64,000 nucleotides of DNA. Source: Hyphomicrobiales bacterium. Its GTDB lineage: Bacteria; Pseudomonadota; Alphaproteobacteria; Rhizobiales; Xanthobacteraceae. A model generated the notes under the pieces. It worked only from the letters and a program-made list of their open reading frames with translations, did not search any database and was not told the origin of the DNA. A program made the position numbers and the translations under genes. The stretch spans positions 1 through 64,000 of the forward strand of contig JAFKKG010000024.1 of assembly GCA_017305715.1 (NCBI GenBank). The letters are read 5' to 3'. Of the stretch, positions 1 to 64,000 are shown one piece after another. Each line of letters starts with the position of its first letter. Position 1 is the first letter of the stretch.

Positions 1-519
1 GGCAACTATCGCAACGCCTTGGGAATGGTCGCGGCGGACCCGATGCTCGATATCAACGACGTCATCGTCGGTCTCCGGCGCGACAATCTCAAATACGGCT
101 TCTACGTCAATGCCGAGCAGCAGATCATGAAGGATGTCGGCCTGTTCGCCCGCGCAAGCTGGAACGACGGCCGCAACGAGATCCTGTCGTTCACCGATGT
201 CGACCGCAGCGTGTCGGCGGGCCTGTCGATCAAGGGCAGCTATTGGGGCCGCCCGAGCGACACGGTCGGCATCGGCGGCGCGGTCAATGGCCTCTCATCC
301 GATCATCGCGACTTCCTGGCCGCCGGCGGCATCGGCCTGCTGATCGGCGACGGCCGGCTCAACTACCGCAACGAACGCATCTTCGAGACCTATTACGCGT
401 TCTCGATCGACAAGAACTTCACGTTGACGGCGGACTATCAGCTGATCGCCAACCCCGCCTACAATGCCGACCGCGGCCCGACCCACGTCTTCTCCGGCCG
501 TTTTCACGGCGAGTTCTGA
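1..519 (+). CDS. Carbohydrate-selective porin, OprB family (C-terminal part)
   Basis: The reading frame is open from the first base of the window, so this is the last 172 residues of a longer protein. The sequence alternates short beta strands with glycine- and aspartate-rich turns (GLRRDNLKYGFY, LFARASWNDGRNE, FSIDKNFTLTADYQ) and ends in the aromatic residue phenylalanine, as outer-membrane barrels do. The pattern FARASWNDGRNE followed by a long run of strands matches the end of OprB-type porins, which let sugars and other small solutes diffuse through the outer membrane. The start, signal peptide and most of the barrel lie outside the window, so substrate cannot be judged. It converges with the next gene, 25 bases away. 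Confidence 0.75.
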   Translation, partial: GNYRNALGMVAADPMLDINDVIVGLRRDNLKYGFYVNAEQQIMKDVGLFARASWNDGRNEILSFTDVDRSVSAGLSIKGSYWGRPSDTVGIGGAVNGLSSDHRDFLAAGGIGLLIGDGRLNYRNERIFETYYAFSIDKNFTLTADYQLIANPAYNADRGPTHVFSGRFHGEF

Positions 520-544
520 AGCGACAGCGTCAAGCATGGCAGCA

Positions 545-1852
545 TCACGCCGGCTTGGCGGCTGCCTCGTCCGTGATACGGGTGGCCAGCGCCTTGTCGA
601 TGCGCCTTCCGTCGAGATCGACGATTTCGAAGCGCCAGCCTTCCGCCTCCACCTGTTCGCCGACATTGGGTATCTTGCCGAATTGCTGCAGCAGGAAGCC
701 GGCCATGGTTTGATACTGCCGCGACGATGGCAGGCTGAGCTGCAGCAAACTCGCGAACTCGACGGCGGGCATCCAGCCCGAGATCAGGTACGAGCCGTCG
801 TCCCGCCTGACCGCTGCCGCTTCCGGCGGCCCCTCTTCGGTGTGGAAACCGCCGACGATCGATTCGAGAATGTCGGCGCTGGTCACGACGCCCTGGAAGG
901 CGCCGTATTCGTCATGCACCAGCCCCATATGCACCGCCGAGTCGCGCAGGATGGCGACGACGTCCCTGGCATCGAGGAATTCGGGAATGATCGGCGCCTC
1001 CCGAACCAGCTTGCGAATGTCGGGGGTTTGCCCCGACAGATAGCTGTCCAGCATGTCCTTGGCCTGGACGATGCCGAGCGCCGCATCGGCGTCGCGGTCG
1101 AACACCACGAAGCGGGAATGGTTGCTGCCGGCGAGCGCTGCGAAAATGACGTCGGGCGCATCCGCCAGATTGATCATGCTCACTTCCGGACGCGGCGTCA
1201 TGACGGCGCCGACCGGGAGATCGCCGAGGCGCATCACGCCCGCGATCATTTCCTTTTCGCCGGGCTCGAGCACGCCGGCATTCTCGGCTTCGACCACAAG
1301 GGTGCGGATTTCGTCTTCGCTGACCTTTTCCTCGGCCTCGCCGCGCTGGCCGAGCAGCCACAGCAGCCCCTTGCCCGAGCGATCGAGCAGCCACACGAGC
1401 GGTGACGAAATCTTCGACAGCAGCATCATCCAGGGCGCGACGCGAACCGCGACCGCTTCGGGATCACGCAAGGCGATCTGCTTCGGCACCAGTTCGCCGA
1501 TGATGAGCGAGGCATAGGTGATGACGCTGACCACGACGCCGACGCCGATCGCGTCAGACAGGCGCTGCGACAAGCCGGCTTCGACCAGCAAATTGGTCAA
1601 ACGCTGGCCCAGCGTGGCGCCGGAAAACGCGCCGGACAGCACGCCGATCAGCGTGATCCCAATCTGGACCGTTGACAGGAATTTGCCGGGATCCGACGCC
1701 AGCGCCAGCGCGCGCCGGGAACCCGTAACGTTCTTCTCGACGAGCGCCGCCAGCCGCGCCGGCCGTGACGAGACGATGGCAAGCTCGGACATCGCCAGCA
1801 GGCCATTGGTGACGATCAGGACCGTCACGATCCCGAGTTCCAGATAAAGCAT
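545..1852 (-). CDS. CNNM/CBS-domain membrane protein (hemolysin-like, CorC/TlyC group)
   Basis: A 435-residue protein. The first 135 residues hold hydrophobic membrane segments of the CNNM (DUF21) domain, including GIVTVLIVTNGLLAMSEL and the conserved IIGELVPKQIA stretch. A pair of CBS domains follows (about residues 190-330, with the family hallmark GAVMTPRPEV), then a C-terminal CorC/HlyC-type domain. Relatives are implicated in divalent-cation (Mg or Co) export; the hemolysin name is historical. The ATG at 1852 is preceded by GGGAGA at good spacing, so the longer upstream frame is not used. No partner gene is evident beside it. Confidence 0.9.
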   Translation of the reverse strand: MLYLELGIVTVLIVTNGLLAMSELAIVSSRPARLAALVEKNVTGSRRALALASDPGKFLSTVQIGITLIGVLSGAFSGATLGQRLTNLLVEAGLSQRLSDAIGVGVVVSVITYASLIIGELVPKQIALRDPEAVAVRVAPWMMLLSKISSPLVWLLDRSGKGLLWLLGQRGEAEEKVSEDEIRTLVVEAENAGVLEPGEKEMIAGVMRLGDLPVGAVMTPRPEVSMINLADAPDVIFAALAGSNHSRFVVFDRDADAALGIVQAKDMLDSYLSGQTPDIRKLVREAPIIPEFLDARDVVAILRDSAVHMGLVHDEYGAFQGVVTSADILESIVGGFHTEEGPPEAAAVRRDDGSYLISGWMPAVEFASLLQLSLPSSRQYQTMAGFLLQQFGKIPNVGEQVEAEGWRFEIVDLDGRRIDKALATRITDEAAAKPA

Positions 1853-1952
1853 TGTCTCCCTTTTTGGATGGTCATTCCAGAGAGAGGCTTTATCAGAGCA
1901 ACGATCCCGCGGCGAGTTCTTAGCTCGTCGTCGCAGCGACGGCAATGAAAGC

Positions 1953-3584
1953 TCACCCCGCCGGCTGGAACGAATCCGCCCTCGCCATCGCCCAGGCCTC
2001 GCGGAAGCGCGGATCGCTGGTGCCGTCGATCAGTTCGCCCGGGCGAAGCGACGGATAGAGTTTGGCGAAGGTCTGCACATCGGTCGTGGAGGTCCGCTGC
2101 GAGAAGTGAATCGGCCGCAATTCCTGCGGATGTTCGAGGCCCGCCGCAGCGATCAGTTCGGACAACGCATGCAAGGTGGCATGATGATAATTGTAGACGC
2201 GATCGACCTTGTGCGGCACCACCAGCGCCCGCGCCCGCGACGGATCCTGCGTGGTGACTCCGGTCGGGCAACGGTCGGTATGGCAGCTCAGCGACTGGAT
2301 GCAGCCCAGCGCGAACATGAAGCCGCGCGCCGAATTGCACCAATCCGCACCGATCGACATCGCGCGCGCCATGTCGAAGGCGGTCGCGATCTTGCCGGCG
2401 GCGCCGATCCGGATGCGGTCGCGCGCATTGATGCCGACCAGCGCGTTGTGGACGAAATTGACGCCCTCGCGCATCGGCATGCCCAGATGGTCCATGAATT
2501 CCAGCGGCGCGGCGCCGGTGCCGCCTTCATTGCCGTCGACCACGATGAAATCGGGATAGATCCCGCTCTGCAGCATCGCCTTGCAGATGGCGAGAAACTC
2601 CCATTTGTGGCCGATGCACAGCTTGAATCCGGCCGGCTTGCCCCCGGACAAGCGCCGCATCTCGCCGATGAAGGCCATCATTTCCAGCGGCGTCGAAAAC
2701 GCGCGGTGGCTGGCCGGCGAGATGCAGTCTTCGCCCATCGGCACGCCCCGGATCTTCGAAATCTCTTCCGAGACCTTGGCCGCCGGCAACACGCCGCCGT
2801 GCCCGGGCTTGGCACCCTGACTGACCTTGAGCTCGACCATCTTGATCTGGTCGTCGGACGCAATTTTCGCGAACAATTCGGGATTGAAGCTGCCGTCGCG
2901 GTTGCGGCAACCGAAATAGCCGGAGCCGATTTCCCAGATGATGTCGCCGCCGTTCTCGCGGTGATAGGGACTGACGCCCCCCTCGCCGGTGTCATGTGCG
3001 AAGCCGCCGCGCTTCGCGCCGGCGTTCAGCGCGCGCACCGCGTTCGGACTGAGCGCGCCGAAGCTCATCGCCGAGATATTGAACACCGAGGCGGAATACG
3101 GCCTGGTGCAGTCCGGACCGCCGATGGTGACGCGGTAGGGCTCACTGCTGTGCGCCTTCGGCGCCATCGAATGGTGCATCCATTCGTAGCCCTCCTTGTA
3201 GACGTCCTCCTGGGTTCCGAACGGCCGCTTGTCGAGCACCATCTTGGCGCGCTGATAGACCACGGCGCGGGTGTCGCGGGAGAACGGCATGCCGTCCTTC
3301 TCGCTCTCGAAGAAATACTGCCGCATCTCGGGGCGAATCTCTTCGAGCAGAAAGCGGATATGCGCGGAGATCGGGTAATTGCGCAGCACCGCGTGGCTCT
3401 CTTGCGTGAGGTCGCGAATGCCGAGAATGGTGAGCGCACCGAACAGCACGATCGGAATCAGCAGGACTTCCCACACCTTGGTGTTGTGGTCGAAGAGCGC
3501 GATGCCGACCAGCAGTGCCGTGACGACGGCGCAGATCGTCAGGATGATGTAGCGTGGCGAGAACGGAAGCAGCAGCGTCTCCAT
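1953..3584 (-). CDS. Membrane-anchored FMN-binding glutamate synthase-family protein
   Basis: A 543-residue protein with two N-terminal membrane segments (about residues 9-30 and 38-58) followed by a complete glutamate-synthase FMN barrel. Visible barrel features are SAMSFGALS, GGTGAAP and the cysteine cluster CIQSLSCHTDRCPTG (cysteines 428, 434 and 439), which in GltB ligates a 3Fe-4S cluster. It lacks the N-terminal glutamine amidotransferase domain of GltB, and no GltD-like NADPH subunit lies nearby. Such stand-alone proteins may use another electron donor or ammonium directly, or have a different substrate; this is not settled. The ATG at 3584 has GAGGGG upstream. An inner-membrane location is inferred. 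Confidence 0.88.
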   Translation of the reverse strand: METLLLPFSPRYIILTICAVVTALLVGIALFDHNTKVWEVLLIPIVLFGALTILGIRDLTQESHAVLRNYPISAHIRFLLEEIRPEMRQYFFESEKDGMPFSRDTRAVVYQRAKMVLDKRPFGTQEDVYKEGYEWMHHSMAPKAHSSEPYRVTIGGPDCTRPYSASVFNISAMSFGALSPNAVRALNAGAKRGGFAHDTGEGGVSPYHRENGGDIIWEIGSGYFGCRNRDGSFNPELFAKIASDDQIKMVELKVSQGAKPGHGGVLPAAKVSEEISKIRGVPMGEDCISPASHRAFSTPLEMMAFIGEMRRLSGGKPAGFKLCIGHKWEFLAICKAMLQSGIYPDFIVVDGNEGGTGAAPLEFMDHLGMPMREGVNFVHNALVGINARDRIRIGAAGKIATAFDMARAMSIGADWCNSARGFMFALGCIQSLSCHTDRCPTGVTTQDPSRARALVVPHKVDRVYNYHHATLHALSELIAAAGLEHPQELRPIHFSQRTSTTDVQTFAKLYPSLRPGELIDGTSDPRFREAWAMARADSFQPAG

Positions 3585-3783
3585 AGCACCCCTCAGCCGG
3601 ATTAGTCTTGTCCGCCAGCAGCTTAATCCAACCATTGGAGCCAGCGCCATACGATATACGGGGCAGCGATCACAGATGTGACAACGGGCGCCGAAAAATT
3701 CGATGGTGCCGACGGAAGACGACTCAAGTGATCAGCCAATGGGGCTGAGACGTTGCAGTGCAGCGAAACGGCGAATTTCCAGC

Positions 3784-4656
3784 TCAGTGGCTGTGCAGCC
3801 GCATCTCGCCGGGAATCTTGCCCTGTTGCAGGCTGTGCTCGGCCAGCCACGCGTCCGTCGTGGCGATGGCGCGGTCGATATGCTCAGCCGTGCGCGAGAA
3901 ATCATAGGGTGATCCCACCAGCGGGCATAATGGCGGCACCACGAAATACTCGATATCGGGCGACAGGCCCTCCAGCTCGATGACCAATTGGCGCGCGATC
4001 AGCAGCGTCAGCGCATGCAGCGCATTGGCGACCGCGCCGACCGGCGGCGCCTGCGCGGCGCAGGCGTGCCCGGTCGGCAGGATGATCAGCCGCCTGGCGC
4101 CCTTCTGGACCGCGACCTGGATCGGCGTGTTGCTGGAGATCGCGCCATCGGCGAGGTGGTAATTCTTGTAGGGGATCGGTGCGAAAGCGCCGGGGATCGC
4201 GGTCGAGGCGACGATCGCCTCCGAGGTCGAGCCCTCCGACAATACGACGGCATCGCCGGTGATGATATCGGTCGTGACGATATGCACCGGCACCCTGGCA
4301 TCCTGCAGATTGCGGTAGGGGATGTGGTCGTCGATCAGCTTGCGGATGCCGTCATGGGGGATCAGGAAATCGCGGCGCCACAGAAAACCCAGCACCGTGC
4401 GCCAGTTCATCGGAAACACGTCCTGCCGCGTCAGCCCGCGCCAGATATCGCCGAGCCGCTCGACGCCACGGAGGGTGGGATCGCCGGCGTAGAAAGCGCC
4501 GTTGAGCGCGCCGACGCTGGAGCCGACCACCATATCCGCTGAGATTCCGTGGGCGGCGAGCGAATGCAGCATGCCGACCTGAATGGCGCCAAAGCTGCCG
4601 CCACCGGCGAACACAAAGGCGGTTTTCGTTTGCCCGATCTGATCGACTACCGCCAA
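3784..4656 (-). CDS. Patatin-like phospholipase
   Basis: A 290-residue protein with the full patatin catalytic set: the oxyanion motif GGGSFG (residues 18-23), the nucleophile motif GSSVG (Ser47) and the catalytic Asp in LADGA (Asp170), giving a Ser-Asp dyad. Patatins hydrolyse acyl esters of phospholipids or other lipids. There is no signal peptide, so it is likely cytoplasmic or membrane-associated. The start is TTG at 4656, chosen because AGGGAG lies 6 bases upstream and no better ATG precedes the first motif. Downstream (3600-3783) nothing else is recognisable. Confidence 0.88.
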   Translation of the reverse strand: MAVVDQIGQTKTAFVFAGGGSFGAIQVGMLHSLAAHGISADMVVGSSVGALNGAFYAGDPTLRGVERLGDIWRGLTRQDVFPMNWRTVLGFLWRRDFLIPHDGIRKLIDDHIPYRNLQDARVPVHIVTTDIITGDAVVLSEGSTSEAIVASTAIPGAFAPIPYKNYHLADGAISSNTPIQVAVQKGARRLIILPTGHACAAQAPPVGAVANALHALTLLIARQLVIELEGLSPDIEYFVVPPLCPLVGSPYDFSRTAEHIDRAIATTDAWLAEHSLQQGKIPGEMRLHSH

Positions 4657-4746
4657 TACGCGCTCCCTGATCGCCGCGTCGGCAACTGGCCGCGCGACGT
4701 TCGGAGAGTTATAGCAGCGGGGGAATGGGGTGGGCTACTGACAGAG

Positions 4747-4830
4747 CCGTCATTCCGGGACATCGCACAGCGATGGACCCGGAATCTCGAGATTCCGGGT
4801 TCGATGCTTCGCATCGCCCCGGAGTGGCGT
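4747..4830. repeat. Dispersed intergenic palindromic repeat, family A
   Basis: Outer arms CGTCATTCCGGG and CCCCGGAGTGGCG enclose a perfect inner palindrome CCGGAATCTCGAGATTCCGG and a small hairpin around GATGCTTCGCATC. It fills the gap between fpr and the patatin gene. This architecture resembles a common non-coding repeat of Bradyrhizobium-type genomes; copy number elsewhere cannot be seen here. Confidence 0.7.
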
Positions 4831-4838
4831 CAGAGAAC

Positions 4839-5612
4839 TTACCGTTCCACGAACGCCTTTTCGATCACGAAGTGACCGGGCTCGCTGTGGCTGCCTTCGA
4901 GGAAACCGCAGGTTTCGAACAGCTGGCGCAATTCTTCCAGCATGCCCGGGCTGCCGCACATCATGATGCGGTCGGTCTCGATATCGAGCGGGCCCTGATG
5001 GATGTCGTTGAACAGCTGGTTCGAGGTGATCAGGTCGGTGATGCGGCCGCGGTTGCGGAACGGCTCGCGCGTCACGGTCGGATAATAGACCAGCTTCTCG
5101 GACAATAGAGGCCCGAACAATTCGTCGTCGCGGAGCTTGGCGACCAGCTCCTCGCCATAGGCGAGTTCGGAGACCTGCCGGCAACCGTGCACCAGCACGA
5201 TGCTCTCGTAGCGTTCATAGACGTCGGGGTCCTTGATCAGGCTCGCGAACGGCGCAAGCCCGGTGCCGGTCGACAGCAGCAGCAGGCGCTTGCCTTCGAT
5301 CAGATTGCCGGTGATCAGCGTGCCCGTCGCCTTGCGGCCGACCAGGATGGTGTCGCCTTCGCGGATCTTCTGCAGCTTCGAGGTCAGCGGCCCGTCCGCG
5401 ACCTTGATCGAGAAGAACTCGAGCTCTTCCTCGTGATTGGCGCTCGCCATGCTGTAGGCGCGCAGCAGCGGCCGGCCCTCGACCTCGAGGCCGATCATCG
5501 CAAACTGCCCATTCTGGAAACGGAAGCCGGAATCACGGGTGGCGGTGAAGCTGAAAAGCGTATCGGTCCAATGACGGACAGAAAGAACTTTCTCTCTATA
5601 GAACGCGCTCAT
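4839..5612 (-). CDS. fpr: Ferredoxin/flavodoxin-NADP(+) reductase
   Basis: A 257-residue protein, the usual length for bacterial Fpr. The FAD-binding motif RAYS is at residues 51-54 and the NADP-binding motif STGTGLAPF at about 114-122. The C-terminus FVIEKAFVER has the short extension past the aromatic residue typical of proteobacterial Fpr enzymes. It moves electrons between NADPH and ferredoxin or flavodoxin in the cytoplasm and often serves oxidative-stress or iron-sulfur metabolism. It is monocistronic, with a family A repeat immediately downstream and a 317-bp divergent spacer upstream. Confidence 0.93.
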   Translation of the reverse strand: MSAFYREKVLSVRHWTDTLFSFTATRDSGFRFQNGQFAMIGLEVEGRPLLRAYSMASANHEEELEFFSIKVADGPLTSKLQKIREGDTILVGRKATGTLITGNLIEGKRLLLLSTGTGLAPFASLIKDPDVYERYESIVLVHGCRQVSELAYGEELVAKLRDDELFGPLLSEKLVYYPTVTREPFRNRGRITDLITSNQLFNDIHQGPLDIETDRIMMCGSPGMLEELRQLFETCGFLEGSHSEPGHFVIEKAFVER

Positions 5613-5929
5613 GTGTTTTCGTTTTTCCTGACGTCTTGGTGTAGAACAATTCAGTTTCCAGCCGGTCTCTTGCCGGCTTTTCGGGCCGCGAAGTGAAGAA
5701 AACCCCCGAAATCATTGGCGATTTGACGTTTCAATTGCGCCAATGACAGAGATAGTCAAGATCGGTTGCCGCACAATTGAGAACTCGGAATGGCAGTCGG
5801 TTTATTTTGCCGGAAGGTTCGAATCGTCGTCGTTAACGGAACATCGCGCACGCAATTAACTTGCTGGAATCGGCACCGATCCAGCAATAAATTGCTACGC
5901 CAGACTTAGAACGCGTCAAAAGAGACCGC
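5613..5929. promoter_or_regulatory. Divergent promoter region between fpr and the ATP-grasp gene
   Basis: This 317-bp non-coding stretch is AT-richer than its flanks and must hold the promoters of both divergent genes. Two dyads are visible. One is AGCCGG-N7-CCGGCT followed by a short T run (5660-5681). The other is an exact inverted repeat, CATTGGCG (5713-5720) and CGCCAATG (5738-5745). No convincing -35/-10 pair can be assigned by eye. Confidence 0.5.
5713..5745. promoter_or_regulatory. Perfect inverted repeat, possible operator
   Basis: Arms CATTGGCG and CGCCAATG are exact reverse complements of 8 bases separated by 17 bases, roughly 2.5 helical turns centre to centre. This spacing would suit a dimeric repressor or activator. 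It lies 185 bp upstream of the ATP-grasp gene and 101 bp upstream of fpr. Function is inferred from symmetry alone. Confidence 0.4.
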
Positions 5930-6925
5930 ATGCGAAGCGCGAAGGAATTTCGACAGGGAAAGCCGGGCTCTTATCCGGACCAGTCGATCTATGCCGAATT
6001 TGCCTGCGCCGAATTCGCTCTCGCGTTTCGCGACCTCGATAACGGCTCGGGGCTGGTCTTCAGCGTCGCCTCAAAGGCCAAGGCCCTGCATTTCGGTGCG
6101 GGGCGCTGCGCATGGTATCCGCAGAACAGCGCCACCGCCGCGACGCTGGCTTCCGACAAGTATTTCACCGCGAAGATACTTGCCGAGGCCGGCGTCTCGA
6201 CCATCAGCGGCGAATATTTCTTCCTGCATGAACGCTATCGCGCGCACCGCCCGGTGGGGCATGAGCGCGACGACGCGATGAAATATTTTCGCCGGCTCGG
6301 CGCATCGGCTTTCGTCAAGCCGCTGACGGGATCGCGCGGCGATTTCGCGCAAGCTGTCCACGATGAAGTCGCGCTTATGCGTTATCTCGACGAGGTCGCA
6401 AAATATTACGACGCGGTGTTGCTGCAACCGATCGTCGAGGGCGTCGAGTACCGGATTTTCCTGCTCGATGGTGACACCCTATATTGCGCACGCAAACATC
6501 CGCCGTTCGTACGCGGCGATGGCGTGCGCAGTTTGCGCGAATTGCTCACCGAACATAACGACGCGCTGCGCGCGCGGGGTCTTTCGCCGGTTTCGCCTGC
6601 GGATCAGGATCCCGCGCTCGACGCCGTGCTGGCGAAAGGCGAACGCCGCAACATTCCCGGACGGATGAATCTCAGCGCGGGTGGAACGATGGTGCTGGGG
6701 GCGCCTCCATCCGAAGCGGCGATTGCGCTGGCAAAGGCTGCGACAGGCGCACTCGGGCTCCGTGTCGCAGCCGTCGACCTGTTCGTGGGCGTCCGCGACC
6801 CCGACGCGGCAACGGTGATCGAGGTCAATTCCAATCCCTCGATCCGGCTGCTGGAGAACTCCGACCGCGATGACCTGATTCTCAAGATCTGGCATCACAC
6901 CTTTTCCACCATGGGCTTGCTCTAG
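5930..6925 (+). CDS. ATP-grasp ligase resembling the ATP-grasp domain of cyanophycin synthetase
   Basis: A 331-residue protein. ATP-grasp features are Lys130 in FVKPLTGSRG, the hinge QPIVEG (168-171) and the metal-binding end VAAVDLF...VIEVNSNPS (about 279-303). Between them are VEYRIFLLDGD, the stretch VRGDGVRSLRELL and the segment GRMNLSAGGT, which closely resemble the peptide-ligase domain of cyanophycin synthetase (CphA). It lacks CphA's N-terminal domain and its fused Mur-ligase domain. It probably joins an amino acid to a carboxylate with ATP in the cytoplasm; the substrate is unknown. The next gene, a Mur-type ligase, starts on its stop codon, so the two are likely translated together as a split two-ligase enzyme. 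A general glutathione-synthase-like ligase is the alternative. Confidence 0.8.
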   Translation: MRSAKEFRQGKPGSYPDQSIYAEFACAEFALAFRDLDNGSGLVFSVASKAKALHFGAGRCAWYPQNSATAATLASDKYFTAKILAEAGVSTISGEYFFLHERYRAHRPVGHERDDAMKYFRRLGASAFVKPLTGSRGDFAQAVHDEVALMRYLDEVAKYYDAVLLQPIVEGVEYRIFLLDGDTLYCARKHPPFVRGDGVRSLRELLTEHNDALRARGLSPVSPADQDPALDAVLAKGERRNIPGRMNLSAGGTMVLGAPPSEAAIALAKAATGALGLRVAAVDLFVGVRDPDAATVIEVNSNPSIRLLENSDRDDLILKIWHHTFSTMGLL

Positions 6926-8241
6926 TGTTCGACCTGCCCAAATACGGCGACGGCGTTTGCCTGGCGCGGCTGGCCGAACTGCTCGATGTGCTCGGGATCG
7001 ATCGCACGCAGCTCGAACGCCATTCGGTCGTCGTGACCGGCTCGAACGGCAAGGGCAGCACGGCGGCGATGTGCGCCTCGATCGGCCGTGCCCGGGGCCT
7101 GCGGACCGGCCTGTTCACCTCGCCTCACCTCCTGCGCTTCAACGAGCGGATCCGGATCGATGGTGCCGAGATCGGCGACGATGATCTTGCACGGCTGCAA
7201 CAAAAGATCGCGGCCGCGATCGGCGAGATTTCACGGCGTCGGGGCGAGCAGTTCGGCGCCTTTGAAGCGCTGTTTGCGCTGGCCTGTCTCCACTTCGAAG
7301 AGCGGGGCTGCCAATTCATCGTGTTCGAGGCCGGCATCGGCGGGCGCTACGACCCGGTCCGCCTCGTCGGCGCGCGCGAAACCTGCGTCACCTCGGTCGA
7401 TTACGAGCATGTCGAACTGCTCGGCAACAGCCTCGAACTGATCGTCTCCGACAAGAGCGACGCCTGCGCCAGCGGCGGCACCATCCTCTATGGCGAAAAT
7501 TGCCGAGGCCTGCGACGGCATCTGACCGAGTACAACCGCTCTCGCGGCATCGCGTCCCTGTTCATCCGCGACGAGATCGGTATCGGCGACGAGCTTGCTT
7601 CGGCATCAGGCCAGCGGTTCGATTACACGTTCGGCACGCACGATTACCGCGGCCTCGAAACGCGCCTGCTCGGCGCCGTCCAGTTCAACAACGCCGCGAT
7701 CGCGGCCACGCTGTTCCTGCTCTGGCGGCAGCGCGCCGAGCCCGGCGAGGCGCCGGGCCGGATCGAGGCTGCGATACGATCCGGCCTGCGCGAGGCGCAA
7801 TGGCCGGGCCGTCTCGAAGTCATCGCGCAGGAACCGCTGACCGTGATCGATGTCGGCCATACCCCGGACGGCATCCGGCAATCGCTGGCGAGCCTGAAGG
7901 CGATCCATGGCGACGACGACTGGATCCTCGTCACCGGCGCATCGGGCGACAAGAAGGCCGGCGAGATCGTAGGCGCGCTGGCGCCATCCTTTGACACCAT
8001 CATCGCGACGGCGGCGCATCACAAGGGAGCGGACGCGAAAAGCATCGCCGACGCTGCGCGGCTCGCCAATCCGGGTGCGGAAGTTCGGGTCGCCGAAACG
8101 ATCGAGGACGCGGTGCTTCTTTCCCGCGAGCTGGCCGCCTCACGCCACCGGCGGCTCTACGTGGCGGGCGGCCTGTTCCTGGCGATCGAATACGCCACGG
8201 CCGCGCGAGGCAGCCGCGCGCAGGATTTGCGGTTTTTTTAA
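6925..8241 (+). CDS. FolC-like Mur ligase family protein
   Basis: A 438-residue protein starting at GTG, which overlaps the TAG of the upstream ATP-grasp gene by one base. The P-loop GSNGKGS (39-45), SPHLLRFNERIRIDG (66-80) and the ligase C-terminal domain (VIDVGHTPDGIRQSL near 310) are those of folylpolyglutamate/dihydrofolate synthases rather than MurC/E or CphA. Such enzymes add an amino acid, classically gamma-linked glutamate, by way of an acyl phosphate. The pairing with a CphA-like ATP-grasp protein suggests a dedicated peptide or amide product rather than housekeeping folate metabolism. A true housekeeping FolC cannot be excluded, since accD, with which folC often sits, is absent here. 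It is followed by a family B repeat. Confidence 0.82.
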   Translation: MFDLPKYGDGVCLARLAELLDVLGIDRTQLERHSVVVTGSNGKGSTAAMCASIGRARGLRTGLFTSPHLLRFNERIRIDGAEIGDDDLARLQQKIAAAIGEISRRRGEQFGAFEALFALACLHFEERGCQFIVFEAGIGGRYDPVRLVGARETCVTSVDYEHVELLGNSLELIVSDKSDACASGGTILYGENCRGLRRHLTEYNRSRGIASLFIRDEIGIGDELASASGQRFDYTFGTHDYRGLETRLLGAVQFNNAAIAATLFLLWRQRAEPGEAPGRIEAAIRSGLREAQWPGRLEVIAQEPLTVIDVGHTPDGIRQSLASLKAIHGDDDWILVTGASGDKKAGEIVGALAPSFDTIIATAAHHKGADAKSIADAARLANPGAEVRVAETIEDAVLLSRELAASRHRRLYVAGGLFLAIEYATAARGSRAQDLRFF

Positions 8242-8261
8242 CGAAGCGCCTCGGTGTTACC

Positions 8262-8363
8262 CCTCATCCTGAGGAGCGGCCTCTTGGCCGCGTCTCGAAG
8301 GATGCAGGCCCGTCCGTGGCCTCATGGTTCGAGACGGCGCAAGAGCGCCTCCTCACCATGAGG
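8262..8363. repeat. Dispersed intergenic palindromic repeat, family B (copy 1)
   Basis: Outer arms CCTCATCCTGAGGAG and CTCCTCACCATGAGG flank an imperfect long dyad whose middle arms contain GCGTCTCGAAGGATG and CATGGTTCGAGACGGC. A second copy of the same plan is at 30736-30833. It lies between convergent genes and could act as a bidirectional transcript end. Confidence 0.7.
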
Positions 8364-8375
8364 CGCGAGAGCGTA

Positions 8376-9326
8376 TCAGTTGGCGCCGCCGGCCGAGTCG
8401 TCGAGCGCCTTGAAAGCCTCCTCGAGCTGCGGCGAGATCGAGACGCCGAGTTTTTCGCCGGTCGGCAGCCGCGAGACGAACCATTTGTTATAGAGCGGGA
8501 TCAAATCGCGGCCCGAACCCAGTTTGCGGAAGGTGCGGTCGACCACCGCCTTGAGCTGCGGCTCGCCCTTGCGGAACATGATGCCATAGGGATCGTAGGA
8601 CAGATATTCGCCCGTCACCTTGAACTGGGCCTGCGTCTTGTGCCGCGCGATCAGGCCGTAGAGCAGGATATCGTCGGTGGCGAAGGCATCCGCCTTGCCG
8701 TCCACCAGCATCTGGTAGGATTGCTCGTGGTCGGGCGCAGTCACGATGTTGAGGCCAAGCGAGAACTTCTTGTCGACATTATGCATCGCCTGCTCGTTGG
8801 TGGTGCCTTTCGTCACCACCACCGTCTTGCCCTTCAGGTCCGCCGGCGCCGAGATCGTCGAAGCCTTTGGCACCATCAGCTTGGTGCCGGCCACGAACAT
8901 CAGCGGCGAGAACGCCACCAGCTTGGCGCGTTCGGCGTTCGCCGTCGTCGATCCGCATTCGAGGTCGATCTTGTTGTCCGTCACCGCCGGAATGCGGTCG
9001 TCGGAGGTCACCTTGACGTATTCGACCTTGAGGTTGGCATCGTCGACCTCGACCCCGATCTCGTCGACGATGGCCTCGCACAGTTCGAGGCTGTAGCCAA
9101 TCGGCCGGTTGGAGTGATCGAGGAACGAGAACGGCGGCGAGCTCTCGCGAAAGCCGAGCCGCACCACATGGGTCTTCTTGATGTTGGCGAGCGTAGGGCT
9201 GAGCCCCTCGCTCGCGGTCTGGGCGGTCGCCGGCGTCGCCAGCAGGCATGCGGCCAGCAGCAAACCGGCGACTATCGTCGGTCTACATGTAGGCCCTCTT
9301 ATGGGCCCTCTCGGGAACTGATGCAT
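8376..9326 (-). CDS. Amino-acid ABC transporter substrate-binding protein (glutamate/aspartate type)
   Basis: A 316-residue periplasmic protein with a cleavable signal peptide (hydrophobic core IVAGLLLAACLLATPATAQ, ending about residue 36). The mature part is a family 3 solute-binding protein, with VRLGFRESSPPFSFLD, the ligand loop DLECGSTTANAERA and KADAFATDDILL. These are typical of glutamate/aspartate binding proteins such as GltI. No permease or ATPase genes are adjacent. It lies 12 bp downstream of dctA on the same strand, so co-transcription with that dicarboxylate carrier is likely. The ATG at 9326 has GGGAGAG upstream. Confidence 0.88.
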   Translation of the reverse strand: MHQFPRGPIRGPTCRPTIVAGLLLAACLLATPATAQTASEGLSPTLANIKKTHVVRLGFRESSPPFSFLDHSNRPIGYSLELCEAIVDEIGVEVDDANLKVEYVKVTSDDRIPAVTDNKIDLECGSTTANAERAKLVAFSPLMFVAGTKLMVPKASTISAPADLKGKTVVVTKGTTNEQAMHNVDKKFSLGLNIVTAPDHEQSYQMLVDGKADAFATDDILLYGLIARHKTQAQFKVTGEYLSYDPYGIMFRKGEPQLKAVVDRTFRKLGSGRDLIPLYNKWFVSRLPTGEKLGVSISPQLEEAFKALDDSAGGAN

Positions 9327-9338
9327 GCATCTCTCCCA

Positions 9339-10631
9339 TCAATGGCCGGCCGGAACAGCATCGCCGGGAACGGCATCGGATGAAACGAGGTCATCCGGCC
9401 CGAGCTCATGCTCGGCCTTGAGCTCGCCCTCCCATTTCGCCACCACGGCTGTCGCGAGCGAGTTCCCGATCACGTTGGTGGCGCTACGCCCCATGTCGAG
9501 GAACGTGTCGATACCCATGATCATCAACAGGCCGGCCTCGGGGATGCCGAACTGGCTGAGCGTCGAGGCGATCACCACCAGCGAGGCGCGGGGAACGCCC
9601 GCCACGCCCTTGGAGGTGATCATCAGCGTCGCCAGCATCGCAAGCTGCGTCCCGAGCGGCATGTCGATGTGATAGGTCTGCGCGATGAAGATGCTCGCGA
9701 AGGTGCAGTACATCATCGTGCCGTCGAGGTTGAACGAGTAACCCAGCGGCAGCACGAAGGCCGAAATCCGCGACGAGGCGCCGAAACGGTTGAGGCCTTC
9801 GAGGGTCTTCGGATAGGCCGCCTCCGACGAGGCGGTCGAGAACGCGATCATCAGCGGCTCGCGGATCAGCCGCAGCAGGTGGCTGTATCTCGGCCCGATG
9901 ACGATGAAGCCGACCACGATCAGGATGAGCCACAGGATCATCAGCGAGAGATAGAAGCCGCCCATGAACACGATCAGCTTCCACAATACGCCGAGGCCGT
10001 TCTTCGACACTGTGGCCATGATGGCCGCCCACACCGCGATCGGCGCGAACAGCATCACGTAGCCGGTGACCTTGAGCATGATATGGGCGAGATCGTCGAT
10101 CAGGCCCATGATCGGCTTGGCCCGCTCCGGCATCGCGCCGAGGGCCACCGCGAAGAACACGGCGAACACCACGATCTGCAGGATTTCGTTCTGCGCCATC
10201 GCGTCCGCGATCGAGGTCGGGATCAGATGGGTCAGGAACTTCTCGATCGAGAATGCGGATGTCTGCAGGCCCGTCGATTGCGCCTTGTCAGGCAGCGTGC
10301 CCGGGAAATTGGCGCCGGGCTGCAACAGGTTGACCATCACGAGGCCGAGCAGCAGTGAGATAAAGGATGCGCTGACGAACCAGCCCATGGTCTTGGCGAA
10401 GATCCGGCCGAGCTTGGCGCCAGAGCCCATATGGGCGATGCCGCCGACCAGCGTGGCGAACACCAGGGGCGCGATGATCATCTTGATCAGGCGCAGGAAC
10501 AGCATGGCGATCAGGTTTACGTCGGCCGCGATCTCGACCCGTTGGTCGGGCATGTAGTTGAAAACGATGGTCCCCATCACGATGCCGAGCACCATCGCGA
10601 TCAGGATGTACTGCGTAAACCTGCTGGACAT
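9339..10631 (-). CDS. dctA: C4-dicarboxylate:cation symporter DctA
   Basis: A 430-residue inner-membrane carrier of the DAACS family. Visible signatures are GGIAHMGSGAKLGR, STASSEAAYPKTLEGL, the SFNLDGTMMY segment and the C-terminal FLDMGRSATNVIGNS, all diagnostic of DctA. It takes up succinate, fumarate, malate and sometimes aspartate with protons or sodium. The ATG at 10631 is preceded by GGGGGT and matches the usual DctA N-terminus; the open frame upstream is not part of the protein. It probably forms an operon with the downstream binding protein. No DctB/DctD regulators are in the window. Confidence 0.93.
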   Translation of the reverse strand: MSSRFTQYILIAMVLGIVMGTIVFNYMPDQRVEIAADVNLIAMLFLRLIKMIIAPLVFATLVGGIAHMGSGAKLGRIFAKTMGWFVSASFISLLLGLVMVNLLQPGANFPGTLPDKAQSTGLQTSAFSIEKFLTHLIPTSIADAMAQNEILQIVVFAVFFAVALGAMPERAKPIMGLIDDLAHIMLKVTGYVMLFAPIAVWAAIMATVSKNGLGVLWKLIVFMGGFYLSLMILWLILIVVGFIVIGPRYSHLLRLIREPLMIAFSTASSEAAYPKTLEGLNRFGASSRISAFVLPLGYSFNLDGTMMYCTFASIFIAQTYHIDMPLGTQLAMLATLMITSKGVAGVPRASLVVIASTLSQFGIPEAGLLMIMGIDTFLDMGRSATNVIGNSLATAVVAKWEGELKAEHELGPDDLVSSDAVPGDAVPAGH

Positions 10632-10858
10632 TATCTTACCCCCGTAAGTTTTGCCGACAACCCAGAGTTTGGCAGATTTGGAGGGGGACGCAACAAGCTT
10701 GCGACATTTTACACTCTTGCCGAAATGTTCCCGTTGTGAACCGACCACATGCCGACTAGCGTTCAATGCAGCGCACAACCTGTGCAATTGACCGTTCGAT
10801 AAGCGAGCAACTGCATCCAGAATCGCCAGAATCAATCGCAAGGCCGGGAGAGAACATC

Positions 10859-11860
10859 ATGACCGACACCGTCAATCGCCAGATCCTGCTGGTGGAAAAG
10901 CCGACCGGAAAACTCGGACCGGAACATTTCAGGATGGCCGAGGGAGCGATCCCGGAGCCAAAGGACGGCGAGGTGCTGGTGCGGGCGCGCTATATCTCGC
11001 TCGACGCAGCCAACCGCGCCTGGATGCACGGCGCCACCTATCGCGCCGCGGTCGAAGCCAACACCGTGATGGCCGGCGGCGGCATCGCGGAGGTCGTATC
11101 CTCGAAAGCGCCCGGCCTCAGCCCCGGCGACATCGTGTTCGGCGATACCGGCTGGCAGGATTATGCGGCGGTGCCCGCCAAGCATCTGACCAGGATGCCC
11201 AGGATGGAACCGATGACGCATCTGCTCAGCGTCTATGGCATCGCCGGGCTCACCGCCTATTTCGGCCTGCTCCATGTCGGCAAGCCCAGGGAAGGCGAGA
11301 CGGTGGTGGTGTCGGCCGCGGCCGGTTCGGTCGGCTCGATCGTCGGCCAGATTGCGAAAATAAAGGGATGCCATGTGGTCGGCATCGCCGGCGGCAAGGA
11401 CAAGTGCCACTGGCTCACTTCCGAACTCGGCTTCGACGCCGCGGTCGATTACAAGGATGGCGCGACCTACAAGGCGCTGCGCGCGGCGGCGCCCAAGGGC
11501 ATCGACGTCTATTTCGACAATGTCGGCGGCGACATCCTGGAGGCCTGCATCGCGCTGATGAACAACCGCGGCCGCATCTCCTGCTGCGGCGCGATCTCGC
11601 AATATGACGGCGTGCCGTCGGCCACCGGCCCGCGTGGTGTGCCCGGCCTGATCGTGGTGAAACGGCTGATCATGCAGGGCTTCATCGTGATGGACTACAT
11701 GAACGAGCGCGATTCCGCGCTGAAAGATCTGCAGTCCTGGGTCGCCTCCGGCAAATTGAAGGTGCAGGAAGACGTCATCAATGGTCTCGAGAACACGCCG
11801 CAGGCGCTGATCGGGTTGCTCGCCGGCGAGAACCGCGGCAAGCGGATGGTGAAGGTGTAG
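10859..11860 (+). CDS. NADP-dependent medium-chain oxidoreductase (zinc-independent, curcumin reductase/YncB-like)
   Basis: A 333-residue protein of the MDR superfamily. It has the GroES-like N-terminal half, then a Rossmann motif in VVSAAAGSVGSIVGQIAK (about residue 145) and the NADP-specific surroundings VGIAGGKDKCHWL. The catalytic zinc ligands of alcohol dehydrogenases are missing, so it is a double-bond or quinone reductase of the leukotriene B4 12-hydroxydehydrogenase/YncB type. The ATG at 10859 follows GGGAGAG. It stands alone, divergent from dctA and convergent with the autotransporter gene. Confidence 0.88.
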   Translation: MTDTVNRQILLVEKPTGKLGPEHFRMAEGAIPEPKDGEVLVRARYISLDAANRAWMHGATYRAAVEANTVMAGGGIAEVVSSKAPGLSPGDIVFGDTGWQDYAAVPAKHLTRMPRMEPMTHLLSVYGIAGLTAYFGLLHVGKPREGETVVVSAAAGSVGSIVGQIAKIKGCHVVGIAGGKDKCHWLTSELGFDAAVDYKDGATYKALRAAAPKGIDVYFDNVGGDILEACIALMNNRGRISCCGAISQYDGVPSATGPRGVPGLIVVKRLIMQGFIVMDYMNERDSALKDLQSWVASGKLKVQEDVINGLENTPQALIGLLAGENRGKRMVKV

Positions 11861-11872
11861 CGGCTGCGGTGC

Positions 11873-14698
11873 CTAGAACGGCAAACTCCCTCGCGTCCGG
11901 AATGACCACGTCGTGAAGCTTCCGGCCAACCCACCGATTTCGCCGCCCGTCGTGACTTTCAAGCCGCCGTCGGTGACGACGGCGACACCGCCAATCAACC
12001 TTGCCGATGCACCGTCCGTGACATTGGGTATGGCAGGAGAAGCATTGTCCTTGTTGAAATAATTATCGGCGTAGGCTCCGAAATAGGGTGCAATCGAGAT
12101 ATTGGCCGACGATGTCCATTTGTAGATCAGCTTCGCGCCGATGCTTGCCCTTCCCGTCGAGAAATTGCGTTGGTTTTGCGCAACGCCGAGGCTGTCGGTG
12201 TATGCACCCTGCTCTTCCCACAATGCGAACACCCTCGCCGACGGCTCCAGCTCGATATCGGGAAGTATCTTGTAGGTACCGGTAATTCCGGCCGTGACGA
12301 ACGTTCGAGAACCGGAGAAATTCCCCAGGGCATCGCCTGCGGCGCCGCGATAGCCTATCGCCGAGCGGGCAACGCCGGCATCAAGCCTCACGCCGGCAAA
12401 GGGCCGCCATCCCACATAGCCCCCCGCGGTCGCGCCGTCGCCACGCAAACGACCGGAAAGGCTGGCGACGTCGTAGCCGAATGTTTCATAGCCGCCGAAG
12501 GCGCCGATGATGGCATCCGGCATCACGCGATAAGTGACGCCAACGAACGCATTGAGCTGATTGCCGCCGATATCGGCCTTGCTGCCCGGGTTCATGCTGG
12601 TCTGCCGCAAATCGCTCCACACCACCCAGTCCGACGCATCCTTGCCCTGACCCGATGACGTCAACCGCAACCCAAGCTCGCTGGGCGTGACCAATCGATC
12701 GCTACCCGCAAAGCCTTCGGACACCGCCGCTTCGACGGTCCCCGAAATGGCCTGGCCGGAGTTCTGAGCCGCGATCCGGCTTGCGACCACCTGCAGATTT
12801 CGCAATTTGATGCTGTCGGGTGGCATCGAGATCGATTGCGAGAGCGGCGCCGACGTGCTGATCGCGAAGGAAGCATTTCCGGTAAACATGGCGGTGATGG
12901 AATGCTGTCCGACGATCAATGTAGAGACCGTCAGGCTTGCGACGTTGCCCGATAGAGGGGCTGAACCGATGATTTGCCCACCATCCCTGAACGTCACGAG
13001 CCCGGTCGGGCTGCCCGTGGTCGCCGTCACCGACGCGGTCAGGGTCAGAGGTTGGCCGGACAAGGCCGGATTGGCCGACGACGCAAGCGTGGTCATCGTC
13101 GCGCTTGCAGATCCACCGCCGCCGATTCTCGACATGACCGCCGGTGACAGGCTCGCAGCAAATGTCGCATCGCCGCTATAAGTCGCGGTGACGAGGTGGT
13201 TTCCATTGCCCAGCGAACTGACTGTGAGCGTTGCAATGCCGGCGCCGTTGAGCGGCGATGTTCCGATCACCACGCTTCCGTCCCTGAATGTGACGGCACC
13301 GGACGGTGTGCCGCCAGTGCCGGTGACGACAACCGTGAAAACCACAGGCGTTCCCGTCGCGGCCGGATTTGGCGAAACGGTCAACGCCGTTGTGCTCGGT
13401 GCCTGGCCCGAAATCTGATTGAGAACCGGCGAGGTGCTGCTGGCGAAGTTGCTGTCGCCCGCGTAGACGGCCGTAATCGCATGCGTTCCAGCCGACAACG
13501 CCCCTGATGCGATCGAGGCATGTCCGCTGCCATCGAGTGGCCCGGCGCCAAGAACCGTAGCGCCATCCTTGAAAGTGACCAGGCCGGTCGGCGTGCCGCC
13601 GGCGCCACTCACCACCGCGGAAAATGTCACTGACGCCCCCGCTGTGGCTGGATTGGCCGAAGACGTCAGAGCGGTACTGGTCGCATTCTGAACGATGGTC
13701 TGAGCGAGCGGCGCGGACGTGCTTGCGGCCACATTCGTATCTCCCGCGTAGACCGCGGTGATTGAATGACCGCCGAGCGCAAGGCTGCTCGTGTTCAGCG
13801 TCGCTGTCCCGCTGCCGTTGAGCGAACCGGTGCCGATCGAGATTGCGCCGTCCTTGAAGGTAACTGTTCCCGTCGGCGCGGGGCCAGAGGACGTCACGAC
13901 AGCCAGCAGCGTTACCGCTGAGCCCGACGCTGCCGGATTTACGGAGGATGACAGCGCCGTGGCCGACGTCGCTTGGATCACCGTGACGATGATGACCGGC
14001 GCCGTGCAGCCGAGGAAGTGCGCGTCACCACCGTAGTCGACACCGATCGATAATGGCCCGAGTATCGACGCGCTGATGGTGAGTGCTCCCTGTCCGGCCC
14101 CGTTCAGCGTTGCCGTGCCGAGAGCACTGGCCCCTGCCTTGAATGTCACAAGACCCGTCGGCGCTCCACCGCCGCCCGTTACCGTGGCGGTCAGATTGAC
14201 AGAACCTCCGAGCACGACCGTGCTGACCGATGCATTGACCGCAATGGTGCAGGCGGCGAGGCTGATATTGATGTTGAGCGCGATGGCCGTACTGGTCAGA
14301 AAATTCGAATTGCCGACATAGATGGCAACGATCGCATGTACACCGACCGAGAGCGAGGAAACGTTGAACGTGGCCTGGCCGCTTCCGTCCAGCGTTGCCG
14401 AACCAATCGATACCAGATCGGACAGGAAGATCACCGTTCCGTCCGGAGTTCCCGCGCCGCTCGTGACACTTGCCGTCAACGTAATCGGGCTACCATAGGG
14501 AGCCGTCGTGATCGATGCGTTCACACTGACAAAGGTCAGCGTCGGCAGCGCGGATGCCGGCACTGACGGCAACATCAGGCCGAACAACACACCAAGGAGC
14601 TTGATAAGCAAGGGAATCCGGACAGATACCGCAGGCAGCGCCGGCTTGGCCAGAAACCACGCCACGAGACGAGCATGAAGGGAACCACCTGATGGCAT
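11873..14698 (-). CDS. Ig-like repeat protein with C-terminal autotransporter beta-barrel
   Basis: A 941-residue surface protein. A signal-like hydrophobic stretch ends near residue 50 (LMLPSVPASA). Six tandem bacterial Ig-like domains of about 90 residues follow (about 52-620), each with a core of the type PTGLVTFKDG...LNGSGTATL...HSITAVYAGD. After a linker, residues about 680-941 form strands of an autotransporter barrel ending in a terminal phenylalanine (RGSLPF). It is probably an exported adhesin-like or structural surface protein. The start at 14698 has only a weak ribosome site, and a downstream in-frame start is possible. Confidence 0.82.
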   Translation of the reverse strand: MPSGGSLHARLVAWFLAKPALPAVSVRIPLLIKLLGVLFGLMLPSVPASALPTLTFVSVNASITTAPYGSPITLTASVTSGAGTPDGTVIFLSDLVSIGSATLDGSGQATFNVSSLSVGVHAIVAIYVGNSNFLTSTAIALNINISLAACTIAVNASVSTVVLGGSVNLTATVTGGGGAPTGLVTFKAGASALGTATLNGAGQGALTISASILGPLSIGVDYGGDAHFLGCTAPVIIVTVIQATSATALSSSVNPAASGSAVTLLAVVTSSGPAPTGTVTFKDGAISIGTGSLNGSGTATLNTSSLALGGHSITAVYAGDTNVAASTSAPLAQTIVQNATSTALTSSANPATAGASVTFSAVVSGAGGTPTGLVTFKDGATVLGAGPLDGSGHASIASGALSAGTHAITAVYAGDSNFASSTSPVLNQISGQAPSTTALTVSPNPAATGTPVVFTVVVTGTGGTPSGAVTFRDGSVVIGTSPLNGAGIATLTVSSLGNGNHLVTATYSGDATFAASLSPAVMSRIGGGGSASATMTTLASSANPALSGQPLTLTASVTATTGSPTGLVTFRDGGQIIGSAPLSGNVASLTVSTLIVGQHSITAMFTGNASFAISTSAPLSQSISMPPDSIKLRNLQVVASRIAAQNSGQAISGTVEAAVSEGFAGSDRLVTPSELGLRLTSSGQGKDASDWVVWSDLRQTSMNPGSKADIGGNQLNAFVGVTYRVMPDAIIGAFGGYETFGYDVASLSGRLRGDGATAGGYVGWRPFAGVRLDAGVARSAIGYRGAAGDALGNFSGSRTFVTAGITGTYKILPDIELEPSARVFALWEEQGAYTDSLGVAQNQRNFSTGRASIGAKLIYKWTSSANISIAPYFGAYADNYFNKDNASPAIPNVTDGASARLIGGVAVVTDGGLKVTTGGEIGGLAGSFTTWSFRTRGSLPF

Positions 14699-14944
14699 TG
14701 GAGGAACTCTCTGAAACGCCGAACGCTCAGAGAATCTTCGGCTATCGTGGTTAAGCCCGCATGCGACGTTTCATCCAGGAAACCGATGCAGCCGACGCAA
14801 TCTATAGATCCATCAATTCTGGTGATCCCGTCGATCTACGGGGATTCATATGCCCGGCATCATGCGTAGGGAATGAAATCGTTCATAGACTCTTCGATGT
14901 TGAATCAACGGTTGAATTCAACACCACGTGCGAGAGCACCGAAC

Positions 14945-17900
14945 TCACGATTCGGGTACGACCGCTGGAGCAATGGTGGATCTTGCCTTGCGAGATGCCA
15001 GCCAGTTCTCGAACCGCTGCACCACGACGAAGAATGTCGGCACGAACAGCACCGCGAGACAGGTCGAGGCCAGCATGCCCGAGAAGACGGTGATCCCGAT
15101 CGATTTGCGGGCGCTGGCGCCGGCGCCCGTCGCCAGCACCAGCGGCACCACGCCGAGGATGAAGGCAAACGACGTCATCAGGATCGGCCGGAACCGCGCC
15201 CTTGCCGCCTCGATCGCGGATTCCAGCAGCGGCTTGCCGTCGCGCACGTGCAGTTCGAGGGCGACTTCGACGATCAGAATCGCATTCTTGGCCGATAGCG
15301 CGATCAGCAGGATGATGCCGATCTGGGTATAGAGATTGTTCTCGATGCGCAGGCCGGTCAGCACGATCATCGGGCCGAGCAGCGACAGCGGCACCGCCAA
15401 TATCACCGAGACCGGCGCGTACCAGCTTTCATATTGTCCGGCCAGCACCAGATAGACCAGCAGCAGCGCGAGCCCGAACGCCCAGTAGATCTGGCCGCCG
15501 ACGACCTTCTCCTGGTAGGACATCGCCGTCCATTCGAAGCCGGCGCCCGGCGGCAGGGTCTTGCCGGCGATCTCCTCCATCAGGTTCATCGACTGGCCGG
15601 AGCTGTAGCCGGTCGCCGGCAGGCCGATGATGGTCGCGGACGGATAGAGATTGTACAGGCTGATCAGCGACGGGCCGACCGCCGGCGTGATCTTGGCGAC
15701 CGTGCCGAGCGGGATCATGTCGCCATTGCTGTTGCGCACCATCATGTTTTCCATGTCGCGCGGGGTCAGGCGGTATTGCGCGTCCGCCTGGGCGTAGACC
15801 TGGAAGGTACGGCCGAATTTGTTGAACTGGTTGACATAGGTCGAACCCATATAGGACGACAGCGTCGAGAAGATCTGGTCGGTGGTGACATGCAGGGTCT
15901 GGGTCTTGACCCGGTCGACCTCGACGTCGAATTGCGGCACCATCGAGCGGAATGACGAGCTGACACGCTGCAGCGCGCTCTGCGTCTGTGCATTGGAGAC
16001 GATGGCGTTCGCAATCGCCCGCAGCTTGCCGTAATCGGCATTGCCGTCGCGGAGCTGAACCTGCATCGCAAAACCGGCGGCGTTGCCGATGCCTTGAATG
16101 GGCGGCGGCGGGATCACGAGGATACGCGCCTCCTCGATGGCGGACATCTTCTCGTTCAGGCCGACGAACAGCGACCGCAAATCCTCGCCCGCGCCGCGCG
16201 CGCTCCATTCCTTCAGGATCAGATAGGCGACGCCGGCATTGGCGAGGCTGGACGAGCCGTCCAGCGCCGAAATGCCGGAAATGCTGATGACCTGGTCGAC
16301 GCCGGGATGCTTACCGGCGATTTCGCTGACGCGGGTCAGCACATTCTGGGTGCGATCGAGGGATGCGCCATCGGGCAATTGCACGGCGACCAGCAGATAG
16401 CCCTGGTCCTCGATCGGAATGAATCCCGTCGGCACGCGCGACAGGCCGTAGCCGGCGCCGCAGATCAGGAAGAGGGCAACGATCACGGAGATATTGCTGT
16501 GCGCGACCAGCCGGCTGATCAGCCTCGTATAGGCGCGCTCGACCCGGTCATAGACCGCGTTGAAGCCGCGGTAGAAGAAATTGCGCTGTTCCGGCGGCGC
16601 CGGCCGGCGCAGCCACAATGCGCATTGCGTCGGCTTCAGCGTGGCGGCGTTGACGGCGCTGAGCAGCGCGGTCGCCGCGATCACCAGCGCGAATTGCGAA
16701 TACATCCGTCCCGTCAATCCCGGCAGGAAGGCCGAGGGCAGGAACACCGAGATCAGCACCAGCGTGATGCCGACGATCGGCGCGAACAGCGCGTCCATCG
16801 CCGATATCGCGGCGTCATGGCCGGACATCCCCTTCTCGATGTTATGCGCGGCACCCTCGACCACGACGATGGCGTCGTCGACCACGATGCCGATCGCGAG
16901 CACGATGGCGAACAGGGTCGAGATATTGACGGTGAAACCGAGCGCCGCCATCGCGGCAAAGGCGCCGATGATGGTGACCGGCACGGTGGTCGCCGGCACC
17001 AGCATCGCCCGCCAGTCTTGCAGGAAGATCAGGATCACGACGAGGACGAGCAGGCCGGCCTCGATCAGCGTCTTGTAAACCTCCTTGATCGATTCGGAGA
17101 CGAATTTCGTGGTGTCGAACGGCGTGTCGTATTTCACGTCCTGCGGAAATGCCTTGGCGAGCACCGCCATCTTTTCCTTGACGGCCTTCTCGACCTCGAG
17201 CGCGTTGGCGCCGGGCGACTGGAAGACGCCGATGCCGGTGGCGGGCTTGTTGTTGAGCGAGAACGCCTGGCTGTAGGTCTGGGCGCCGAGTTCGACCCAG
17301 CCGACGTCGCGGACGCGGGTGACGTCGCCATTGCTGCCGGTCTTGACGATGATGTCCTCGAACTGGCTCTTGTCGCTGAGCCGTCCGTTGACGTTCAGCG
17401 TGTACTGAAACGCCTGTCCCGCCGGTGTCGGCGGCGCGCCGATCTGGCCAGCGGTGACCTGCTGGCTCTGCTGCTGGATCGACGACACCACGTCCTGCGG
17501 CATCAAATTGCGCACCTGAAGCTTGTTCGGATCGAGCCAGACCCGCATCGAATACTGGCCGGCGCCGAACACCGTGACGTTGCCGACGCCGGGCAGGCGC
17601 GACAGCTCGTCCTTGATGTTGATGGTGGCATAATTGCTGAGGAACAGGCTGTCATAGGTCGCGTTGGGCGACGTCAGCGTCACGAACAGCAGGATCGCCG
17701 TCGACTTCTTCTGGACGGTGACGCCCTGGTTCTGCACCGATTGCGGCAGTTGGGACAGCGCGCTCGACACCCGGTTCTGCACCAGGACCTGCGCGAAGTT
17801 GAGGTCGGTGCCGATCTTGAACGTCACCGTCAGCGAATAGGTGCCGTCGGCGCCGCTGTAGGACTGCATGTAGATCATGTCCTCGACGCCATTGACCTGC

Positions 17901-18103
17901 TGCTCGATCGGCAGCGCCACGGTATCGATCACGGTTTTCGCGCTGGCGCCGGGATAGCGCGTCGTCACCTGCACGGTCGGCGGCACGATGTCGGGATATT
18001 GCGCCACCGCGAGGCGAAACAGGCACACGCCGCCGATCAGGATCATCAGGATCGCGATGACGTTGGAAAGGACGGGCCGCTCGATGAAGAATTTCGAAAT
18101 CAT
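14945..18103 (-). CDS. RND multidrug efflux permease (HAE1 family, AcrB/MexB-like)
   Basis: A 1052-residue inner-membrane transporter of normal RND length. It begins MISKFFIERPVLSNVIAILM and carries the TM4 proton-relay aspartates in GIVVDDAIVVVE, two large periplasmic loops and the terminal segment FVPTFFVVVQRFENW. It drives drug or lipid export with the proton gradient, in complex with the adaptor encoded 10 bp upstream. AAGGGGA precedes the ATG at 18103. No TolC-type outer-membrane gene and no TetR regulator lies beside it, so it must borrow an outer channel. Confidence 0.94.
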   Translation of the reverse strand: MISKFFIERPVLSNVIAILMILIGGVCLFRLAVAQYPDIVPPTVQVTTRYPGASAKTVIDTVALPIEQQVNGVEDMIYMQSYSGADGTYSLTVTFKIGTDLNFAQVLVQNRVSSALSQLPQSVQNQGVTVQKKSTAILLFVTLTSPNATYDSLFLSNYATINIKDELSRLPGVGNVTVFGAGQYSMRVWLDPNKLQVRNLMPQDVVSSIQQQSQQVTAGQIGAPPTPAGQAFQYTLNVNGRLSDKSQFEDIIVKTGSNGDVTRVRDVGWVELGAQTYSQAFSLNNKPATGIGVFQSPGANALEVEKAVKEKMAVLAKAFPQDVKYDTPFDTTKFVSESIKEVYKTLIEAGLLVLVVILIFLQDWRAMLVPATTVPVTIIGAFAAMAALGFTVNISTLFAIVLAIGIVVDDAIVVVEGAAHNIEKGMSGHDAAISAMDALFAPIVGITLVLISVFLPSAFLPGLTGRMYSQFALVIAATALLSAVNAATLKPTQCALWLRRPAPPEQRNFFYRGFNAVYDRVERAYTRLISRLVAHSNISVIVALFLICGAGYGLSRVPTGFIPIEDQGYLLVAVQLPDGASLDRTQNVLTRVSEIAGKHPGVDQVISISGISALDGSSSLANAGVAYLILKEWSARGAGEDLRSLFVGLNEKMSAIEEARILVIPPPPIQGIGNAAGFAMQVQLRDGNADYGKLRAIANAIVSNAQTQSALQRVSSSFRSMVPQFDVEVDRVKTQTLHVTTDQIFSTLSSYMGSTYVNQFNKFGRTFQVYAQADAQYRLTPRDMENMMVRNSNGDMIPLGTVAKITPAVGPSLISLYNLYPSATIIGLPATGYSSGQSMNLMEEIAGKTLPPGAGFEWTAMSYQEKVVGGQIYWAFGLALLLVYLVLAGQYESWYAPVSVILAVPLSLLGPMIVLTGLRIENNLYTQIGIILLIALSAKNAILIVEVALELHVRDGKPLLESAIEAARARFRPILMTSFAFILGVVPLVLATGAGASARKSIGITVFSGMLASTCLAVLFVPTFFVVVQRFENWLASRKARSTIAPAVVPES

Positions 18104-18113
18104 GGCGGTCCCC

Positions 18114-19307
18114 TTACTTGCCGGGTGCCGGCGACGCTTCGATCTTGGTGGCCTGCGGGTCGACCTTCTGGCCGGGGATCGCACGCAGCAGCCCCGCCGT
18201 GACGACCCGGTCGTCCGGCTTCAGGCCGCTTTCGATGACGCGCAGGTCGCCCTCCAGCGGACCGGTCTGCACCTTGCGCTGCTCGACCACGTTTTCGCTG
18301 TTGACGACCAGCACGTAACGTCCGGCCTGATCGCTGCCCAGCGCGACGTCGGGCACCAGCAAGGCGCTCCCCTGCTCATCGAAGGGAACGCGGACCCGGA
18401 CGAAAAATCCCGGTAGCAGCACCCGGTCGGGATTCGGCATCAGGCCGCGTACCGCGAGCGTGCCGGTCGATTGGTTGAGGGTCGGCGAGACGTAGTCGAG
18501 CTTGCCCTTGTGCGGAAAGCCGGTCTCGGTCTGCAATCCGATCTCGACCGGCAATTGCCGGATTTCGTCGATGGTCATGCCGCGCCGCTTGGCTTCTTCC
18601 CGGATCCGCAGCACGTCCTGTTCGTTGACGTTGAAATTCACATAGATCGGGTCGAGCGCCACGATGTTGGCGAGTTGCGTCGGCGAGGCAACGCCGACCA
18701 GTTCGCCGACCGAGACCAGATGCGCGCTGACGATGCCGTCGAACGGCGCCGTGACATTGGTATAACCGTAATTGACGGCGGCGATCTTGGTGTTGACCTG
18801 GGCCTGCTGCAGGTTGGCCTGCGCGTTGTCGCGGGTGGAGGTCGAACTATCGAGGGTTGCCTGCGAGACCGCCTGGCGTTGCACCAGATCCGACTGGCGC
18901 TTGAAATCCGCCTCGGCCTGCTTCAGCGATGCCTGCGCGCCGGTTTCGGCGGCCTGCGCCTGCTCGAGCTTCAATTTGTAGGTTTCCGGCTCGATCGTGA
19001 ACAGCGTGGTGCCTTCCTTCACGAAGGTGCCGTCCTTGTAGTTGATCGATTGCAGGAAGCCCTGCACGCGCGCGACCAGATCGACATTCTTGATCGGCGC
19101 GGTATTGCCGGTCGCCTCCAGATAGCGCGTGATACTGCGCTGCACGGGCGCCGCGACTTCAACTTTCGGTGGCGGCGGCGGTACAAAACTATTTTGTTCG
19201 CAGGCACTTAACACGCCGAATGCCGCAATGGCGAAAATCGCACAAAGCGCTTTTTGCGGCGCGGTGTCATGTGGCCTGCTGCTAACCAGCGAACGCTTGG
19301 GCTTCAT
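18114..19307 (-). CDS. RND efflux periplasmic adaptor (membrane fusion protein)
   Basis: A 397-residue adaptor. The N-terminus has a lipoprotein signal with lipobox LSAC (from GVLSACEQNSF), so the mature protein is probably lipid-anchored in the periplasmic face of the inner membrane. A proline stretch precedes split lipoyl/barrel-sandwich halves (QRSITRYLEATGNTAPI; YTNVTAPFDGIVSAHLV) with a coiled-coil hairpin between them (about residues 100-170). It forms the bridge between the RND permease downstream and an outer-membrane channel. The start at 19307 was chosen for the signal sequence; the open frame upstream is unlikely to be coding. Confidence 0.92.
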   Translation of the reverse strand: MKPKRSLVSSRPHDTAPQKALCAIFAIAAFGVLSACEQNSFVPPPPPKVEVAAPVQRSITRYLEATGNTAPIKNVDLVARVQGFLQSINYKDGTFVKEGTTLFTIEPETYKLKLEQAQAAETGAQASLKQAEADFKRQSDLVQRQAVSQATLDSSTSTRDNAQANLQQAQVNTKIAAVNYGYTNVTAPFDGIVSAHLVSVGELVGVASPTQLANIVALDPIYVNFNVNEQDVLRIREEAKRRGMTIDEIRQLPVEIGLQTETGFPHKGKLDYVSPTLNQSTGTLAVRGLMPNPDRVLLPGFFVRVRVPFDEQGSALLVPDVALGSDQAGRYVLVVNSENVVEQRKVQTGPLEGDLRVIESGLKPDDRVVTAGLLRAIPGQKVDPQATKIEASPAPGK

Positions 19308-19505
19308 ATCATTTGCCTCAATACTTTTTTGAACGTCCTGAAAAACGGAGCGCGTTCGACCAGTCCCACAAAAGTAGCAACAATCCACTTGCAGGGGAAC
19401 CCGAAACCGAAAATGATACCGCGGCGAAAATTTTTCTTCGCCTCGTTCATGTTTTCACTTCTGTTGCTGCGGCGGCGCCAGCGGCGACAAAAAGGATTTA
19501 TTCAA

Positions 19506-20321
19506 ATGATCAATACGTTGGCACGTGCCGCAACGCTTGCGGCGTTGACCGTATCGGCAATTTTCGCAACTGCGGCACCCGCGTGGTCGCAGGCCCCGAC
19601 GCAGGCCCAGCGCGACGCGATCAAATCGCAATGCCGCTCCGATTACATGGCGCACTGCTCCAGCATTCCGCCTGGCGGCGAAGCCTCGCTGCAATGCCTG
19701 CAAAAGAACATGTCGAGCCTGTCATCGAACTGTCAAAGCGCGGTGCGCGCGGTGGAAGCGCCGGCGGCGGCCGCGCCCGCCGCCAAAACGGATACCGCCC
19801 CGGCGGCAGCGAAGCCGGAAACGGCGGCTCCCAAGGCCGCGGCCACGACCAGCGCCAAGCCTGCGGCGACCACGGCCGCAAAGCCTTCGAGCGCGCAGAT
19901 TTCCGCGGTCCGCACCGCCTGCCGCTCCGACTATCCGAAAGTGTGCGCGGGCGTGCCGACCGGCGGCGCCCCGGCGCTGGAATGCCTGGACAAGAACAAG
20001 GCCAAGGTTTCAGCCGCCTGCGAAAAGGCGGTCACGGCTGCGACCGGTGGCGCGGCACCGGCGGCCGGCGCCGCTCCTGCCGCAGCGGCCGCACCTGCCG
20101 GCGCAGCCACGGCGCCTGCCGCGCCTGTCGTGATCGTGCTGCGGCCGATGCGGCCGCGCGAAGAGCTGTTCGTGCTGCGCTCGGCCTGCGGCGCCGATGT
20201 CCGCACCATCTGTGGTGGCGTTGCACCGGGCGGCGGCCGGATCGTGCAATGTCTGGCGACCAATGCCGGCTCCCTGTCGCAAGCGTGCCAGGACGTACTG
20301 GCTCAGTTCAAGGCGCAGTAG
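19506..20321 (+). CDS. Secreted cysteine-rich repeat protein (three modules)
   Basis: A 271-residue protein with a signal peptide (LAALTVSAIFATAAPAWSQA). It has three repeats of about 45 residues with the pattern C-x3-D-(x)n-C-x(3)-PxGG-x(n)-C-L...C, at about residues 31-75, 137-181 and 225-268. Examples are CRSDYMAHCSSIPPGGE, CRSDYPKVCAGVPTGG and CGADVRTICGGVAPGGG. The repeat resembles the Golgi GLG1 (Cys_rich_FGFR) module. Modules are linked by low-complexity Ala/Pro/Thr/Lys segments. Four cysteines per module suggest two disulfides each in the periplasm. Function is unknown. The ATG at 19506 has AAGGA upstream. A one-module homologue follows. Confidence 0.82.
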   Translation: MINTLARAATLAALTVSAIFATAAPAWSQAPTQAQRDAIKSQCRSDYMAHCSSIPPGGEASLQCLQKNMSSLSSNCQSAVRAVEAPAAAAPAAKTDTAPAAAKPETAAPKAAATTSAKPAATTAAKPSSAQISAVRTACRSDYPKVCAGVPTGGAPALECLDKNKAKVSAACEKAVTAATGGAAPAAGAAPAAAAAPAGAATAPAAPVVIVLRPMRPREELFVLRSACGADVRTICGGVAPGGGRIVQCLATNAGSLSQACQDVLAQFKAQ

Positions 20322-20330
20322 GCTGCCTTC

Positions 20331-20366
20331 CGCCGGCGATTCCCGGGTATTCGGGGATCGCCGGCG
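20331..20366. terminator. Strong stem-loop between the two cysteine-rich genes
   Basis: CGCCGGCGATTCCC and GGGGATCGCCGGCG form a stem of about 14 bp with one G-T pair and an 8-base loop, starting 9 bases after the upstream stop codon. There is no clear T run after it, so it may stop transcription only partly or protect the upstream message. Confidence 0.55.
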
Positions 20367-20454
20367 CGCAATCGGTCCGGCGGCCGACACAGGCAAGCGG
20401 CAGCTCGGCATTCAAGAACAACAATTGCCAACCACCTGAGCGGAGGACAAACAG

Positions 20455-20676
20455 ATGCTACGCGCCATCCTGACTGCCGCCACCTTGCTATGTGCCTCGC
20501 AAGCCTTCGCGCAGGAGCTGACTGCCGCGCAGCGCGATGCCTGCATGGGCGATTACGAGAAATACTGCAAAAGCGTGACGCCCGGCGGCGGACGGATCAT
20601 CGCCTGCCTCGCCAAGGAGAGCGACAAGATCACGCCGGCCTGCAAGAAAGTGCTGGAGGCGGCCGAGAAGAAGTAG
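20455..20676 (+). CDS. Small secreted cysteine-rich repeat protein (one module)
   Basis: A 73-residue protein. A signal peptide (LTAATLLCASQAFAQ) is followed by one module of the same kind as the upstream three-module gene: CMGDYEKYCKSVTPGGGR, then C-LAKESDKITPAC. The ATG at 20455 follows GGAGGACAAAC. It lies 133 bp downstream of its larger paralogue, with a stem-loop between them. It probably works in the periplasm; role unknown. Confidence 0.8.
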   Translation: MLRAILTAATLLCASQAFAQELTAAQRDACMGDYEKYCKSVTPGGGRIIACLAKESDKITPACKKVLEAAEKK

Positions 20677-20750
20677 AGCACCGTTTGAGAGGCATCCGCA
20701 GAACCTTCCACACACGTCAACATCAACCAGGACAGATCCGGGAGAACAAC

Positions 20751-20960
20751 ATGCGTTCATTTCTGCTCGTTGCGGCCGCCCTGCTCGCCTTTGGCACCAC
20801 CATGACCGTCGAATCGACCATCGCCAGCGCGGCGGTCTGCGCGGACGGCGTCGTTCGGGCCGGTTGCGCCGGACCTCGGGGCGCCGTCGTCGTCAAGAAG
20901 CCGGTGAAAGTCTGCCGCACCGTGATCGTGAACGGCGTGAAAGTCCGGCGCTGCAGCTGA
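20751..20960 (+). CDS. Small secreted protein with basic C-terminus
   Basis: A 69-residue protein whose first 28 residues are a signal peptide (LLVAAALLAFGTTM...ASAA). The mature part has four cysteines (VCADGVVRAGC; KVCRTVIVNGVKVRRCS) and a basic tail. GGGAGAACAAC immediately upstream is a good ribosome site. It does not carry the PGGG module of the two genes before it. No function is recognised. Confidence 0.7.
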   Translation: MRSFLLVAAALLAFGTTMTVESTIASAAVCADGVVRAGCAGPRGAVVVKKPVKVCRTVIVNGVKVRRCS

Positions 20961-21095
20961 TCGAACTGATCCGGAGCAAGGCCCGCTGCGCACCGCCTTT
21001 GGCGGTCTGGCGCCCTTTCCGTCGCGGCCGGGTTTTGCCGAACAGCGGATGATGTGCCAGCATTGAAGCAGGCGCTCGATGGCAGTGAATCCGGG

Positions 21096-22415
21096 ATGAA
21101 GAATTTTCCAATTGCGTTGCCGTTCTGGGCCCGGGCGCTCCTGCTGGCAGGGCTGGCCGGCATTGTTCTCGGCGCCGGCCTTATCGCGTACCGCTTTTAT
21201 GCCAGGCCGACGACGCTGAGCATGGCAGTCGGGTCGTTCGACGGCGAAGCGTCCAGGATCGCCGCGATCATCGCCGCGCGGCTGGAGGCCACCAAATCCC
21301 CGGTCCAGCTGAAGATCGTGGCGACCGACAGCGTGCTCGATTCCGCGAAAACCTTCGCCGACGGAAAGACCGACCTGGCCATCGTGCGCGCCGATGTCGG
21401 TGACCTCTCGCAGGCGCGAAGCGTGGTGCTGGTCACCAAAGCGGTGCTGATGATCCTGGCGCTGCCGGGATCGCAGGTAACGAGTATCGAGAAGTTGAAG
21501 GGCCACACGGTCGGCGTCGTGGGTGGCGAGATCAACCAGAAGATCGTCGACGCCCTGAAGAAGGAATACGACCTCGGCGACAAGGTAATCTTCAAGAATC
21601 TGTCGCCTGCCGATACGCCCCGCGCGATCAAGGCAAAGGAAGCCGGCGCGTTCCTGCTGGTCATCCCCCTCAACGAAAAATATCTGTCCCTGGTGCGGCG
21701 CTTTTTCGCTGGTACCCACAATTCCTTCCCCGCATTGATCCCGGTCGAATCCGCCGGCGCGATCGCCGATGTCGACGGCGCCTATGAGAGCTTCGATATT
21801 CCGCAGGGCACGCTGCGCGGCAGCCCGGCCGTGCCGGACGCGGACCTGACCACGTTGCGCGTCGGCTCTTACCTCGTCGCCAACAAGAAGCTCGATCCTG
21901 ATACGATCGCGACGCTGACGCAGGCGCTGATATCAGCCCGCAACGACCTGGTGCGGGACCAGCCGCTGCTGGCCGGCCTGACGACGCCCGATACCGACCC
22001 CGGCGCCAACATCCCGGTTCATCCGGGAGCGGCAGCCTACTATAACGGCACCCAGCAAAGCTTCATCGACAGATACAGCAACTGGATCTATCTGACGCCG
22101 ATGGTGCTGGGTGCGGTGGCCTCGATCATCGCTACCGCCTGGCGGTTCCTCGGCGCCCGGCAGGAACCGGCCGACACGACGCTGCGCATGCTGTTCGCTC
22201 TGCCGCGGCGGATCAGGGAAGCGAAGAGCGAGGCCGAACTCGCCGGGATCGAAAACCAGGTCGACCAGGCGCTGGATGCCGAGATGGCGAACGCCATCAA
22301 AAGCGAGAATGCGCAGGATGTCTCGACGCTGGTCTCGATGGCGCATCGGCTGGAGGATTCGATCCATCGCCGCCGGCGGATGCTGGCGGCGGGGCTTGCG
22401 ACACGCCAGGACTAG
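21096..22415 (+). CDS. TAXI-family solute-binding protein with N- and C-terminal membrane segments
   Basis: A 439-residue protein. A first membrane segment (ARALLLAGLAGIVLGAGLIAYRF) is followed by a TAXI-type binding domain with MAVGSFDGEASRIAAIIA, KTDLAIVRADVGDL and a second membrane segment near residue 330 (YLTPMVLGAVASIIATAWRF), then a helical cytoplasmic tail. TAXI proteins normally deliver substrates to a fused DctQM TRAP permease; no permease gene is adjacent. Being tethered at both ends, it could be a sensor or assembly protein. The ATG at 21096 is used; a GTG at 21054 in the same frame would add 14 residues. Confidence 0.72.
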   Translation: MKNFPIALPFWARALLLAGLAGIVLGAGLIAYRFYARPTTLSMAVGSFDGEASRIAAIIAARLEATKSPVQLKIVATDSVLDSAKTFADGKTDLAIVRADVGDLSQARSVVLVTKAVLMILALPGSQVTSIEKLKGHTVGVVGGEINQKIVDALKKEYDLGDKVIFKNLSPADTPRAIKAKEAGAFLLVIPLNEKYLSLVRRFFAGTHNSFPALIPVESAGAIADVDGAYESFDIPQGTLRGSPAVPDADLTTLRVGSYLVANKKLDPDTIATLTQALISARNDLVRDQPLLAGLTTPDTDPGANIPVHPGAAAYYNGTQQSFIDRYSNWIYLTPMVLGAVASIIATAWRFLGARQEPADTTLRMLFALPRRIREAKSEAELAGIENQVDQALDAEMANAIKSENAQDVSTLVSMAHRLEDSIHRRRRMLAAGLATRQD

Positions 22416-22505
22416 AAGGCGTGATGGCTTTGGGTTGAAACCGCGCAGGCGTCATCCCGAGAGCCCACGTCAAAAGAAAACAATGAAACAGCTTATGCCA
22501 AACGC

Positions 22506-22595
22506 CGTCATGCCCGGCCTTGTGCCGGGCATCCGCGTCCCGGGTTCCAGTAAGCAGGAAAGACGTGGATGGCCGCGACAAGCCCGGCCATGACG
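22506..22595. repeat. Dispersed intergenic palindromic repeat, family D
   Basis: CCGTCATGCCCGGCCTTGT and ACAAGCCCGGCCATGACG form the outer dyad, with a GCCCGG...CCGGGC hairpin inside the left arm. It sits in the 300-bp gap between the TAXI gene and the aromatic operon; the rest of that gap shows only the promoter of the next gene. Confidence 0.65.
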
Positions 22596-22687
22596 AAAGA
22601 GCGAGGCCCTTGGCGCCGCTGATCTGTTCGGTTGGCAAATTTTTCGGTAGCGCCGTTCCGCGGTCTGGTTTAGGGTGCCTTCAATTA

Positions 22688-22703
22688 GTAAGTATACTGT
22701 CAA
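22688..22703 (+). promoter_or_regulatory. Shared operator-like sequence, site 1
   Basis: GTAAGTATACTGTCAA lies just upstream of the aromatic-CoA operon and overlaps a possible -10 box TATACT (22693-22698). An almost identical 16-mer (one base different) is in the promoter of gentisate dioxygenase at 27890-27905. A regulator common to both promoters, most simply the locus MarR protein, is the likely reader. Confidence 0.6.
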
Positions 22704-22718
22704 ATGGGAGGAAGGACC

Positions 22719-23858
22719 GTGCGTATCGCCGTGATCGGCGGAGGCCCCGGAGGTCTCTACTTCGCCTATCTCTGGAAGCGGCGTCACCCCGATGCCGAGA
22801 TCGACCTGTTCGAACAGAACCCTGAAGGCGCGACCTGGGGCTTTGGCGTTGTGTTCTCCGAACAGGCACTGGAATTCTTGCGCGCCGATGATCCCGAGAC
22901 CGTCGATGCGATCACCCCGCGGATGGAAAGCTGGAAGAACATCACGCTCCATCTGCGCGGCGAGAGCGTCGAGATCGACGGCGTCGGCTTCTCCTCGATC
23001 GGGCGGCTCGAATTGCTCACCATCTTGCAGCAGCGCGTCCGCGCCGCCGGCGTCACGCTGCGATACGACACGGTCGTCCAGACCCTCGATGAGCTCAAAG
23101 GCTACGACCTGATCGTTGCCGCCGACGGGTTGAACTCGCTGGTGCGCCGCAGCTTTGAAAGGCAATTCGGCGCTTCGGTCGCGCATTCGACCAACAAATT
23201 CGCCTGGTATGGCACCAGCAAACCCTTTGCGACGCTGTCGCAGACCTTCGTGAAGACCGATCTTGGATCGTTCAACGCGCATCATTACCGCTATGCGCCC
23301 GATATGAGCACGTTCCTCGTCGAATGCGACGCGGCGACCTGGCAGGCCTATGGCTTCGAGCACAAGACCATCGAGCAGTCGCAGGCGATCTGCGAACAGG
23401 TATTCGCCGCCACGCTGGACGGCCATTCGCTGGTGTCGAACAAATCGGTCTGGCGCAATTTCCCGTGGATCTGGAACGAGAACTGGTGGTCCGGAAATAT
23501 GGTATTGATCGGCGACGCCCTGCACTCGGCGCATTTCTCGATCGGCTCGGGGACAAGACTCGCGATCGAAGATGCCATCGCGTTGACAAAGGCACTGGAG
23601 GCGGAAGCGGATATTCCCGCCGGCCTCGCCCGTTACCAGAGCGAGCGCAAGCCGATCGTGAAGAAGCTGGTGACGGCAGCGCGCACCAGCGCCGACTGGT
23701 ACGAGCACTTCCCTGAGCACATGAAGCTCGATCTGATGGATTTTGCCTTTGGCTATATCACGCGCTCCGGGCGGATCGACGATGCGCGCCTGCGCGCGAT
23801 GTCGCCGCAGTTCATGGCGCGCTACGAGGCGTCAAGGCAAAACGGGAGCCGCGCATGA
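22719..23858 (+). CDS. FAD-dependent aromatic (aryl-CoA-type) monooxygenase
   Basis: A 379-residue single-component flavoprotein. The N-terminal FAD fold is IAVIGGGPGGLYFAYLW, and a second FAD motif is VLIGDALHSAHFSIGSGTRLAIEDA. The sequence (EGATWGFGVVFSEQAL, ATW/GFG pattern) resembles salicylyl-CoA 5-hydroxylase and the monooxygenase half of 2-aminobenzoyl-CoA monooxygenase/reductase, but the reductase half is absent. The adjacent CoA ligase (4-base ATGA overlap) supports an aryl-CoA substrate such as salicyl-CoA or 4-hydroxybenzoyl-CoA, giving a gentisyl-CoA-level product. GTG at 22719 is chosen because GGAGGAAGG precedes it; the ATG at 22704 would put that site inside the gene. Confidence 0.8.
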   Translation: MRIAVIGGGPGGLYFAYLWKRRHPDAEIDLFEQNPEGATWGFGVVFSEQALEFLRADDPETVDAITPRMESWKNITLHLRGESVEIDGVGFSSIGRLELLTILQQRVRAAGVTLRYDTVVQTLDELKGYDLIVAADGLNSLVRRSFERQFGASVAHSTNKFAWYGTSKPFATLSQTFVKTDLGSFNAHHYRYAPDMSTFLVECDAATWQAYGFEHKTIEQSQAICEQVFAATLDGHSLVSNKSVWRNFPWIWNENWWSGNMVLIGDALHSAHFSIGSGTRLAIEDAIALTKALEAEADIPAGLARYQSERKPIVKKLVTAARTSADWYEHFPEHMKLDLMDFAFGYITRSGRIDDARLRAMSPQFMARYEASRQNGSRA

Positions 23859-25459
23859 TCCACGATCAGGTCCCCCTCGACAATCCCGGCGCGCGCGAAA
23901 TCGGATTTGCCGTTCCCGAACGCTACAACGCCAGCCGCATCCTGTTCGATAACTTAACGCATGGCCGCGGCGACCGCCTGGCACTGACCGGGCCCGCGGG
24001 CACGCGCAGCTATGCCGAACTGTGCCGTGAGGCCGCGCAATGGGGCCACGGCTTCCAGTCGCTCGGGCTGAACCGCGGCGACCGCATCCTGATGTTCCTC
24101 GACGATACGCCGGCCTATCCGGCCGCATTCTTCGGCGCGGTGCGCTCCGGCTTCGTTCCGCTTCTGATCAACATTCTGACGCCGCCGGACCTGCTGCAAT
24201 TCTATCTTGCGGATTCAGGCGCCGCCGTCGCCGTCACCGACGCCGAATTCTCCACGCGATTCGACGCCGTCGCCTGCCGGGACACGCCGCTGCATACGCT
24301 GATCGTGGTCAATGGCCCCGCGGGACAACATGCCGTGCCGGACACGCTGGCCGCCGAGGCCTGGCTGAAGGCGTTTGCCACCGAACTCGCCGAGGCCGAC
24401 ACCCACCGCAACGAAATGGCGTTCTGGATGTATTCATCCGGTTCGACCGGACGCCCCAAGGGCATCGTGCATCTGCAGCACGACATGGCCTATAGCGAGG
24501 CGGCATTCGCGCGCAACGTGCTGAAACTCGGGCCCGACGATATCTGCTTTTCGGTGCCCAAAATCTTCTTCGCCTACGGGTTCGGCAATTCCATCACCTT
24601 CCCGTTCTCGGTCGGCGCCGCCACGCTGCTGTTGCCGGGCCAGCCGAAACCGGCGGCGATCTTCGAGGCGATCGGGCGTTTCCGTCCCACCGCGTTCTTC
24701 GGACTGCCGACGCTCTATACCTCGCTGACCAAGGCCGAGGGCGCAGCGGCGGCTGATTTCTCGTCGCTGCGGATGGCGCTGTCCGCCGCCGAGGTGCTGT
24801 CTGGTGAGGTGTTCAACGGCTGGAAGGCGCTGACCGGCCTCGAGATCATCGAAGGCCTGGGCTCGACCGAGGCGCTGCACATCTACCTTTCCAACCGGCC
24901 CGATCACAAGAAGCTCGGCGCGGCGGGGCTGCGTGTCCCCGGTTATGAAATCGCGCTCAGAGACAAGGACGGCCGCGACGTCGGGGACAACGAAGAAGGC
25001 ATCATGTGGGTGCGCGGCGATTCCAATACGCCGCTCTACTGGAACCGGCCGGACAAATCGGCGGAAACCATTCGCGAAGAAGGGTGGATCTACACCGGCG
25101 ACCGCTTTGTCCGTGATGCGGACGGCTTCCACTTCTTCCGCGGCCGCGCCGATGACCTGATCAAGATTTCCGGCCAATGGGTCTATCCGCTCGAAGTCGA
25201 GTTGTGCCTTGCCGAACACCCCGATGTCAGGGAATGCGCGGTCTACGCCGCCGAACTGCCGGACCGCCGCATGACGCTGAAGGCGGTGGTCGTGATGAAC
25301 GGGACCGGATTCGACGCCGATGATGCGACCAAGCGGTTGCAGGATTTCGTCAAGGCAAAGCTGCTGCCCTACAAATACCCGCGCGAGGTGCGCTTCATCG
25401 AGGAACTGCCAAAGACCGGTACGGGCAAGATCGACCGGCAGGCGTTGTTGAAGATGTAG
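23855..25459 (+). CDS. Benzoate-CoA ligase family protein
   Basis: A 534-residue adenylate-forming enzyme. It has the AMP motif YSSGSTGRPKGIVH (about 189-202), the benzoate-CoA-ligase hallmark FSVPKIFFAYGFGNS, GLGSTEALH (A5), YTGDRF and the catalytic lysine in GTGKIDR near the C-terminus. It activates an aromatic acid to its CoA thioester via an acyl-AMP. Its start overlaps the stop of the flavin monooxygenase by 4 bases, so the acid it activates is probably that enzyme's substrate (a hydroxybenzoate or anthranilate-like acid). A family C repeat follows its stop codon. Confidence 0.9.
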   Translation: MIHDQVPLDNPGAREIGFAVPERYNASRILFDNLTHGRGDRLALTGPAGTRSYAELCREAAQWGHGFQSLGLNRGDRILMFLDDTPAYPAAFFGAVRSGFVPLLINILTPPDLLQFYLADSGAAVAVTDAEFSTRFDAVACRDTPLHTLIVVNGPAGQHAVPDTLAAEAWLKAFATELAEADTHRNEMAFWMYSSGSTGRPKGIVHLQHDMAYSEAAFARNVLKLGPDDICFSVPKIFFAYGFGNSITFPFSVGAATLLLPGQPKPAAIFEAIGRFRPTAFFGLPTLYTSLTKAEGAAAADFSSLRMALSAAEVLSGEVFNGWKALTGLEIIEGLGSTEALHIYLSNRPDHKKLGAAGLRVPGYEIALRDKDGRDVGDNEEGIMWVRGDSNTPLYWNRPDKSAETIREEGWIYTGDRFVRDADGFHFFRGRADDLIKISGQWVYPLEVELCLAEHPDVRECAVYAAELPDRRMTLKAVVVMNGTGFDADDATKRLQDFVKAKLLPYKYPREVRFIEELPKTGTGKIDRQALLKM

Positions 25460-25475
25460 TTGCGACACATTCGGT

Positions 25476-25503
25476 GTCGTCCCGGCCTTGAGCCGGGACG
25501 ACG
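25476..25503. repeat. Dispersed palindromic repeat, family C (copy 1)
   Basis: CGTCCCGG-CCTTGAG-CCGGGACG is a compact hairpin between two convergent genes, where it could end transcription from both sides. Two further copies flank 29011-29130 in opposite orientation. Confidence 0.65.
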
Positions 25504-25507
25504 GAGG

Positions 25508-26698
25508 CTAACTCCCCAGCCCCGTCCCGCCATAGAGCCACGACAGATGCCCGAGATATTCCTCCTGCGTCTTCGCGCCCATGATCGCGTTGCGGATGCG
25601 GGCATGTTCGCCGGCGGGGTGATAGATGTGATCGCCGATGGCGCGGGACATCAGTTGCACGCGTGCGGTGCGCGAGAAGCGCTGCGCGCGGTAATGCTCC
25701 AGCGCCACGGCGTGATCGTCGTGTTGCGCCAACATGTGCGACAGGCAAACCGCGTCCTCCATCGCCTGGCAGGCGCCTTGCGCGAAATATTGCAACATCG
25801 GATGCGCGGCGTCGCCGAGCAGCGCGACGCGGCCGTCGATCCAGCGCTCGGTGGGATCGCGGTCGCACAACACCCAGAGCCGCCAGTTCTTGCCATGGCG
25901 GATGATGTCGCGGGCGCGTTCGTGGACATGTGTAAAGCCCTGCATCACCTCCTGGTCGGACACCGGCTTGCCCGCGACCGGCTCCGGCGCGTCGTTGTGA
26001 TAGGTGACGACGAGGTTGAACACTTTCCAGCCCGACAGCGGGTAATGCACGATATGGCATTTCGGCCCGGCCCACAGCGTCGCCGCGTTCCAGCGCAAAT
26101 CTTCCGGCATCTGCTCGGTCGGTATGACCGAGCGATAGGTGGTATGCCCGGACACCCGCGGCGGCCCGTCTGCCGTGACCTGCTTGCGGACGTTCGACCA
26201 CAAGCCATCGGCGCCGATCAGCAGCGATCCGGTGACGCGCTCGCCGGACGCCAACCGTGCCGTCACCGACGAACCATCCTGTTCGTAGCCAGTGACTTCC
26301 GAACTGACGCGCAGCTCGATCATTCCATGGGCCTGACACGCCTTCAGGAACACGCCATGCAGATCGCCGCGATGCACCACGGCATAGGGATTACCGAAGC
26401 GCGCACGGAACGCCTCGCGCAGATCGACATGGGCGATCTCCTCGGCGGTCAGCGCATCCATCAAGCGCAATTGGTCGATATAGACGGCCATGTTGCGCGC
26501 GGCTTCGCCGACCCCGAGATAGTCGAAGGCGTGAAATGCATTGGGGCCAAGCTGGATGCCGGCCCCGATCTCGCCGAGCGTCGAGGCCTTTTCCAGCAGC
26601 ATCGAGCGGATGCCCTTTTGCGCCAGCCCGAGCGCGGTGGCGAGGCCGCCAATGCCACCACCGGCAATCAGGACGGGACGTGCGTCGCGCGCGGTCAT
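25508..26698 (-). CDS. 3-Hydroxybenzoate 6-hydroxylase-like flavoprotein monooxygenase
   Basis: A 396-residue class A flavin hydroxylase. It shows the FAD/NAD motifs LIAGGGIGGLATALGLAQ (about 10-27), the DG motif GADGLWSNVRK and GDAAHPMLQYFAQGACQAMED. The last of these is typical of salicylate/3-hydroxybenzoate hydroxylases. Its clustering with gentisate dioxygenase and maleylpyruvate isomerase favours 3-hydroxybenzoate 6-hydroxylase, which makes gentisate with NAD(P)H and oxygen. Salicylate 1-hydroxylase (catechol product) fits the context less well. The ATG at 26698 overlaps the stop of the MarR gene by one base, so it is the last gene of the isomerase-MarR-hydroxylase operon. Confidence 0.85.
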   Translation of the reverse strand: MTARDARPVLIAGGGIGGLATALGLAQKGIRSMLLEKASTLGEIGAGIQLGPNAFHAFDYLGVGEAARNMAVYIDQLRLMDALTAEEIAHVDLREAFRARFGNPYAVVHRGDLHGVFLKACQAHGMIELRVSSEVTGYEQDGSSVTARLASGERVTGSLLIGADGLWSNVRKQVTADGPPRVSGHTTYRSVIPTEQMPEDLRWNAATLWAGPKCHIVHYPLSGWKVFNLVVTYHNDAPEPVAGKPVSDQEVMQGFTHVHERARDIIRHGKNWRLWVLCDRDPTERWIDGRVALLGDAAHPMLQYFAQGACQAMEDAVCLSHMLAQHDDHAVALEHYRAQRFSRTARVQLMSRAIGDHIYHPAGEHARIRNAIMGAKTQEEYLGHLSWLYGGTGLGS

Positions 26699-27207
26699 CA
26701 GGTCGATTTCCCGAGATGTTCGAGCGCATCCTCGGCGCGCAGCGGCACCCGCGAAGCCTCGTTGTTGAGATCGACCAGTTGCGTCATCAGCGCCAGCAGG
26801 ACCTTGCGGTCCGCCGCCTTCAGGGGCTGCAGCATCCGCGCCTGCGCATTCTCGACCGAAGGCATGATCTCGCGCAGCGTGGCGACGCCCGCCTTGGTCA
26901 GATAGAGCAATTTTACCCGCTTGTCCTCGCGCCCGGGCTTGCGCTCGATAAAGGCTTTGGACTCCAGCCGCTCGATCACGTTGCCGAGCGTCGAGCGGTC
27001 GAACGCGATCACCGCCGACAGCCGCGTGGCGTCGATGCCCGGATGGGTGTGGATCGAAACCAGCGCGGCATATTGCACCGGCGTCAGGTCGAACGCCCGG
27101 CATTCCTCGACAAAGATCGCAACCGCGATCTGCTGCATGCGGCGAAACAGGTAGCCGGGCGCCGTATAGACGGCGTCCATCGTGATCGAATCGGGTTTAC
27201 TCGGCAT
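26698..27207 (-). CDS. MarR-family transcriptional regulator
   Basis: A 169-residue winged-helix regulator. The HTH region is TPVQYAALVSIHTHPGIDATRLSAVIAFDRSTLGNVIERLE, with the wing FIERKPGREDKRVKLLYLT carrying the usual DKR motif. Such proteins are usually repressors released by aromatic acids. It lies inside the gentisate operon, overlapping the isomerase gene by 11 bases and the hydroxylase by one. It is the obvious candidate to read the 16-bp sequence at 22688 and 27890. A second possible start is the ATG at 27180. Confidence 0.87.
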   Translation of the reverse strand: MPSKPDSITMDAVYTAPGYLFRRMQQIAVAIFVEECRAFDLTPVQYAALVSIHTHPGIDATRLSAVIAFDRSTLGNVIERLESKAFIERKPGREDKRVKLLYLTKAGVATLREIMPSVENAQARMLQPLKAADRKVLLALMTQLVDLNNEASRVPLRAEDALEHLGKST

Positions 27208-27829
27208 CGGGTTGCTTGTCCGGTGCGGCGTCCGCGAACGCCTTGATTTCCTTTGCAGCGGCTTCCGCCTTGAGCAGGCGCGGATAGGCCGAGACGTCGA
27301 CGCCGAAGCGCCGGGCGTTGGCGAGCTGCGGCACCAGGCAGAGATCGGCAATGGTGGGCGTGGCGCCGAAGCAGAACGGGCCGCTTTCACCCGCAATCAG
27401 GGTTTCGCAGGCCGAAAGTCCCTCGCGGTTGGCCCATGCCGCCCACTCCGTCACTTTCTCCTCGGGCAGGCCGAGCTGGCGCAGCCGGGCCAGCACCTTC
27501 AGATTCTGCACCGGGTGGGTGTCGCAGGCCAGCGCCTGGGCAAAAGCGCGCACCTTGGCGCGGCGAAGCGGGTCCTTTGGCAGCAGCGGCGGCGTCGGGT
27601 GGGTCTCGTCCAGCCATTCGATGATCGCCAGCGACTGGGTCAACACGGACCCGGCATCGTCCTCCAGGGTCGGGACCAGCCCCTGCGGATTGATCGCCAG
27701 ATAGGCCGGCGCGCATTGTTCGCCCTTGCGAAGGTGATGCGGCAGGTGCTCAGGGCTCAGCCCCTTGAGATTGAGCGCGATCCTGACCCGATAGGACGCG
27801 CTGCTGCGGAAATACCCGTGCAGCTTCAT
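27197..27829 (-). CDS. Maleylpyruvate/maleylacetoacetate isomerase (zeta-class GST)
   Basis: A 210-residue glutathione transferase fold. SSASYRVRIAL at residues 9-19 is the zeta-class active-site signature, and NPQGLVPTLEDD with QSLAIIEWLDE binds glutathione. In the gentisate pathway this enzyme isomerises maleylpyruvate to fumarylpyruvate; in tyrosine breakdown the same family acts on maleylacetoacetate. Its position next to gentisate dioxygenase favours the first role. It is the first gene of its operon and shares a 128-bp divergent promoter region with the dioxygenase. Confidence 0.9.
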   Translation of the reverse strand: MKLHGYFRSSASYRVRIALNLKGLSPEHLPHHLRKGEQCAPAYLAINPQGLVPTLEDDAGSVLTQSLAIIEWLDETHPTPPLLPKDPLRRAKVRAFAQALACDTHPVQNLKVLARLRQLGLPEEKVTEWAAWANREGLSACETLIAGESGPFCFGATPTIADLCLVPQLANARRFGVDVSAYPRLLKAEAAAKEIKAFADAAPDKQPDAE

Positions 27830-27872
27830 CGGAACCTCCCCGTTATTTGTTGGTGGGGCTCGAATGCCCTCA

Positions 27873-27905
27873 TTGACGCTCGTCAGATTGTAAGTATGCT
27901 GTCAA
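27873..27905 (+). promoter_or_regulatory. Promoter and shared operator-like sequence (site 2) of gentisate dioxygenase
   Basis: TTGACG (27873-27878) and TATGCT (27895-27900), separated by 16 bases, make a plausible sigma-70 type promoter reading towards the dioxygenase. The 16-mer GTAAGTATGCTGTCAA (27890-27905) covers the -10 box and differs by one base from site 1. A repressor bound here would block RNA polymerase and might also affect the divergent isomerase operon. Confidence 0.6.
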
Positions 27906-27957
27906 TTAAGTGAGCTGACAAGAACCGGACTGACAAAAAATAGCGGGAGGCTTGACC

Positions 27958-28998
27958 ATGGAAGCCGTGCAGAAAACTCCGGAACGCGAGGCGTTCTACA
28001 AGAAGATCGACGGCGAGAACCTCTCGGCGCTGTGGAACGTGATGGGCGATCTGATCACGCCGGAGCCGCGCAGCGCCTGCCGCCCGCATCTGTGGAAGTT
28101 CGATTCCATCCGCGACTACATGACCGAGGCCGGCAAGCTGATCACCGCCAAGGAAGCCGAGCGGCGGGTGCTGGTGCTGGAAAATCCGGGTTTGCGCGGC
28201 CAATCGAAGATCACGACCTCGCTGTTTGCCGGCGTGCAGATGGTGGTGCCGGGCGACGTCGCCCCGGCGCACCGCCACAGCCAGTCGGCGCTGCGTTTCG
28301 TGCTCGAGGGCAAGGGCGCAGCCACCGCCGTCGACGGCGAGAAGACGCTGATGGAGCCCGGCGATTTCGTCATCACGCCATCGATGACCTGGCACGACCA
28401 TTCCAACGAAACCTCCGAGCCGATGTTCTGGCTCGACGGGCTCGATATCCCGATGGTGCAGTTCTTCGACGCCTCCTTTGCCGAAGGCTCGAGCGAGGAC
28501 CAACAGAAGATCACCCGGCCTTCCGGCGACAGCTTTGCCCGCTACGGCCATAATCTGCTGCCCGTCGACGAGAAGCGCAAATCGAAGACATCGCCGATCT
28601 TCAACTATCCCTACAGCTACACCCGCGAGGCGCTGGAACAGGCCAAGACCCGCAACGAGTGGGACGCCTGCCATGGCTTGAAGCTGAAATTCTCCAACCC
28701 CGAGACCGGCGAATTCGCGATGCCGACCATCGGCACCTTCATCCAGATGCTGCCGAAGGGTTTCAAGACCGCGCGCTACCGTTCGACCGATGCGACGGTG
28801 TTTGCGGCGATCGAAGGCAAGGGCCGCACCCGCGTCGGCGATCAGACCTTCGAGTGGGGCGCGCGCGATCTGTTCGTGGTGCCGAGCTGGCAGTGGGTCA
28901 CCCACGAGGCCGACGTGGACTCCGTGCTGTTCAGCTTCTCCGACCGTCCGGTGCAGCAGAAGCTCGATCTGTTCCGTGAGGATCGCGGGAACGCGTGA
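27958..28998 (+). CDS. gtdA: Gentisate 1,2-dioxygenase
   Basis: A 346-residue bicupin enzyme of normal length. The first cupin holds the iron ligands in PAHRHSQSALRFVLEGKG (histidines near 102 and 104) and the third ligand in TPSMTWHDHSN. The phrase MFWLDGLDIPMVQFFDASF is characteristic of gentisate dioxygenases. It opens the ring of gentisate with oxygen to give maleylpyruvate, the substrate of the divergently encoded isomerase. GGGAGG lies 7 bases before the ATG at 27958. Confidence 0.94.
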   Translation: MEAVQKTPEREAFYKKIDGENLSALWNVMGDLITPEPRSACRPHLWKFDSIRDYMTEAGKLITAKEAERRVLVLENPGLRGQSKITTSLFAGVQMVVPGDVAPAHRHSQSALRFVLEGKGAATAVDGEKTLMEPGDFVITPSMTWHDHSNETSEPMFWLDGLDIPMVQFFDASFAEGSSEDQQKITRPSGDSFARYGHNLLPVDEKRKSKTSPIFNYPYSYTREALEQAKTRNEWDACHGLKLKFSNPETGEFAMPTIGTFIQMLPKGFKTARYRSTDATVFAAIEGKGRTRVGDQTFEWGARDLFVVPSWQWVTHEADVDSVLFSFSDRPVQQKLDLFREDRGNA

Positions 28999-29010
28999 GG
29001 GGCCAAGGCT

Positions 29011-29130
29011 GTCGTCCCGGCCTTGAGCCGGGACCCATAGCCACCGGCCTTCGTTGTGCGGACGGCGTTAGCTACTTCGGCCCATTGATAGATCGCGCGG
29101 CAGGGGTCCCGGCTCAAGGCCGGGACGACG
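29011..29130. repeat. Inverted pair of family C palindromic repeats
   Basis: GTCGTCCCGGCCTTGAGCCG at 29011 and its inverse GGCTCAAGGCCGGGACGACG ending at 29130 are near-perfect opposites enclosing about 65 bp without coding signal. The element fills the gap between the convergent dioxygenase and ABC permease genes. Confidence 0.7.
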
Positions 29131-29134
29131 AAAG

Positions 29135-29945
29135 CTAACGCCAGTGCAGCAACCGCGTTTCCAGCAAATTGATCCCCTTCCCCACCACCAATCCGAACAC
29201 CGACAGGATCACCACGCCGGCCAATAACTGATCGGTCTGCATCAGATTGCCCGCCTGCAGCACGAAGGCGCCGATGCCGTATTGGGCGCCGATCATTTCG
29301 GCGCTGACCACCAGCAGCAGCGCGACTGAGGCGGTGATGCGAAAGCCGGCAAGGATCGAGGGCAGCGCGCCCGGCCAGATCACGCGGCGCACGATCGAGT
29401 GGAACGGCACATTAAAGCTCTGCGCCATCCGGATCAGATTGCGCGGCACCGCGTCGACGCCGCTATAGACCGAGATCGCGGTGGAGAAGAAGACGCCGAG
29501 CGCAATGGTTGCGATCTTCGGCTCCTCGCCGATCCCGAGCCACAGGATCAAGAGCGGCAGCAGCGCGATCTTCGGAATTGGAAACAGCGCCGAGATGAAG
29601 GTGATGCCGACGCCGCGCGCCAGCGTCGAGAGGCCAACGCCAAAACCGACGATGACGCCCGCGATGGTGCCGAGAATCCAGCCCGAGCCGATCCGCATGA
29701 TCGACCAGGACAGATGCTGCCAGAGCGCGCCTGACAAAGCGAGCTTGTAGATCGCGACCACGATGGCGGACGGCGGCGGCAGGAACAGCGCATTGACCCA
29801 GCCGGCGCTGCCGGCGAGTTGCCAGAGCGCGATCACCAGGATAAGTGCGATCCAGCCGGATGTGCGGCCGGCGCTCGGCGTAAAGCCGCCACCGCGAAAC
29901 GCGACCGGCCGCGTGGCCTCGTCCTGGGTCTCCCGGGGCGCGCGG

Positions 29946-29953
<8 letters not shown>
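29135..29953 (-). CDS. ABC transporter permease (NitT/TauT type)
   Basis: A 272-residue inner-membrane protein with about six membrane segments. It carries the permease EAA-like loop (LIRMAQSFNVPFHSIVRRVIWPGALPSI) that contacts the ATPase. It resembles SsuC/TauC/NrtB permeases for sulfonates, nitrate, cyanate or aromatic anions. The ATG at 29953 overlaps the end of the ATPase gene by 8 bases; a start 7 codons earlier is possible. It forms an operon with the ATPase and probably the binding protein upstream. Confidence 0.9.
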
Positions 29954-30719
<766 letters not shown>

Positions 30720-30735
30720 TGCAAGCTTTCCGATC

Positions 30736-30833
30736 CGTCATCCTGAGGTGCGAGCGGAGCGAGCCTCGAAGGATGCACGGCCCCGGGCTGTCGTCCTTCG
30801 AGACGGCCGCGATGCGGCCTCCTCAGGATGACG
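30736..30833. repeat. Dispersed intergenic palindromic repeat, family B (copy 2)
   Basis: Arms CGTCATCCTGAGG and CCTCAGGATGACG are exact inverse copies. Inside them CGAGCCTCGAAGGATG and CCTTCGAGACGGC repeat the plan of copy 1 at 8262. It lies between two genes of one transport operon. Confidence 0.72.
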
Positions 30834-30847
30834 GGTTTAACACCGAC

Positions 30848-31852
30848 TCAATCCGCCTTCACATATTCCCTGGCGATGATCGCATCCACCCCAAATCCCT
30901 TGTCGACGAAACCCTGCTCCTGCAGCCAGCTGATCTGGTTGGCGACATTCCTGACGTCGAGTTTGCCGTCAGGGTCGATATAGGCGCAATTGCCGACCAC
31001 CTGCTCGAGCGGCAGGATGGTGTATTTGGCGATGATCTCCAGCATCGGTTTTGTATTGTCGTTGATCGCGGCCTTGCCGTCCTTCACGGAGGCCAGCACC
31101 ACGTCGTTATATTCGCGGTCGGCGCGGACCAGGGCGCCCAGCAATTTCGTCACCAGCGCGGCATTGGTCAGCGTCTTCGGCGAGGCGAACACCGCGCCGA
31201 GCTGCCACGGCGTCTCGTCGCCGACCCAGCCCAGAAATTTGGCGCCGCCGGAATCCATCAGCGAGCGCGCGGTGGAGACCGGCAGCAGCGCGGCATCCAC
31301 GGTCTCGCCCTTCAGCGCGGCAGCGGCGTTCGACAGCGACTGCAACGGCAGCACCTTGATGTCCGCGAGCTTGAAACCGTATTTGTCGGCGAGCAGGCCG
31401 AGCGAATAATGGAAGCTGGAGCCGACTTGCGTCACCGCGATGCGCTTTCCAGCGAGATCCTTTGGCGCCTTCAGCCCGGCGGCATAGGCATTGTTGCTGG
31501 CGAAATAACCGATCAGGGGATAGCCGGCCTTCTCGCGGCTCATGCCGCCGATCACCTTCAGCGTGCCCTTGCCCGCGAGATTGTAGAGACCCGCGGTGAA
31601 GGCGGTGACGCCGAAATCGACGTCGCCCGACGTGGTCGCCACGGCGATCGGCTGCGCCGCGTCGAAGAATTTCAGTTCGACGTCGAGGCCGGCCTCGCGG
31701 AAATAGCCCTTGTCCTGCGCGATGAACACCGGCGCCGACGACGACAGCCGCAATACGCCGATTTTCGCCTTCAGCACATCATCGGCCCGCGCGATCCCGC
31801 CCGCGGCAACGGCCAGCAGCGCAGCCAGAGCAAGCCGTGCAAATCCCGTCAT
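30848..31852 (-). CDS. ABC transporter substrate-binding protein (NitT/TauT type)
   Basis: A 334-residue periplasmic protein with a signal peptide (ARLALAALLAVAAGGIARA) and a binding fold containing SSSAPVFIAQDKGYFREAGLDVEL and VDFGVTAFTAGLYNLAG. These match the NMT1/SsuA-like family that serves sulfonates, nitrate, thiamine precursors and other anions. GGAGGAAACGGA before the ATG at 31852 fixes the start. The ligand cannot be told from sequence; the neighbouring flavoprotein and gentisate genes suggest an organic acid. Confidence 0.88.
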   Translation of the reverse strand: MTGFARLALAALLAVAAGGIARADDVLKAKIGVLRLSSSAPVFIAQDKGYFREAGLDVELKFFDAAQPIAVATTSGDVDFGVTAFTAGLYNLAGKGTLKVIGGMSREKAGYPLIGYFASNNAYAAGLKAPKDLAGKRIAVTQVGSSFHYSLGLLADKYGFKLADIKVLPLQSLSNAAAALKGETVDAALLPVSTARSLMDSGGAKFLGWVGDETPWQLGAVFASPKTLTNAALVTKLLGALVRADREYNDVVLASVKDGKAAINDNTKPMLEIIAKYTILPLEQVVGNCAYIDPDGKLDVRNVANQISWLQEQGFVDKGFGVDAIIAREYVKAD

Positions 31853-31871
31853 TCCGTTTCCTCCGTAAACC

Positions 31872-33236
31872 CTAAAGACCTTCGGGCACTTTCTGGCCGC
31901 GGCCGATAAAGGCGCCCTGTTGCTGCAATGCTTGTTGCAGCTTTTCAACGACAATGTCGCGCGGAATCGTATTGCCTGACAGTGCCAGGTCAGCGGCGAT
32001 GCCGACCGCCTCGCCCATCGCAAAGCAGGCGCCGGAAACCCGTGCCGCCGACTGGCCCTCATGGGTCATCGAGGCGCAGCGCCCGGCCATCAGCAGATTG
32101 TCGATGCCCTCTGGCACCAGCATCCGATAGGGCAATTCGTTGTAACCGCGCGATTGCGGGATCGGCGGGAATTCAAAAATCACGTCGCCGGCGACATGCG
32201 ATTCCATCGGCCAGCCATTGACGCCGATGGAATCATCGAACGAGGCGCAGCCGAGCACGTCCTCGCCCGACAGCATGTAGCCGCCGACGACGCGGCGGGT
32301 CTCGCGGATGCCGAGCTGTGGCGGCAGGTCGACAATGTAGGATTTTTCAAAGCCAGGCACGGTGCGCAGGAATTCGAACGCCTGCACCGCCTGGCGGCGG
32401 CCCTCGATCTCGCCGCGCGTCATCTGGTCCGGTTCTAGTCCGTTCACCGCCGTGCCGTCCTCGCGCGCGAGCTGGGTAAAGTTCACCCGCCATTCGACGG
32501 CGTGGCGCTGCGGCCGCACGATCGCGGCCTTGCGCGGAAATTTGTGGGTGCCTGATGCCTCGGCCTTTTCCATCAGCGCCGGAATGGTGCGCCAGGCATC
32601 GCCGGCCCTTTCGGGATCAATGCCGTTGAGACGGAACATCATCGACGGGTAGAGCATGCTGCCGGCATTGTCGCCGACCTCGAATGGCGCGCCGGCCCAG
32701 GCCGCCAGATCGCCATCGCCGGAGCAATCGATGTAGATGCCGGCGCGCACCGCCTGCCGGCCCGCCTTGGTTTCCACCATCAACGCATCGATGCGCCTCT
32801 CGTCGTGCATCACCACGCCGGCGCCGAGCGCATGAAACAGGATGTCGACCTTGTGCGCGGCCAGGAGATCGTCTGCCGCGATCTTGTAGGCCGCGGTGTC
32901 ATAGGCCTGCGCGAAAATCTTACCCAGGATGAGATGCGGCGCGTTCAGCCCGCCGAGCCGGTCGATGCGGTCAAGCAGATCGGTGGCAATGCCCTGCACC
33001 ACCCGATGCATCTCGCCATGGACGTTGGCATGCAACCCGCAGAAATTGGTCACACCGGCAGCCGTGCCCATGCCGCCGAGGAAGCCATAGCGCTCGATCA
33101 GCAGCGTGCGGCGGCCCGCCCGCGCGGCGGCCACGGCGGCGGCGATACCAGCGGGGCCACCGCCCAGCACGGCGACGTCATATTCGCCATAGAGCGGAAT
33201 TTGGCGCGCAGGTTCGGTGATCGTTTTGGACGGCAA
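31872..33236 (-). CDS. FAD-dependent oxidoreductase (FAD_oxidored family)
   Basis: A 454-residue flavoprotein. YDVAVLGGGPAGIAAAVAAARAG near residue 20 binds FAD, and GFLGGMGTAAGVTNF, IDCSGDGDLAAWAG and the C-terminal LLMAGRCASMTHEGQSAARV are hallmarks of this family. Members are distant relatives of fumarate reductase flavoproteins with mostly unknown substrates. It begins 19 bp upstream of the binding-protein gene, so it is probably the first gene of the transporter operon and may act on the imported compound. The start is TTG at 33236; no ATG precedes the FAD motif. Confidence 0.83.
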   Translation of the reverse strand: MPSKTITEPARQIPLYGEYDVAVLGGGPAGIAAAVAAARAGRRTLLIERYGFLGGMGTAAGVTNFCGLHANVHGEMHRVVQGIATDLLDRIDRLGGLNAPHLILGKIFAQAYDTAAYKIAADDLLAAHKVDILFHALGAGVVMHDERRIDALMVETKAGRQAVRAGIYIDCSGDGDLAAWAGAPFEVGDNAGSMLYPSMMFRLNGIDPERAGDAWRTIPALMEKAEASGTHKFPRKAAIVRPQRHAVEWRVNFTQLAREDGTAVNGLEPDQMTRGEIEGRRQAVQAFEFLRTVPGFEKSYIVDLPPQLGIRETRRVVGGYMLSGEDVLGCASFDDSIGVNGWPMESHVAGDVIFEFPPIPQSRGYNELPYRMLVPEGIDNLLMAGRCASMTHEGQSAARVSGACFAMGEAVGIAADLALSGNTIPRDIVVEKLQQALQQQGAFIGRGQKVPEGL

Positions 33237-33376
33237 TTGAGGGTTCCCGGCTGAGGCCGAGGCATCATGCCTTGGCGAGGGGATTTTGGCTATCTGTCAA
33301 AGCGCTGAAAGGAGGACGGAAGGTGTTGCTCCGGCGGTGCAAAATTGAGAAAGTGGCGAGGAAAGGATCGAGCATT

Positions 33377-33637
33377 TTGAAACTCCTCGCGCCCGTCGTG
33401 CTTGGCCTCCTGTTCGTCACCCCCACCGTGCGGGCGGAAGTGGAGCAGAATTGCCGCTTCGTTCCGGCCAGGGCCGAGCGCGAGGCCTGCTACCAGCGCC
33501 AGGAGGCGGCGCTTGCCGAAAAACGCAAGCAGGCCGCTGCCCGCGACGCCGCGATGACGTCATCATCGCCGGAACAAATGAGTGCGGACGATGCAGCGCT
33601 TAGAAACACGCTGCGCAGCATCTGCCGCGGCTGTTGA
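33377..33637 (+). CDS. Small secreted protein of unknown function
   Basis: An 86-residue protein if it starts at TTG 33377. That start is favoured because GAGGAAAGGA lies upstream and because the product begins with a clean signal peptide (KLLAPVVLGLLFVTPTVRA). An earlier GTG at 33323 with GGAGGACGG upstream is possible. The mature part is charged and helical, with cysteines at CRFVPARAEREAC and a C-terminal CRGC. No family is recognised. It sits alone between two minus-strand genes, ending on the base before the enoyl-CoA hydratase stop. Confidence 0.55.
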   Translation: MKLLAPVVLGLLFVTPTVRAEVEQNCRFVPARAEREACYQRQEAALAEKRKQAAARDAAMTSSSPEQMSADDAALRNTLRSICRGC

Positions 33638-34435
33638 CTATCTGCTTCCCCAATTTGCCGCGCGCTTTTCGGCGAACGAGGCCAGCCCCTCGGATGCTTC
33701 CGACGTCTGCCGCCTGTCGGAATGTATCTTGACCAGGCGTGTATAGGCATCGTCGTCGACACTCATGCCGCCGAAGGAGCTTTCCAGCGCCAGCGCCTTG
33801 GTTTCGGCCAGCGCCGCAGGGCCGTTGGCCAGCAATTGTTCCACGACCTTGTCGCCGGCCGCGGCGAGATCCGCCAGCGGCACCACCTCGTGCACGAGAC
33901 CGATGCGGCGCGCGTCTTCGGCACCAAAGCGTTCGCCGGTCAGCGCGTAGCGGCGCACCTGACGGACACCGATGGCGTCGCAGAGTTGCGGGATGATGAT
34001 GGCGGCCGTCAGCCCCCAGCGGACTTCCGTGATCGAGAACAGCGCGTTGTCGGCCGCGATCACCACATCGCAGGCGGAGATGACGCCGGTGCCGCCACCA
34101 AAACAGCCGCCCTGCACCAGCGCCACTGTCGGGATCGGCAGTGTATTGAGCCGTTGCACCGCCTCATAGGTCGCGCGCGACACCGCCTCGTTTTCGGCTG
34201 ACGATTTCGGCCGCACGCCATTGATCCATTTCAGGTCGGCGCCGGCCTGGAAATGCTTGCCATTGCCCTTCAACACCACCACGCGCAGATGAGGGTTTTT
34301 GCCGAGATCATCCATCGCCGCGAGCACGCCGTTGATGAGGCCCGCATCATAGGCGTTGTTCACCTCGGGACGATTCAGCGTGACCGTCGCGACGCCGCGT
34401 TGATCGAGATCCCATAACACCGGATTGGCAGACAT
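33638..34435 (-). CDS. Enoyl-CoA hydratase/isomerase family protein
   Basis: A 265-residue crotonase-fold enzyme. HFQAGADLKWINGV and VALVQGGCFGGGTGVISACD supply the oxyanion hole, and the region SITEVRWGLTAAII holds the acidic residue position used for hydration. It resembles methylglutaconyl-CoA or short-chain enoyl-CoA hydratases. Its substrate is not clear, and the downstream genes are on the opposite strand. AAGGGA lies before the ATG at 34435. Confidence 0.87.
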   Translation of the reverse strand: MSANPVLWDLDQRGVATVTLNRPEVNNAYDAGLINGVLAAMDDLGKNPHLRVVVLKGNGKHFQAGADLKWINGVRPKSSAENEAVSRATYEAVQRLNTLPIPTVALVQGGCFGGGTGVISACDVVIAADNALFSITEVRWGLTAAIIIPQLCDAIGVRQVRRYALTGERFGAEDARRIGLVHEVVPLADLAAAGDKVVEQLLANGPAALAETKALALESSFGGMSVDDDAYTRLVKIHSDRRQTSEASEGLASFAEKRAANWGSR

Positions 34436-34604
34436 TGACGGTCCCTTTTTGTTGGTTGCGGCTGTTTCACCCGCAATATGCCGACACGCCGGCGATTGAT
34501 CCATCCCTTTCCGCCATGCCAGCGATGCAATCCGCTTCGACGGTTGCGCTGCGGCGCAAGCTTGTGGAAAGTGGCGGCTCACGAACCCTTCGGCAGGAAA
34601 TCAG

Positions 34605-35579
34605 ATGCGGATATGCGTTTTCGGTGCGGGCGCTGTCGGCAGCCATTTTGCGGTACGGCTGGCGCTGGCCGGGCATGACGTCTCCTGCGTGATGCGCGGG
34701 CCGCATCTCGACGCCGTCAGGGCGGATGGCCTGACGCTGCGTGTCGGCGAGGCCGAATTCAAAGCCAGGGTGCGCGCCTCCGACAATCCGGCCGATCTCG
34801 GCCCGCAGGATGTCGTCATCTCGGCGCTGAAGGCGACCGGCGTCAGCGCGCTTGCCACCGGGCTGCAACCTTTATTGAGCGACGATACCGCCGTGGTGTT
34901 CGCCCAGAACGGAATCCCCTGGTGGTACGATATCGGGCTTCCGGCAAAACATCCGCCGACGCCGGACCTCGCGTTCCTCGACCCCGGCGGCAGACTGCGC
35001 GCCGCGATCCCGAAGGCGCGGATCATCGGCGGCGTGGTGTTTTCGTCCAATGAGGTCGTGGCGCCCGGCGTGGTCGCGAATTTGTCGCCGGAACGCAACC
35101 GGCTGCTGGTCGGCGAATGCGACGACCGCCCGAGCGAACGGATCGTCCGGCTACGCACCACGCTCAACGAGGCGGCCATCGAATCGGCCGATGTCAACGA
35201 GATCCGGGAGACGATCTGGTCGAAACTCCTGACCAACATGTCGATGTCGGTGCTCTGCCTGCTCACCGGGCAGACCGCCCGCGGCGTCCGCGACGATCCC
35301 GCGCTGGCCGATGTCATTCCCCGGCTGCTCGATGAGGCCAACAGCATCGCCCATAGCTGTTATCGCGAGGTCAAGCGCGTCACCCGCAGCGGCCCTGCGC
35401 CCGCCCACAAGCCATCCATCCTGCAGGACTACGAGCTCGGCCGCGCCATGGAGATCGACGTGCTGGTCCGCGCGCCCGCCGCCTTCGCGCGGGCCGCCGG
35501 CCTTGCGACCCCGATGCTCGATCTCCTGGCCGGTCTGGCGATCCGCCAGGCGCGCGACAAGGGGCTTTACCAAGGTTAG
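34605..35579 (+). CDS. 2-Dehydropantoate 2-reductase-like ketopantoate reductase
   Basis: A 324-residue NADP enzyme. The Rossmann motif is at the N-terminus (FGAGAVGSHFAVRLALAG), and the catalytic lysine lies in ETIWSKLLTNMSMS with the later acidic GRAMEID motif. PanE reduces 2-dehydropantoate to pantoate in coenzyme A synthesis. Many genomes of this group carry several PanE-like paralogues in catabolic clusters, so a different 2-oxo acid may be the substrate here. AGGAAA precedes the ATG. Confidence 0.85.
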   Translation: MRICVFGAGAVGSHFAVRLALAGHDVSCVMRGPHLDAVRADGLTLRVGEAEFKARVRASDNPADLGPQDVVISALKATGVSALATGLQPLLSDDTAVVFAQNGIPWWYDIGLPAKHPPTPDLAFLDPGGRLRAAIPKARIIGGVVFSSNEVVAPGVVANLSPERNRLLVGECDDRPSERIVRLRTTLNEAAIESADVNEIRETIWSKLLTNMSMSVLCLLTGQTARGVRDDPALADVIPRLLDEANSIAHSCYREVKRVTRSGPAPAHKPSILQDYELGRAMEIDVLVRAPAAFARAAGLATPMLDLLAGLAIRQARDKGLYQG

Positions 35580-35674
35580 CGCTCCAGGCTGCACGCGATC
35601 CCTGCGCGAAAAACTTTTCGCCGCCGCTGACATCGGCTACATCCATCTGCATTGTCGGATGGAAGGCCGGGTCA

Positions 35675-36448
35675 ATGAAGCAGGCGAAGCAGGCAGTCCA
35701 GCCGGGAGCCCCCGCGCTCGAAAAGGGGCTGGATTTGCTGGAAGCGCTGGCCGCCGAATCGCGCGGGCTGAGCCAGAAGCAGCTCGCCGAACGCGTCGGC
35801 CGCTCGGTCGGCGAAATTTTCCGCATGCTGGTGGCGCTGGAGCGCCGCGGCTATGTCACGCGCGATCCGGCAACAGCGGAATACACGCTGACGCTAAAAC
35901 TGTTCCGCATCGCCTCGCAATTTCCGCCCACCGAACGGCTGCTGCAGGCCGCGCTTCCCGTCATGGAGCAACTGGCCGGCCGCATCCAGCTGTCGTGCCA
36001 CCTCACCGTTCTGCATGGCGAGCAGTTCATGGTGATCGCGCGGATCGAGCCGGAATGGCTGATGGGCTGGTCGGTCAAGGTCGGCGCCGTGTTTCCGCTC
36101 ACCCAGCAATATGCGTCTGCGAAAGTGCTGTCCGCGTTCCAGCTCGAAGGCCGTCGACAGGAGCTTGCCGAGATCATCGCCGCCCACGATCGCATCAGCG
36201 GCAAGAAGGCGCTCGCGGCCCTGGACCGGATCACCGCCGAAGGCGGCAATTTCTCCATCGACGACGGCTATACGCGCATCCTCGCCTATAGCTGCCCGAT
36301 CGTGGAAGCGTCGGGGCGCGCGGTGGCGGCGCTGACCGTGCCGCTGTTGCGGCAGGACAAGATCCCGCCGCAGGAGGCCGCCACGATCGCCAGCGAGCTT
36401 CGCAGCGCAGCAAAGACGATCTCCGAAAAGATCGGCGGCAGCGCCTGA
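35675..36448 (+). CDS. IclR-family transcriptional regulator
   Basis: A 257-residue regulator. The N-terminal winged helix (GLSQKQLAERVGRSVGEIFRMLVALERRGYV, about 27-58) precedes the ligand-binding domain with YTRILAYSCPIVEASGRAVAALTVP near the end. IclR proteins control aromatic and organic-acid catabolism in response to small acids. It lies next to, and convergent with, the SDR/binding-protein/decarboxylase/PhyH block, which it may control. Confidence 0.9.
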   Translation: MKQAKQAVQPGAPALEKGLDLLEALAAESRGLSQKQLAERVGRSVGEIFRMLVALERRGYVTRDPATAEYTLTLKLFRIASQFPPTERLLQAALPVMEQLAGRIQLSCHLTVLHGEQFMVIARIEPEWLMGWSVKVGAVFPLTQQYASAKVLSAFQLEGRRQELAEIIAAHDRISGKKALAALDRITAEGGNFSIDDGYTRILAYSCPIVEASGRAVAALTVPLLRQDKIPPQEAATIASELRSAAKTISEKIGGSA

Positions 36449-36449
36449 A

Positions 36450-37214
36450 TCAACCTGCCGTTATGCCGGCGTCCACCACCCACGCCGCGCCGTTGACATG
36501 GGCCGCCGCATCGGACGCCAGAAACGCGACGACATCGGCGATGTTTTCCGGCCGTCCATAGGGCGCAGAGCCCGCACGGCGAAAGTCCTGATGGTTACGG
36601 CTGGCCTGATCGTTCAACTCCCGGATCATGCGGGATTCGATCGGACCGGGAAGGATGGCATTGACCCGGATGCGCGTTCCCGTCACTTCCAGCGCGGCGG
36701 TCCGCGTCAGCCCCAGCACCGCATGCTTCGACGCGACGTATCCGGAAAGACCGGCGCGGCCGCGGATCGCTGACGTCGAGGCGGTGTTGACGATCGCGCC
36801 GCATCCGCGCGGTATCATCCTGGCCAGCACGTATTTCAACCCCAAGAAGACACCCTTCACATTGACCTGCAGCAGCCGATCAAAGATCTCATCCGGATAT
36901 TCGTGCAAGGGCGCGACGACGCCTTCGATGCCCGCATTGTTGGCAAAGATCCCGATCGGTCCGAACCCGACTTCGACGGCATCGACAAAGGCTTTGGTCT
37001 GCTCCGGGCTGCAAACATCGGCCCGCACGGCCATCGCCTTGCAGCCGGCCGTCTCGACCAGATGCGCGGTCTCGGCCGCCGCGCGCTCGTCGATATCGAC
37101 GATGGCGACGGCCTGGCAGGTCTGCGCCAGCCGCAACGCGATGGCGCGGCCGATATCGCCGCCCCCGCCGGTGACGAGCGCCACCGGCCGGTCCGCCTCA
37201 ACGACGGCCTTCAT
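36450..37214 (-). CDS. SDR-family oxidoreductase
   Basis: A 254-residue classical short-chain dehydrogenase. It has the cofactor motif VTGGGGDIGRAIAL, the NNAG motif, catalytic Ser in NTASTSAIRG and YVASK as the Tyr-Lys pair. Asp in IVDIDERAAA after strand 2 favours NAD(H). The start at 37214 overlaps the stop of the upstream binding-protein gene by 4 bases, so both are co-translated. It likely oxidises a hydroxyl group of the imported compound. Confidence 0.9.
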   Translation of the reverse strand: MKAVVEADRPVALVTGGGGDIGRAIALRLAQTCQAVAIVDIDERAAAETAHLVETAGCKAMAVRADVCSPEQTKAFVDAVEVGFGPIGIFANNAGIEGVVAPLHEYPDEIFDRLLQVNVKGVFLGLKYVLARMIPRGCGAIVNTASTSAIRGRAGLSGYVASKHAVLGLTRTAALEVTGTRIRVNAILPGPIESRMIRELNDQASRNHQDFRRAGSAPYGRPENIADVVAFLASDAAAHVNGAAWVVDAGITAG

Positions 37215-38455
37215 GATTTGAGGAAGTCGCAACCGCCCTCTTCCAGCGGCCGCCACGCTTCGGACGGCGGGATGGTCTTGATCAGCTTGTAATAGTCCCA
37301 GGGATATTTGGATTCCTCGGGCTTCTTGACCTCGAACAGATACATGTTGTGCAGCTTGCGCCCGTCGGCGCGAACGGTGCCCTTGCCGAACAGCGGATCG
37401 TCGGTCGGCAGCTTCTTCATTTCCTGAACCACGGCCTTGCCGTCGCTGGCTGCACCGAGCGCATCGACCGCTTTCAGGTAATGCAGGGTTGCGCCGTAGA
37501 CGCCGGCCTGCATGGCCGTCGGATAACGGTTGTTGTTGCGCGGCGCGAAGCGCTTGGCCCATTCGCGCGTGCCGTCGTTGAGATCCCAGTAAAAGGCCTC
37601 GGTGAACTGCAATCCTTGCGCGACCTTCAGCCCCAGCGAATGAACGTCGCTGAGATACAGCACGGTCGCGACCACGCGCTGGCCGCCCTGCGGGATGCCG
37701 AACTCGACCGATTGCTTGATCGAATTGATGGTGTCGCCGCCGGCATTGATCAATCCGATGACCTGCGCCTTGGAGCCCTGCGCCTGCAACAGGAACGAGG
37801 AGAAATCCTGACTGTTGATCGGGGTGCGGACCCCGCCGACAACCGTTCCACCCATTTTCTGGACGACGTTCTTGACTTCCGCCTCCATCGCGTGCCCGAA
37901 GGCGTAGTCGGCGGTCAGGGTGAACCAGCTCTTGCCGCCGCTGGCGACCACGGCACGCGCGGTGCCGTTCGACAGCGCGTAGGTATCGTAGCTCCAGTGC
38001 ACCAGATTGGGCGAACAGGCCTTGCCGGTCAGGTCCGACGATGAGGCGCCGGAGACCAGCAGCACCTTGTTGTTCTGCTGCACGAGGTTGCGGACGGCGA
38101 GCGCGACCGAGGAGTTCGGCACATCGATGATCGCTTCAACATTGTTGCGATCAATCCATTCGCGGGCAAGGTTGGCGCCGAGGTCGGCCTTGTTCTGGTG
38201 ATCGCCGCTGATCACTTCGATCGGGCGCTTCATCTTGTGCGGCCCGGCGAGGAAATCCTCGACCGCCATCTTGGCGGCTGCGACCGACCCCGGACCGGTG
38301 ACATCGGCATAGAGGCTCGACATATCCGTCAGCACGCCGAGGCGCAGCGGCGTGGTGTCGTCCGCCCGCGCCGCGGCGAAACCGCTGGCGCCTAACGCCA
38401 TCGCCGCGATGCCGGTCAATATCCGGCGGCGGTTGGATGCAAACAGTCCGTCCAT
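37211..38455 (-). CDS. Liv-type ABC transporter substrate-binding protein
   Basis: A 414-residue periplasmic binding protein of the branched-chain amino-acid/aromatic-acid type. The signal region RRRILTGIAAMALGASGFAAARA resembles a Tat or Sec signal. The mature fold shows LRLGVLTDMSSLYADVTGPG and VSGASSSDLTG. Such proteins in this group often bind benzoate-like acids or amides. No LivHMGF permease or ATPase genes are in the block, so it must use another transporter. GGGAGA precedes the ATG at 38455. Confidence 0.88.
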   Translation of the reverse strand: MDGLFASNRRRILTGIAAMALGASGFAAARADDTTPLRLGVLTDMSSLYADVTGPGSVAAAKMAVEDFLAGPHKMKRPIEVISGDHQNKADLGANLAREWIDRNNVEAIIDVPNSSVALAVRNLVQQNNKVLLVSGASSSDLTGKACSPNLVHWSYDTYALSNGTARAVVASGGKSWFTLTADYAFGHAMEAEVKNVVQKMGGTVVGGVRTPINSQDFSSFLLQAQGSKAQVIGLINAGGDTINSIKQSVEFGIPQGGQRVVATVLYLSDVHSLGLKVAQGLQFTEAFYWDLNDGTREWAKRFAPRNNNRYPTAMQAGVYGATLHYLKAVDALGAASDGKAVVQEMKKLPTDDPLFGKGTVRADGRKLHNMYLFEVKKPEESKYPWDYYKLIKTIPPSEAWRPLEEGGCDFLKS

Positions 38456-38545
38456 GGTGAAAATCTCCCTTGTGTCGGGCCCGGGCTCTTTGACCCGGTG
38501 CCGGTTATGAACGCCCGCGCGCATCCGGCGCACGGGCCGGTTTCG

Positions 38546-39340
38546 TTACGGAATAAGCCGTTCGATCAGGCGACGGTCTTCGACCTCGAAGCCACCGCCA
38601 TAGACGTCGGACACCATGAAGTGTGCGCCCAATATCTCCGGCGCGAGGTCTGCGATCGGATCGTATTGGCAGGGATGCAACGTCATCGTGCACCGCCCCG
38701 GCAATGGCGCCGAATATTTCAGCGGCGTGCGGCGGTAGGCGATGTCGGCATAGGCGGTTCCCAAATGTTCGGGATGCGGCAGGCGGCGTACGTGAATTTC
38801 GCCGCCGGGCTGCTCGTCGCCGTCGACGATACGAATGATCGGCGCTGATGGATCCGGGGTGAAACTGAAATCCGCCAGCGGAATGCCGCGGCGCCGGACC
38901 CAGCCCGAGATCGACCCGTCCGGACGCTCGTCGAACCCGTAATGGGTGTCCTTCTTGGTGTACCCGAACACCTCGCGGCCCGCGCAGATGCCCATCGGGT
39001 CGCTGCAATACATGAAGATGTGGGTTTCGGTGAACAGCCCCTTGTAGCGAACCGGCACCGTGATCATGAGATCGAACATCTGGCCGGCATGCACCGCCAT
39101 CGAGTGGCCGGGTGACAGCATGAAGCGGAAGGCGACGCGATCGCTGGCGATCTCGAACGGCGTATCCGCCAGCAGCTTGGCGATCTTGGGTGGCGCGACC
39201 CGCGTCATGATCTCGACCGTCCGCAAGCTGCATCCCCATTCCACCGGATAGGCCGGCGAATACGGCGGATTGACGCCGCTATTCGGCTTCAACTGGTAAT
39301 CGCCGAACATGCGGTGCTTCGGATCGTCCCGGTCGGTCAT
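38546..39340 (-). CDS. Acetoacetate decarboxylase family protein
   Basis: A 264-residue protein with the acetoacetate decarboxylase fold. The Schiff-base lysine region is GREVFGYTKKDTHYG. Members decarboxylate acetoacetate or act on other beta-keto and hydroxy acids, and several are aldolase-dehydratases rather than decarboxylases. It lies between the Liv-type binding protein and the PhyH gene on the same strand, with 41-bp and 90-bp gaps, so a shared pathway is likely. The true substrate is unknown. Confidence 0.82.
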   Translation of the reverse strand: MTDRDDPKHRMFGDYQLKPNSGVNPPYSPAYPVEWGCSLRTVEIMTRVAPPKIAKLLADTPFEIASDRVAFRFMLSPGHSMAVHAGQMFDLMITVPVRYKGLFTETHIFMYCSDPMGICAGREVFGYTKKDTHYGFDERPDGSISGWVRRRGIPLADFSFTPDPSAPIIRIVDGDEQPGGEIHVRRLPHPEHLGTAYADIAYRRTPLKYSAPLPGRCTMTLHPCQYDPIADLAPEILGAHFMVSDVYGGGFEVEDRRLIERLIP

Positions 39341-39381
39341 TGCAACTCTTTCCGTATTGTCTCAATCGGCGACGGCGCGGC

Positions 39382-40212
39382 TCAGCGCATCGCGGCGACA
39401 GGCGCGTTCTTCATCAGCACCTGCTGCTGATCGCCCATGACATGGGCGTGGAAGGCGATGGCGGCGTCGGACAGGTCGCGCTCCGGCACCTGTTCCGGTT
39501 CGAAATTGCCGAAGCGGTCGACGCCGCGAACCAGCGTGGCGCTGTCGCGCGTTCCGACGACTTGCCGGACATGGGTCGGCAGATAGCGGATGGCGAAGCC
39601 GATACGGCGTTTTGCCGACGGGTTTGGATCGGAGCCATGGATCAGCCGGACATGGTGCAGCGACATCTCGCCCGGCTGCAACGAGAGCATCACCGCCTTG
39701 CTGCCGTCGACGTCGACCGCGATCTCCTGCCCGCGCGTCAGCAGATTGTCGGCCGCGAAGGTATCCCGGTGGGCGACCTGTTCGAGCGTGTGGGTGTAGG
39801 GAATGACGCGCATCGCGCCGTTCTCGGCGGTGCTCTCCGACAGCGCTACCCAGGCGGTGACGATATCGGCGGGATCGAGGCCCCAATAGGTCGAGTCCTG
39901 ATGCCACGACACAAAGCCGGGATCGCGGGCTTCCTTGATGAAGAACGAACTGCTCCAGCACAGGATATCGGGGCCGATCACGCCTTCCACCGCATCCAGA
40001 ATGGCGGGGTGGCGGATCAAACTGTCCAGCCAGGTGAACAGCAGATGGCTCTTGTGGCGCATCGAGCCCTTCAGCACGCCGTGCGCCGCTTCATGCGCTT
40101 CGAGGTGGGTGCGAACGCGTGCGGCGTCATCGGCCGACATCACCCGGATCGGTGCGTAATAGCCGTGTTCGCGGTAGTGGGCGATCGCCGCCTCCGGAAG
40201 CCGTCCCATCAT
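39382..40212 (-). CDS. Phytanoyl-CoA dioxygenase (PhyH) family protein
   Basis: A 276-residue non-haem iron, 2-oxoglutarate-dependent oxygenase. The iron-binding HxD is in SWHQDSTYWG and the distal histidine in LHHVRLIHGSDPN, followed by the 2-oxoglutarate-binding arginine in KRRIGFAIRY. Members hydroxylate or halogenate small molecules, lipids or N-alkyl compounds. It appears to be the first gene of the minus-strand block ending with the SDR. Two adjacent ATG codons (40212 and 40209) compete; GAGGGA lies just before them. Confidence 0.86.
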   Translation of the reverse strand: MMGRLPEAAIAHYREHGYYAPIRVMSADDAARVRTHLEAHEAAHGVLKGSMRHKSHLLFTWLDSLIRHPAILDAVEGVIGPDILCWSSSFFIKEARDPGFVSWHQDSTYWGLDPADIVTAWVALSESTAENGAMRVIPYTHTLEQVAHRDTFAADNLLTRGQEIAVDVDGSKAVMLSLQPGEMSLHHVRLIHGSDPNPSAKRRIGFAIRYLPTHVRQVVGTRDSATLVRGVDRFGNFEPEQVPERDLSDAAIAFHAHVMGDQQQVLMKNAPVAAMR

Positions 40213-40392
40213 TCCCTCATTTCATATATGTTTTTACAATTGCATGTATGAAATCCGATTTTCCGGCTGAGTCAAGCGCGAATGGCTGCCGGGTTCCGCC
40301 AGGCGAACCAAAAAAGGCGGTGGCCCGAGGGCTACCGCCTTGCGACGCCGATGCGCGATCTGGTGGCCGCCTGAGGCGACCGGCGCAGGCGA

Positions 40393-41373
40393 TCAGAGCG
40401 CCTGCAAACCCAGCCGACCGAAAAGTTTGCGGTCGGCTTCGTTTTCCGGATTGCCTGCCGTCAGCAAGGTGTCGCCAACGAAGATCGAGTTGGCGCCGGC
40501 GAAGAAGCAAAGCGCCTGCATCTCGTCGCTCATGGCCGAACGGCCGGCCGACAGACGGACAAAGGATTTCGGCATCATGATGCGCGCAAGCGCGATGATC
40601 CGGATGAACTCGATCGGTGCAATGGGCGCGGCGTCGGCGAGCGGCGTCCCCGGAATCGGAATCAGCATGTTGATCGGAACGCTTTCCGGCGCTTCGGGCA
40701 AATTGGCCAGCGTCACCAGCATTTCGACGCGGTCGACCTCTTCCTCGCCCATGCCGAGGATGCCGCCGCAGCAGACTTTCATGCCGGACTGCCGGACATG
40801 TTCGAGCGTGTCGAGCCGGTCGGAGAAATTGCGGGTCGAGATCACCTTCGGGTAATAGCGCTCCGAGGTATCGATATTGTGGTTGTAGTAGTCGAGCCCC
40901 GCCGCGCTGAGGCGGTCCGATTGCTCGCGGTCCAGCATGCCCAGTGTCATGCAGGTCTCGAGACCGAGCCCCTTCACCGCGCTGACCATCTCGACGATGG
41001 CATCCATGTCCCGCGGCTTGGGATTGCGCCATGCGGCGCCCATGCAGTAGCGCGTCGCGCCGCCTTCCTTGGCCTTGCGGGCCTCGGCGACGACCTTTTC
41101 GACCTCCATCAGCTTGGAAGCAGGCAAGCCGGTCGAATGATGCGAGGACTGGCTGCAATAGCCGCAATCCTCGGCGCAACCGCCGGTCTTGATGTTGAGC
41201 AGCTTGCTCAACTGCACGCGATTGGGATCGAAATGCTGCCGGTGGATGGATTGCGCCTTGAACAGGAGATCGTTGAACGGCAACCGGTAGAGCGACCAGG
41301 CCGCCTCGCTGGTCCAGGCCGGCGAGGCCGCGGGTGGCGTCGTGGAAGTCGTCCCGGTCGTCAGTTCAAGCAT
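40393..41373 (-). CDS. bioB: Biotin synthase BioB
   Basis: A 326-residue radical-SAM enzyme. The 4Fe-4S motif CAEDCGYC (CxxxCxxC) is near residue 66. Other family signatures are [44 protein letters not shown] and LSAGR. It inserts sulfur into dethiobiotin to make biotin. The other bio genes are not adjacent. GGAGAGATGCA precedes the ATG at 41373. Confidence 0.97.
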
Positions 41374-41500
41374 TGCATCTCTCCGAAAGCATCGATTTCG
41401 GGATGCTCATCGCACGGCGACGCGACCGGGGCCAATCACGCTTTTTGCATTCCCGGAATACGGAATAAGGCAATGTTGACCGGGAGCCGGCGGCCGTATC

Positions 41501-41580
41501 ACTCTGCGATCCCACGGGTCGCGCTGTGATCCCAGGGGTCGAGCTGCGATCCCGGGGGTCGCGTTGCGATCCCGCACGGT
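41501..41580. repeat. Four tandem 20-bp repeats upstream of an SDR gene
   Basis: Four units of exactly 20 bases begin at 41501, 41521, 41541 and 41561, close to GCGCTGCGATCCCRGGGGTC. The fourth diverges at its 3' end. They lie between the divergent bioB and SDR genes and end 19 bp before the SDR start codon. They could be an array of protein-binding sites or a simple slippage product. Confidence 0.75.
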
Positions 41581-41599
41581 CGCGAAAAGGGAACCGAAC

Positions 41600-42379
41600 A
41601 TGCACGTCAAAGGCAAGGTCTGTGTCGTCACCGGGGCGGCTAGCGGGATCGGCGAAGCGGTAGCCCGCGCTTATGCCGAGGCCGGCGCGCGTGGCGTGGT
41701 CGTTGCCGACCTGAAGACCTCACGCGACAAGCTCGCGAAAGTCGCCGGCGATATTGACGGACTGGCCGTGACCGCCGACGTCGGCCTCGAAGAAGATGTC
41801 AAGGCGCTGATCGCGGCCGCCGAAGACAAATATGGCCCGGTCGACGTGTTCTTTTCCAACGCCGGCCTGTCGCGCAAGGGACAGGAAGGCGCGTCGGACG
41901 CCGACTGGGACATCAGCTGGCGGGTCCATGTCATGAGCCACGTGTTCGCGGCCCGCGTGCTGGTGCCGGGCATGCTCGCGCGCGGCTCAGGTTATCTGCT
42001 CAACACGGCGTCGGCCGCCGGTCTTCTGGCGTCGCTGAATTCGATGCCGTACGGCGTCACCAAGAACGCCGCGGTCGCGCTCGCCGAACACCTCGCCATT
42101 CAATATGGCGACCGCGGCATCCGCGTCTCCGTGCTGTGCCCGCAATCGGTACAGACCGGCATGACGACGCCCGGCCCCAGCGCCGCGCGGGTCGATGGCG
42201 TATTGCAGCCGCCGGAAGTGGCGCGGATGGTGCTCGAAGCGATGGAAGCCGAACGGTTTTTGATTCTGTCGCATCCGCAGGTCGCCGAATATATGCTGCG
42301 CAAGGCATCGAGCCGGGAGCGTTGGCTGTCCGGCATGCGGCGGCTGCGCGACAGGATCTATGGGACGCAGTCAGCCTGA
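41600..42379 (+). CDS. SDR-family oxidoreductase
   Basis: A 259-residue classical SDR with VTGAASGIGEAVARAYAEAG, FFSNAG and the catalytic YGVTKNAAVALAEHLA. The Asp in VVADLKTSRD indicates NAD preference. The substrate is unknown. The ATG at 41600 follows AAAAGGGAACCG, directly after the 20-bp tandem repeats. Confidence 0.88.
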   Translation: MHVKGKVCVVTGAASGIGEAVARAYAEAGARGVVVADLKTSRDKLAKVAGDIDGLAVTADVGLEEDVKALIAAAEDKYGPVDVFFSNAGLSRKGQEGASDADWDISWRVHVMSHVFAARVLVPGMLARGSGYLLNTASAAGLLASLNSMPYGVTKNAAVALAEHLAIQYGDRGIRVSVLCPQSVQTGMTTPGPSAARVDGVLQPPEVARMVLEAMEAERFLILSHPQVAEYMLRKASSRERWLSGMRRLRDRIYGTQSA

Positions 42380-42387
42380 TGGCTCGA

Positions 42388-43116
42388 TTATTTCTTGGGC
42401 GCGAACGGCGCCAGCAGCCCGGTGTAGTCCTTGGCGCCCGGCAACGCGTAGGACCCGCGCCGCGACGTCTTGAGTTTCAAGCCGACCAGCGCTTCCGCCT
42501 GCTTCACCGCAGCCGCAACGCCGTCGACGACGGGAACGCCGAATTTCTGCGACAGCTTGGCCGCCAGATCGGCCATTCCGGCGCAGCCGAGCACGATGGC
42601 CTCCGCGCCCTTGTCGAGCGCGCGGGAAATCTCGGCGTCGAGTTTTGCTTCCGCGCCGGAGCCCGGCTTTTCCAGATCGAGCACTGCGACATTGCAGGCG
42701 GTCACGGCAGCGCGCTCCGCAAAACCATAGCGCCGCACCAGTTCTTCCAGCGGCACGATCGAGCGCGGCAATGTCGTGACGACGCCGATGCGTTTGGCCA
42801 ATTGTCCCGCCGTCAGCAGTGCCGCCTCGCAAATCCCGACCACCGGAAACGGCGCCACCGATCGCGCCGCATCGAGGCCGGTGTCGTCGAAACAGGCGAT
42901 GATGCCGGCATCGGCGTCCGGCGCGTTCAACAAGGCGCGTATCAGGCCGGGAACGGCAAACGCCTCGTCGTAAAATCCTTCGATCGAAACCGGCCCCATC
43001 GACGACGTGACGTCCGATATCTCGGTCCCGGGCGCGGCGACCGCACGCGCGGCGTCACCGATGGTCTTCGTCATGGACGCGGTCGTGTTCGGATTGACGA
43101 TCAGGATTTTGGCCAT
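42388..43116 (-). CDS. Aspartate/glutamate/hydantoin racemase family protein
   Basis: A 242-residue protein of the Asp/Glu racemase superfamily. Two catalytic cysteines are visible, in GIIACFDDTGLDAARS and LGCAGMADLA, as in hydantoin racemase and arylmalonate decarboxylase relatives. The N-terminus KILIVNPNTTASMT is typical of the hydantoin racemase branch. No hydantoinase is nearby. It converges with the SDR gene. Confidence 0.85.
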   Translation of the reverse strand: MAKILIVNPNTTASMTKTIGDAARAVAAPGTEISDVTSSMGPVSIEGFYDEAFAVPGLIRALLNAPDADAGIIACFDDTGLDAARSVAPFPVVGICEAALLTAGQLAKRIGVVTTLPRSIVPLEELVRRYGFAERAAVTACNVAVLDLEKPGSGAEAKLDAEISRALDKGAEAIVLGCAGMADLAAKLSQKFGVPVVDGVAAAVKQAEALVGLKLKTSRRGSYALPGAKDYTGLLAPFAPKK

Positions 43117-43154
43117 GCGGCCTGAATAGCATCGGCTGTGCGCTTCTGCCAACG

Positions 43155-43850
43155 CTATCCTGCAATGATCCTGTCGGCCCACGCCGCGAATGCATCCAGC
43201 ACCTCGGTCATCACCTCGCGGTCGTTGCGGCCCGAACGCGCCAGCACGTGGAAGGAATGATCCGCCTCCTTGACCAGATGCAGTGTTGCCAGCTTCCCCA
43301 ATTTCTTGACCGCGGGCTCAAGCAGGCTCAATTCCGCCAGCGCGTCGCGCGTCCCCTGCAGGAACAGCATGGGGATGGCGACATCGGCGAGATGCCTGGC
43401 ACGGTCGCTGGAAGGTTTTCCGGCCGGATGCAAAGGAAAAGCAAAGAACGCGAGTCCGCGGACGCCGGGCAAGGCACTGGTCGCCTGCGCTTGCGACGTC
43501 ATCCGCCCGCCGAATGATTTGCCGCCCGCGATCAGCGGCAGCCCGCCGCAGCGCCGCGCGGCTTCCGCCACCGCGGCCCGTACGGCCGCATGCGCGACGG
43601 CCGGTGCATCCGGCCGCTTGCTGCCCTTTTCCATGTAGGGAAACTGGTAACGCAGCGTCGCCATGCCGCGCTCGGCGAGGCCCGCGGCAATCACTTCCAT
43701 TGACGCATGGGTCATGCCCGCGCCCGCGCCGTGCGCGAACACGTAACACGCGCGCGCCTGCGACGGTGTTGTCAGCAAGGCGGAGACCGTGTCCGCAGAG
43801 GCGATCTCGATTTGGAGCGGTTGCGCGGCGACGGCTTTCACATCGTCCAT
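43155..43850 (-). CDS. Alpha/beta hydrolase family protein (dienelactone hydrolase-like)
   Basis: A 231-residue hydrolase. The nucleophile elbow is GKSFGGRM (Ser near residue 113), and VKEADHSFHVL carries the catalytic histidine. The N-terminal YVFAHGAGAGMTH forms the oxyanion region. It resembles the KANL3/Tex30-like hydrolases widespread in bacteria. Cytoplasmic; substrate unknown. Confidence 0.83.
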   Translation of the reverse strand: MDDVKAVAAQPLQIEIASADTVSALLTTPSQARACYVFAHGAGAGMTHASMEVIAAGLAERGMATLRYQFPYMEKGSKRPDAPAVAHAAVRAAVAEAARRCGGLPLIAGGKSFGGRMTSQAQATSALPGVRGLAFFAFPLHPAGKPSSDRARHLADVAIPMLFLQGTRDALAELSLLEPAVKKLGKLATLHLVKEADHSFHVLARSGRNDREVMTEVLDAFAAWADRIIAG

Positions 43851-44152
43851 CCAAGCTGTGTCGGTTTGAGTCTACATTTCAGCTTCGGCACGCGCAAACG
43901 CGCCCCGCAATAATTTGCTTCAATCCCCTTCAGATCACATTTGAGAAGCGCATCATGGGATAGGATGGCGGGCAACTCGCTCCGGCAAAACGATCCGCCA
44001 GGCCGAAAACGGGTTCATGGACAGGCCCATGGCACGACTATAAGATGGCACGATATTTTATCGCACGTCAAAGGTGAGCACGTCTTTGGCGATTTTTTAA
44101 TGAGATGCGAATATTGCGCGCTTTGAAAGCGCAATTGATGAAGGGACCGGTC
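43851..44152. other. Non-coding gap before the dihaem cytochrome gene
   Basis: This 302-bp stretch is AT-rich towards its right end (TATTTTATC, GATTTTTTAA), where the promoter of the cytochrome gene probably lies. A small imperfect hairpin TTGCGCGCTTTG/AAAGCGCAA (44114-44134) sits just before the ribosome site. Nothing coding is seen. Confidence 0.4.
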
Positions 44153-46048
44153 ATGCGGGGCAGGACAAAGATTGTTATCGCAGCCTTGATCGTCGCCGCC
44201 GGCTATTCCGCCTTCAAGGACGACATCGCGCAACTCTGGGACGACCTTCACGTCAAGCTCGTCGAATATCCGCAGCCGAAGAAGACCGTCTGGCTCAACC
44301 AGGGTGTGAGCAAGGACGACCTCAACTGGTTCTATCATGCCGACCAGGGAACGCGGACCTTCGGCATGCCCTATGAGTGGTTCATGGCGCTGGAGCAGCC
44401 CGTCATCCCGTGGCTGATCTTGACCGATGCCGGCTCCTTCAACGATCCGGCCTATCTCGATCGCTACGGCTTCATTCGCAATACCATCCTGCCCCCCAAG
44501 AAGGACGAGAAGGAGATGCCGATCGGTTTCGCCAAGGGCGGCCCGATGCTGGATCCTTCCGGCGCGCCCTGGCGCAACCCGGGCAACAAGCAGGACATGC
44601 ACGGCATCGGCCTGACCTGCGCGGCCTGTCATACCGGACGGTTCACCTACAAGGACACCGCCGTCATCATCGACGGGGGACCGGCGCTGACCGATCTCCT
44701 GAAGCTGAAGCAGGGAATGGGCGTGGCATTGCTCTACACACGGCTGCTGCCCAGCCGCTTCAACCGGTTCGCCGAGAAAATCCTGGGACCGGATTCGACC
44801 GTGGCGGATCGCGAAACGCTGAAATACCAGATCGACCAGGTCCTCAATCAATACAAGGCGGTCAAGAACCTCGAACAGGCCGTTGCCTCCCAGAGCATCC
44901 AGGAGGGCTACGGGCGGCTCGACGCGCTGAACCGGATCGGCAATCAGGTGTTTTCACTGGACCTGAAGAAGCCTGAAAACTACGCGGGCTCCTCGGCGCC
45001 GGTGCATTACCCGCGCATCTGGAACACGCCATGGTTCGACTGGGTGCAATATAACGGCTCCATCATGCAACCGATGGTGCGCAATGCCGGCGAATCGCTC
45101 GGCGTATCGGCGGAGCTCAATCTCACGGACCCCTCGAAGGGCCTGTACAAATCGAGCGTGGACGTCGTCAACCTCAACAGGATGGAGCAGATCGTCGCCG
45201 GCAAACCGCCGAGCACGAAAGATGGCTATGGCGGCCTGACATCGCCGAGATGGCCGGAGGATATTCTGCCCAGGATCGATTGGACGTTGGCCAGCACGGG
45301 CGCCAAGCTCTACGAAGAACATTGTCAGGGATGTCACCGGCCACCGGTCACGAAATTCGAGCCGCCGCCGGCGAACCAGCCCCGGCCACCGGCCTCGCCC
45401 AACCCGGCCTATTTTGACTTCTCGAACAGGAAGGAATGGCGAACCAACGATATCGGCCAACAGGTCCGGATCATGGAAAACATTCCGATCTCGCATATCG
45501 GCACCGATCCGGCGCAGGCTGCGGACATGATGAACCGAACGGTCGCGCTTCCCGACAACCTCGGGCTCAAGGACGCCGCGTTCGCCCTCGCTCTCAAGGA
45601 CGTCGTCGCCAAGACCGTCAATTATATCTACGACCGGATGGATCCGCCCCTGAACAAGAAGCAGCGGGACGATTACGACGGCAACATGCCGAACGAAGTC
45701 CAGGGCAAGCTCGAATACAAGGTCCGCCCGCTCAACGGCGTGTGGGCGACGCCGCCTTATCTCCACAACGGGTCGGTGCCGACCATCGACGCGCTGCTCG
45801 GGCCGCCCGAAGATCGGCCGAAGAAATTCTACCTCGGCCACCGCGAATACGATCCGGAGAAGCTCGGTTACAAATACGATCCGCTCCCCAACGGCTTCGA
45901 ATTCGACACGTCGATTCGCGGCAATTGGAATACCGGACACGAATTCCGCGACGGGTATAGCAAGGACAAGGAGATAAAGGGCGTGATCGGCCCCGCTTTG
46001 TCCCGCGACGACCGCAAGGCGATCATCGAGTACCTCAAGACGCTCTGA
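44153..46048 (+). CDS. Dihaem c-type cytochrome of the DHOR/RoxA-like group
   Basis: A 631-residue exported protein with an N-terminal signal/anchor (KIVIAALIVAAGYSAF). Two haem c sites are present, CAACH near residue 160 and CQGCH near 400. The C-terminal LNGVWATPPYLHNGSVPTI stretch is characteristic of the cytochrome c peroxidase/MauG-like superfamily and especially of RoxA, the secreted rubber (poly-isoprene) dioxygenase; length also fits RoxA (about 650-680). It may therefore be an oxygenase rather than a peroxidase, acting in the periplasm or outside the cell. GAAGGGA precedes the ATG at 44153. A Baeyer-Villiger monooxygenase gene follows. Confidence 0.8.
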   Translation: MRGRTKIVIAALIVAAGYSAFKDDIAQLWDDLHVKLVEYPQPKKTVWLNQGVSKDDLNWFYHADQGTRTFGMPYEWFMALEQPVIPWLILTDAGSFNDPAYLDRYGFIRNTILPPKKDEKEMPIGFAKGGPMLDPSGAPWRNPGNKQDMHGIGLTCAACHTGRFTYKDTAVIIDGGPALTDLLKLKQGMGVALLYTRLLPSRFNRFAEKILGPDSTVADRETLKYQIDQVLNQYKAVKNLEQAVASQSIQEGYGRLDALNRIGNQVFSLDLKKPENYAGSSAPVHYPRIWNTPWFDWVQYNGSIMQPMVRNAGESLGVSAELNLTDPSKGLYKSSVDVVNLNRMEQIVAGKPPSTKDGYGGLTSPRWPEDILPRIDWTLASTGAKLYEEHCQGCHRPPVTKFEPPPANQPRPPASPNPAYFDFSNRKEWRTNDIGQQVRIMENIPISHIGTDPAQAADMMNRTVALPDNLGLKDAAFALALKDVVAKTVNYIYDRMDPPLNKKQRDDYDGNMPNEVQGKLEYKVRPLNGVWATPPYLHNGSVPTIDALLGPPEDRPKKFYLGHREYDPEKLGYKYDPLPNGFEFDTSIRGNWNTGHEFRDGYSKDKEIKGVIGPALSRDDRKAIIEYLKTL

Positions 46049-46210
46049 GACATGTTGCCGCGCAGGCTGGACCCGCTCCGGCCGCGCTGCAACACGTCCG
46101 TGCAATCCGTGACGATACGCAACCCGCCCATGCAGTGGCGCGATTGACGATTCCAGCGCTTTGGTCTGATGTAGGCGACGCTTTCGTGCGCATCGGAGAC
46201 CAACGCTTCC

Positions 46211-47953
46211 ATGGCTGCGAACAAGCAGGATCAACGCCCGCCGGAAGTCGATGCTGACTTCGACGCCGTCATCGTCGGCGCCGGCTTTGCCGGCATGTAT
46301 ATGCTGCACCGCCTTCGCGGCCTCGGCTTTACGGCGCGGGTCTATGAGGCCGGGGGCGGCGTCGGCGGCACCTGGTACTGGAACCGCTATCCCGGCGCGC
46401 GCTGCGATGTCGAGAGCATGCAATATTCGTTCTCGTTCTCCGAAGAACTCGACCAGCAATGGGACTGGTCGGAGAAATACGCGCCGCAGCCGGAGATCCT
46501 GGCTTACGCCAACCATGTCGCCGACCGTTTTGACCTCCGCCAGCATATCCTGTTCGACACCCGCGTCACGGATGCGAGCTTCGACGAGACCGCAAAAGGC
46601 TGGCGCATCGAGACCGACCGCGGCGACAGGGTGTTCGCCAAATTTTGCATCATGGCGATCGGCTGCCTGTCGGCGGCGAACCATCCGCCCTTCAAGGGGC
46701 GCGAGGATTTCAAGGGACCCGTCTATCACACCGGCGAATGGCCGCATGACGGGGTCGATTTCACCGGGCTGCGCGTCGGCGTCATCGGCACGGGCTCCTC
46801 GGCGATCCAGTCGATCCCGATCATCGCCGGGCAGGCCACCTCGCTGACTGTGTTCCAGCGCACCGCGACCTATTCCGTCCCGGCCTGGAACGCAAAACTG
46901 ACGCCGGAGTATCGGCAGTCGATCAAGGCCGATTATCCGGCGCTGCGGGCCAAAGCGCGGGCGCGGCCGACCGGGTTCTATTTCCCCTTCAACATGAAGT
47001 CGGCGCTGGAGGCCACGCCCGAAGAGCGGGAGCGGCTCTATGAAGAGGCTTGGGAGCGCGGCGGGCTGCCGTTCCTCGGCGCCTTCGGCGACCTCCTGTT
47101 CGAGAAGGAAGCCAACGACACCATCGCCGAATTCGCGCGCAACAAGATCCGCGGCATCGTGAAGGATCCGCCGACCGCCGAGCTGCTGTGCCCGTCCAAC
47201 GTGTTCGGCTGCAAGCGGCTGTGCGTCGATACCGGCTATTTCGAAACCTACAATCTGCCGCATGTGAAACTGGTTGACGTGTCCAAAACGCCGATTGAGC
47301 GCTTCACGGCCGATGGCATCGAAGTCGGCGGCACCGAATACAAGTTCGACGCTATCGTCTCCGCCACCGGCTTTGCCGCGATGACCGGCTCGTTCGACAA
47401 GATCCGGATCACCGGCCGCAACGGGCAGACGCTGGCCGAAAAATGGCGCGCCGGCCCCCGCGCCTATCTCGGCGTGGCGACCTCAGGCTTTCCCAACCTG
47501 TTCACCATCACCGGCCCGGGCAGCCCGTCGGTGCTGGCGAGCATGATCCAGGCGATCGAGCAGCATGTCGACTGGATGGCCGACTGCATGGCGCATATCC
47601 GCGACATCGGGGCGGATACCATTGAGCCGATCGCGCACTATCAGGATGAATGGGTCGAGCACGTCAACGAGGTGTCGAAGATATCGCTGCGCTCGACCTG
47701 CAGCTCCTGGTATGTCGGCGCCAATATCCCCGGCCGCCCGCGCGTCTTCATGCCCTATATCGGCGGCTTCCCGGTCTATGTGCAGAAATGCAATGACGTC
47801 ATGAGCAACGGTTTTGAAGGTTTTGCGATCGACGGCGCCGAGCCACGCAACGAGGCGCCGCGCGTGCGGCTGACGGAGCGCTGGCGCGTGCCGCTCGATA
47901 TCGACGTCATCTCGCCCGCGGCTGTCGCCGCCCGGCGCGTGCCCGTGGTCTGA
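46211..47953 (+). CDS. Baeyer-Villiger flavin monooxygenase (cyclohexanone monooxygenase-like)
   Basis: A 580-residue type I BVMO. It has the N-terminal FAD motif GAGFAGMYMLHRL, the type I fingerprint FKGPVYHTGEWPHD (FxGxxxHxxxWP) near residue 167, and the NADPH motif GTGSSAIQSIPIIA. TWYWNRYPGARCDVESMQYSFSF is characteristic of cyclohexanone and phenylacetone monooxygenases. It inserts oxygen next to a ketone to make an ester or lactone, using NADPH and oxygen. It lies 162 bp downstream of the dihaem oxygenase-like gene on the same strand, so a joint role with ketone products is plausible. Confidence 0.92.
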   Translation: MAANKQDQRPPEVDADFDAVIVGAGFAGMYMLHRLRGLGFTARVYEAGGGVGGTWYWNRYPGARCDVESMQYSFSFSEELDQQWDWSEKYAPQPEILAYANHVADRFDLRQHILFDTRVTDASFDETAKGWRIETDRGDRVFAKFCIMAIGCLSAANHPPFKGREDFKGPVYHTGEWPHDGVDFTGLRVGVIGTGSSAIQSIPIIAGQATSLTVFQRTATYSVPAWNAKLTPEYRQSIKADYPALRAKARARPTGFYFPFNMKSALEATPEERERLYEEAWERGGLPFLGAFGDLLFEKEANDTIAEFARNKIRGIVKDPPTAELLCPSNVFGCKRLCVDTGYFETYNLPHVKLVDVSKTPIERFTADGIEVGGTEYKFDAIVSATGFAAMTGSFDKIRITGRNGQTLAEKWRAGPRAYLGVATSGFPNLFTITGPGSPSVLASMIQAIEQHVDWMADCMAHIRDIGADTIEPIAHYQDEWVEHVNEVSKISLRSTCSSWYVGANIPGRPRVFMPYIGGFPVYVQKCNDVMSNGFEGFAIDGAEPRNEAPRVRLTERWRVPLDIDVISPAAVAARRVPVV

Positions 47954-47976
47954 CGATACGGCGGATTTCGTGGCAG

Positions 47977-48297
47977 TCAGGCCGACGGCGTACGCAAACC
48001 CGGCTTTCGGACTTTCTGCTTGGCTTTGTCCCGGGCGACGAACAACGCACCCAGCTGGTTGCCGTTGACCCATGCCAGCTCGCAACGCCGAAAGACTTTC
48101 CCCGTCGTCGAAAGCGCCAGGAAAAACTCCTTGGTGATCGTCCGGTCGAGCGGTCGCTCGAGGGTCAGCTTCGCGCCCTTGGCGGAGACGTCCTCCATCG
48201 TCACGTCATGGCACCAGGTGCCATCAATCGCCATGATGCGAGCCGCCACGCCGCGCGCAAACACCACGCGATTGTCCTTTCGCTTTTCAATTCCCAT
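47977..48297 (-). CDS. PilZ-domain protein
   Basis: A 106-residue protein formed almost wholly of one PilZ domain. The c-di-GMP-binding motifs are RKDNR near the start (RxxxR) and DVSAKGAKL (DxSxxG). It is probably a small c-di-GMP receptor; the C-terminal tail is basic (KAKQKVRKPG). The ATG at 48297 has no clear Shine-Dalgarno sequence, and its leader is made of the 19-bp tandem repeats. A PAS-domain gene lies directly upstream on the same strand. Confidence 0.85.
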   Translation of the reverse strand: MGIEKRKDNRVVFARGVAARIMAIDGTWCHDVTMEDVSAKGAKLTLERPLDRTITKEFFLALSTTGKVFRRCELAWVNGNQLGALFVARDKAKQKVRKPGLRTPSA

Positions 48298-48299
48298 GA

Positions 48300-48377
48300 A
48301 TGACTTCAACCAATATGACTTGTTTCAACTAATATGACTTGTTTGAACTAGCATGACTTGTTTCAATTAACATGACG
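48300..48377. repeat. Tandem 19-bp repeats between PAS and PilZ genes
   Basis: Three full units of 19 bases (48315, 48334 and 48353; consensus ATGACTTGTTTCAACTAAT) are flanked by partial units on both sides. Each carries TTGTTTCAA, a small dyad. They form the leader of the PilZ gene and run into the last codons of the PAS gene, whose TGA stop (48363-48365) lies inside the third unit. Confidence 0.8.
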
Positions 48378-48992
48378 TGCTGCGGCCTCCGGCACGCCTG
48401 AATAGCCTTCAGCCGTTTGCGGCATTGATACCGCCCGCCGTTTCGCGAAGCCGGAGGTCATCCTGCCCGCCAGCGTCACCTCCGTATGCAGTTCAAAGCG
48501 GCGGAGAATGCTTTTCCGTTTGAATTCTCCTTCGAGGCTTATCAGTTGCAGGGAGGCAATGATCTGCTCGACCCGACCACCGCGGCCCAGCAGCGGCAAC
48601 AGCCGCTCGCAGTCCACGCGGTTGCCATTAGGGTCTTCCGTGGTGAAGACGGGATAGATTGCGCAACCGGTGTCGGCCCATTCGTTGGCCGAATCAAGCG
48701 CAAAACTCCTGGTGAATTCGGGAGCGACCTCGTCCATGGTCTTTCCCTGCCACGCCCAGTTGAAAATTTCAGTGACGCTGTTGCCCGGGTAGAGCGTACG
48801 AAAGCGGCGCGCTGCGCCGCCCTCCTCGATCGTCCACACCACAAATTGCTTCGGGTCATGCATCCGCGAGCCGAACCGGAAATCTTCCAGCGAAGGAAAA
48901 TCGCGATCGCGCGACAATCGGTCCGAGAGCAACAAGAGCGCGCGCTGGCTGATCGACTTGATCGAGTGGGCCGGGACATCCTCGAATTTCAT
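48363..48992 (-). CDS. PAS-domain protein (PAS_5 type)
   Basis: A 209-residue soluble protein. Residues about 15-150 resemble the PAS_5 domain common in alphaproteobacteria (LLLLSDRLSRDRDFPSLEDF, FVVWTIEEGGAARRFRTLYPG). The C-terminus has a PilZ-like look (KRKSILRRFELHTEVTLAGRM) but no clear motif. It may sense a small ligand or serve in signalling. It shares strand and spacing with the PilZ gene, from which the 19-bp repeats separate it. The C-terminal end may have been altered by the repeat. Confidence 0.68.
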   Translation of the reverse strand: MKFEDVPAHSIKSISQRALLLLSDRLSRDRDFPSLEDFRFGSRMHDPKQFVVWTIEEGGAARRFRTLYPGNSVTEIFNWAWQGKTMDEVAPEFTRSFALDSANEWADTGCAIYPVFTTEDPNGNRVDCERLLPLLGRGGRVEQIIASLQLISLEGEFKRKSILRRFELHTEVTLAGRMTSGFAKRRAVSMPQTAEGYSGVPEAAARHVN

Positions 48993-49157
48993 TCAGCCCT
49001 CGCGATCGCGACAAGCCTATATGTCGCCCCTGACGTGAAAGGAGCCTGAATTGAAATATCGGAGATTCGGCAGCGGAACGATTGTTGGGCTGGCCGAGTG
49101 TCGCCCCCTCCCGGGACGCGACATCTTTAGAAAAAATTAATCCTGGTAATCGACGGT

Positions 49158-50156
49158 GTGTGGTGGCAGGCCCCGGTGCGGAAGCCCGCTGAAACCGGAT
49201 TTCGAATGCTGTTCGAGGGGCTTTCATCGTCGGCGGCGCTGACCGTGACCCGTTTCACGGATATCGACCGTTTTTGCTCAACCGAGGTCGTCGGCGGGGC
49301 ACGCATCATACCGCTACGGTTGAAAGCGTTCTCCGCTGCACGCGCCAGTCTTGTGCTGCCGTCCTGCCAATTGGTCCTGCTGCAATCGTTTCCCAGGATC
49401 ATGGATGCCGGGCTGGAGACCTCGGGCGCATTCGCCGTCGTTCCCATGATCGGAAGCAACGAAGCAATCGTCAACGGCGTCGCGATCGATAGCCGTTCGC
49501 TGATGTTCCTGCGCGGCAGAGATACCGGCCGGATCGTCGAACCGCACGGCAATCTGTATGTCATCGTCAATTTCAATGCGCCGATGTCCGGGCGCGGCTG
49601 GCCCGACGTGGAAAACAGGTTTCATCTGTTCAAGGCCGAAACGGCCGCCATGGCGGATCTGAGGCGAACGATACTCGGCCTGTTCCGCTCCGTCTCCGCG
49701 CTTCCGGCGCGCCTTGATGTGTACGGCGTCGCGAGAGCGATGGAGGAGTCCCTGACGTCGGCATTGGATGCCGTGTTTGCGGGAGTGGCCCCGGTGTCGC
49801 AGGCCGGACAGCTCTCGCTCCATCGCTATGCCCGGATCGTGACGGCGCTCGACGAGGTTCTGACGCTGAACCCGGCTGCCGTTCATTACAGCGAAGAACT
49901 CGCGCAGCATTGCGGCGTGTCGGTCCGTACGCTTCAAACCGCCATCATGACGATTCGCGGAATGAGTCTCCACCATTACCTTCGTCACCGGCGCCTATGG
50001 ACTGTCCGGCAGCGACTGATGGTTGGCGGTCCCGGATTGACCGTCAAGGCGTGCGCGCTCGCCAATGGTTTCTGGCACCTTGGCGAATTTGCCGCAGCCT
50101 ACCGCGCAGCATTCGCCGAAACGGCCGCGGAAACCCTGGCGAGGACGCAGCACTGA
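49158..50156 (+). CDS. AraC-family transcriptional regulator
   Basis: Up to 332 residues from GTG at 49158; an ATG at 49206 gives 316. The C-terminal third has the two helix-turn-helix units of the AraC family (ELAQHCGVSVRTLQTAIMTIRGMSLHHYLRHRRL, then VKACALANGFWHLGEFAAAYRAAFAE). The N-terminal part is like AraC-binding-type domains in OruR/EutR-like proteins. The effector is unknown. It is divergent from the PAS gene. Confidence 0.85.
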   Translation: MWWQAPVRKPAETGFRMLFEGLSSSAALTVTRFTDIDRFCSTEVVGGARIIPLRLKAFSAARASLVLPSCQLVLLQSFPRIMDAGLETSGAFAVVPMIGSNEAIVNGVAIDSRSLMFLRGRDTGRIVEPHGNLYVIVNFNAPMSGRGWPDVENRFHLFKAETAAMADLRRTILGLFRSVSALPARLDVYGVARAMEESLTSALDAVFAGVAPVSQAGQLSLHRYARIVTALDEVLTLNPAAVHYSEELAQHCGVSVRTLQTAIMTIRGMSLHHYLRHRRLWTVRQRLMVGGPGLTVKACALANGFWHLGEFAAAYRAAFAETAAETLARTQH

Positions 50157-50180
50157 AATCAGATCGCTCACCGCGCGTGA

Positions 50181-50411
50181 CTATCTGGAGACCACGAGCC
50201 GCAACCGCGGTTTGATCGTCTCGCTCAATGTGGCGTCGAGTTCGCGGACACGCGGATCTTCCGAGCGCGCGGCACATGCGGAAAAATGATTGACCGAACG
50301 CACCAGGGCGCGCCGCTCGTCGTCTCGTTTCGTCACGTGCGGGTTGGACAGCTTCAGCACCATCTGTCCGAGTTGAACCAGCACCTCGTCGATCGCGGCA
50401 ACTTCCTTCAT
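50181..50411 (-). CDS. Small conserved hypothetical protein
   Basis: A 76-residue helical protein starting MKEVAAIDEVLVQLGQMVLK. It has no signal peptide or recognised domain; the middle is rich in charged residues (KRDDERRALVRS) and the end is basic. AGGAGACACGTG before the ATG at 50411 supports the start. It converges with the AraC gene. Confidence 0.6.
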   Translation of the reverse strand: MKEVAAIDEVLVQLGQMVLKLSNPHVTKRDDERRALVRSVNHFSACAARSEDPRVRELDATLSETIKPRLRLVVSR

Positions 50412-50705
50412 CACGTGTCTCCTTTCAGAGGAGCAATGAACGGCCCGGCCTTCCGTTCCCCCTACATTCGGGCTTGCCGGGTAACCCGGCGTAAACGGCA
50501 ACCAAAGCCGCCGCGATACCGTTTAAACGTCGATTGATGCAATTCTTATCAATTTGGTGACCTTTGCGTTGTGCGCGTGCCATGCTGCATCGCCAGAAGA
50601 ATCAGGACGGCAGATTTGCGTCATGCGGCCATGCAACGAGACGGAATTGCAGCGGCCCGGTGCACGACCTATGGTGCAGGCGTCATCCCGCATGAGGCCG
50701 CCTGC

Positions 50706-51668
50706 ATGGTTACGCCGCTCGATCCGATCATCGCCCAGATCATTCCGCTGTTGCCGCTGCGCGATCCCACGACGATGACGCCGCAGAGCGCGCGCGATGC
50801 GCTGCGCGCACTGGCCGATTCCCGGGCCGCGGTGCCGCCGCCTCCGGTTGCGAGCGCAGAAAATATCAAGGTGAAGGGCGCGGCCGGCTTCCTCGCCGCG
50901 CGGGTCTACCGCAACACGAACGAGAAATCGCCGACGGTGGTGTTTTTCCATGGCGGCGGCTGGGTCGCCGGCGATCTCGAAACCCATGACCGGCAGGCGC
51001 GCCTGCTCGCGATCGAAACCGGCGCCGCGGTGATTTCGGTCGACTACCGGCGCCCGCCCGAAGTGCGTTTTCCCGGCGCGTTCGAGGATGCCTTTGCCGC
51101 CACGCGGGATATCGTCGATCGCATCGCCGAGTTCGGCGGCGACGCAAAACGCGTCGGCGTTGCCGGCGACAGCGCCGGCGGCAATCTCGCCGCCGTGACC
51201 GCGATTGCCTGCCGCGACGCCGGCATCAGGCTCGCGGCGCAATTGCTGGTCTATCCCGTCACGGATGCTTTCGGCAATTTCGCCGACGCCAAGGAAAACG
51301 CACGCTTCCCGTCCCGCGCGGAAAACGCCGAGGGCTATTTTCTGTCGCGCGCGGTCATGGAGTGGTTCTGCGGCCATTACCTGGCCAGCACCGCCGACGG
51401 CGCCGACTGGCGGGTGTCGCCATTGCGCGCCAAGAGTCTCGCCGGGCTGGCGCCGGCGGTGGTCACCACGGCGTGGTTCGATCCGCTGCGCGACGAAGGC
51501 AAGGCCTATGCGGATGCACTCATCGCCGCCGGCGTTGCCACCAAATATTATGACGGCCCGGGCCTGATCCATGGCTATTTCGGGCTCGGCGAAGCTTCCG
51601 AGAGCGCCAAACGCGAGGCGCAGCGCGCCCGTGCCGATTTCAGGGCGTTGCTGGCGGCAGGGGCTTGA
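50706..51668 (+). CDS. Alpha/beta hydrolase of the hormone-sensitive-lipase family
   Basis: A 320-residue esterase. The HSL oxyanion motif HGGGW, nucleophile GDSAGG, the acidic residue in WFDPLRDEG and the histidine in LIHGYFG make a complete catalytic triad. It hydrolyses short-chain acyl esters or related carboxylic esters in the cytoplasm. The ATG at 50706 gives a typical HSL N-terminus; no signal peptide is present. It is followed at 128 bp by a second serine hydrolase. Confidence 0.9.
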
Positions 51669-51795
51669 ACGCTGCAGGCTTTTTGAGCACTGCAAGTCTT
51701 GTCAGGGTCATCGAGCTGGGCGACACTCCTCGATCATCGGCCGCCAGAAGTGGCCGGATCGATCGGACGCCAAGATCCGATCCGGGAGGATAGAC

Positions 51796-53079
51796 ATGCT
51801 CGCATCCATCCGCTTGCGCGGCGTTGCCATCGCCGCAACATTGTTGCTGACCGGCTCGGTTGCTTTCGCCGAAGGTCCGATCACCGCCAAACCGGAAGAA
51901 ACAGGCTTTTCGAGCGCCGGGCTAGCCCGCATCGACGCCTATCTCAAGAACGAGATTGCCACGGACAAGATTCCCGGCGCGATCATGATGATCCAGCGCA
52001 ACGGGAAGACCGCCTATTTCAACAGTTTTGGCGTTCGCGACCCCGGCACCAAGGCGCCGATGACGCCGGACACCATCTTCCGCATCTATTCGATGTCGAA
52101 GCCGATCACCACGGTGGCGGCGATGATGCTGGTCGAAGAGGGCAAGCTGCAACTCGACGACCCGCTGTCGAAATACATCCCGGCGTTCGCGGATGTGAAG
52201 GTCGGCGTCGAGAAGAAGGGTGAGGACGGAAAGGTCAGCCTCGATCTGGTTCCGGTCAGGCGCCCGATCACGATCCAGGATTTGATGCGTCACACCTCCG
52301 GGCTCACGTATGGCTTCTTCGGCGAAGGCGCCGTCAAGAAACTCTATGTCGAGGCCAATTTGGGAGAAGGCGATCCCGACAATGCCCTGTTTGCCGAACG
52401 GCTGGCCAAACTGCCGCTGGCCTATCAGCCCGGCACGACATGGGATTACAGCCAGTCGACCGATATCCTCGGCCGCGTGGTGGAAGTGGTCTCCGGCAAA
52501 TCGCTTTATCAATTCGAGAAGGAGCGGCTGCTCGATCCGCTCGGCATGACCAATACCAGCTTCTACGTCACCGATACGGCGAAGCAAGCGCTGATCGCCG
52601 AGCCCTTTCCGAACGATCGCAAGATCGGTGCCGGTGCGGAAATGGCCGATCCGCGCATCGCGCGAAAATACGAGTCCGGTGGCGGCGGCATGATGTCGAC
52701 CATCGGCGACTATGCGCGTTTCGCCGCAATGCTGGCCAATGGCGGCACGCTCGACGGCAAACGATATCTCAGCCCGAAAACCATCGCCTATATGGGCTCG
52801 AACCATATCGGGCCGGGGTCGGGCGTGTCCCCGGGTCCGTATTATCTCCCGGGAGCCGGCTTCGGATTTGGGCTCGGCTTTGCCGTGCGCACCGACGCCG
52901 GGGTCAGTCCGGTCGAGGGATCGGTCGGCGAGATGAACTGGTCGGGCGCCGGTGGCACGACATTCTGGGTCGACCCGAAGGAAAACATGTTCGTCGTCTT
53001 CATGGCGCAAACGGTCTCGCAGCGGGGCAGGCTTCGGGTCGCCCTGAAAAATATCGTCTACGGCGCGTTTGACAAATGA
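51796..53079 (+). CDS. Serine hydrolase of the beta-lactamase (class C)/esterase family
   Basis: A 427-residue exported protein. A signal peptide ([18 protein letters not shown]) precedes the beta-lactamase fold with SxxK in IYSMSKPIT, the tyrosine motif YSQS in TWDYSQSTD, and a C-terminal [10 protein letters not shown] in place of KTG. These are as in EstB-type esterases and D-aminopeptidases rather than true AmpC. It likely cleaves esters or amides in the periplasm. GGGAGGATAGAC fixes the ATG at 51796. Confidence 0.89.
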
Positions 53080-53232
53080 GGGATTGAAGTAGCGCCGCCG
53101 TCACCCCCTGGACGAACTCACTGCCGCCGCGATTTCCGGCGCCCCACTCCAATTGCATCTATCGCCGCGATGACGCCTCGCCGATCTGCTGACGTTTCTC
53201 GAAAGCATTCGGCTGATGCGGGCCGGGAGACC

Positions 53233-53283
53233 TCATTCGAGTACGAGCATGTGGTCCAGCTCCGTGGTGATGATATGGGGCAT
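53233..53283 (-). CDS. Candidate 16-residue micro-ORF
   Basis: The peptide would be MPHIITTELDHMLVLE. GGGAGAG lies 7 bases before the ATG, among the best ribosome sites in the region. No family is recognised; it lacks the Glu-x3-Tyr pattern of PqqA. It could be a leader peptide, a small functional peptide or chance. Confidence 0.3.
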   Translation of the reverse strand: MPHIITTELDHMLVLE

Positions 53284-53389
53284 GTTGTTGCTCTCCCTTT
53301 GGGTTGTGGGGCCGGAGCGAGAACACACCCGAACAGGAAATCGTAATTTTGTCGCTTGGTTGGAAAATAATTTTCATACGCATGTAACC

Positions 53390-53410
53390 GGGTAGTCCCT
53401 TTGGCTACCC
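53390..53410. terminator. Stem-loop GGGTAG/CTACCC
   Basis: Perfect 6-bp arms GGGTAG and CTACCC with a 9-base loop overlap the stop codon of the weak hypothetical frame at 53405. No T run follows. It could be an operator or an attenuator ahead of the micro-ORF. Confidence 0.35.
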
Positions 53411-53665
53411 CCGCAGCCCGCACACTCTCTGCCCGCCAAAGCACGGGGCATCCTGCCAGCAACCGGTCGATTTGCTTTCGGCGAGCTTTCCGCCGCCGAC
53501 CTCGGAAACGCAGGAAGGGTTGGGCATGCTACGGCGGCGGGTGACGCATAGCTGATAGGAGGCCGAGCAATCAGTCAAAATGACCGCAGGATTGAGCGCC
53601 ACGCTTTCATCATCGGTAGTGAGGATATCGACATCAGGGCAGACCTTGCGGAAGCTGCTCAGCAT
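53405..53665 (-). CDS. Hypothetical cysteine-rich protein (weak)
   Basis: From ATG 53665 the product would have 86 residues with six cysteines (KVCPDVDIL, TDCSASYQLC, SCVSE, GCWQDAPCF) and no signal peptide. Codon third positions are moderately GC-rich, which gives some support. No clear ribosome site and no recognised family; it may be a remnant of a longer gene. Confidence 0.3.
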   Translation of the reverse strand: MLSSFRKVCPDVDILTTDDESVALNPAVILTDCSASYQLCVTRRRSMPNPSCVSEVGGGKLAESKSTGCWQDAPCFGGQRVCGLRG

Positions 53666-53986
53666 CACCCGAAGATTATGAAGCGCGGGCTGCTCGCCGC
53701 CCGCGGGATTCAACTGCCCTTCGCCTTGCGACCGCGCGTCTTTTGTTTTGCCGGCACTACGAGCGCACCTCCTTCTGGTCACCACCAATCTCGCGCTCGG
53801 TGAATGGCCCGGCGTTCGGCGATACCAAGATGACGACCGCGCCGCTCGACCGCCTAACTCACCACTGCGACATCGCGGAAACCGGCAACGAAAACTGGCG
53901 ATTCAAAAGCCGCGACGACGATCAAGCAGTCCGGGCTCGCCACGTCTCCGCAACCCCTTGCCGCGAAGGCAGGAAAGTCCAGCGCT

Positions 53987-54961
53987 CTAGGCGCCCCAGA
54001 CATCCCGCAGAACCGAAAGCCAATTCGCGCCTATCACGCGTTCGATTCTGGCCGGGCTCCAACCGCGCCGCTCCATCGCCGCCGTCAGATTTGGCCACTC
54101 ACCGATCGTGCGCAGCCCTTCCGGATTGATGACGTCGCCAAAATCAGTCAGCCTGCGGCCATATCCCTTGTCGTGCGTGATCCAGTCGAAGAACGGTTTT
54201 CCGTAGCCCTGCGTGAAGTCAGTTCCTATGCCCACACGTTCGTCGCCGCAGATGTTGATCACGTATTCGATGGCTTCGACATAATCGTCGACGTTGGATT
54301 GCGCGCCGCGCTTCAGGAACGGCGGGAACATCGTAACGCCGACGAAGCCGCCGCGATCCACGATGAACTTCAGCTGCTCGTCGCTCTTGTTGCGCGGGTG
54401 GGACTTGAGGCCGGCCGGCAAGCAATGGGAATAGGCCACGGGCTTTTTCGAATGGAGAATGACGTCCTTGCTCGTCTCGGGACCGACATGCGAAAGGTCG
54501 CACATGATGCCCAGCCGGTTCATCTCTGCGACAACCTCGCGCCCGAAATCGGAAAGACCGCCGTCCTTCTCGTAGCACCCGGTGCCGACGAGGTTCTGCG
54601 TATTGTAGGCCATCTGAACGATGCCGACCCCGAGCTCCTTGAACAGACCGAGATATCCGATCTGATCCTCAATCCCGGTGACGTTCTGCCAGCCGAGAAT
54701 GATACCGGTCTTGCCTTCCTTCTTGGCTTCGACGATGTCTCGGGTCGTATACACCTGCTTGATCAGATTGCCATGCTCGCGAAACCACTGTTTCCAGCGC
54801 ATGACGTTGCGCATCGTTTCGGTGAAGCCCTCCCAGATGCAGCATGTGCAGTTCGCCGCGGTCAGCCCGCCCTTTCGCATGTCTTCGAAGACTTCCCGAC
54901 CGAAATTCGACACGATGAGACCATCGATGACGATCGACCGCTCATGCAACCCTGAAGACAT
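53987..54961 (-). CDS. Divergent membrane-dipeptidase (M19) family protein
   Basis: A 324-residue protein. The central and C-terminal parts match M19 dipeptidases: MCDLSHVGPETSKDV, YSHCLPAGLKSHPRN, RGGFVGVTMFPPFL and GIGTDF. The N-terminal HxD metal site, normally in DGHND, is replaced by IDGLIVSNFG, and the bridging glutamate region reads LGWQNV. It may thus bind metal differently or have lost dipeptidase activity. It is the last gene of a minus-strand operon with a polyamine-type ABC transporter 48 bp upstream, suggesting it acts on the imported compound. Confidence 0.8.
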   Translation of the reverse strand: MSSGLHERSIVIDGLIVSNFGREVFEDMRKGGLTAANCTCCIWEGFTETMRNVMRWKQWFREHGNLIKQVYTTRDIVEAKKEGKTGIILGWQNVTGIEDQIGYLGLFKELGVGIVQMAYNTQNLVGTGCYEKDGGLSDFGREVVAEMNRLGIMCDLSHVGPETSKDVILHSKKPVAYSHCLPAGLKSHPRNKSDEQLKFIVDRGGFVGVTMFPPFLKRGAQSNVDDYVEAIEYVINICGDERVGIGTDFTQGYGKPFFDWITHDKGYGRRLTDFGDVINPEGLRTIGEWPNLTAAMERRGWSPARIERVIGANWLSVLRDVWGA

Positions 54962-55009
54962 GAATCCAACTCCCTCTGCGCAGGGCCGCCGGCCCCGAAA
55001 CGCCCCAAA

Positions 55010-56110
55010 TTACGCCTTTGCCCGCACCAGCTCGCGTGCGCGCTCGTCCGCGTCGAACAGCAGGCAACTTTCCGATGGAATGCTGAGCTTCACCTGCTGC
55101 CCGACATGAACACATTGTGCGGCGTCGCGATTCGATTGTTGCACCAGCATATGCCGGTCCTTGGCCAGCCTGATGCGAAACTCCGTCGACGGACCGAGGT
55201 AGCTGACCAGTTCGACCACGCCGGTCATCTCGTTGTCGGATTCGCGAGAACTTCCCGGCTGGTCGCTGGAGCTGAGCATGATCTTCTCGGGCCTGATACC
55301 GAGCAGTTTCGCGTTCGATACCTGCGAGCAGACCTTGAACGATTGGTCGCCGCCCTCCAGCACGAACCGGTTTCCGTTCAAGTCACCGCTGAAGAAATTG
55401 GTCTTGCCGATGAAGTCGGCGACGAACGGCGTCGCAGGCCGCTCGTAAAGGTCCGCGGGGCTACCGATCTGCTCGATCGCGCCCGCGTTCATCACGACCA
55501 GCCGGTCCGCCAGGCTCAGCGCTTCCTCCTGATCGTGCGTGACAAAGACAGTCGTCAGTCCGAGCGACTGCTGCAATTGCCGGATCTGAAGCCGGACATC
55601 GTGACGCAGCTTCGCGTCGAGCGCGGACAACGGTTCGTCGAGCAACAAGACATGCGGATTGATGACGAGCGCCCGCGCCAGCGCGACGCGCTGTTGCTGG
55701 CCTCCCGAGAGCTGTCGCGGAAACCGGTCCGAGAACCGGCCGAGCTGAACGAGATCGAGGACTTTCGCCACTCTCGTCTTTATTTCAGGCCTTGCGATCC
55801 GGCGCATCTCGAGCCCATAGGCGACATTCTGCGCCACCGTCATATGCGGGAACAGCGCGAACCCTTGAAAGACCATGCCGGTATTGCGCTTGTTCGGCGG
55901 AAGATCCGTTACATCCTCCTCGCCGAACAGAATTCGGCCGGCACTCGCCTCGACGAATCCGGCTATCATCCTCAGGGTGGTGGTCTTGCCGCATCCGCTC
56001 GGTCCCAGGAGAGCGAGAAACTCCCCATCGCCGATCTCCAGCGACATTTCCCTCACTACGACAGTGGAGTCGTACTGTTTCATGAGGTTCTTGAGGACAA
56101 CCTTGGACAA
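55010..56110 (-). CDS. ABC transporter ATP-binding protein (PotA/spermidine-putrescine type)
   Basis: A 366-residue subunit: ATPase domain with Walker A GPSGCGKTTT, Q-loop MVFQGFALFPHM, signature LSGGQQQRVALARAL, Walker B VLLLDEPLSALD and H-loop VFVTHDQEEA, followed by a TOBE domain (about 275-360). The layout is that of PotA/FbpC-class importers. It lies 19 bp after the permease genes and belongs with the permeases and binding protein upstream. Confidence 0.92.
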   Translation of the reverse strand: MSKVVLKNLMKQYDSTVVVREMSLEIGDGEFLALLGPSGCGKTTTLRMIAGFVEASAGRILFGEEDVTDLPPNKRNTGMVFQGFALFPHMTVAQNVAYGLEMRRIARPEIKTRVAKVLDLVQLGRFSDRFPRQLSGGQQQRVALARALVINPHVLLLDEPLSALDAKLRHDVRLQIRQLQQSLGLTTVFVTHDQEEALSLADRLVVMNAGAIEQIGSPADLYERPATPFVADFIGKTNFFSGDLNGNRFVLEGGDQSFKVCSQVSNAKLLGIRPEKIMLSSSDQPGSSRESDNEMTGVVELVSYLGPSTEFRIRLAKDRHMLVQQSNRDAAQCVHVGQQVKLSIPSESCLLFDADERARELVRAKA

Positions 56111-56129
56111 GCGTCTGCCTTTCGTTACT

Positions 56130-56948
56130 TCAAAACGTTCTACCGAGGCGAACGAAGCGATCCGAGATGATCAGCGCGATCGCGATGATGAGAACCTGGA
56201 TGGTCGCCACTGCCATGATGGTGGGATCGGCGCGGTATTCCAAATAGTTGACCATTGCGATCGGCAACGTTATCCGACCCGGCCCGACGAGGAGCAGGGA
56301 CTTCTCGAGATCGCCGAACGAAGCGATGAAACCGAACAGGACGCCCGCCGTTATGCCCGGGCGGATCAAGGGAAGCGTGACCCGAACAAACGTCGTAATG
56401 CGCGATGCACCCAGACTGAGCGAGGCCTCCTCGATCGCAGGATCGATCCCGCTCAAGGAAGCGACGAGCAAGCGCAGCACCCACGGGATCGCAATCAGCG
56501 TATGCGCAAGCATGAGGCCGTAGACCGTGGCGGCGAACTGCACGTCGCTTCGAATCTGGACCTCGATGTAGAAGATGTAGATCGCGGTTCCGGCAACGAT
56601 GGCGGGAATCATCAGAGGAGACATCAATATCGTATTGATGAGTTCCCTTCCCGGGAATCGATGCCGGGCTATGGCAAGTGCGGCGGGCACTCCGAGGCAT
56701 ACCGCGACCAACGATGCGCCGACCGCCACCTGGAAGCTCAGAAGAAATCCGTTTCTGAACGCCTCAAGGGTCAAGGCCTGCGCGAACCAGGATACCGTGT
56801 ATCCCTCCGGAGGGAAGGACACCAACTTGTTGCTGAAGAACGCAACCCACACGGTCGTCGCCAGCGGGACGAACACCAGGAGCAGCGTCATCCATACGAA
56901 GCCGAGGTAGATCCATCGCGACGGATGCGGCTTGCCGGCGGTGATCAT
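56130..56948 (-). CDS. ABC transporter permease (PotC type)
   Basis: A 272-residue inner-membrane protein with six predicted membrane segments and the EAA loop EEASLSLGASRITTFVRVTLPLIRPG, as in PotC/PotI permeases. The ATG at 56948 overlaps the stop of the first permease gene by 4 bases (ATGA), which settles the start against a much longer open frame upstream. Confidence 0.92.
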   Translation of the reverse strand: MITAGKPHPSRWIYLGFVWMTLLLVFVPLATTVWVAFFSNKLVSFPPEGYTVSWFAQALTLEAFRNGFLLSFQVAVGASLVAVCLGVPAALAIARHRFPGRELINTILMSPLMIPAIVAGTAIYIFYIEVQIRSDVQFAATVYGLMLAHTLIAIPWVLRLLVASLSGIDPAIEEASLSLGASRITTFVRVTLPLIRPGITAGVLFGFIASFGDLEKSLLLVGPGRITLPIAMVNYLEYRADPTIMAVATIQVLIIAIALIISDRFVRLGRTF

Positions 56949-57865
56949 CGGATCACGCCCGTGCGCTTCGCCGCCCCCTCGAAAAGGACCGCGGAAACCA
57001 CCGTGAGGAGCACCGTCAGGGATATCAGCATGAAGGCCAGAGCGGCAGCGAAGGGCCAGTTCATGATCGCCGTCATCTGCTTGTAGATCGTCGGGGCCAT
57101 CATGTTGAATTGCGGACCGCCGACCAGCACCGGCGTCGCGTAGGCGTTCATCGACAGGATGAAGCACAGGATGGAGCCGGCGAAGATGCCGGGCATCAGC
57201 AGCGGCAGCACGACACGTCGGAACGTCGTCAGCGGAGATGCGCCCAGATTCAGCGATGCCTCTTCGAGCGAAACGTCGATGTTGTTCATGACGCTGTTGA
57301 GCGTCACGATCATGAACGGCAGGAGCACCGACGTAAGTCCGGCAACCACCGCTCCCGACGTGTACAGCATCTGTATCGGCCCATCCGTCAGATTGAAGCG
57401 CTCGAGCAGGAAGTTGAGCGGTCCCTTGTTGTTTAAAAGGATGATCCAGCCGGCGGTTCTGGCAACGTTGCCCATGAAGAGGGGGAGAACGATGACAATG
57501 ATCAGGTAGCGCTTGAGAAAGGGCGACGTCGTACGGGCCATGAAGTATGCGACGGCCAATCCGCCAACCAGACAGAACACCGTGGTAACCGCCGAGATCC
57601 AGAGCGTGGTCCACAGGACCTGGCGGTAGAACTCGTCCTGGAAAAATCGAACGTAGTTCTCGAACGTGAACGCCTCGATGTACATTTGCGCCGCGTCGTA
57701 CTTGTTGAAGCTCAGCCGCAACATCATGAGCAGCGGAAGCATCAACAATAGCGACACGAACACGAGGGCCGGCCCCGACAACGCGTAAGGGGCCAGTGAA
57801 CGGCCGCGCTTTCCTGCCGCAACCCGACCGTCGCTCGGGGCCTGAATGGTCTCGATCGCCGTCAT
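56945..57865 (-). CDS. ABC transporter permease (PotB type)
   Basis: A 306-residue permease with six membrane segments, the first at about residues 28-50, and the EAA loop EEASLNLGASPLTTFRRVVLPLLMPG. It pairs with the PotC-type permease. It starts 10 bp after the binding-protein gene and is translationally coupled to the next. Confidence 0.92.
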   Translation of the reverse strand: MTAIETIQAPSDGRVAAGKRGRSLAPYALSGPALVFVSLLLMLPLLMMLRLSFNKYDAAQMYIEAFTFENYVRFFQDEFYRQVLWTTLWISAVTTVFCLVGGLAVAYFMARTTSPFLKRYLIIVIVLPLFMGNVARTAGWIILLNNKGPLNFLLERFNLTDGPIQMLYTSGAVVAGLTSVLLPFMIVTLNSVMNNIDVSLEEASLNLGASPLTTFRRVVLPLLMPGIFAGSILCFILSMNAYATPVLVGGPQFNMMAPTIYKQMTAIMNWPFAAALAFMLISLTVLLTVVSAVLFEGAAKRTGVIR

Positions 57866-57875
57866 GGGGACCGGA

Positions 57876-58925
57876 CTAGCTCTTGAACTCTTTGTTCCAC
57901 CAATCGAGAATATCGTTGCGGTTCTTCATCATCCACGCATGGTTTCGGGGATGGATTGCCTTTTTCTCGGCCTCCGAAAACTCGATCTGTTTGGCGGCGG
58001 CCTCGGGCAGCACGGCCTTGATGTTCGCAGGCGAATAGAACGACTTCTGAGCCAGTCCAACGAGACCTTCAGGATCCAGCAACGCGTTGCAATAGAAGTT
58101 GGCCGCTTCGGGATCGGGACGCTTCTTCGGCAGAACCATTCCAAAGCTGATCCCGATGCCCCCTTCTGCGGGAAATGCCGACACGACGTCGACGCCTTCG
58201 GACGCGAACTGCAGGTTCCGCGACTTGTATTCCGGGGCGACGATGACTTCCTCGTTCTTGAGGGCCTGCGCGATCTGCAGATGGTTCGGATAGATGCGGG
58301 GACTGCACACCTTCTTCCATTCCATCATGGTCGCCTTGATGGCAGCCAGGTCGACATTCTCGAGCGACTTCCCGATCTTCAGGGCGGCGCATTCGACGTG
58401 GTGAAACCAATGGGCATCGCTCAAGCCGATGAGGCCCTTGTACTTGGGATCCCAGAGGTCGGCCCAGCTCTTGGGCGCTTCCTTCACCTTCTTGGGATTG
58501 TACCCGATGATCCAGGCACTGTATTGCCACGGTACATAGTACGGCGTGCGTAACGGCTGAACGACGTCCTTGATGCGCGGTACGGCTTTTTCGTCCACCT
58601 CGTCGACGAGCTCCAGGGTCGTCAACTCGTAGACCGTGGCGTCGTCCATATGCGCAACGTCAAACGGCGCTTTCGGCAACCGCTTGCTTGCGATCAGCTT
58701 GGTTCGCCGCTGTTCGAACGCGTCGAGATCGCGCACCACGGTGTAGCCGGCCTTCTCGACGATCGGCTTCTCGAAGAATTGAACGGTGCGATCGTTCCAG
58801 TCTCCACCCCAATTAGCAACGATCACCTGCTTGGCCTGGGCACGTGAAGGTCCCACTCCGGCCAGGAGAGCGGCAGCACCGCTGGCTCCCGCAAGAAAAC
58901 CTCGACGATCGATCAGATAGCTCAT
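57876..58925 (-). CDS. ABC transporter substrate-binding protein (PotD-like)
   Basis: A 349-residue periplasmic protein. A twin-arginine-like signal (DRRGFLAGASGAAALLAGVG) precedes a family 1/8 binding fold: VIVANWGGDWNDRT, LWDPKYKGLIGLSD and the cleft region. It is like spermidine/putrescine or related organic-cation binding proteins. GGAGGGACGC sets the ATG at 58925. It is the first gene of the binding protein-permease-permease-ATPase-dipeptidase operon. Confidence 0.9.
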   Translation of the reverse strand: MSYLIDRRGFLAGASGAAALLAGVGPSRAQAKQVIVANWGGDWNDRTVQFFEKPIVEKAGYTVVRDLDAFEQRRTKLIASKRLPKAPFDVAHMDDATVYELTTLELVDEVDEKAVPRIKDVVQPLRTPYYVPWQYSAWIIGYNPKKVKEAPKSWADLWDPKYKGLIGLSDAHWFHHVECAALKIGKSLENVDLAAIKATMMEWKKVCSPRIYPNHLQIAQALKNEEVIVAPEYKSRNLQFASEGVDVVSAFPAEGGIGISFGMVLPKKRPDPEAANFYCNALLDPEGLVGLAQKSFYSPANIKAVLPEAAAKQIEFSEAEKKAIHPRNHAWMMKNRNDILDWWNKEFKS

Positions 58926-59318
58926 GCGTCCCTCCACTCTGCCTTCCGCCGTTCGGCCAAAGGCAACTATCCCCCGCATCTTCGCGGCTTCGGGCTCTTC
59001 CGAAGGTGACAAAAATGTATACGTCCCGTCGCTTCCGGGGCTTGTAGGAATGCGACATGGCGATGGTAGCTGTTGGGAGACGGCTGGGACGGTGCGCCGC
59101 ACGGCCCGGGACCGTGCAGGAAATAGGCAAATGCCCGCTCAAGCGCTATGCATCTGATGCTTTGTCACTCGTAGACGGCAAGTCCGAGTTTGTCTAGTGA
59201 GTTTCTCGTTCCGCCCGGAATGAGGACAACACTCTTCGGCTCGTTCGGACCGGCGCTTCGCAAGACAGCCTTAGCTAGTTCTTGCGCAGTTCTCAACCAC
59301 TCAGCGAAGCGAGCGACC
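58926..59318. other. Intergenic region between the ABC operon and the GNAT gene
   Basis: This 393-bp divergent gap presumably holds the promoters of both neighbours. The stretch near 59010-59030 (ACAAAAATGTATACG) is AT-rich in an otherwise GC-rich gap and could be promoter DNA. No ORF with support and no strong dyad was seen. Confidence 0.35.
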
Positions 59319-59804
59319 ATGTTCGAGATAAGACCGGCCGTAGCCAGCGATCACGCATCCATCTGGTCGATCATCGGGCCGGTGATCCGCGCGGGTGAAA
59401 CCTACACCCTGCCCGTCGACATGACGCAATCCGAGGCGATCAACTACTGGATCGCATCGGACCGGCACACATTCGTTGCCGTGGAAAACGGCCGGGTGGT
59501 CGGCACGTATTATTTGCGCGCCAATCAGCTTGGCGGCGGATCCCATGTCGCCAATTGCGGATACATGACGGACGCAGGCGCGCGCGGGAAAGGCGTTGCC
59601 CGCGCGATGTGCGAACACTCGCTGGTCGAAGCCAGCAAGCTCGGCTTCCTGGCCATGCAGTTCAACTTCGTAGTGAGCAGCAATGAGCGCGCCGTTCGTC
59701 TCTGGCTTTCGATGGGTTTCGAAGTGGTCGGCCGCCTTCCTTCGTCATTCCGGCGACCGACCGGTGATTATGTCGATGCTCTGGTGATGTTCAGAACGCT
59801 CTAA
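59319..59804 (+). CDS. GNAT-family N-acetyltransferase
   Basis: A 161-residue acetyltransferase. The acetyl-CoA motif is in DAGARGKGVARAMCEHSL (pattern R-x-x-G-x-A near residue 95), followed by FNFVVSSNERAVRLWLSMGFE. The nearest kinship appears to be phosphinothricin/L-amino-acid type acetyltransferases. The ATG at 59319 is used rather than an upstream frame because the first residues MFEIRPA match GNAT N-termini. Confidence 0.87.
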   Translation: MFEIRPAVASDHASIWSIIGPVIRAGETYTLPVDMTQSEAINYWIASDRHTFVAVENGRVVGTYYLRANQLGGGSHVANCGYMTDAGARGKGVARAMCEHSLVEASKLGFLAMQFNFVVSSNERAVRLWLSMGFEVVGRLPSSFRRPTGDYVDALVMFRTL

Positions 59805-59904
59805 AGCGCGATGAGATGGGTTGAACCGTCATCGCGCTTTAGCTCTTTGTTTGAGCATGATCTTTTCGGAAAACCGCTCCACACTTTTCCGGATCATGCG
59901 CTAG
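59803..59904. repeat. Dispersed intergenic repeat, family E, with strong hairpin
   Basis: A perfect 12-bp stem AAAGCGCGATGA/TCATCGCGCTTT (59803-59840) is followed by GCATGATC...GGATCATGC arms around TTTTCGGAAAACCGC. This sequence type is a frequent intergenic repeat in Bradyrhizobium-like genomes. It follows the GNAT stop and faces the convergent hydrolase gene, so it may end both transcripts. Confidence 0.75.
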
Positions 59905-59911
59905 ACGACCG

Positions 59912-60631
59912 CTATTCGGCGGCCAGGCCCATCGCGCTGCCGCCCTCCAGATACCGCACGCAATCCTCGACGCTGGTTACGTCAGCGAATTTGGCGTCGA
60001 TGTCGTAGAGATTCCATGCGACGGCTCCCGGAACGCGATCGCCGATACATTCCTTCACCGCGATGGTACGGAAGCCGTCCGCCAGGCCGTCACAGATCGT
60101 GGTTCGAACGCAGGCGGTAGCGGTCACTCCCGTGACCAGGATGGTATCGACGCCCGCGGCGCGAAGAATTCCGGCGAGTGCGGTACCATGGAACGCACTA
60201 GCCCGCTTCTTGAGAAGCGTGTGTTCGCCGGCGACAGGCGCGATCCGGGAATCGATCGCCCACAATTCCTTGTTCTGGATATCGACGACCTCGATCGGGA
60301 TCTTGTAGTGCCAGAGGCCCATGTCGGTGAATGGCGCCTTCGGATCGGTGATTTCATAAGCCGTGGTGACGTGTATCACCGGGTGTCCATGCGCCCGGCA
60401 GGCCTTCAACAGCCGCTGCATTCCCGGGATGATCTCCTCGTCCATGGCCTGCTGATCGCAGGTGAACGGATTGCCGGGCCGGGTCCACGCATTGGCAAGG
60501 TCCACGCTCACGAGCGCCGGACGCTTTCCGAAGCCAACTCGACGTTGAAATCCGCGCTCCTGATAGATTTTGCTTGAGGCCGCGAACGCCTGTTGAAGCA
60601 TCTTGTCGAGTTCTCGATTGTCTAGCTCCAC
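59912..60631 (-). CDS. Isochorismatase-family cysteine hydrolase
   Basis: A 239-residue hydrolase. The catalytic set is Asp in SVDLANAW, Lys in LLKKRASAF and Cys in TGVTATACVRTT, as in N-carbamoylsarcosine amidase and related amidases. It probably releases ammonia or carbamate from a small amide. The start is GTG at 60631: AAGGAG lies 6 bases before it, whereas the earlier GTG (60664) would place that site inside the gene. Confidence 0.86.
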   Translation of the reverse strand: MELDNRELDKMLQQAFAASSKIYQERGFQRRVGFGKRPALVSVDLANAWTRPGNPFTCDQQAMDEEIIPGMQRLLKACRAHGHPVIHVTTAYEITDPKAPFTDMGLWHYKIPIEVVDIQNKELWAIDSRIAPVAGEHTLLKKRASAFHGTALAGILRAAGVDTILVTGVTATACVRTTICDGLADGFRTIAVKECIGDRVPGAVAWNLYDIDAKFADVTSVEDCVRYLEGGSAMGLAAE

Positions 60632-60786
60632 GATGATCTCCTTGTCTCTGTAAATCGCTCTCACCGGCCCTCGTCGTCCGGATGGCGCGCCATGATCTCA
60701 CACGCCGACGGATTCAGAAGTGGTGCCTCGCCAATTATTGTTGCGTGCCGCGCATCAATCTATATCCTGCAAATCCGGGGTGCCGG

Positions 60787-61698
60787 ATGCGCTGGGACGG
60801 AAGCATTGAACTCGCAGAGTCCTTCGTCGTCGTTGCCGAGGAGCTCAGCTTTCGGCGCGGCGCCGAACGCCTCCACATCGATCAGTCCGCCCTGACCAGG
60901 CGGATTCAGAAGCTGGAACAACAGCTCGGTTTCAAGCTGCTGGAACGCACGACGCGCGAGGTAGCGCTGACGCCGGCGGGCCGATCCTTCTACGAGGCGA
61001 CCGTCGAGTTGCTTCACGAATATGCGCGCGCCGTCTCTACCTCCCGGCTGGTTGCGCAAGGCATGGCCGGCGAGCTGCGGCTGGCCTACATGTCGTTCGC
61101 GGCCACGGTCCAGATGCCCGCTCTGGTCTCGCGATATCGCCAGCACTATCCGCACGTCTCGCTGGATCTGCGCTACATTCGCACCCAGGGGCAGAAGCTC
61201 GCGCTGGCCAGCAACGAGATCGACTTGGGGCTCATGATCGGTCCGTTCGATCATCCCGATTTCGAAACCATGACGATCGCGGACGAGCCTCTCTATCTCG
61301 TCGCACCGCGCGACCATCCGTTGACACGCAAGCGCAAGATCGGCCCACAGGCGCTGGCGGAACATGAGCTCATCCTCGGAGAAATGAACGAGTGGGAGGC
61401 GTACCGCTGGCGCCTCAGCGAAATCTATTCGTCAGAAGGCTTGACCATGAAGGTCGCGCTGGAGGCCTCAAACCCCATGGCATTGCTCGGATTGGTCGCG
61501 GCCGGCATGGGGATCACGATCTATCCCGAGAGCCTGGTCGGGTTCGTGGGAGAGCGGCTCTCCTTCCGCCAGATCGATGATCCCCGATTTCGTCTGGAAA
61601 CCATCCTGGCGTGGAAACGGGCGACGCCCTCCAAATCGGTTCGTGCGTTTGTCGCGCTGGCCAGGCAGCTCGATCGACCGTCTGGGTCCCAAGCCTGA
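60787..61698 (+). CDS. LysR-family transcriptional regulator
   Basis: A 303-residue regulator. The N-terminal helix-turn-helix (LSFRRGAERLHIDQSALTRRIQKLEQQLG, about 21-49) precedes a LysR effector domain. It is divergent from the cysteine hydrolase and convergent with the gamma-glutamyltransferase gene, so either or both may be its targets. The ATG at 60787 is the start that keeps the usual spacing to the HTH. Confidence 0.9.
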   Translation: MRWDGSIELAESFVVVAEELSFRRGAERLHIDQSALTRRIQKLEQQLGFKLLERTTREVALTPAGRSFYEATVELLHEYARAVSTSRLVAQGMAGELRLAYMSFAATVQMPALVSRYRQHYPHVSLDLRYIRTQGQKLALASNEIDLGLMIGPFDHPDFETMTIADEPLYLVAPRDHPLTRKRKIGPQALAEHELILGEMNEWEAYRWRLSEIYSSEGLTMKVALEASNPMALLGLVAAGMGITIYPESLVGFVGERLSFRQIDDPRFRLETILAWKRATPSKSVRAFVALARQLDRPSGSQA

Positions 61699-61721
61699 AG
61701 CCGTCGATAGCGGGCGATCGG

Positions 61722-63590
61722 TCACCTGCCGAATGCATAGCCCTGCATGTAGCGCGGGTTGGCCGCGGCCCTCAGAATTTTCCCTTGTCTGGAGACCGCC
61801 GATAGACGGCCCAGCGACCATCCATCGACCATCTCGATTCGATGCCCCCGGTCCTGCAAATCCTTCTGCACCTCGCCGGCGAACCGGCTTTCCATCGTCA
61901 GCGATCCCGGCTTTGCACGGCGCGGGAAGAACGAGCTCGGCATGTGGTCGTTATGAAACATCGGGGCATCGATCGCGCCCTGGAGATTGAGGCCGTGATG
62001 GATGTGGCGCAGAAAGAACACCGAACTCCACTGGTCCTGCTGATCCCCGCCGGGAGTTCCAAAACTCGTATACGGCTCCCCGTCCCGGTAGACCAGCGAG
62101 ACGGAGAGGGTGGTGCGCGGACGCTTGCCGGGCGATAGCGAAGAGGGAAGTCCGGGCTTGAGCCAGAACATCTGCGCGCGGGTTCCGAGCGCGAAGCCCA
62201 GTCCCGGCAAGACGGGAGAACTCTGCAACCAGCCGCCGCTCGGCGTGGCCGAAACCATGTTGCCGTATTTATCGATGACATCGAGATGCACCGTGTCGCC
62301 GCGCACCGATCCGAGACGACCGATCCGCGGCTCACCCGAATCGGTGGCGCGCGCGACGGTGGGCTCGCCGGCTCCGAGGGCCGCGTTGCCGTCCTCGTCG
62401 CCGCCGATCAGATACGGTACCGCGTGATCGAAGCCCGCGATCGCGCCGGGACGGAATTCGACCGAAGCGGTTTCAGCCACCAGCTTGCGCCGTGTGGCCG
62501 AATAATCTTCGCTCAACAGCCGATCCATCGGAACGTTCACGAAGTTCGGATCGCCGTAGTATTTCTCGCGGTCGGCAAAGGCCAGTTTCGAGCACTCCGT
62601 GACCGTGTGCACGAATTCCGCACCGCAGGGATCCATCGATTTCAGATCGAACCCGCTGAGCAGCGCCAATTGCTGGAGGAAAACGGGCCCCTGGGTCCAC
62701 GGTCCCGGCTTCAGCACGCGGTAATTGCCGTAGGTCAGCGACAGCGGCTCTTCGTACGTTTCCTTCCAGACGGAAAGGTCCTGGCCGGACAGGACGCCGG
62801 CGTGACGCTCTCCGGACGTATCCATCACGGGGGTGCGCACGAACTTGTCGATCGCCTCGGCGACAAAGCCTTCGTAAAACGCTTTGCGCGCCGCCTCGAT
62901 CTTTTTCTCACGCGATCCGCCGGCCGCTTCGGAGATGCGCACCATCCGTTCGTACGTTGCCGCCAGCTCCGGATTGACGAACAAAGTGCCGGCCTCGGGC
63001 ACTCCGTCCTTCAGGTAGATGGCCGCAGATGTCGGCCACTCGCTCTCGAACAGGGGCGCCACGGTCCGGATCGCCGCTGCGATCCGGGGAAGCATGACAT
63101 AACCGTCGCGAGCATACGTTATGGCGGCTTCCAGGACATCGGCGAGACCCATGGTTCCGTAGTCGCTCAACAGCCGCATCCAGGCGCCGAAGGATCCGGG
63201 AACACAGGCCGGCAGGAAGCCGCTGCCGGGAATGATGTCGAGGCCAAGGTCCTCGAAACCGGCAATGGTCGCGTTGGCCGGCGCCACGCCCTGACCGCAA
63301 AGCACGCGCGCGCGGCCCGACTTGGCGTCGTGAAATATGATCGGAACCTCGCCTCCGAAGCCGTTCAGGTGGGGCTCCACGACCTGCAACGCGAAACCGA
63401 TCGCTACCGCCGCATCGAACGCGTTTCCGCCCTTTTCCAGGATTCTCATTCCCGCGGCGGTGCCCAACCAGTGGGTGGAGGCGACCACGCCAAACGCGCC
63501 CACGATCTCCGGCCGCGTCGTAAACCCGCCCTCTCCAGCATCCGGCCCATAGCTCAGTCGAAAATTACCAAGCGCCAGATTTGTCGACAT
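61722..63590 (-). CDS. Gamma-glutamyltransferase family enzyme
   Basis: A 622-residue Ntn-hydrolase. The nucleophile threonine is in GDTVHLDVIDKYGNMVSATP, where self-cleavage occurs, and GKRPRTTLS is the conserved substrate-binding motif. There is no signal peptide, unlike periplasmic GGT, so it is probably cytoplasmic. It may cleave gamma-glutamyl compounds, or be an HpxW-like oxamate amidohydrolase or acylase of the same family. Its neighbours (cysteine hydrolase, LysR, FolB-like gene, amine-type transporter) suggest a catabolic role. Confidence 0.85.
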   Translation of the reverse strand: MSTNLALGNFRLSYGPDAGEGGFTTRPEIVGAFGVVASTHWLGTAAGMRILEKGGNAFDAAVAIGFALQVVEPHLNGFGGEVPIIFHDAKSGRARVLCGQGVAPANATIAGFEDLGLDIIPGSGFLPACVPGSFGAWMRLLSDYGTMGLADVLEAAITYARDGYVMLPRIAAAIRTVAPLFESEWPTSAAIYLKDGVPEAGTLFVNPELAATYERMVRISEAAGGSREKKIEAARKAFYEGFVAEAIDKFVRTPVMDTSGERHAGVLSGQDLSVWKETYEEPLSLTYGNYRVLKPGPWTQGPVFLQQLALLSGFDLKSMDPCGAEFVHTVTECSKLAFADREKYYGDPNFVNVPMDRLLSEDYSATRRKLVAETASVEFRPGAIAGFDHAVPYLIGGDEDGNAALGAGEPTVARATDSGEPRIGRLGSVRGDTVHLDVIDKYGNMVSATPSGGWLQSSPVLPGLGFALGTRAQMFWLKPGLPSSLSPGKRPRTTLSVSLVYRDGEPYTSFGTPGGDQQDQWSSVFFLRHIHHGLNLQGAIDAPMFHNDHMPSSFFPRRAKPGSLTMESRFAGEVQKDLQDRGHRIEMVDGWSLGRLSAVSRQGKILRAAANPRYMQGYAFGR

Positions 63591-63652
63591 TGTTGCCTCG
63601 GTTCTGCTGTCGTGAGCTTTTCAGGTTGAATAGCAAAGGTTCGAATGCAGTC

Positions 63653-64000
63653 CTAGATCGCTTCCGCCCGGCGTCGATCGTCGGCCAGCTCGAGCACCGG
63701 GCGCTGTTTCCTCGTCACCGAAATCCCCAGTTCGCCGATCGAGCCGTCGATGGCGGGCCGCAAGTTGCGTATCGTCAGCGATAACTCCCGGATCGTCGCC
63801 TCGACCGAGAGCACCGCATCGGCGGCCGCCGTCGCGACCGCTGCCAGATTATCGAACCGCGGGGCTTCCAGGGCGCTCAAAATCTTCCCCGCGATGTCCG
63901 CATAGTTGACGGTATCGGAAAGACAGTCCGTGGAGGCGGCTCGACGCAGATCGATGAATAACTCCAAATCCACCTCCAGCGCAGTTGAGCCGCGTTCCGG
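63653..64000 (-). CDS. folB: FolB-like dihydroneopterin aldolase (start beyond window)
   Basis: The frame is open to the right edge, so the first residues are missing; 115 residues are seen. VDLELFIDLRRAASTDCLSDTVNYADIAGKI and the later RPAIDGSIGELGISVTRK match the end of dihydroneopterin aldolase, where the Tyr-x-x-Ile/Val of VNYADI lies near the pterin site. It makes 6-hydroxymethyl-dihydropterin in folate synthesis. It could be a paralogue serving pterin turnover in this locus. It lies 62 bp upstream of the GGT gene. Confidence 0.72.
   Translation of the reverse strand, partial: PERGSTALEVDLELFIDLRRAASTDCLSDTVNYADIAGKILSALEAPRFDNLAAVATAAADAVLSVEATIRELSLTIRNLRPAIDGSIGELGISVTRKQRPVLELADDRRRAEAI

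Follow-up and report, generated by a model that had tools for sequence, protein, structure and literature searches.

An overlapping pair of genes for a CphA-like ATP-grasp protein and a FolC-fold Mur ligase occupies an exchangeable slot in Bradyrhizobium and related bacteria

According to our analysis, Bradyrhizobium and related bacteria carry a joined pair of genes that looks built to link amino acids and whose products appear to be enzymes of neither folate nor cyanophycin synthesis. The pair was studied in a window of 64,000 nucleotides (the whole stretch of DNA that was analysed, to which the positions below refer). It encodes two intact ligases, an ATP-grasp protein (gene 1) and a Mur ligase of the FolC fold (gene 2); the overlap of the two genes is conserved, the pair is separate from folC and cphA, and in relatives it is exchanged for a lone, different ATP-grasp gene in the same slot. 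We consider it rather probable that the pair is a dedicated two-enzyme amide-ligase module for a small amino-acid-derived product, whose role can be taken by the lone ATP-grasp enzyme. The relevant features of the window are:

1953..3650, minus strand: FMN glutamate-synthase-domain protein (PF01645), left neighbour, with an N-terminal membrane anchor judged by eye
4839..5612, minus strand: ferredoxin-NADP reductase-like gene (FNR), divergently oriented; it bounds the slot on the left in Bradyrhizobium and is missing from some other genera
5613..5929, plus strand: probable promoter region upstream of gene 1, in which the window and the lone-bearing genome G138 can be aligned as far as 5893
5894..8393, plus strand: exchanged slot, which in G138 holds a lone, different ATP-grasp gene instead (L170:8442-9535)
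5930..6925, plus strand: gene 1, CphA-G-domain-like ATP-grasp amide ligase, 331 aa, ATG start
6923..6927, plus strand: TAG/GTG stop/start overlap with one common base (6925)
6925..8241, plus strand: gene 2, FolC-fold Mur ligase, 438 aa, GTG start
8376..9326, minus strand: glutamate/aspartate-type solute-binding protein, inverted between the pair and the reductase
9339..10841, minus strand: DctA/GltP-type dicarboxylate/amino acid symporter, exact start uncertain
10766..11860, plus strand: NADPH-dependent medium-chain reductase, curcumin-reductase-like, exact start uncertain

The pair was confirmed as real and conserved. Both reading frames are intact on the plus strand of the window at the coordinates first given for them, and two points made in the first-pass annotation, a one-base TAG/GTG overlap and a gene order that follows the domain order of CphA (ATP-grasp first, Mur ligase second), were borne out, base 6925 belonging to both genes. 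Adjacency is not a peculiarity of this strain: a FolC-like gene lies directly 3' of the ATP-grasp gene in all 45 distinct related loci (47 minus two duplicates), with a stop-to-start gap of -1 base in 20, -8 in 20, 0 in four and +8 in one, so that the genes overlap in 40 loci, abut in four (overlap or abutment in 44/45) and stand 8 bases apart in one. Comparison of the window with eight relatives gave dN/dS values of 0.14–0.23 for gene 1 and 0.17–0.25 for gene 2. Matches to gene 1 at E 1e-20 or better were found in 28 of the 198 genomes of the family; 26 of them (that of the window included) are at least 52% identical to it and have the FolC-like gene adjoining in every case, and the ATP-grasp of G170 and G181, the remaining two, is a different one. 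The pair is present in all 20 contigs of the named collection (19 labelled Bradyrhizobium and one bacterial MAG), although in L035 the contig ends within the FolC-like gene. The type genomes of B. retamae, B. lablabi and B. jicamae also have the pair. One genome has a second, partial FolC-like copy, consisting of the C-terminal half, about 3 kb from the intact gene (G1266:C1:8557885-8558520).

Outside the family, a gene 2 profile run over 385 genomes of the class revealed at least three further genomes from two other families, with an ATP-grasp gene directly upstream and 35–39% identity in both proteins; in L114 the contig ends within the ATP-grasp gene, and the genes overlap in L125 if translation starts at the first ATG and in L126 if it starts at the ATG over the stop. 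A sample of 349 genomes of the phylum contained at least four with the pair, all Nitrobacteraceae. The class and phylum counts are lower bounds, at most four candidates per genome having been scored with the FolC-like profile. The 17 ATP-grasp proteins of the pair form one clade with 100/100 support in a tree that took 14 of the 22 Nitrobacteraceae rows of the alignment, and no FolC-like gene was found at E 0.01 within about 2–9 kb on each side in 17 loci of distant ATP-grasp homologues (26–35% identity). A fused form of the two genes was not noticed. Spread by plasmids was rejected as an explanation, since the gene 1 protein matches 8 of 72,556 plasmid records, all at 31% identity or less and mostly annotated as cphA. 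No description of the pair was found by title and abstract in the open-licence PMC literature, subscription papers being outside the scope of this search.

The FolC-like gene was found in 35 and the lone ATP-grasp gene in 97 of 136 Bradyrhizobium genomes; none has both, and four have neither (the last by subtraction). In this count, which refers to genomes and not to events, the FolC-like gene stands for the pair, an adjoining ATP-grasp being assumed in the 35; the Fisher value of 2.2e-28 for the exclusivity treats the genomes as independent, which they are not. Eight Bradyrhizobium loci without the pair (L170–L177) all have at its place a gap of 1.2–1.4 kb, filled by a different, CphA- or RimK-like ATP-grasp gene of 266–329 aa (starts trimmed to a common point). 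The lone protein of G138 shares 29% identity with gene 1 over 251 residues, and two of the lone replacements reach 53.6 and 41.4 bits against the RimK model TIGR00768 (cut-off 143.4). The lone gene occupies the same place in 23/23 lone loci examined (20 genomes), and in 21/21 of those from Bradyrhizobium (18 distinct genomes) it stands divergently beside FNR, at 285–401 bases by match ends. In a second genus, L094 and L095 have it between the glutamate-synthase-like and reductase genes, where three relatives that were checked have the pair. A single in-frame stop within a match was seen in 17 of the 97 lone-match genomes (e.g., G1240, G1246, and G1272), a possible sign of decay of the lone gene in some lineages.

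The borders of the exchange are close to the genes themselves: the DNA of the window and that of G138 are 83% identical on the left, to within 36 bases of gene 1, and 88% identical on the right from 152 bases after gene 2, with no blastn match longer than 60 bases in between. In the FNR tree, 19 lone rows form one clade, while G138 falls among the pair genomes (93/96 support); this gives about two switches within Bradyrhizobium, of which the well-supported branches alone force only one in a tree whose bootstrap had not settled. In the ATP-grasp tree the pair clade (100/100) stands apart from the lone clade, and this favours a replacement over a rapid divergence of gene 1; long stems meet in this tree, so that the relation of the lone gene to gene 1 is less sure than the support values. 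The two modules alternate in a single slot that lies behind the same upstream region, and they were never seen together; most simply, they would serve the same end. We tentatively suggest a biosynthetic system not described before, with an either/or slot in which a CphA-type ATP-grasp and a re-purposed FolC-type Mur ligase, which would make an amino-acid conjugate, alternate with a one-enzyme module; the products of related species may then differ chemically and yet fill the same role.

The genes around the slot are largely constant. In the Nitrobacteraceae, the glutamate-synthase-domain gene is found left of the pair in 42 of 43 loci (the exception is a short contig) and the NADPH-dependent reductase right of it in 41 of 43. 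The first-pass annotation had called the pair a stand-alone operon, which proved too strong: in 27 of these 41 loci the same-strand reductase follows with none of the tested genes between, its match starting 10–294 bases after the pair (a partial match in one locus starts at 419). The remaining 14, the window included, have the inverted genes for the solute-binding protein and the symporter between. At L170–L177 the glutamate-synthase-like gene, FNR and the reductase are kept in 8/8 loci without the pair, the solute-binding protein and DctA in 6/8 and a patatin-like gene in 3/8; a ninth pair-less locus from another genus (L178) has part of the neighbourhood only. In other families the pair has different neighbours, namely aroB/aroK, a CNNM-type gene and a chemoreceptor in L125, and trp-accD-folC and addAB in L126. 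Since the flanks mostly stay when the pair is absent and differ in other families, the flanking genes do not depend on the pair. A functional link between the pair and its flanks is weakened by the same observations, as the flanks are not among the neighbours identified in other families, and no pathway is indicated by neighbours that differ from family to family.

This constancy could also mean that the slot is merely a hot spot of exchange, in which the pair and the lone ATP-grasp are chance neighbours with unrelated roles. The retention of three flanking genes under either module and the other surroundings of the pair elsewhere agree with this explanation; however, an ATP-grasp ligase with the same orientation is present in either case, the two occupants were found together in 0/136 genomes, the switch occurred in two genera, and the replacement runs close to the gene edges, so we regard mere chance as unlikely.

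Gene 2 was described in the first-pass annotation as a Mur ligase of the FolC type rather than the type fused in CphA, and our profile searches agree. It exceeds the FolC subfamily cut-off (TIGR01499, 240.6 bits vs 162.65) and reaches 27.8 bits against the CphA model TIGR02068; it is of the FolC type and not a MurE-type M domain as in CphA. The fold is confidently predicted (pLDDT 93.7), and the P-loop, S66, E135, H162, K177, D309 and H312 are intact. These positions were matched by reading the alignment to the catalytic residues S73, E143, H170, K185, D313 and H316 of the L. casei folylpolyglutamate synthase (FPGS); the FolC catalytic residues are kept in 24/24 gene 2-type rows.

The differences from FolC (TIGR01499; PDB 1jbw, 2vor, 1w78) lie elsewhere. 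Gene 2 stays far below both FolC equivalog cut-offs (127.2 of 360 and 154.3 of 700 bits). The glutamate-site Ser, found in 30/30 canonical FolC proteins, is replaced by Gly (G416 in gene 2) in 24/24 gene 2-type rows; the equivalence of this position to S473 of M. tuberculosis is our own reading of the motif order, S473 being the glutamate-pocket Ser according to a published model (PMC10861534). The HN motif is changed to H[TS] (H[TS]PD in full) in 24/24 rows, against N in 30/30 canonical proteins, and DATN to DxxR in 24/24, against N in 28/30; EKAG has become DKxD, and gene 2 has a partner gene of its own. In a tree with 30 canonical FolC proteins the gene 2 type forms a separate clade with 100/100 support, outside the housekeeping FolC proteins; the clade joins on a long stem, which makes its rooting less sure than the support values.

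A caution in the first-pass annotation, that gene 2 might be the only folC of the genome, proved well placed and could be answered: the assembly (7.45 Mb, 51 contigs, completeness 100) contains one other FolC-like match, a canonical folC directly after accD that is 33% identical to gene 2. Judging from tree and residues, gene 2 is not a spare FolC, and on these same two lines of evidence both a spare folC and a recent folC duplicate were rejected. In one genome of another family the pair stands directly after the canonical folC (L126:7882-16020 of G701, pyrF-trpF-trpB-trpA-accD-folC-ATPgrasp-FolClike), the two FolC-fold proteins belonging to different clades; a tandem duplication of folC, which this gene order at first suggested, was rejected on the same evidence. 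In three genomes from three families of the class (G616, G621, and G607; loci L136, L137, and L138), the canonical folC matches each have one internal TGA. A second folylpolyglutamate synthase would extend folate or pterin tails by gene 2, with gene 1 adding a different terminal amino acid in the manner of MptN, an ATP-grasp ligase type that adds a terminal amino acid on methanopterin. The loss of the glutamate-site Ser in every row, the changed DATN and HN motifs, the low equivalog scores, the separate clade (its long stem notwithstanding) and the presence of a canonical folC make this reading improbable.

The kinship of gene 1 with the ATP-grasp part of cyanophycin synthetase, which had been noticed in the sequence beforehand, is upheld: TIGR02068 is its best NCBIfam match (78.3 bits, E 3.4e-22; cut-off 850 bits), aligning residues 65–307 with CphA 202–450. 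N-acetylglutaminylglutamine synthetase (TIGR03103) is third among the listed matches (47.8 bits, below its cut-off of 569), and the RimK family model TIGR00768 gives 41.4 bits, below 143.4. The fold is confidently predicted (pLDDT 92.0), with CphA among the best fold matches and RimK, LysX and ArgX among the nearest folds. Residues K77, K130, R175, N247, D283, E298 and N300 are invariant in an alignment of 48 rows, and the first six correspond to K220, K261, R309, N394, D431 and E450 of TeCphA1; all the G-domain catalytic residues (K220, K261, R309, D431, and E450) are therefore present, their roles being those given in PMC9427784. The TeCphA1 aspartate contacts N394, S396, R323 and R458 correspond to N247, S249, K189 and R306, which are found in 22/22 Nitrobacteraceae pair rows. 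S249 and a basic residue at 189 also occur in distant relatives and are thus not specific, while R306, the counterpart of the alpha-carboxylate contact R458, is Arg in 22/22 of these rows, 4/4 CphA rows and 0/19 other relatives. An Asp-like first amino acid is accordingly a first guess from the retained contacts and only a lead; position 306 is Ala in 3/3 pair proteins of other families, so such a substrate is either not group-wide or wrong. At the positions of TeCphA1 E215 and H267, gene 1 has T72 and R136. The four CphA rows have neither residue in full (position 72 is Ser in three and Glu in one; position 136 is Gln in all four); these residues do not define CphA, and their loss was dropped as an argument against CphA-likeness.

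The likeness to CphA1 (TIGR02068; PDB 7wae, 7lgq) thus comprises the order of an ATP-grasp and a Mur-ligase part, the G-domain catalytic residues and most aspartate contacts. The pair differs in being two proteins, in having no N domain, in its FolC-type rather than MurE-type ligase, and in R136 and a basic segment at 104–115 (RAHRPxGHERxD), which are specific to the pair. Gene 1 lies far from the more than 850 bits expected of a single-chain N/G/M CphA, for which four proteobacterial CphA pieces (783–892 bits) served as a yardstick. No cphA is detectable in the genome, although the gene 1 protein does match annotated cphA genes on plasmids, and no second relative of gene 1 was found there at E 0.001. 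The lack of a cyanophycinase, first noted beside the pair, holds for the whole genome, in which TIGR02069 had no match; the same search matched 5 of 14 control genomes, two above the cut-off. Cyanophycinase is a common companion of CphA, not strictly defining. The idea of a split cyanophycin synthetase is therefore wrong as a statement of membership, ruled out by scores, Mur type and genome content, and useful as a statement of mechanism.

A split cyanophycin-like polymerase, whose two enzymes would act by turns on a growing branched polymer of amino acids that has another side-chain residue, would fit the domain order, the G-domain residues, the fold match to CphA and the R306 common to 4/4 CphA rows, but to judge from length and match range there is no N domain, the Mur partner is of the FolC type and the genome has no detected cyanophycinase, and we judge it a little less probable still than a second FPGS. 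Least likely is a tagging system, in which gene 1 would attach an amino acid to a carboxylate of a protein, as RimK does, and the tag would be lengthened by gene 2: RimK, LysX and ArgX are near in fold and the short lone replacement best matches the RimK family (53.6 bits), but no carrier-protein gene was recognised among the larger ORFs of the neighbourhoods read beside the pair, and we know of no FolC-fold enzymes that act on proteins.

The preferred reading, a dedicated amide-ligase module, would most likely make two successive amide bonds through acyl-phosphate chemistry, in the manner of the G and M sites of CphA, and its substrate would be neither folate nor cyanophycin. We infer a joint pathway, an order of its steps and a class of product as follows. 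Gene 1 would use ATP to turn an acceptor carboxylate into an acyl-phosphate and couple it to a small amino acid; gene 2 would then activate a carboxylate of this product as an acyl-phosphate and add a second amino acid, other than glutamate onto folate. Overlapping translation may keep both enzymes in step, and the product would be a small peptide-like metabolite or short oligomer, the biological role of which would be taken over in relatives by the lone ATP-grasp at the same place. The first-pass reading of a two-ligase system is thus confirmed as an observation and partly supported as a whole. Among known systems, N-acetylglutaminylglutamine synthetase is an ATP-grasp enzyme that makes a small osmolyte dipeptide; the pair differs from it in having no acetyltransferase part and in its Mur-ligase partner. 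To our knowledge, none of the RimK, LysX-ArgX or GshF ligases is encoded with an overlapping FolC-type ligase gene.

Since the general folC model accepts proteins of the gene 2 type, these may be annotated as folate enzymes, and a family of non-folate ligases may be hidden in this way. An either-or slot behind one upstream region offers a direct genetic test of the function of a cryptic ligase, and should the product prove to be a new peptide-like metabolite, 132 of the 136 Bradyrhizobium genomes sampled would have it in one of the two versions.

Two minor observations concern the wider surroundings of the pair. A gene for a CNNM/CorC-type membrane protein is found some kb from it in L125 (13376-14665, G619), in the window (545-1945) and in part of Bradyrhizobium, probably by coincidence. 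The segment 4737-4833 of the window, beside a patatin-like gene, recurs at L031:10319-10408 just after the FolC-like gene and is probably a dispersed palindromic repeat.
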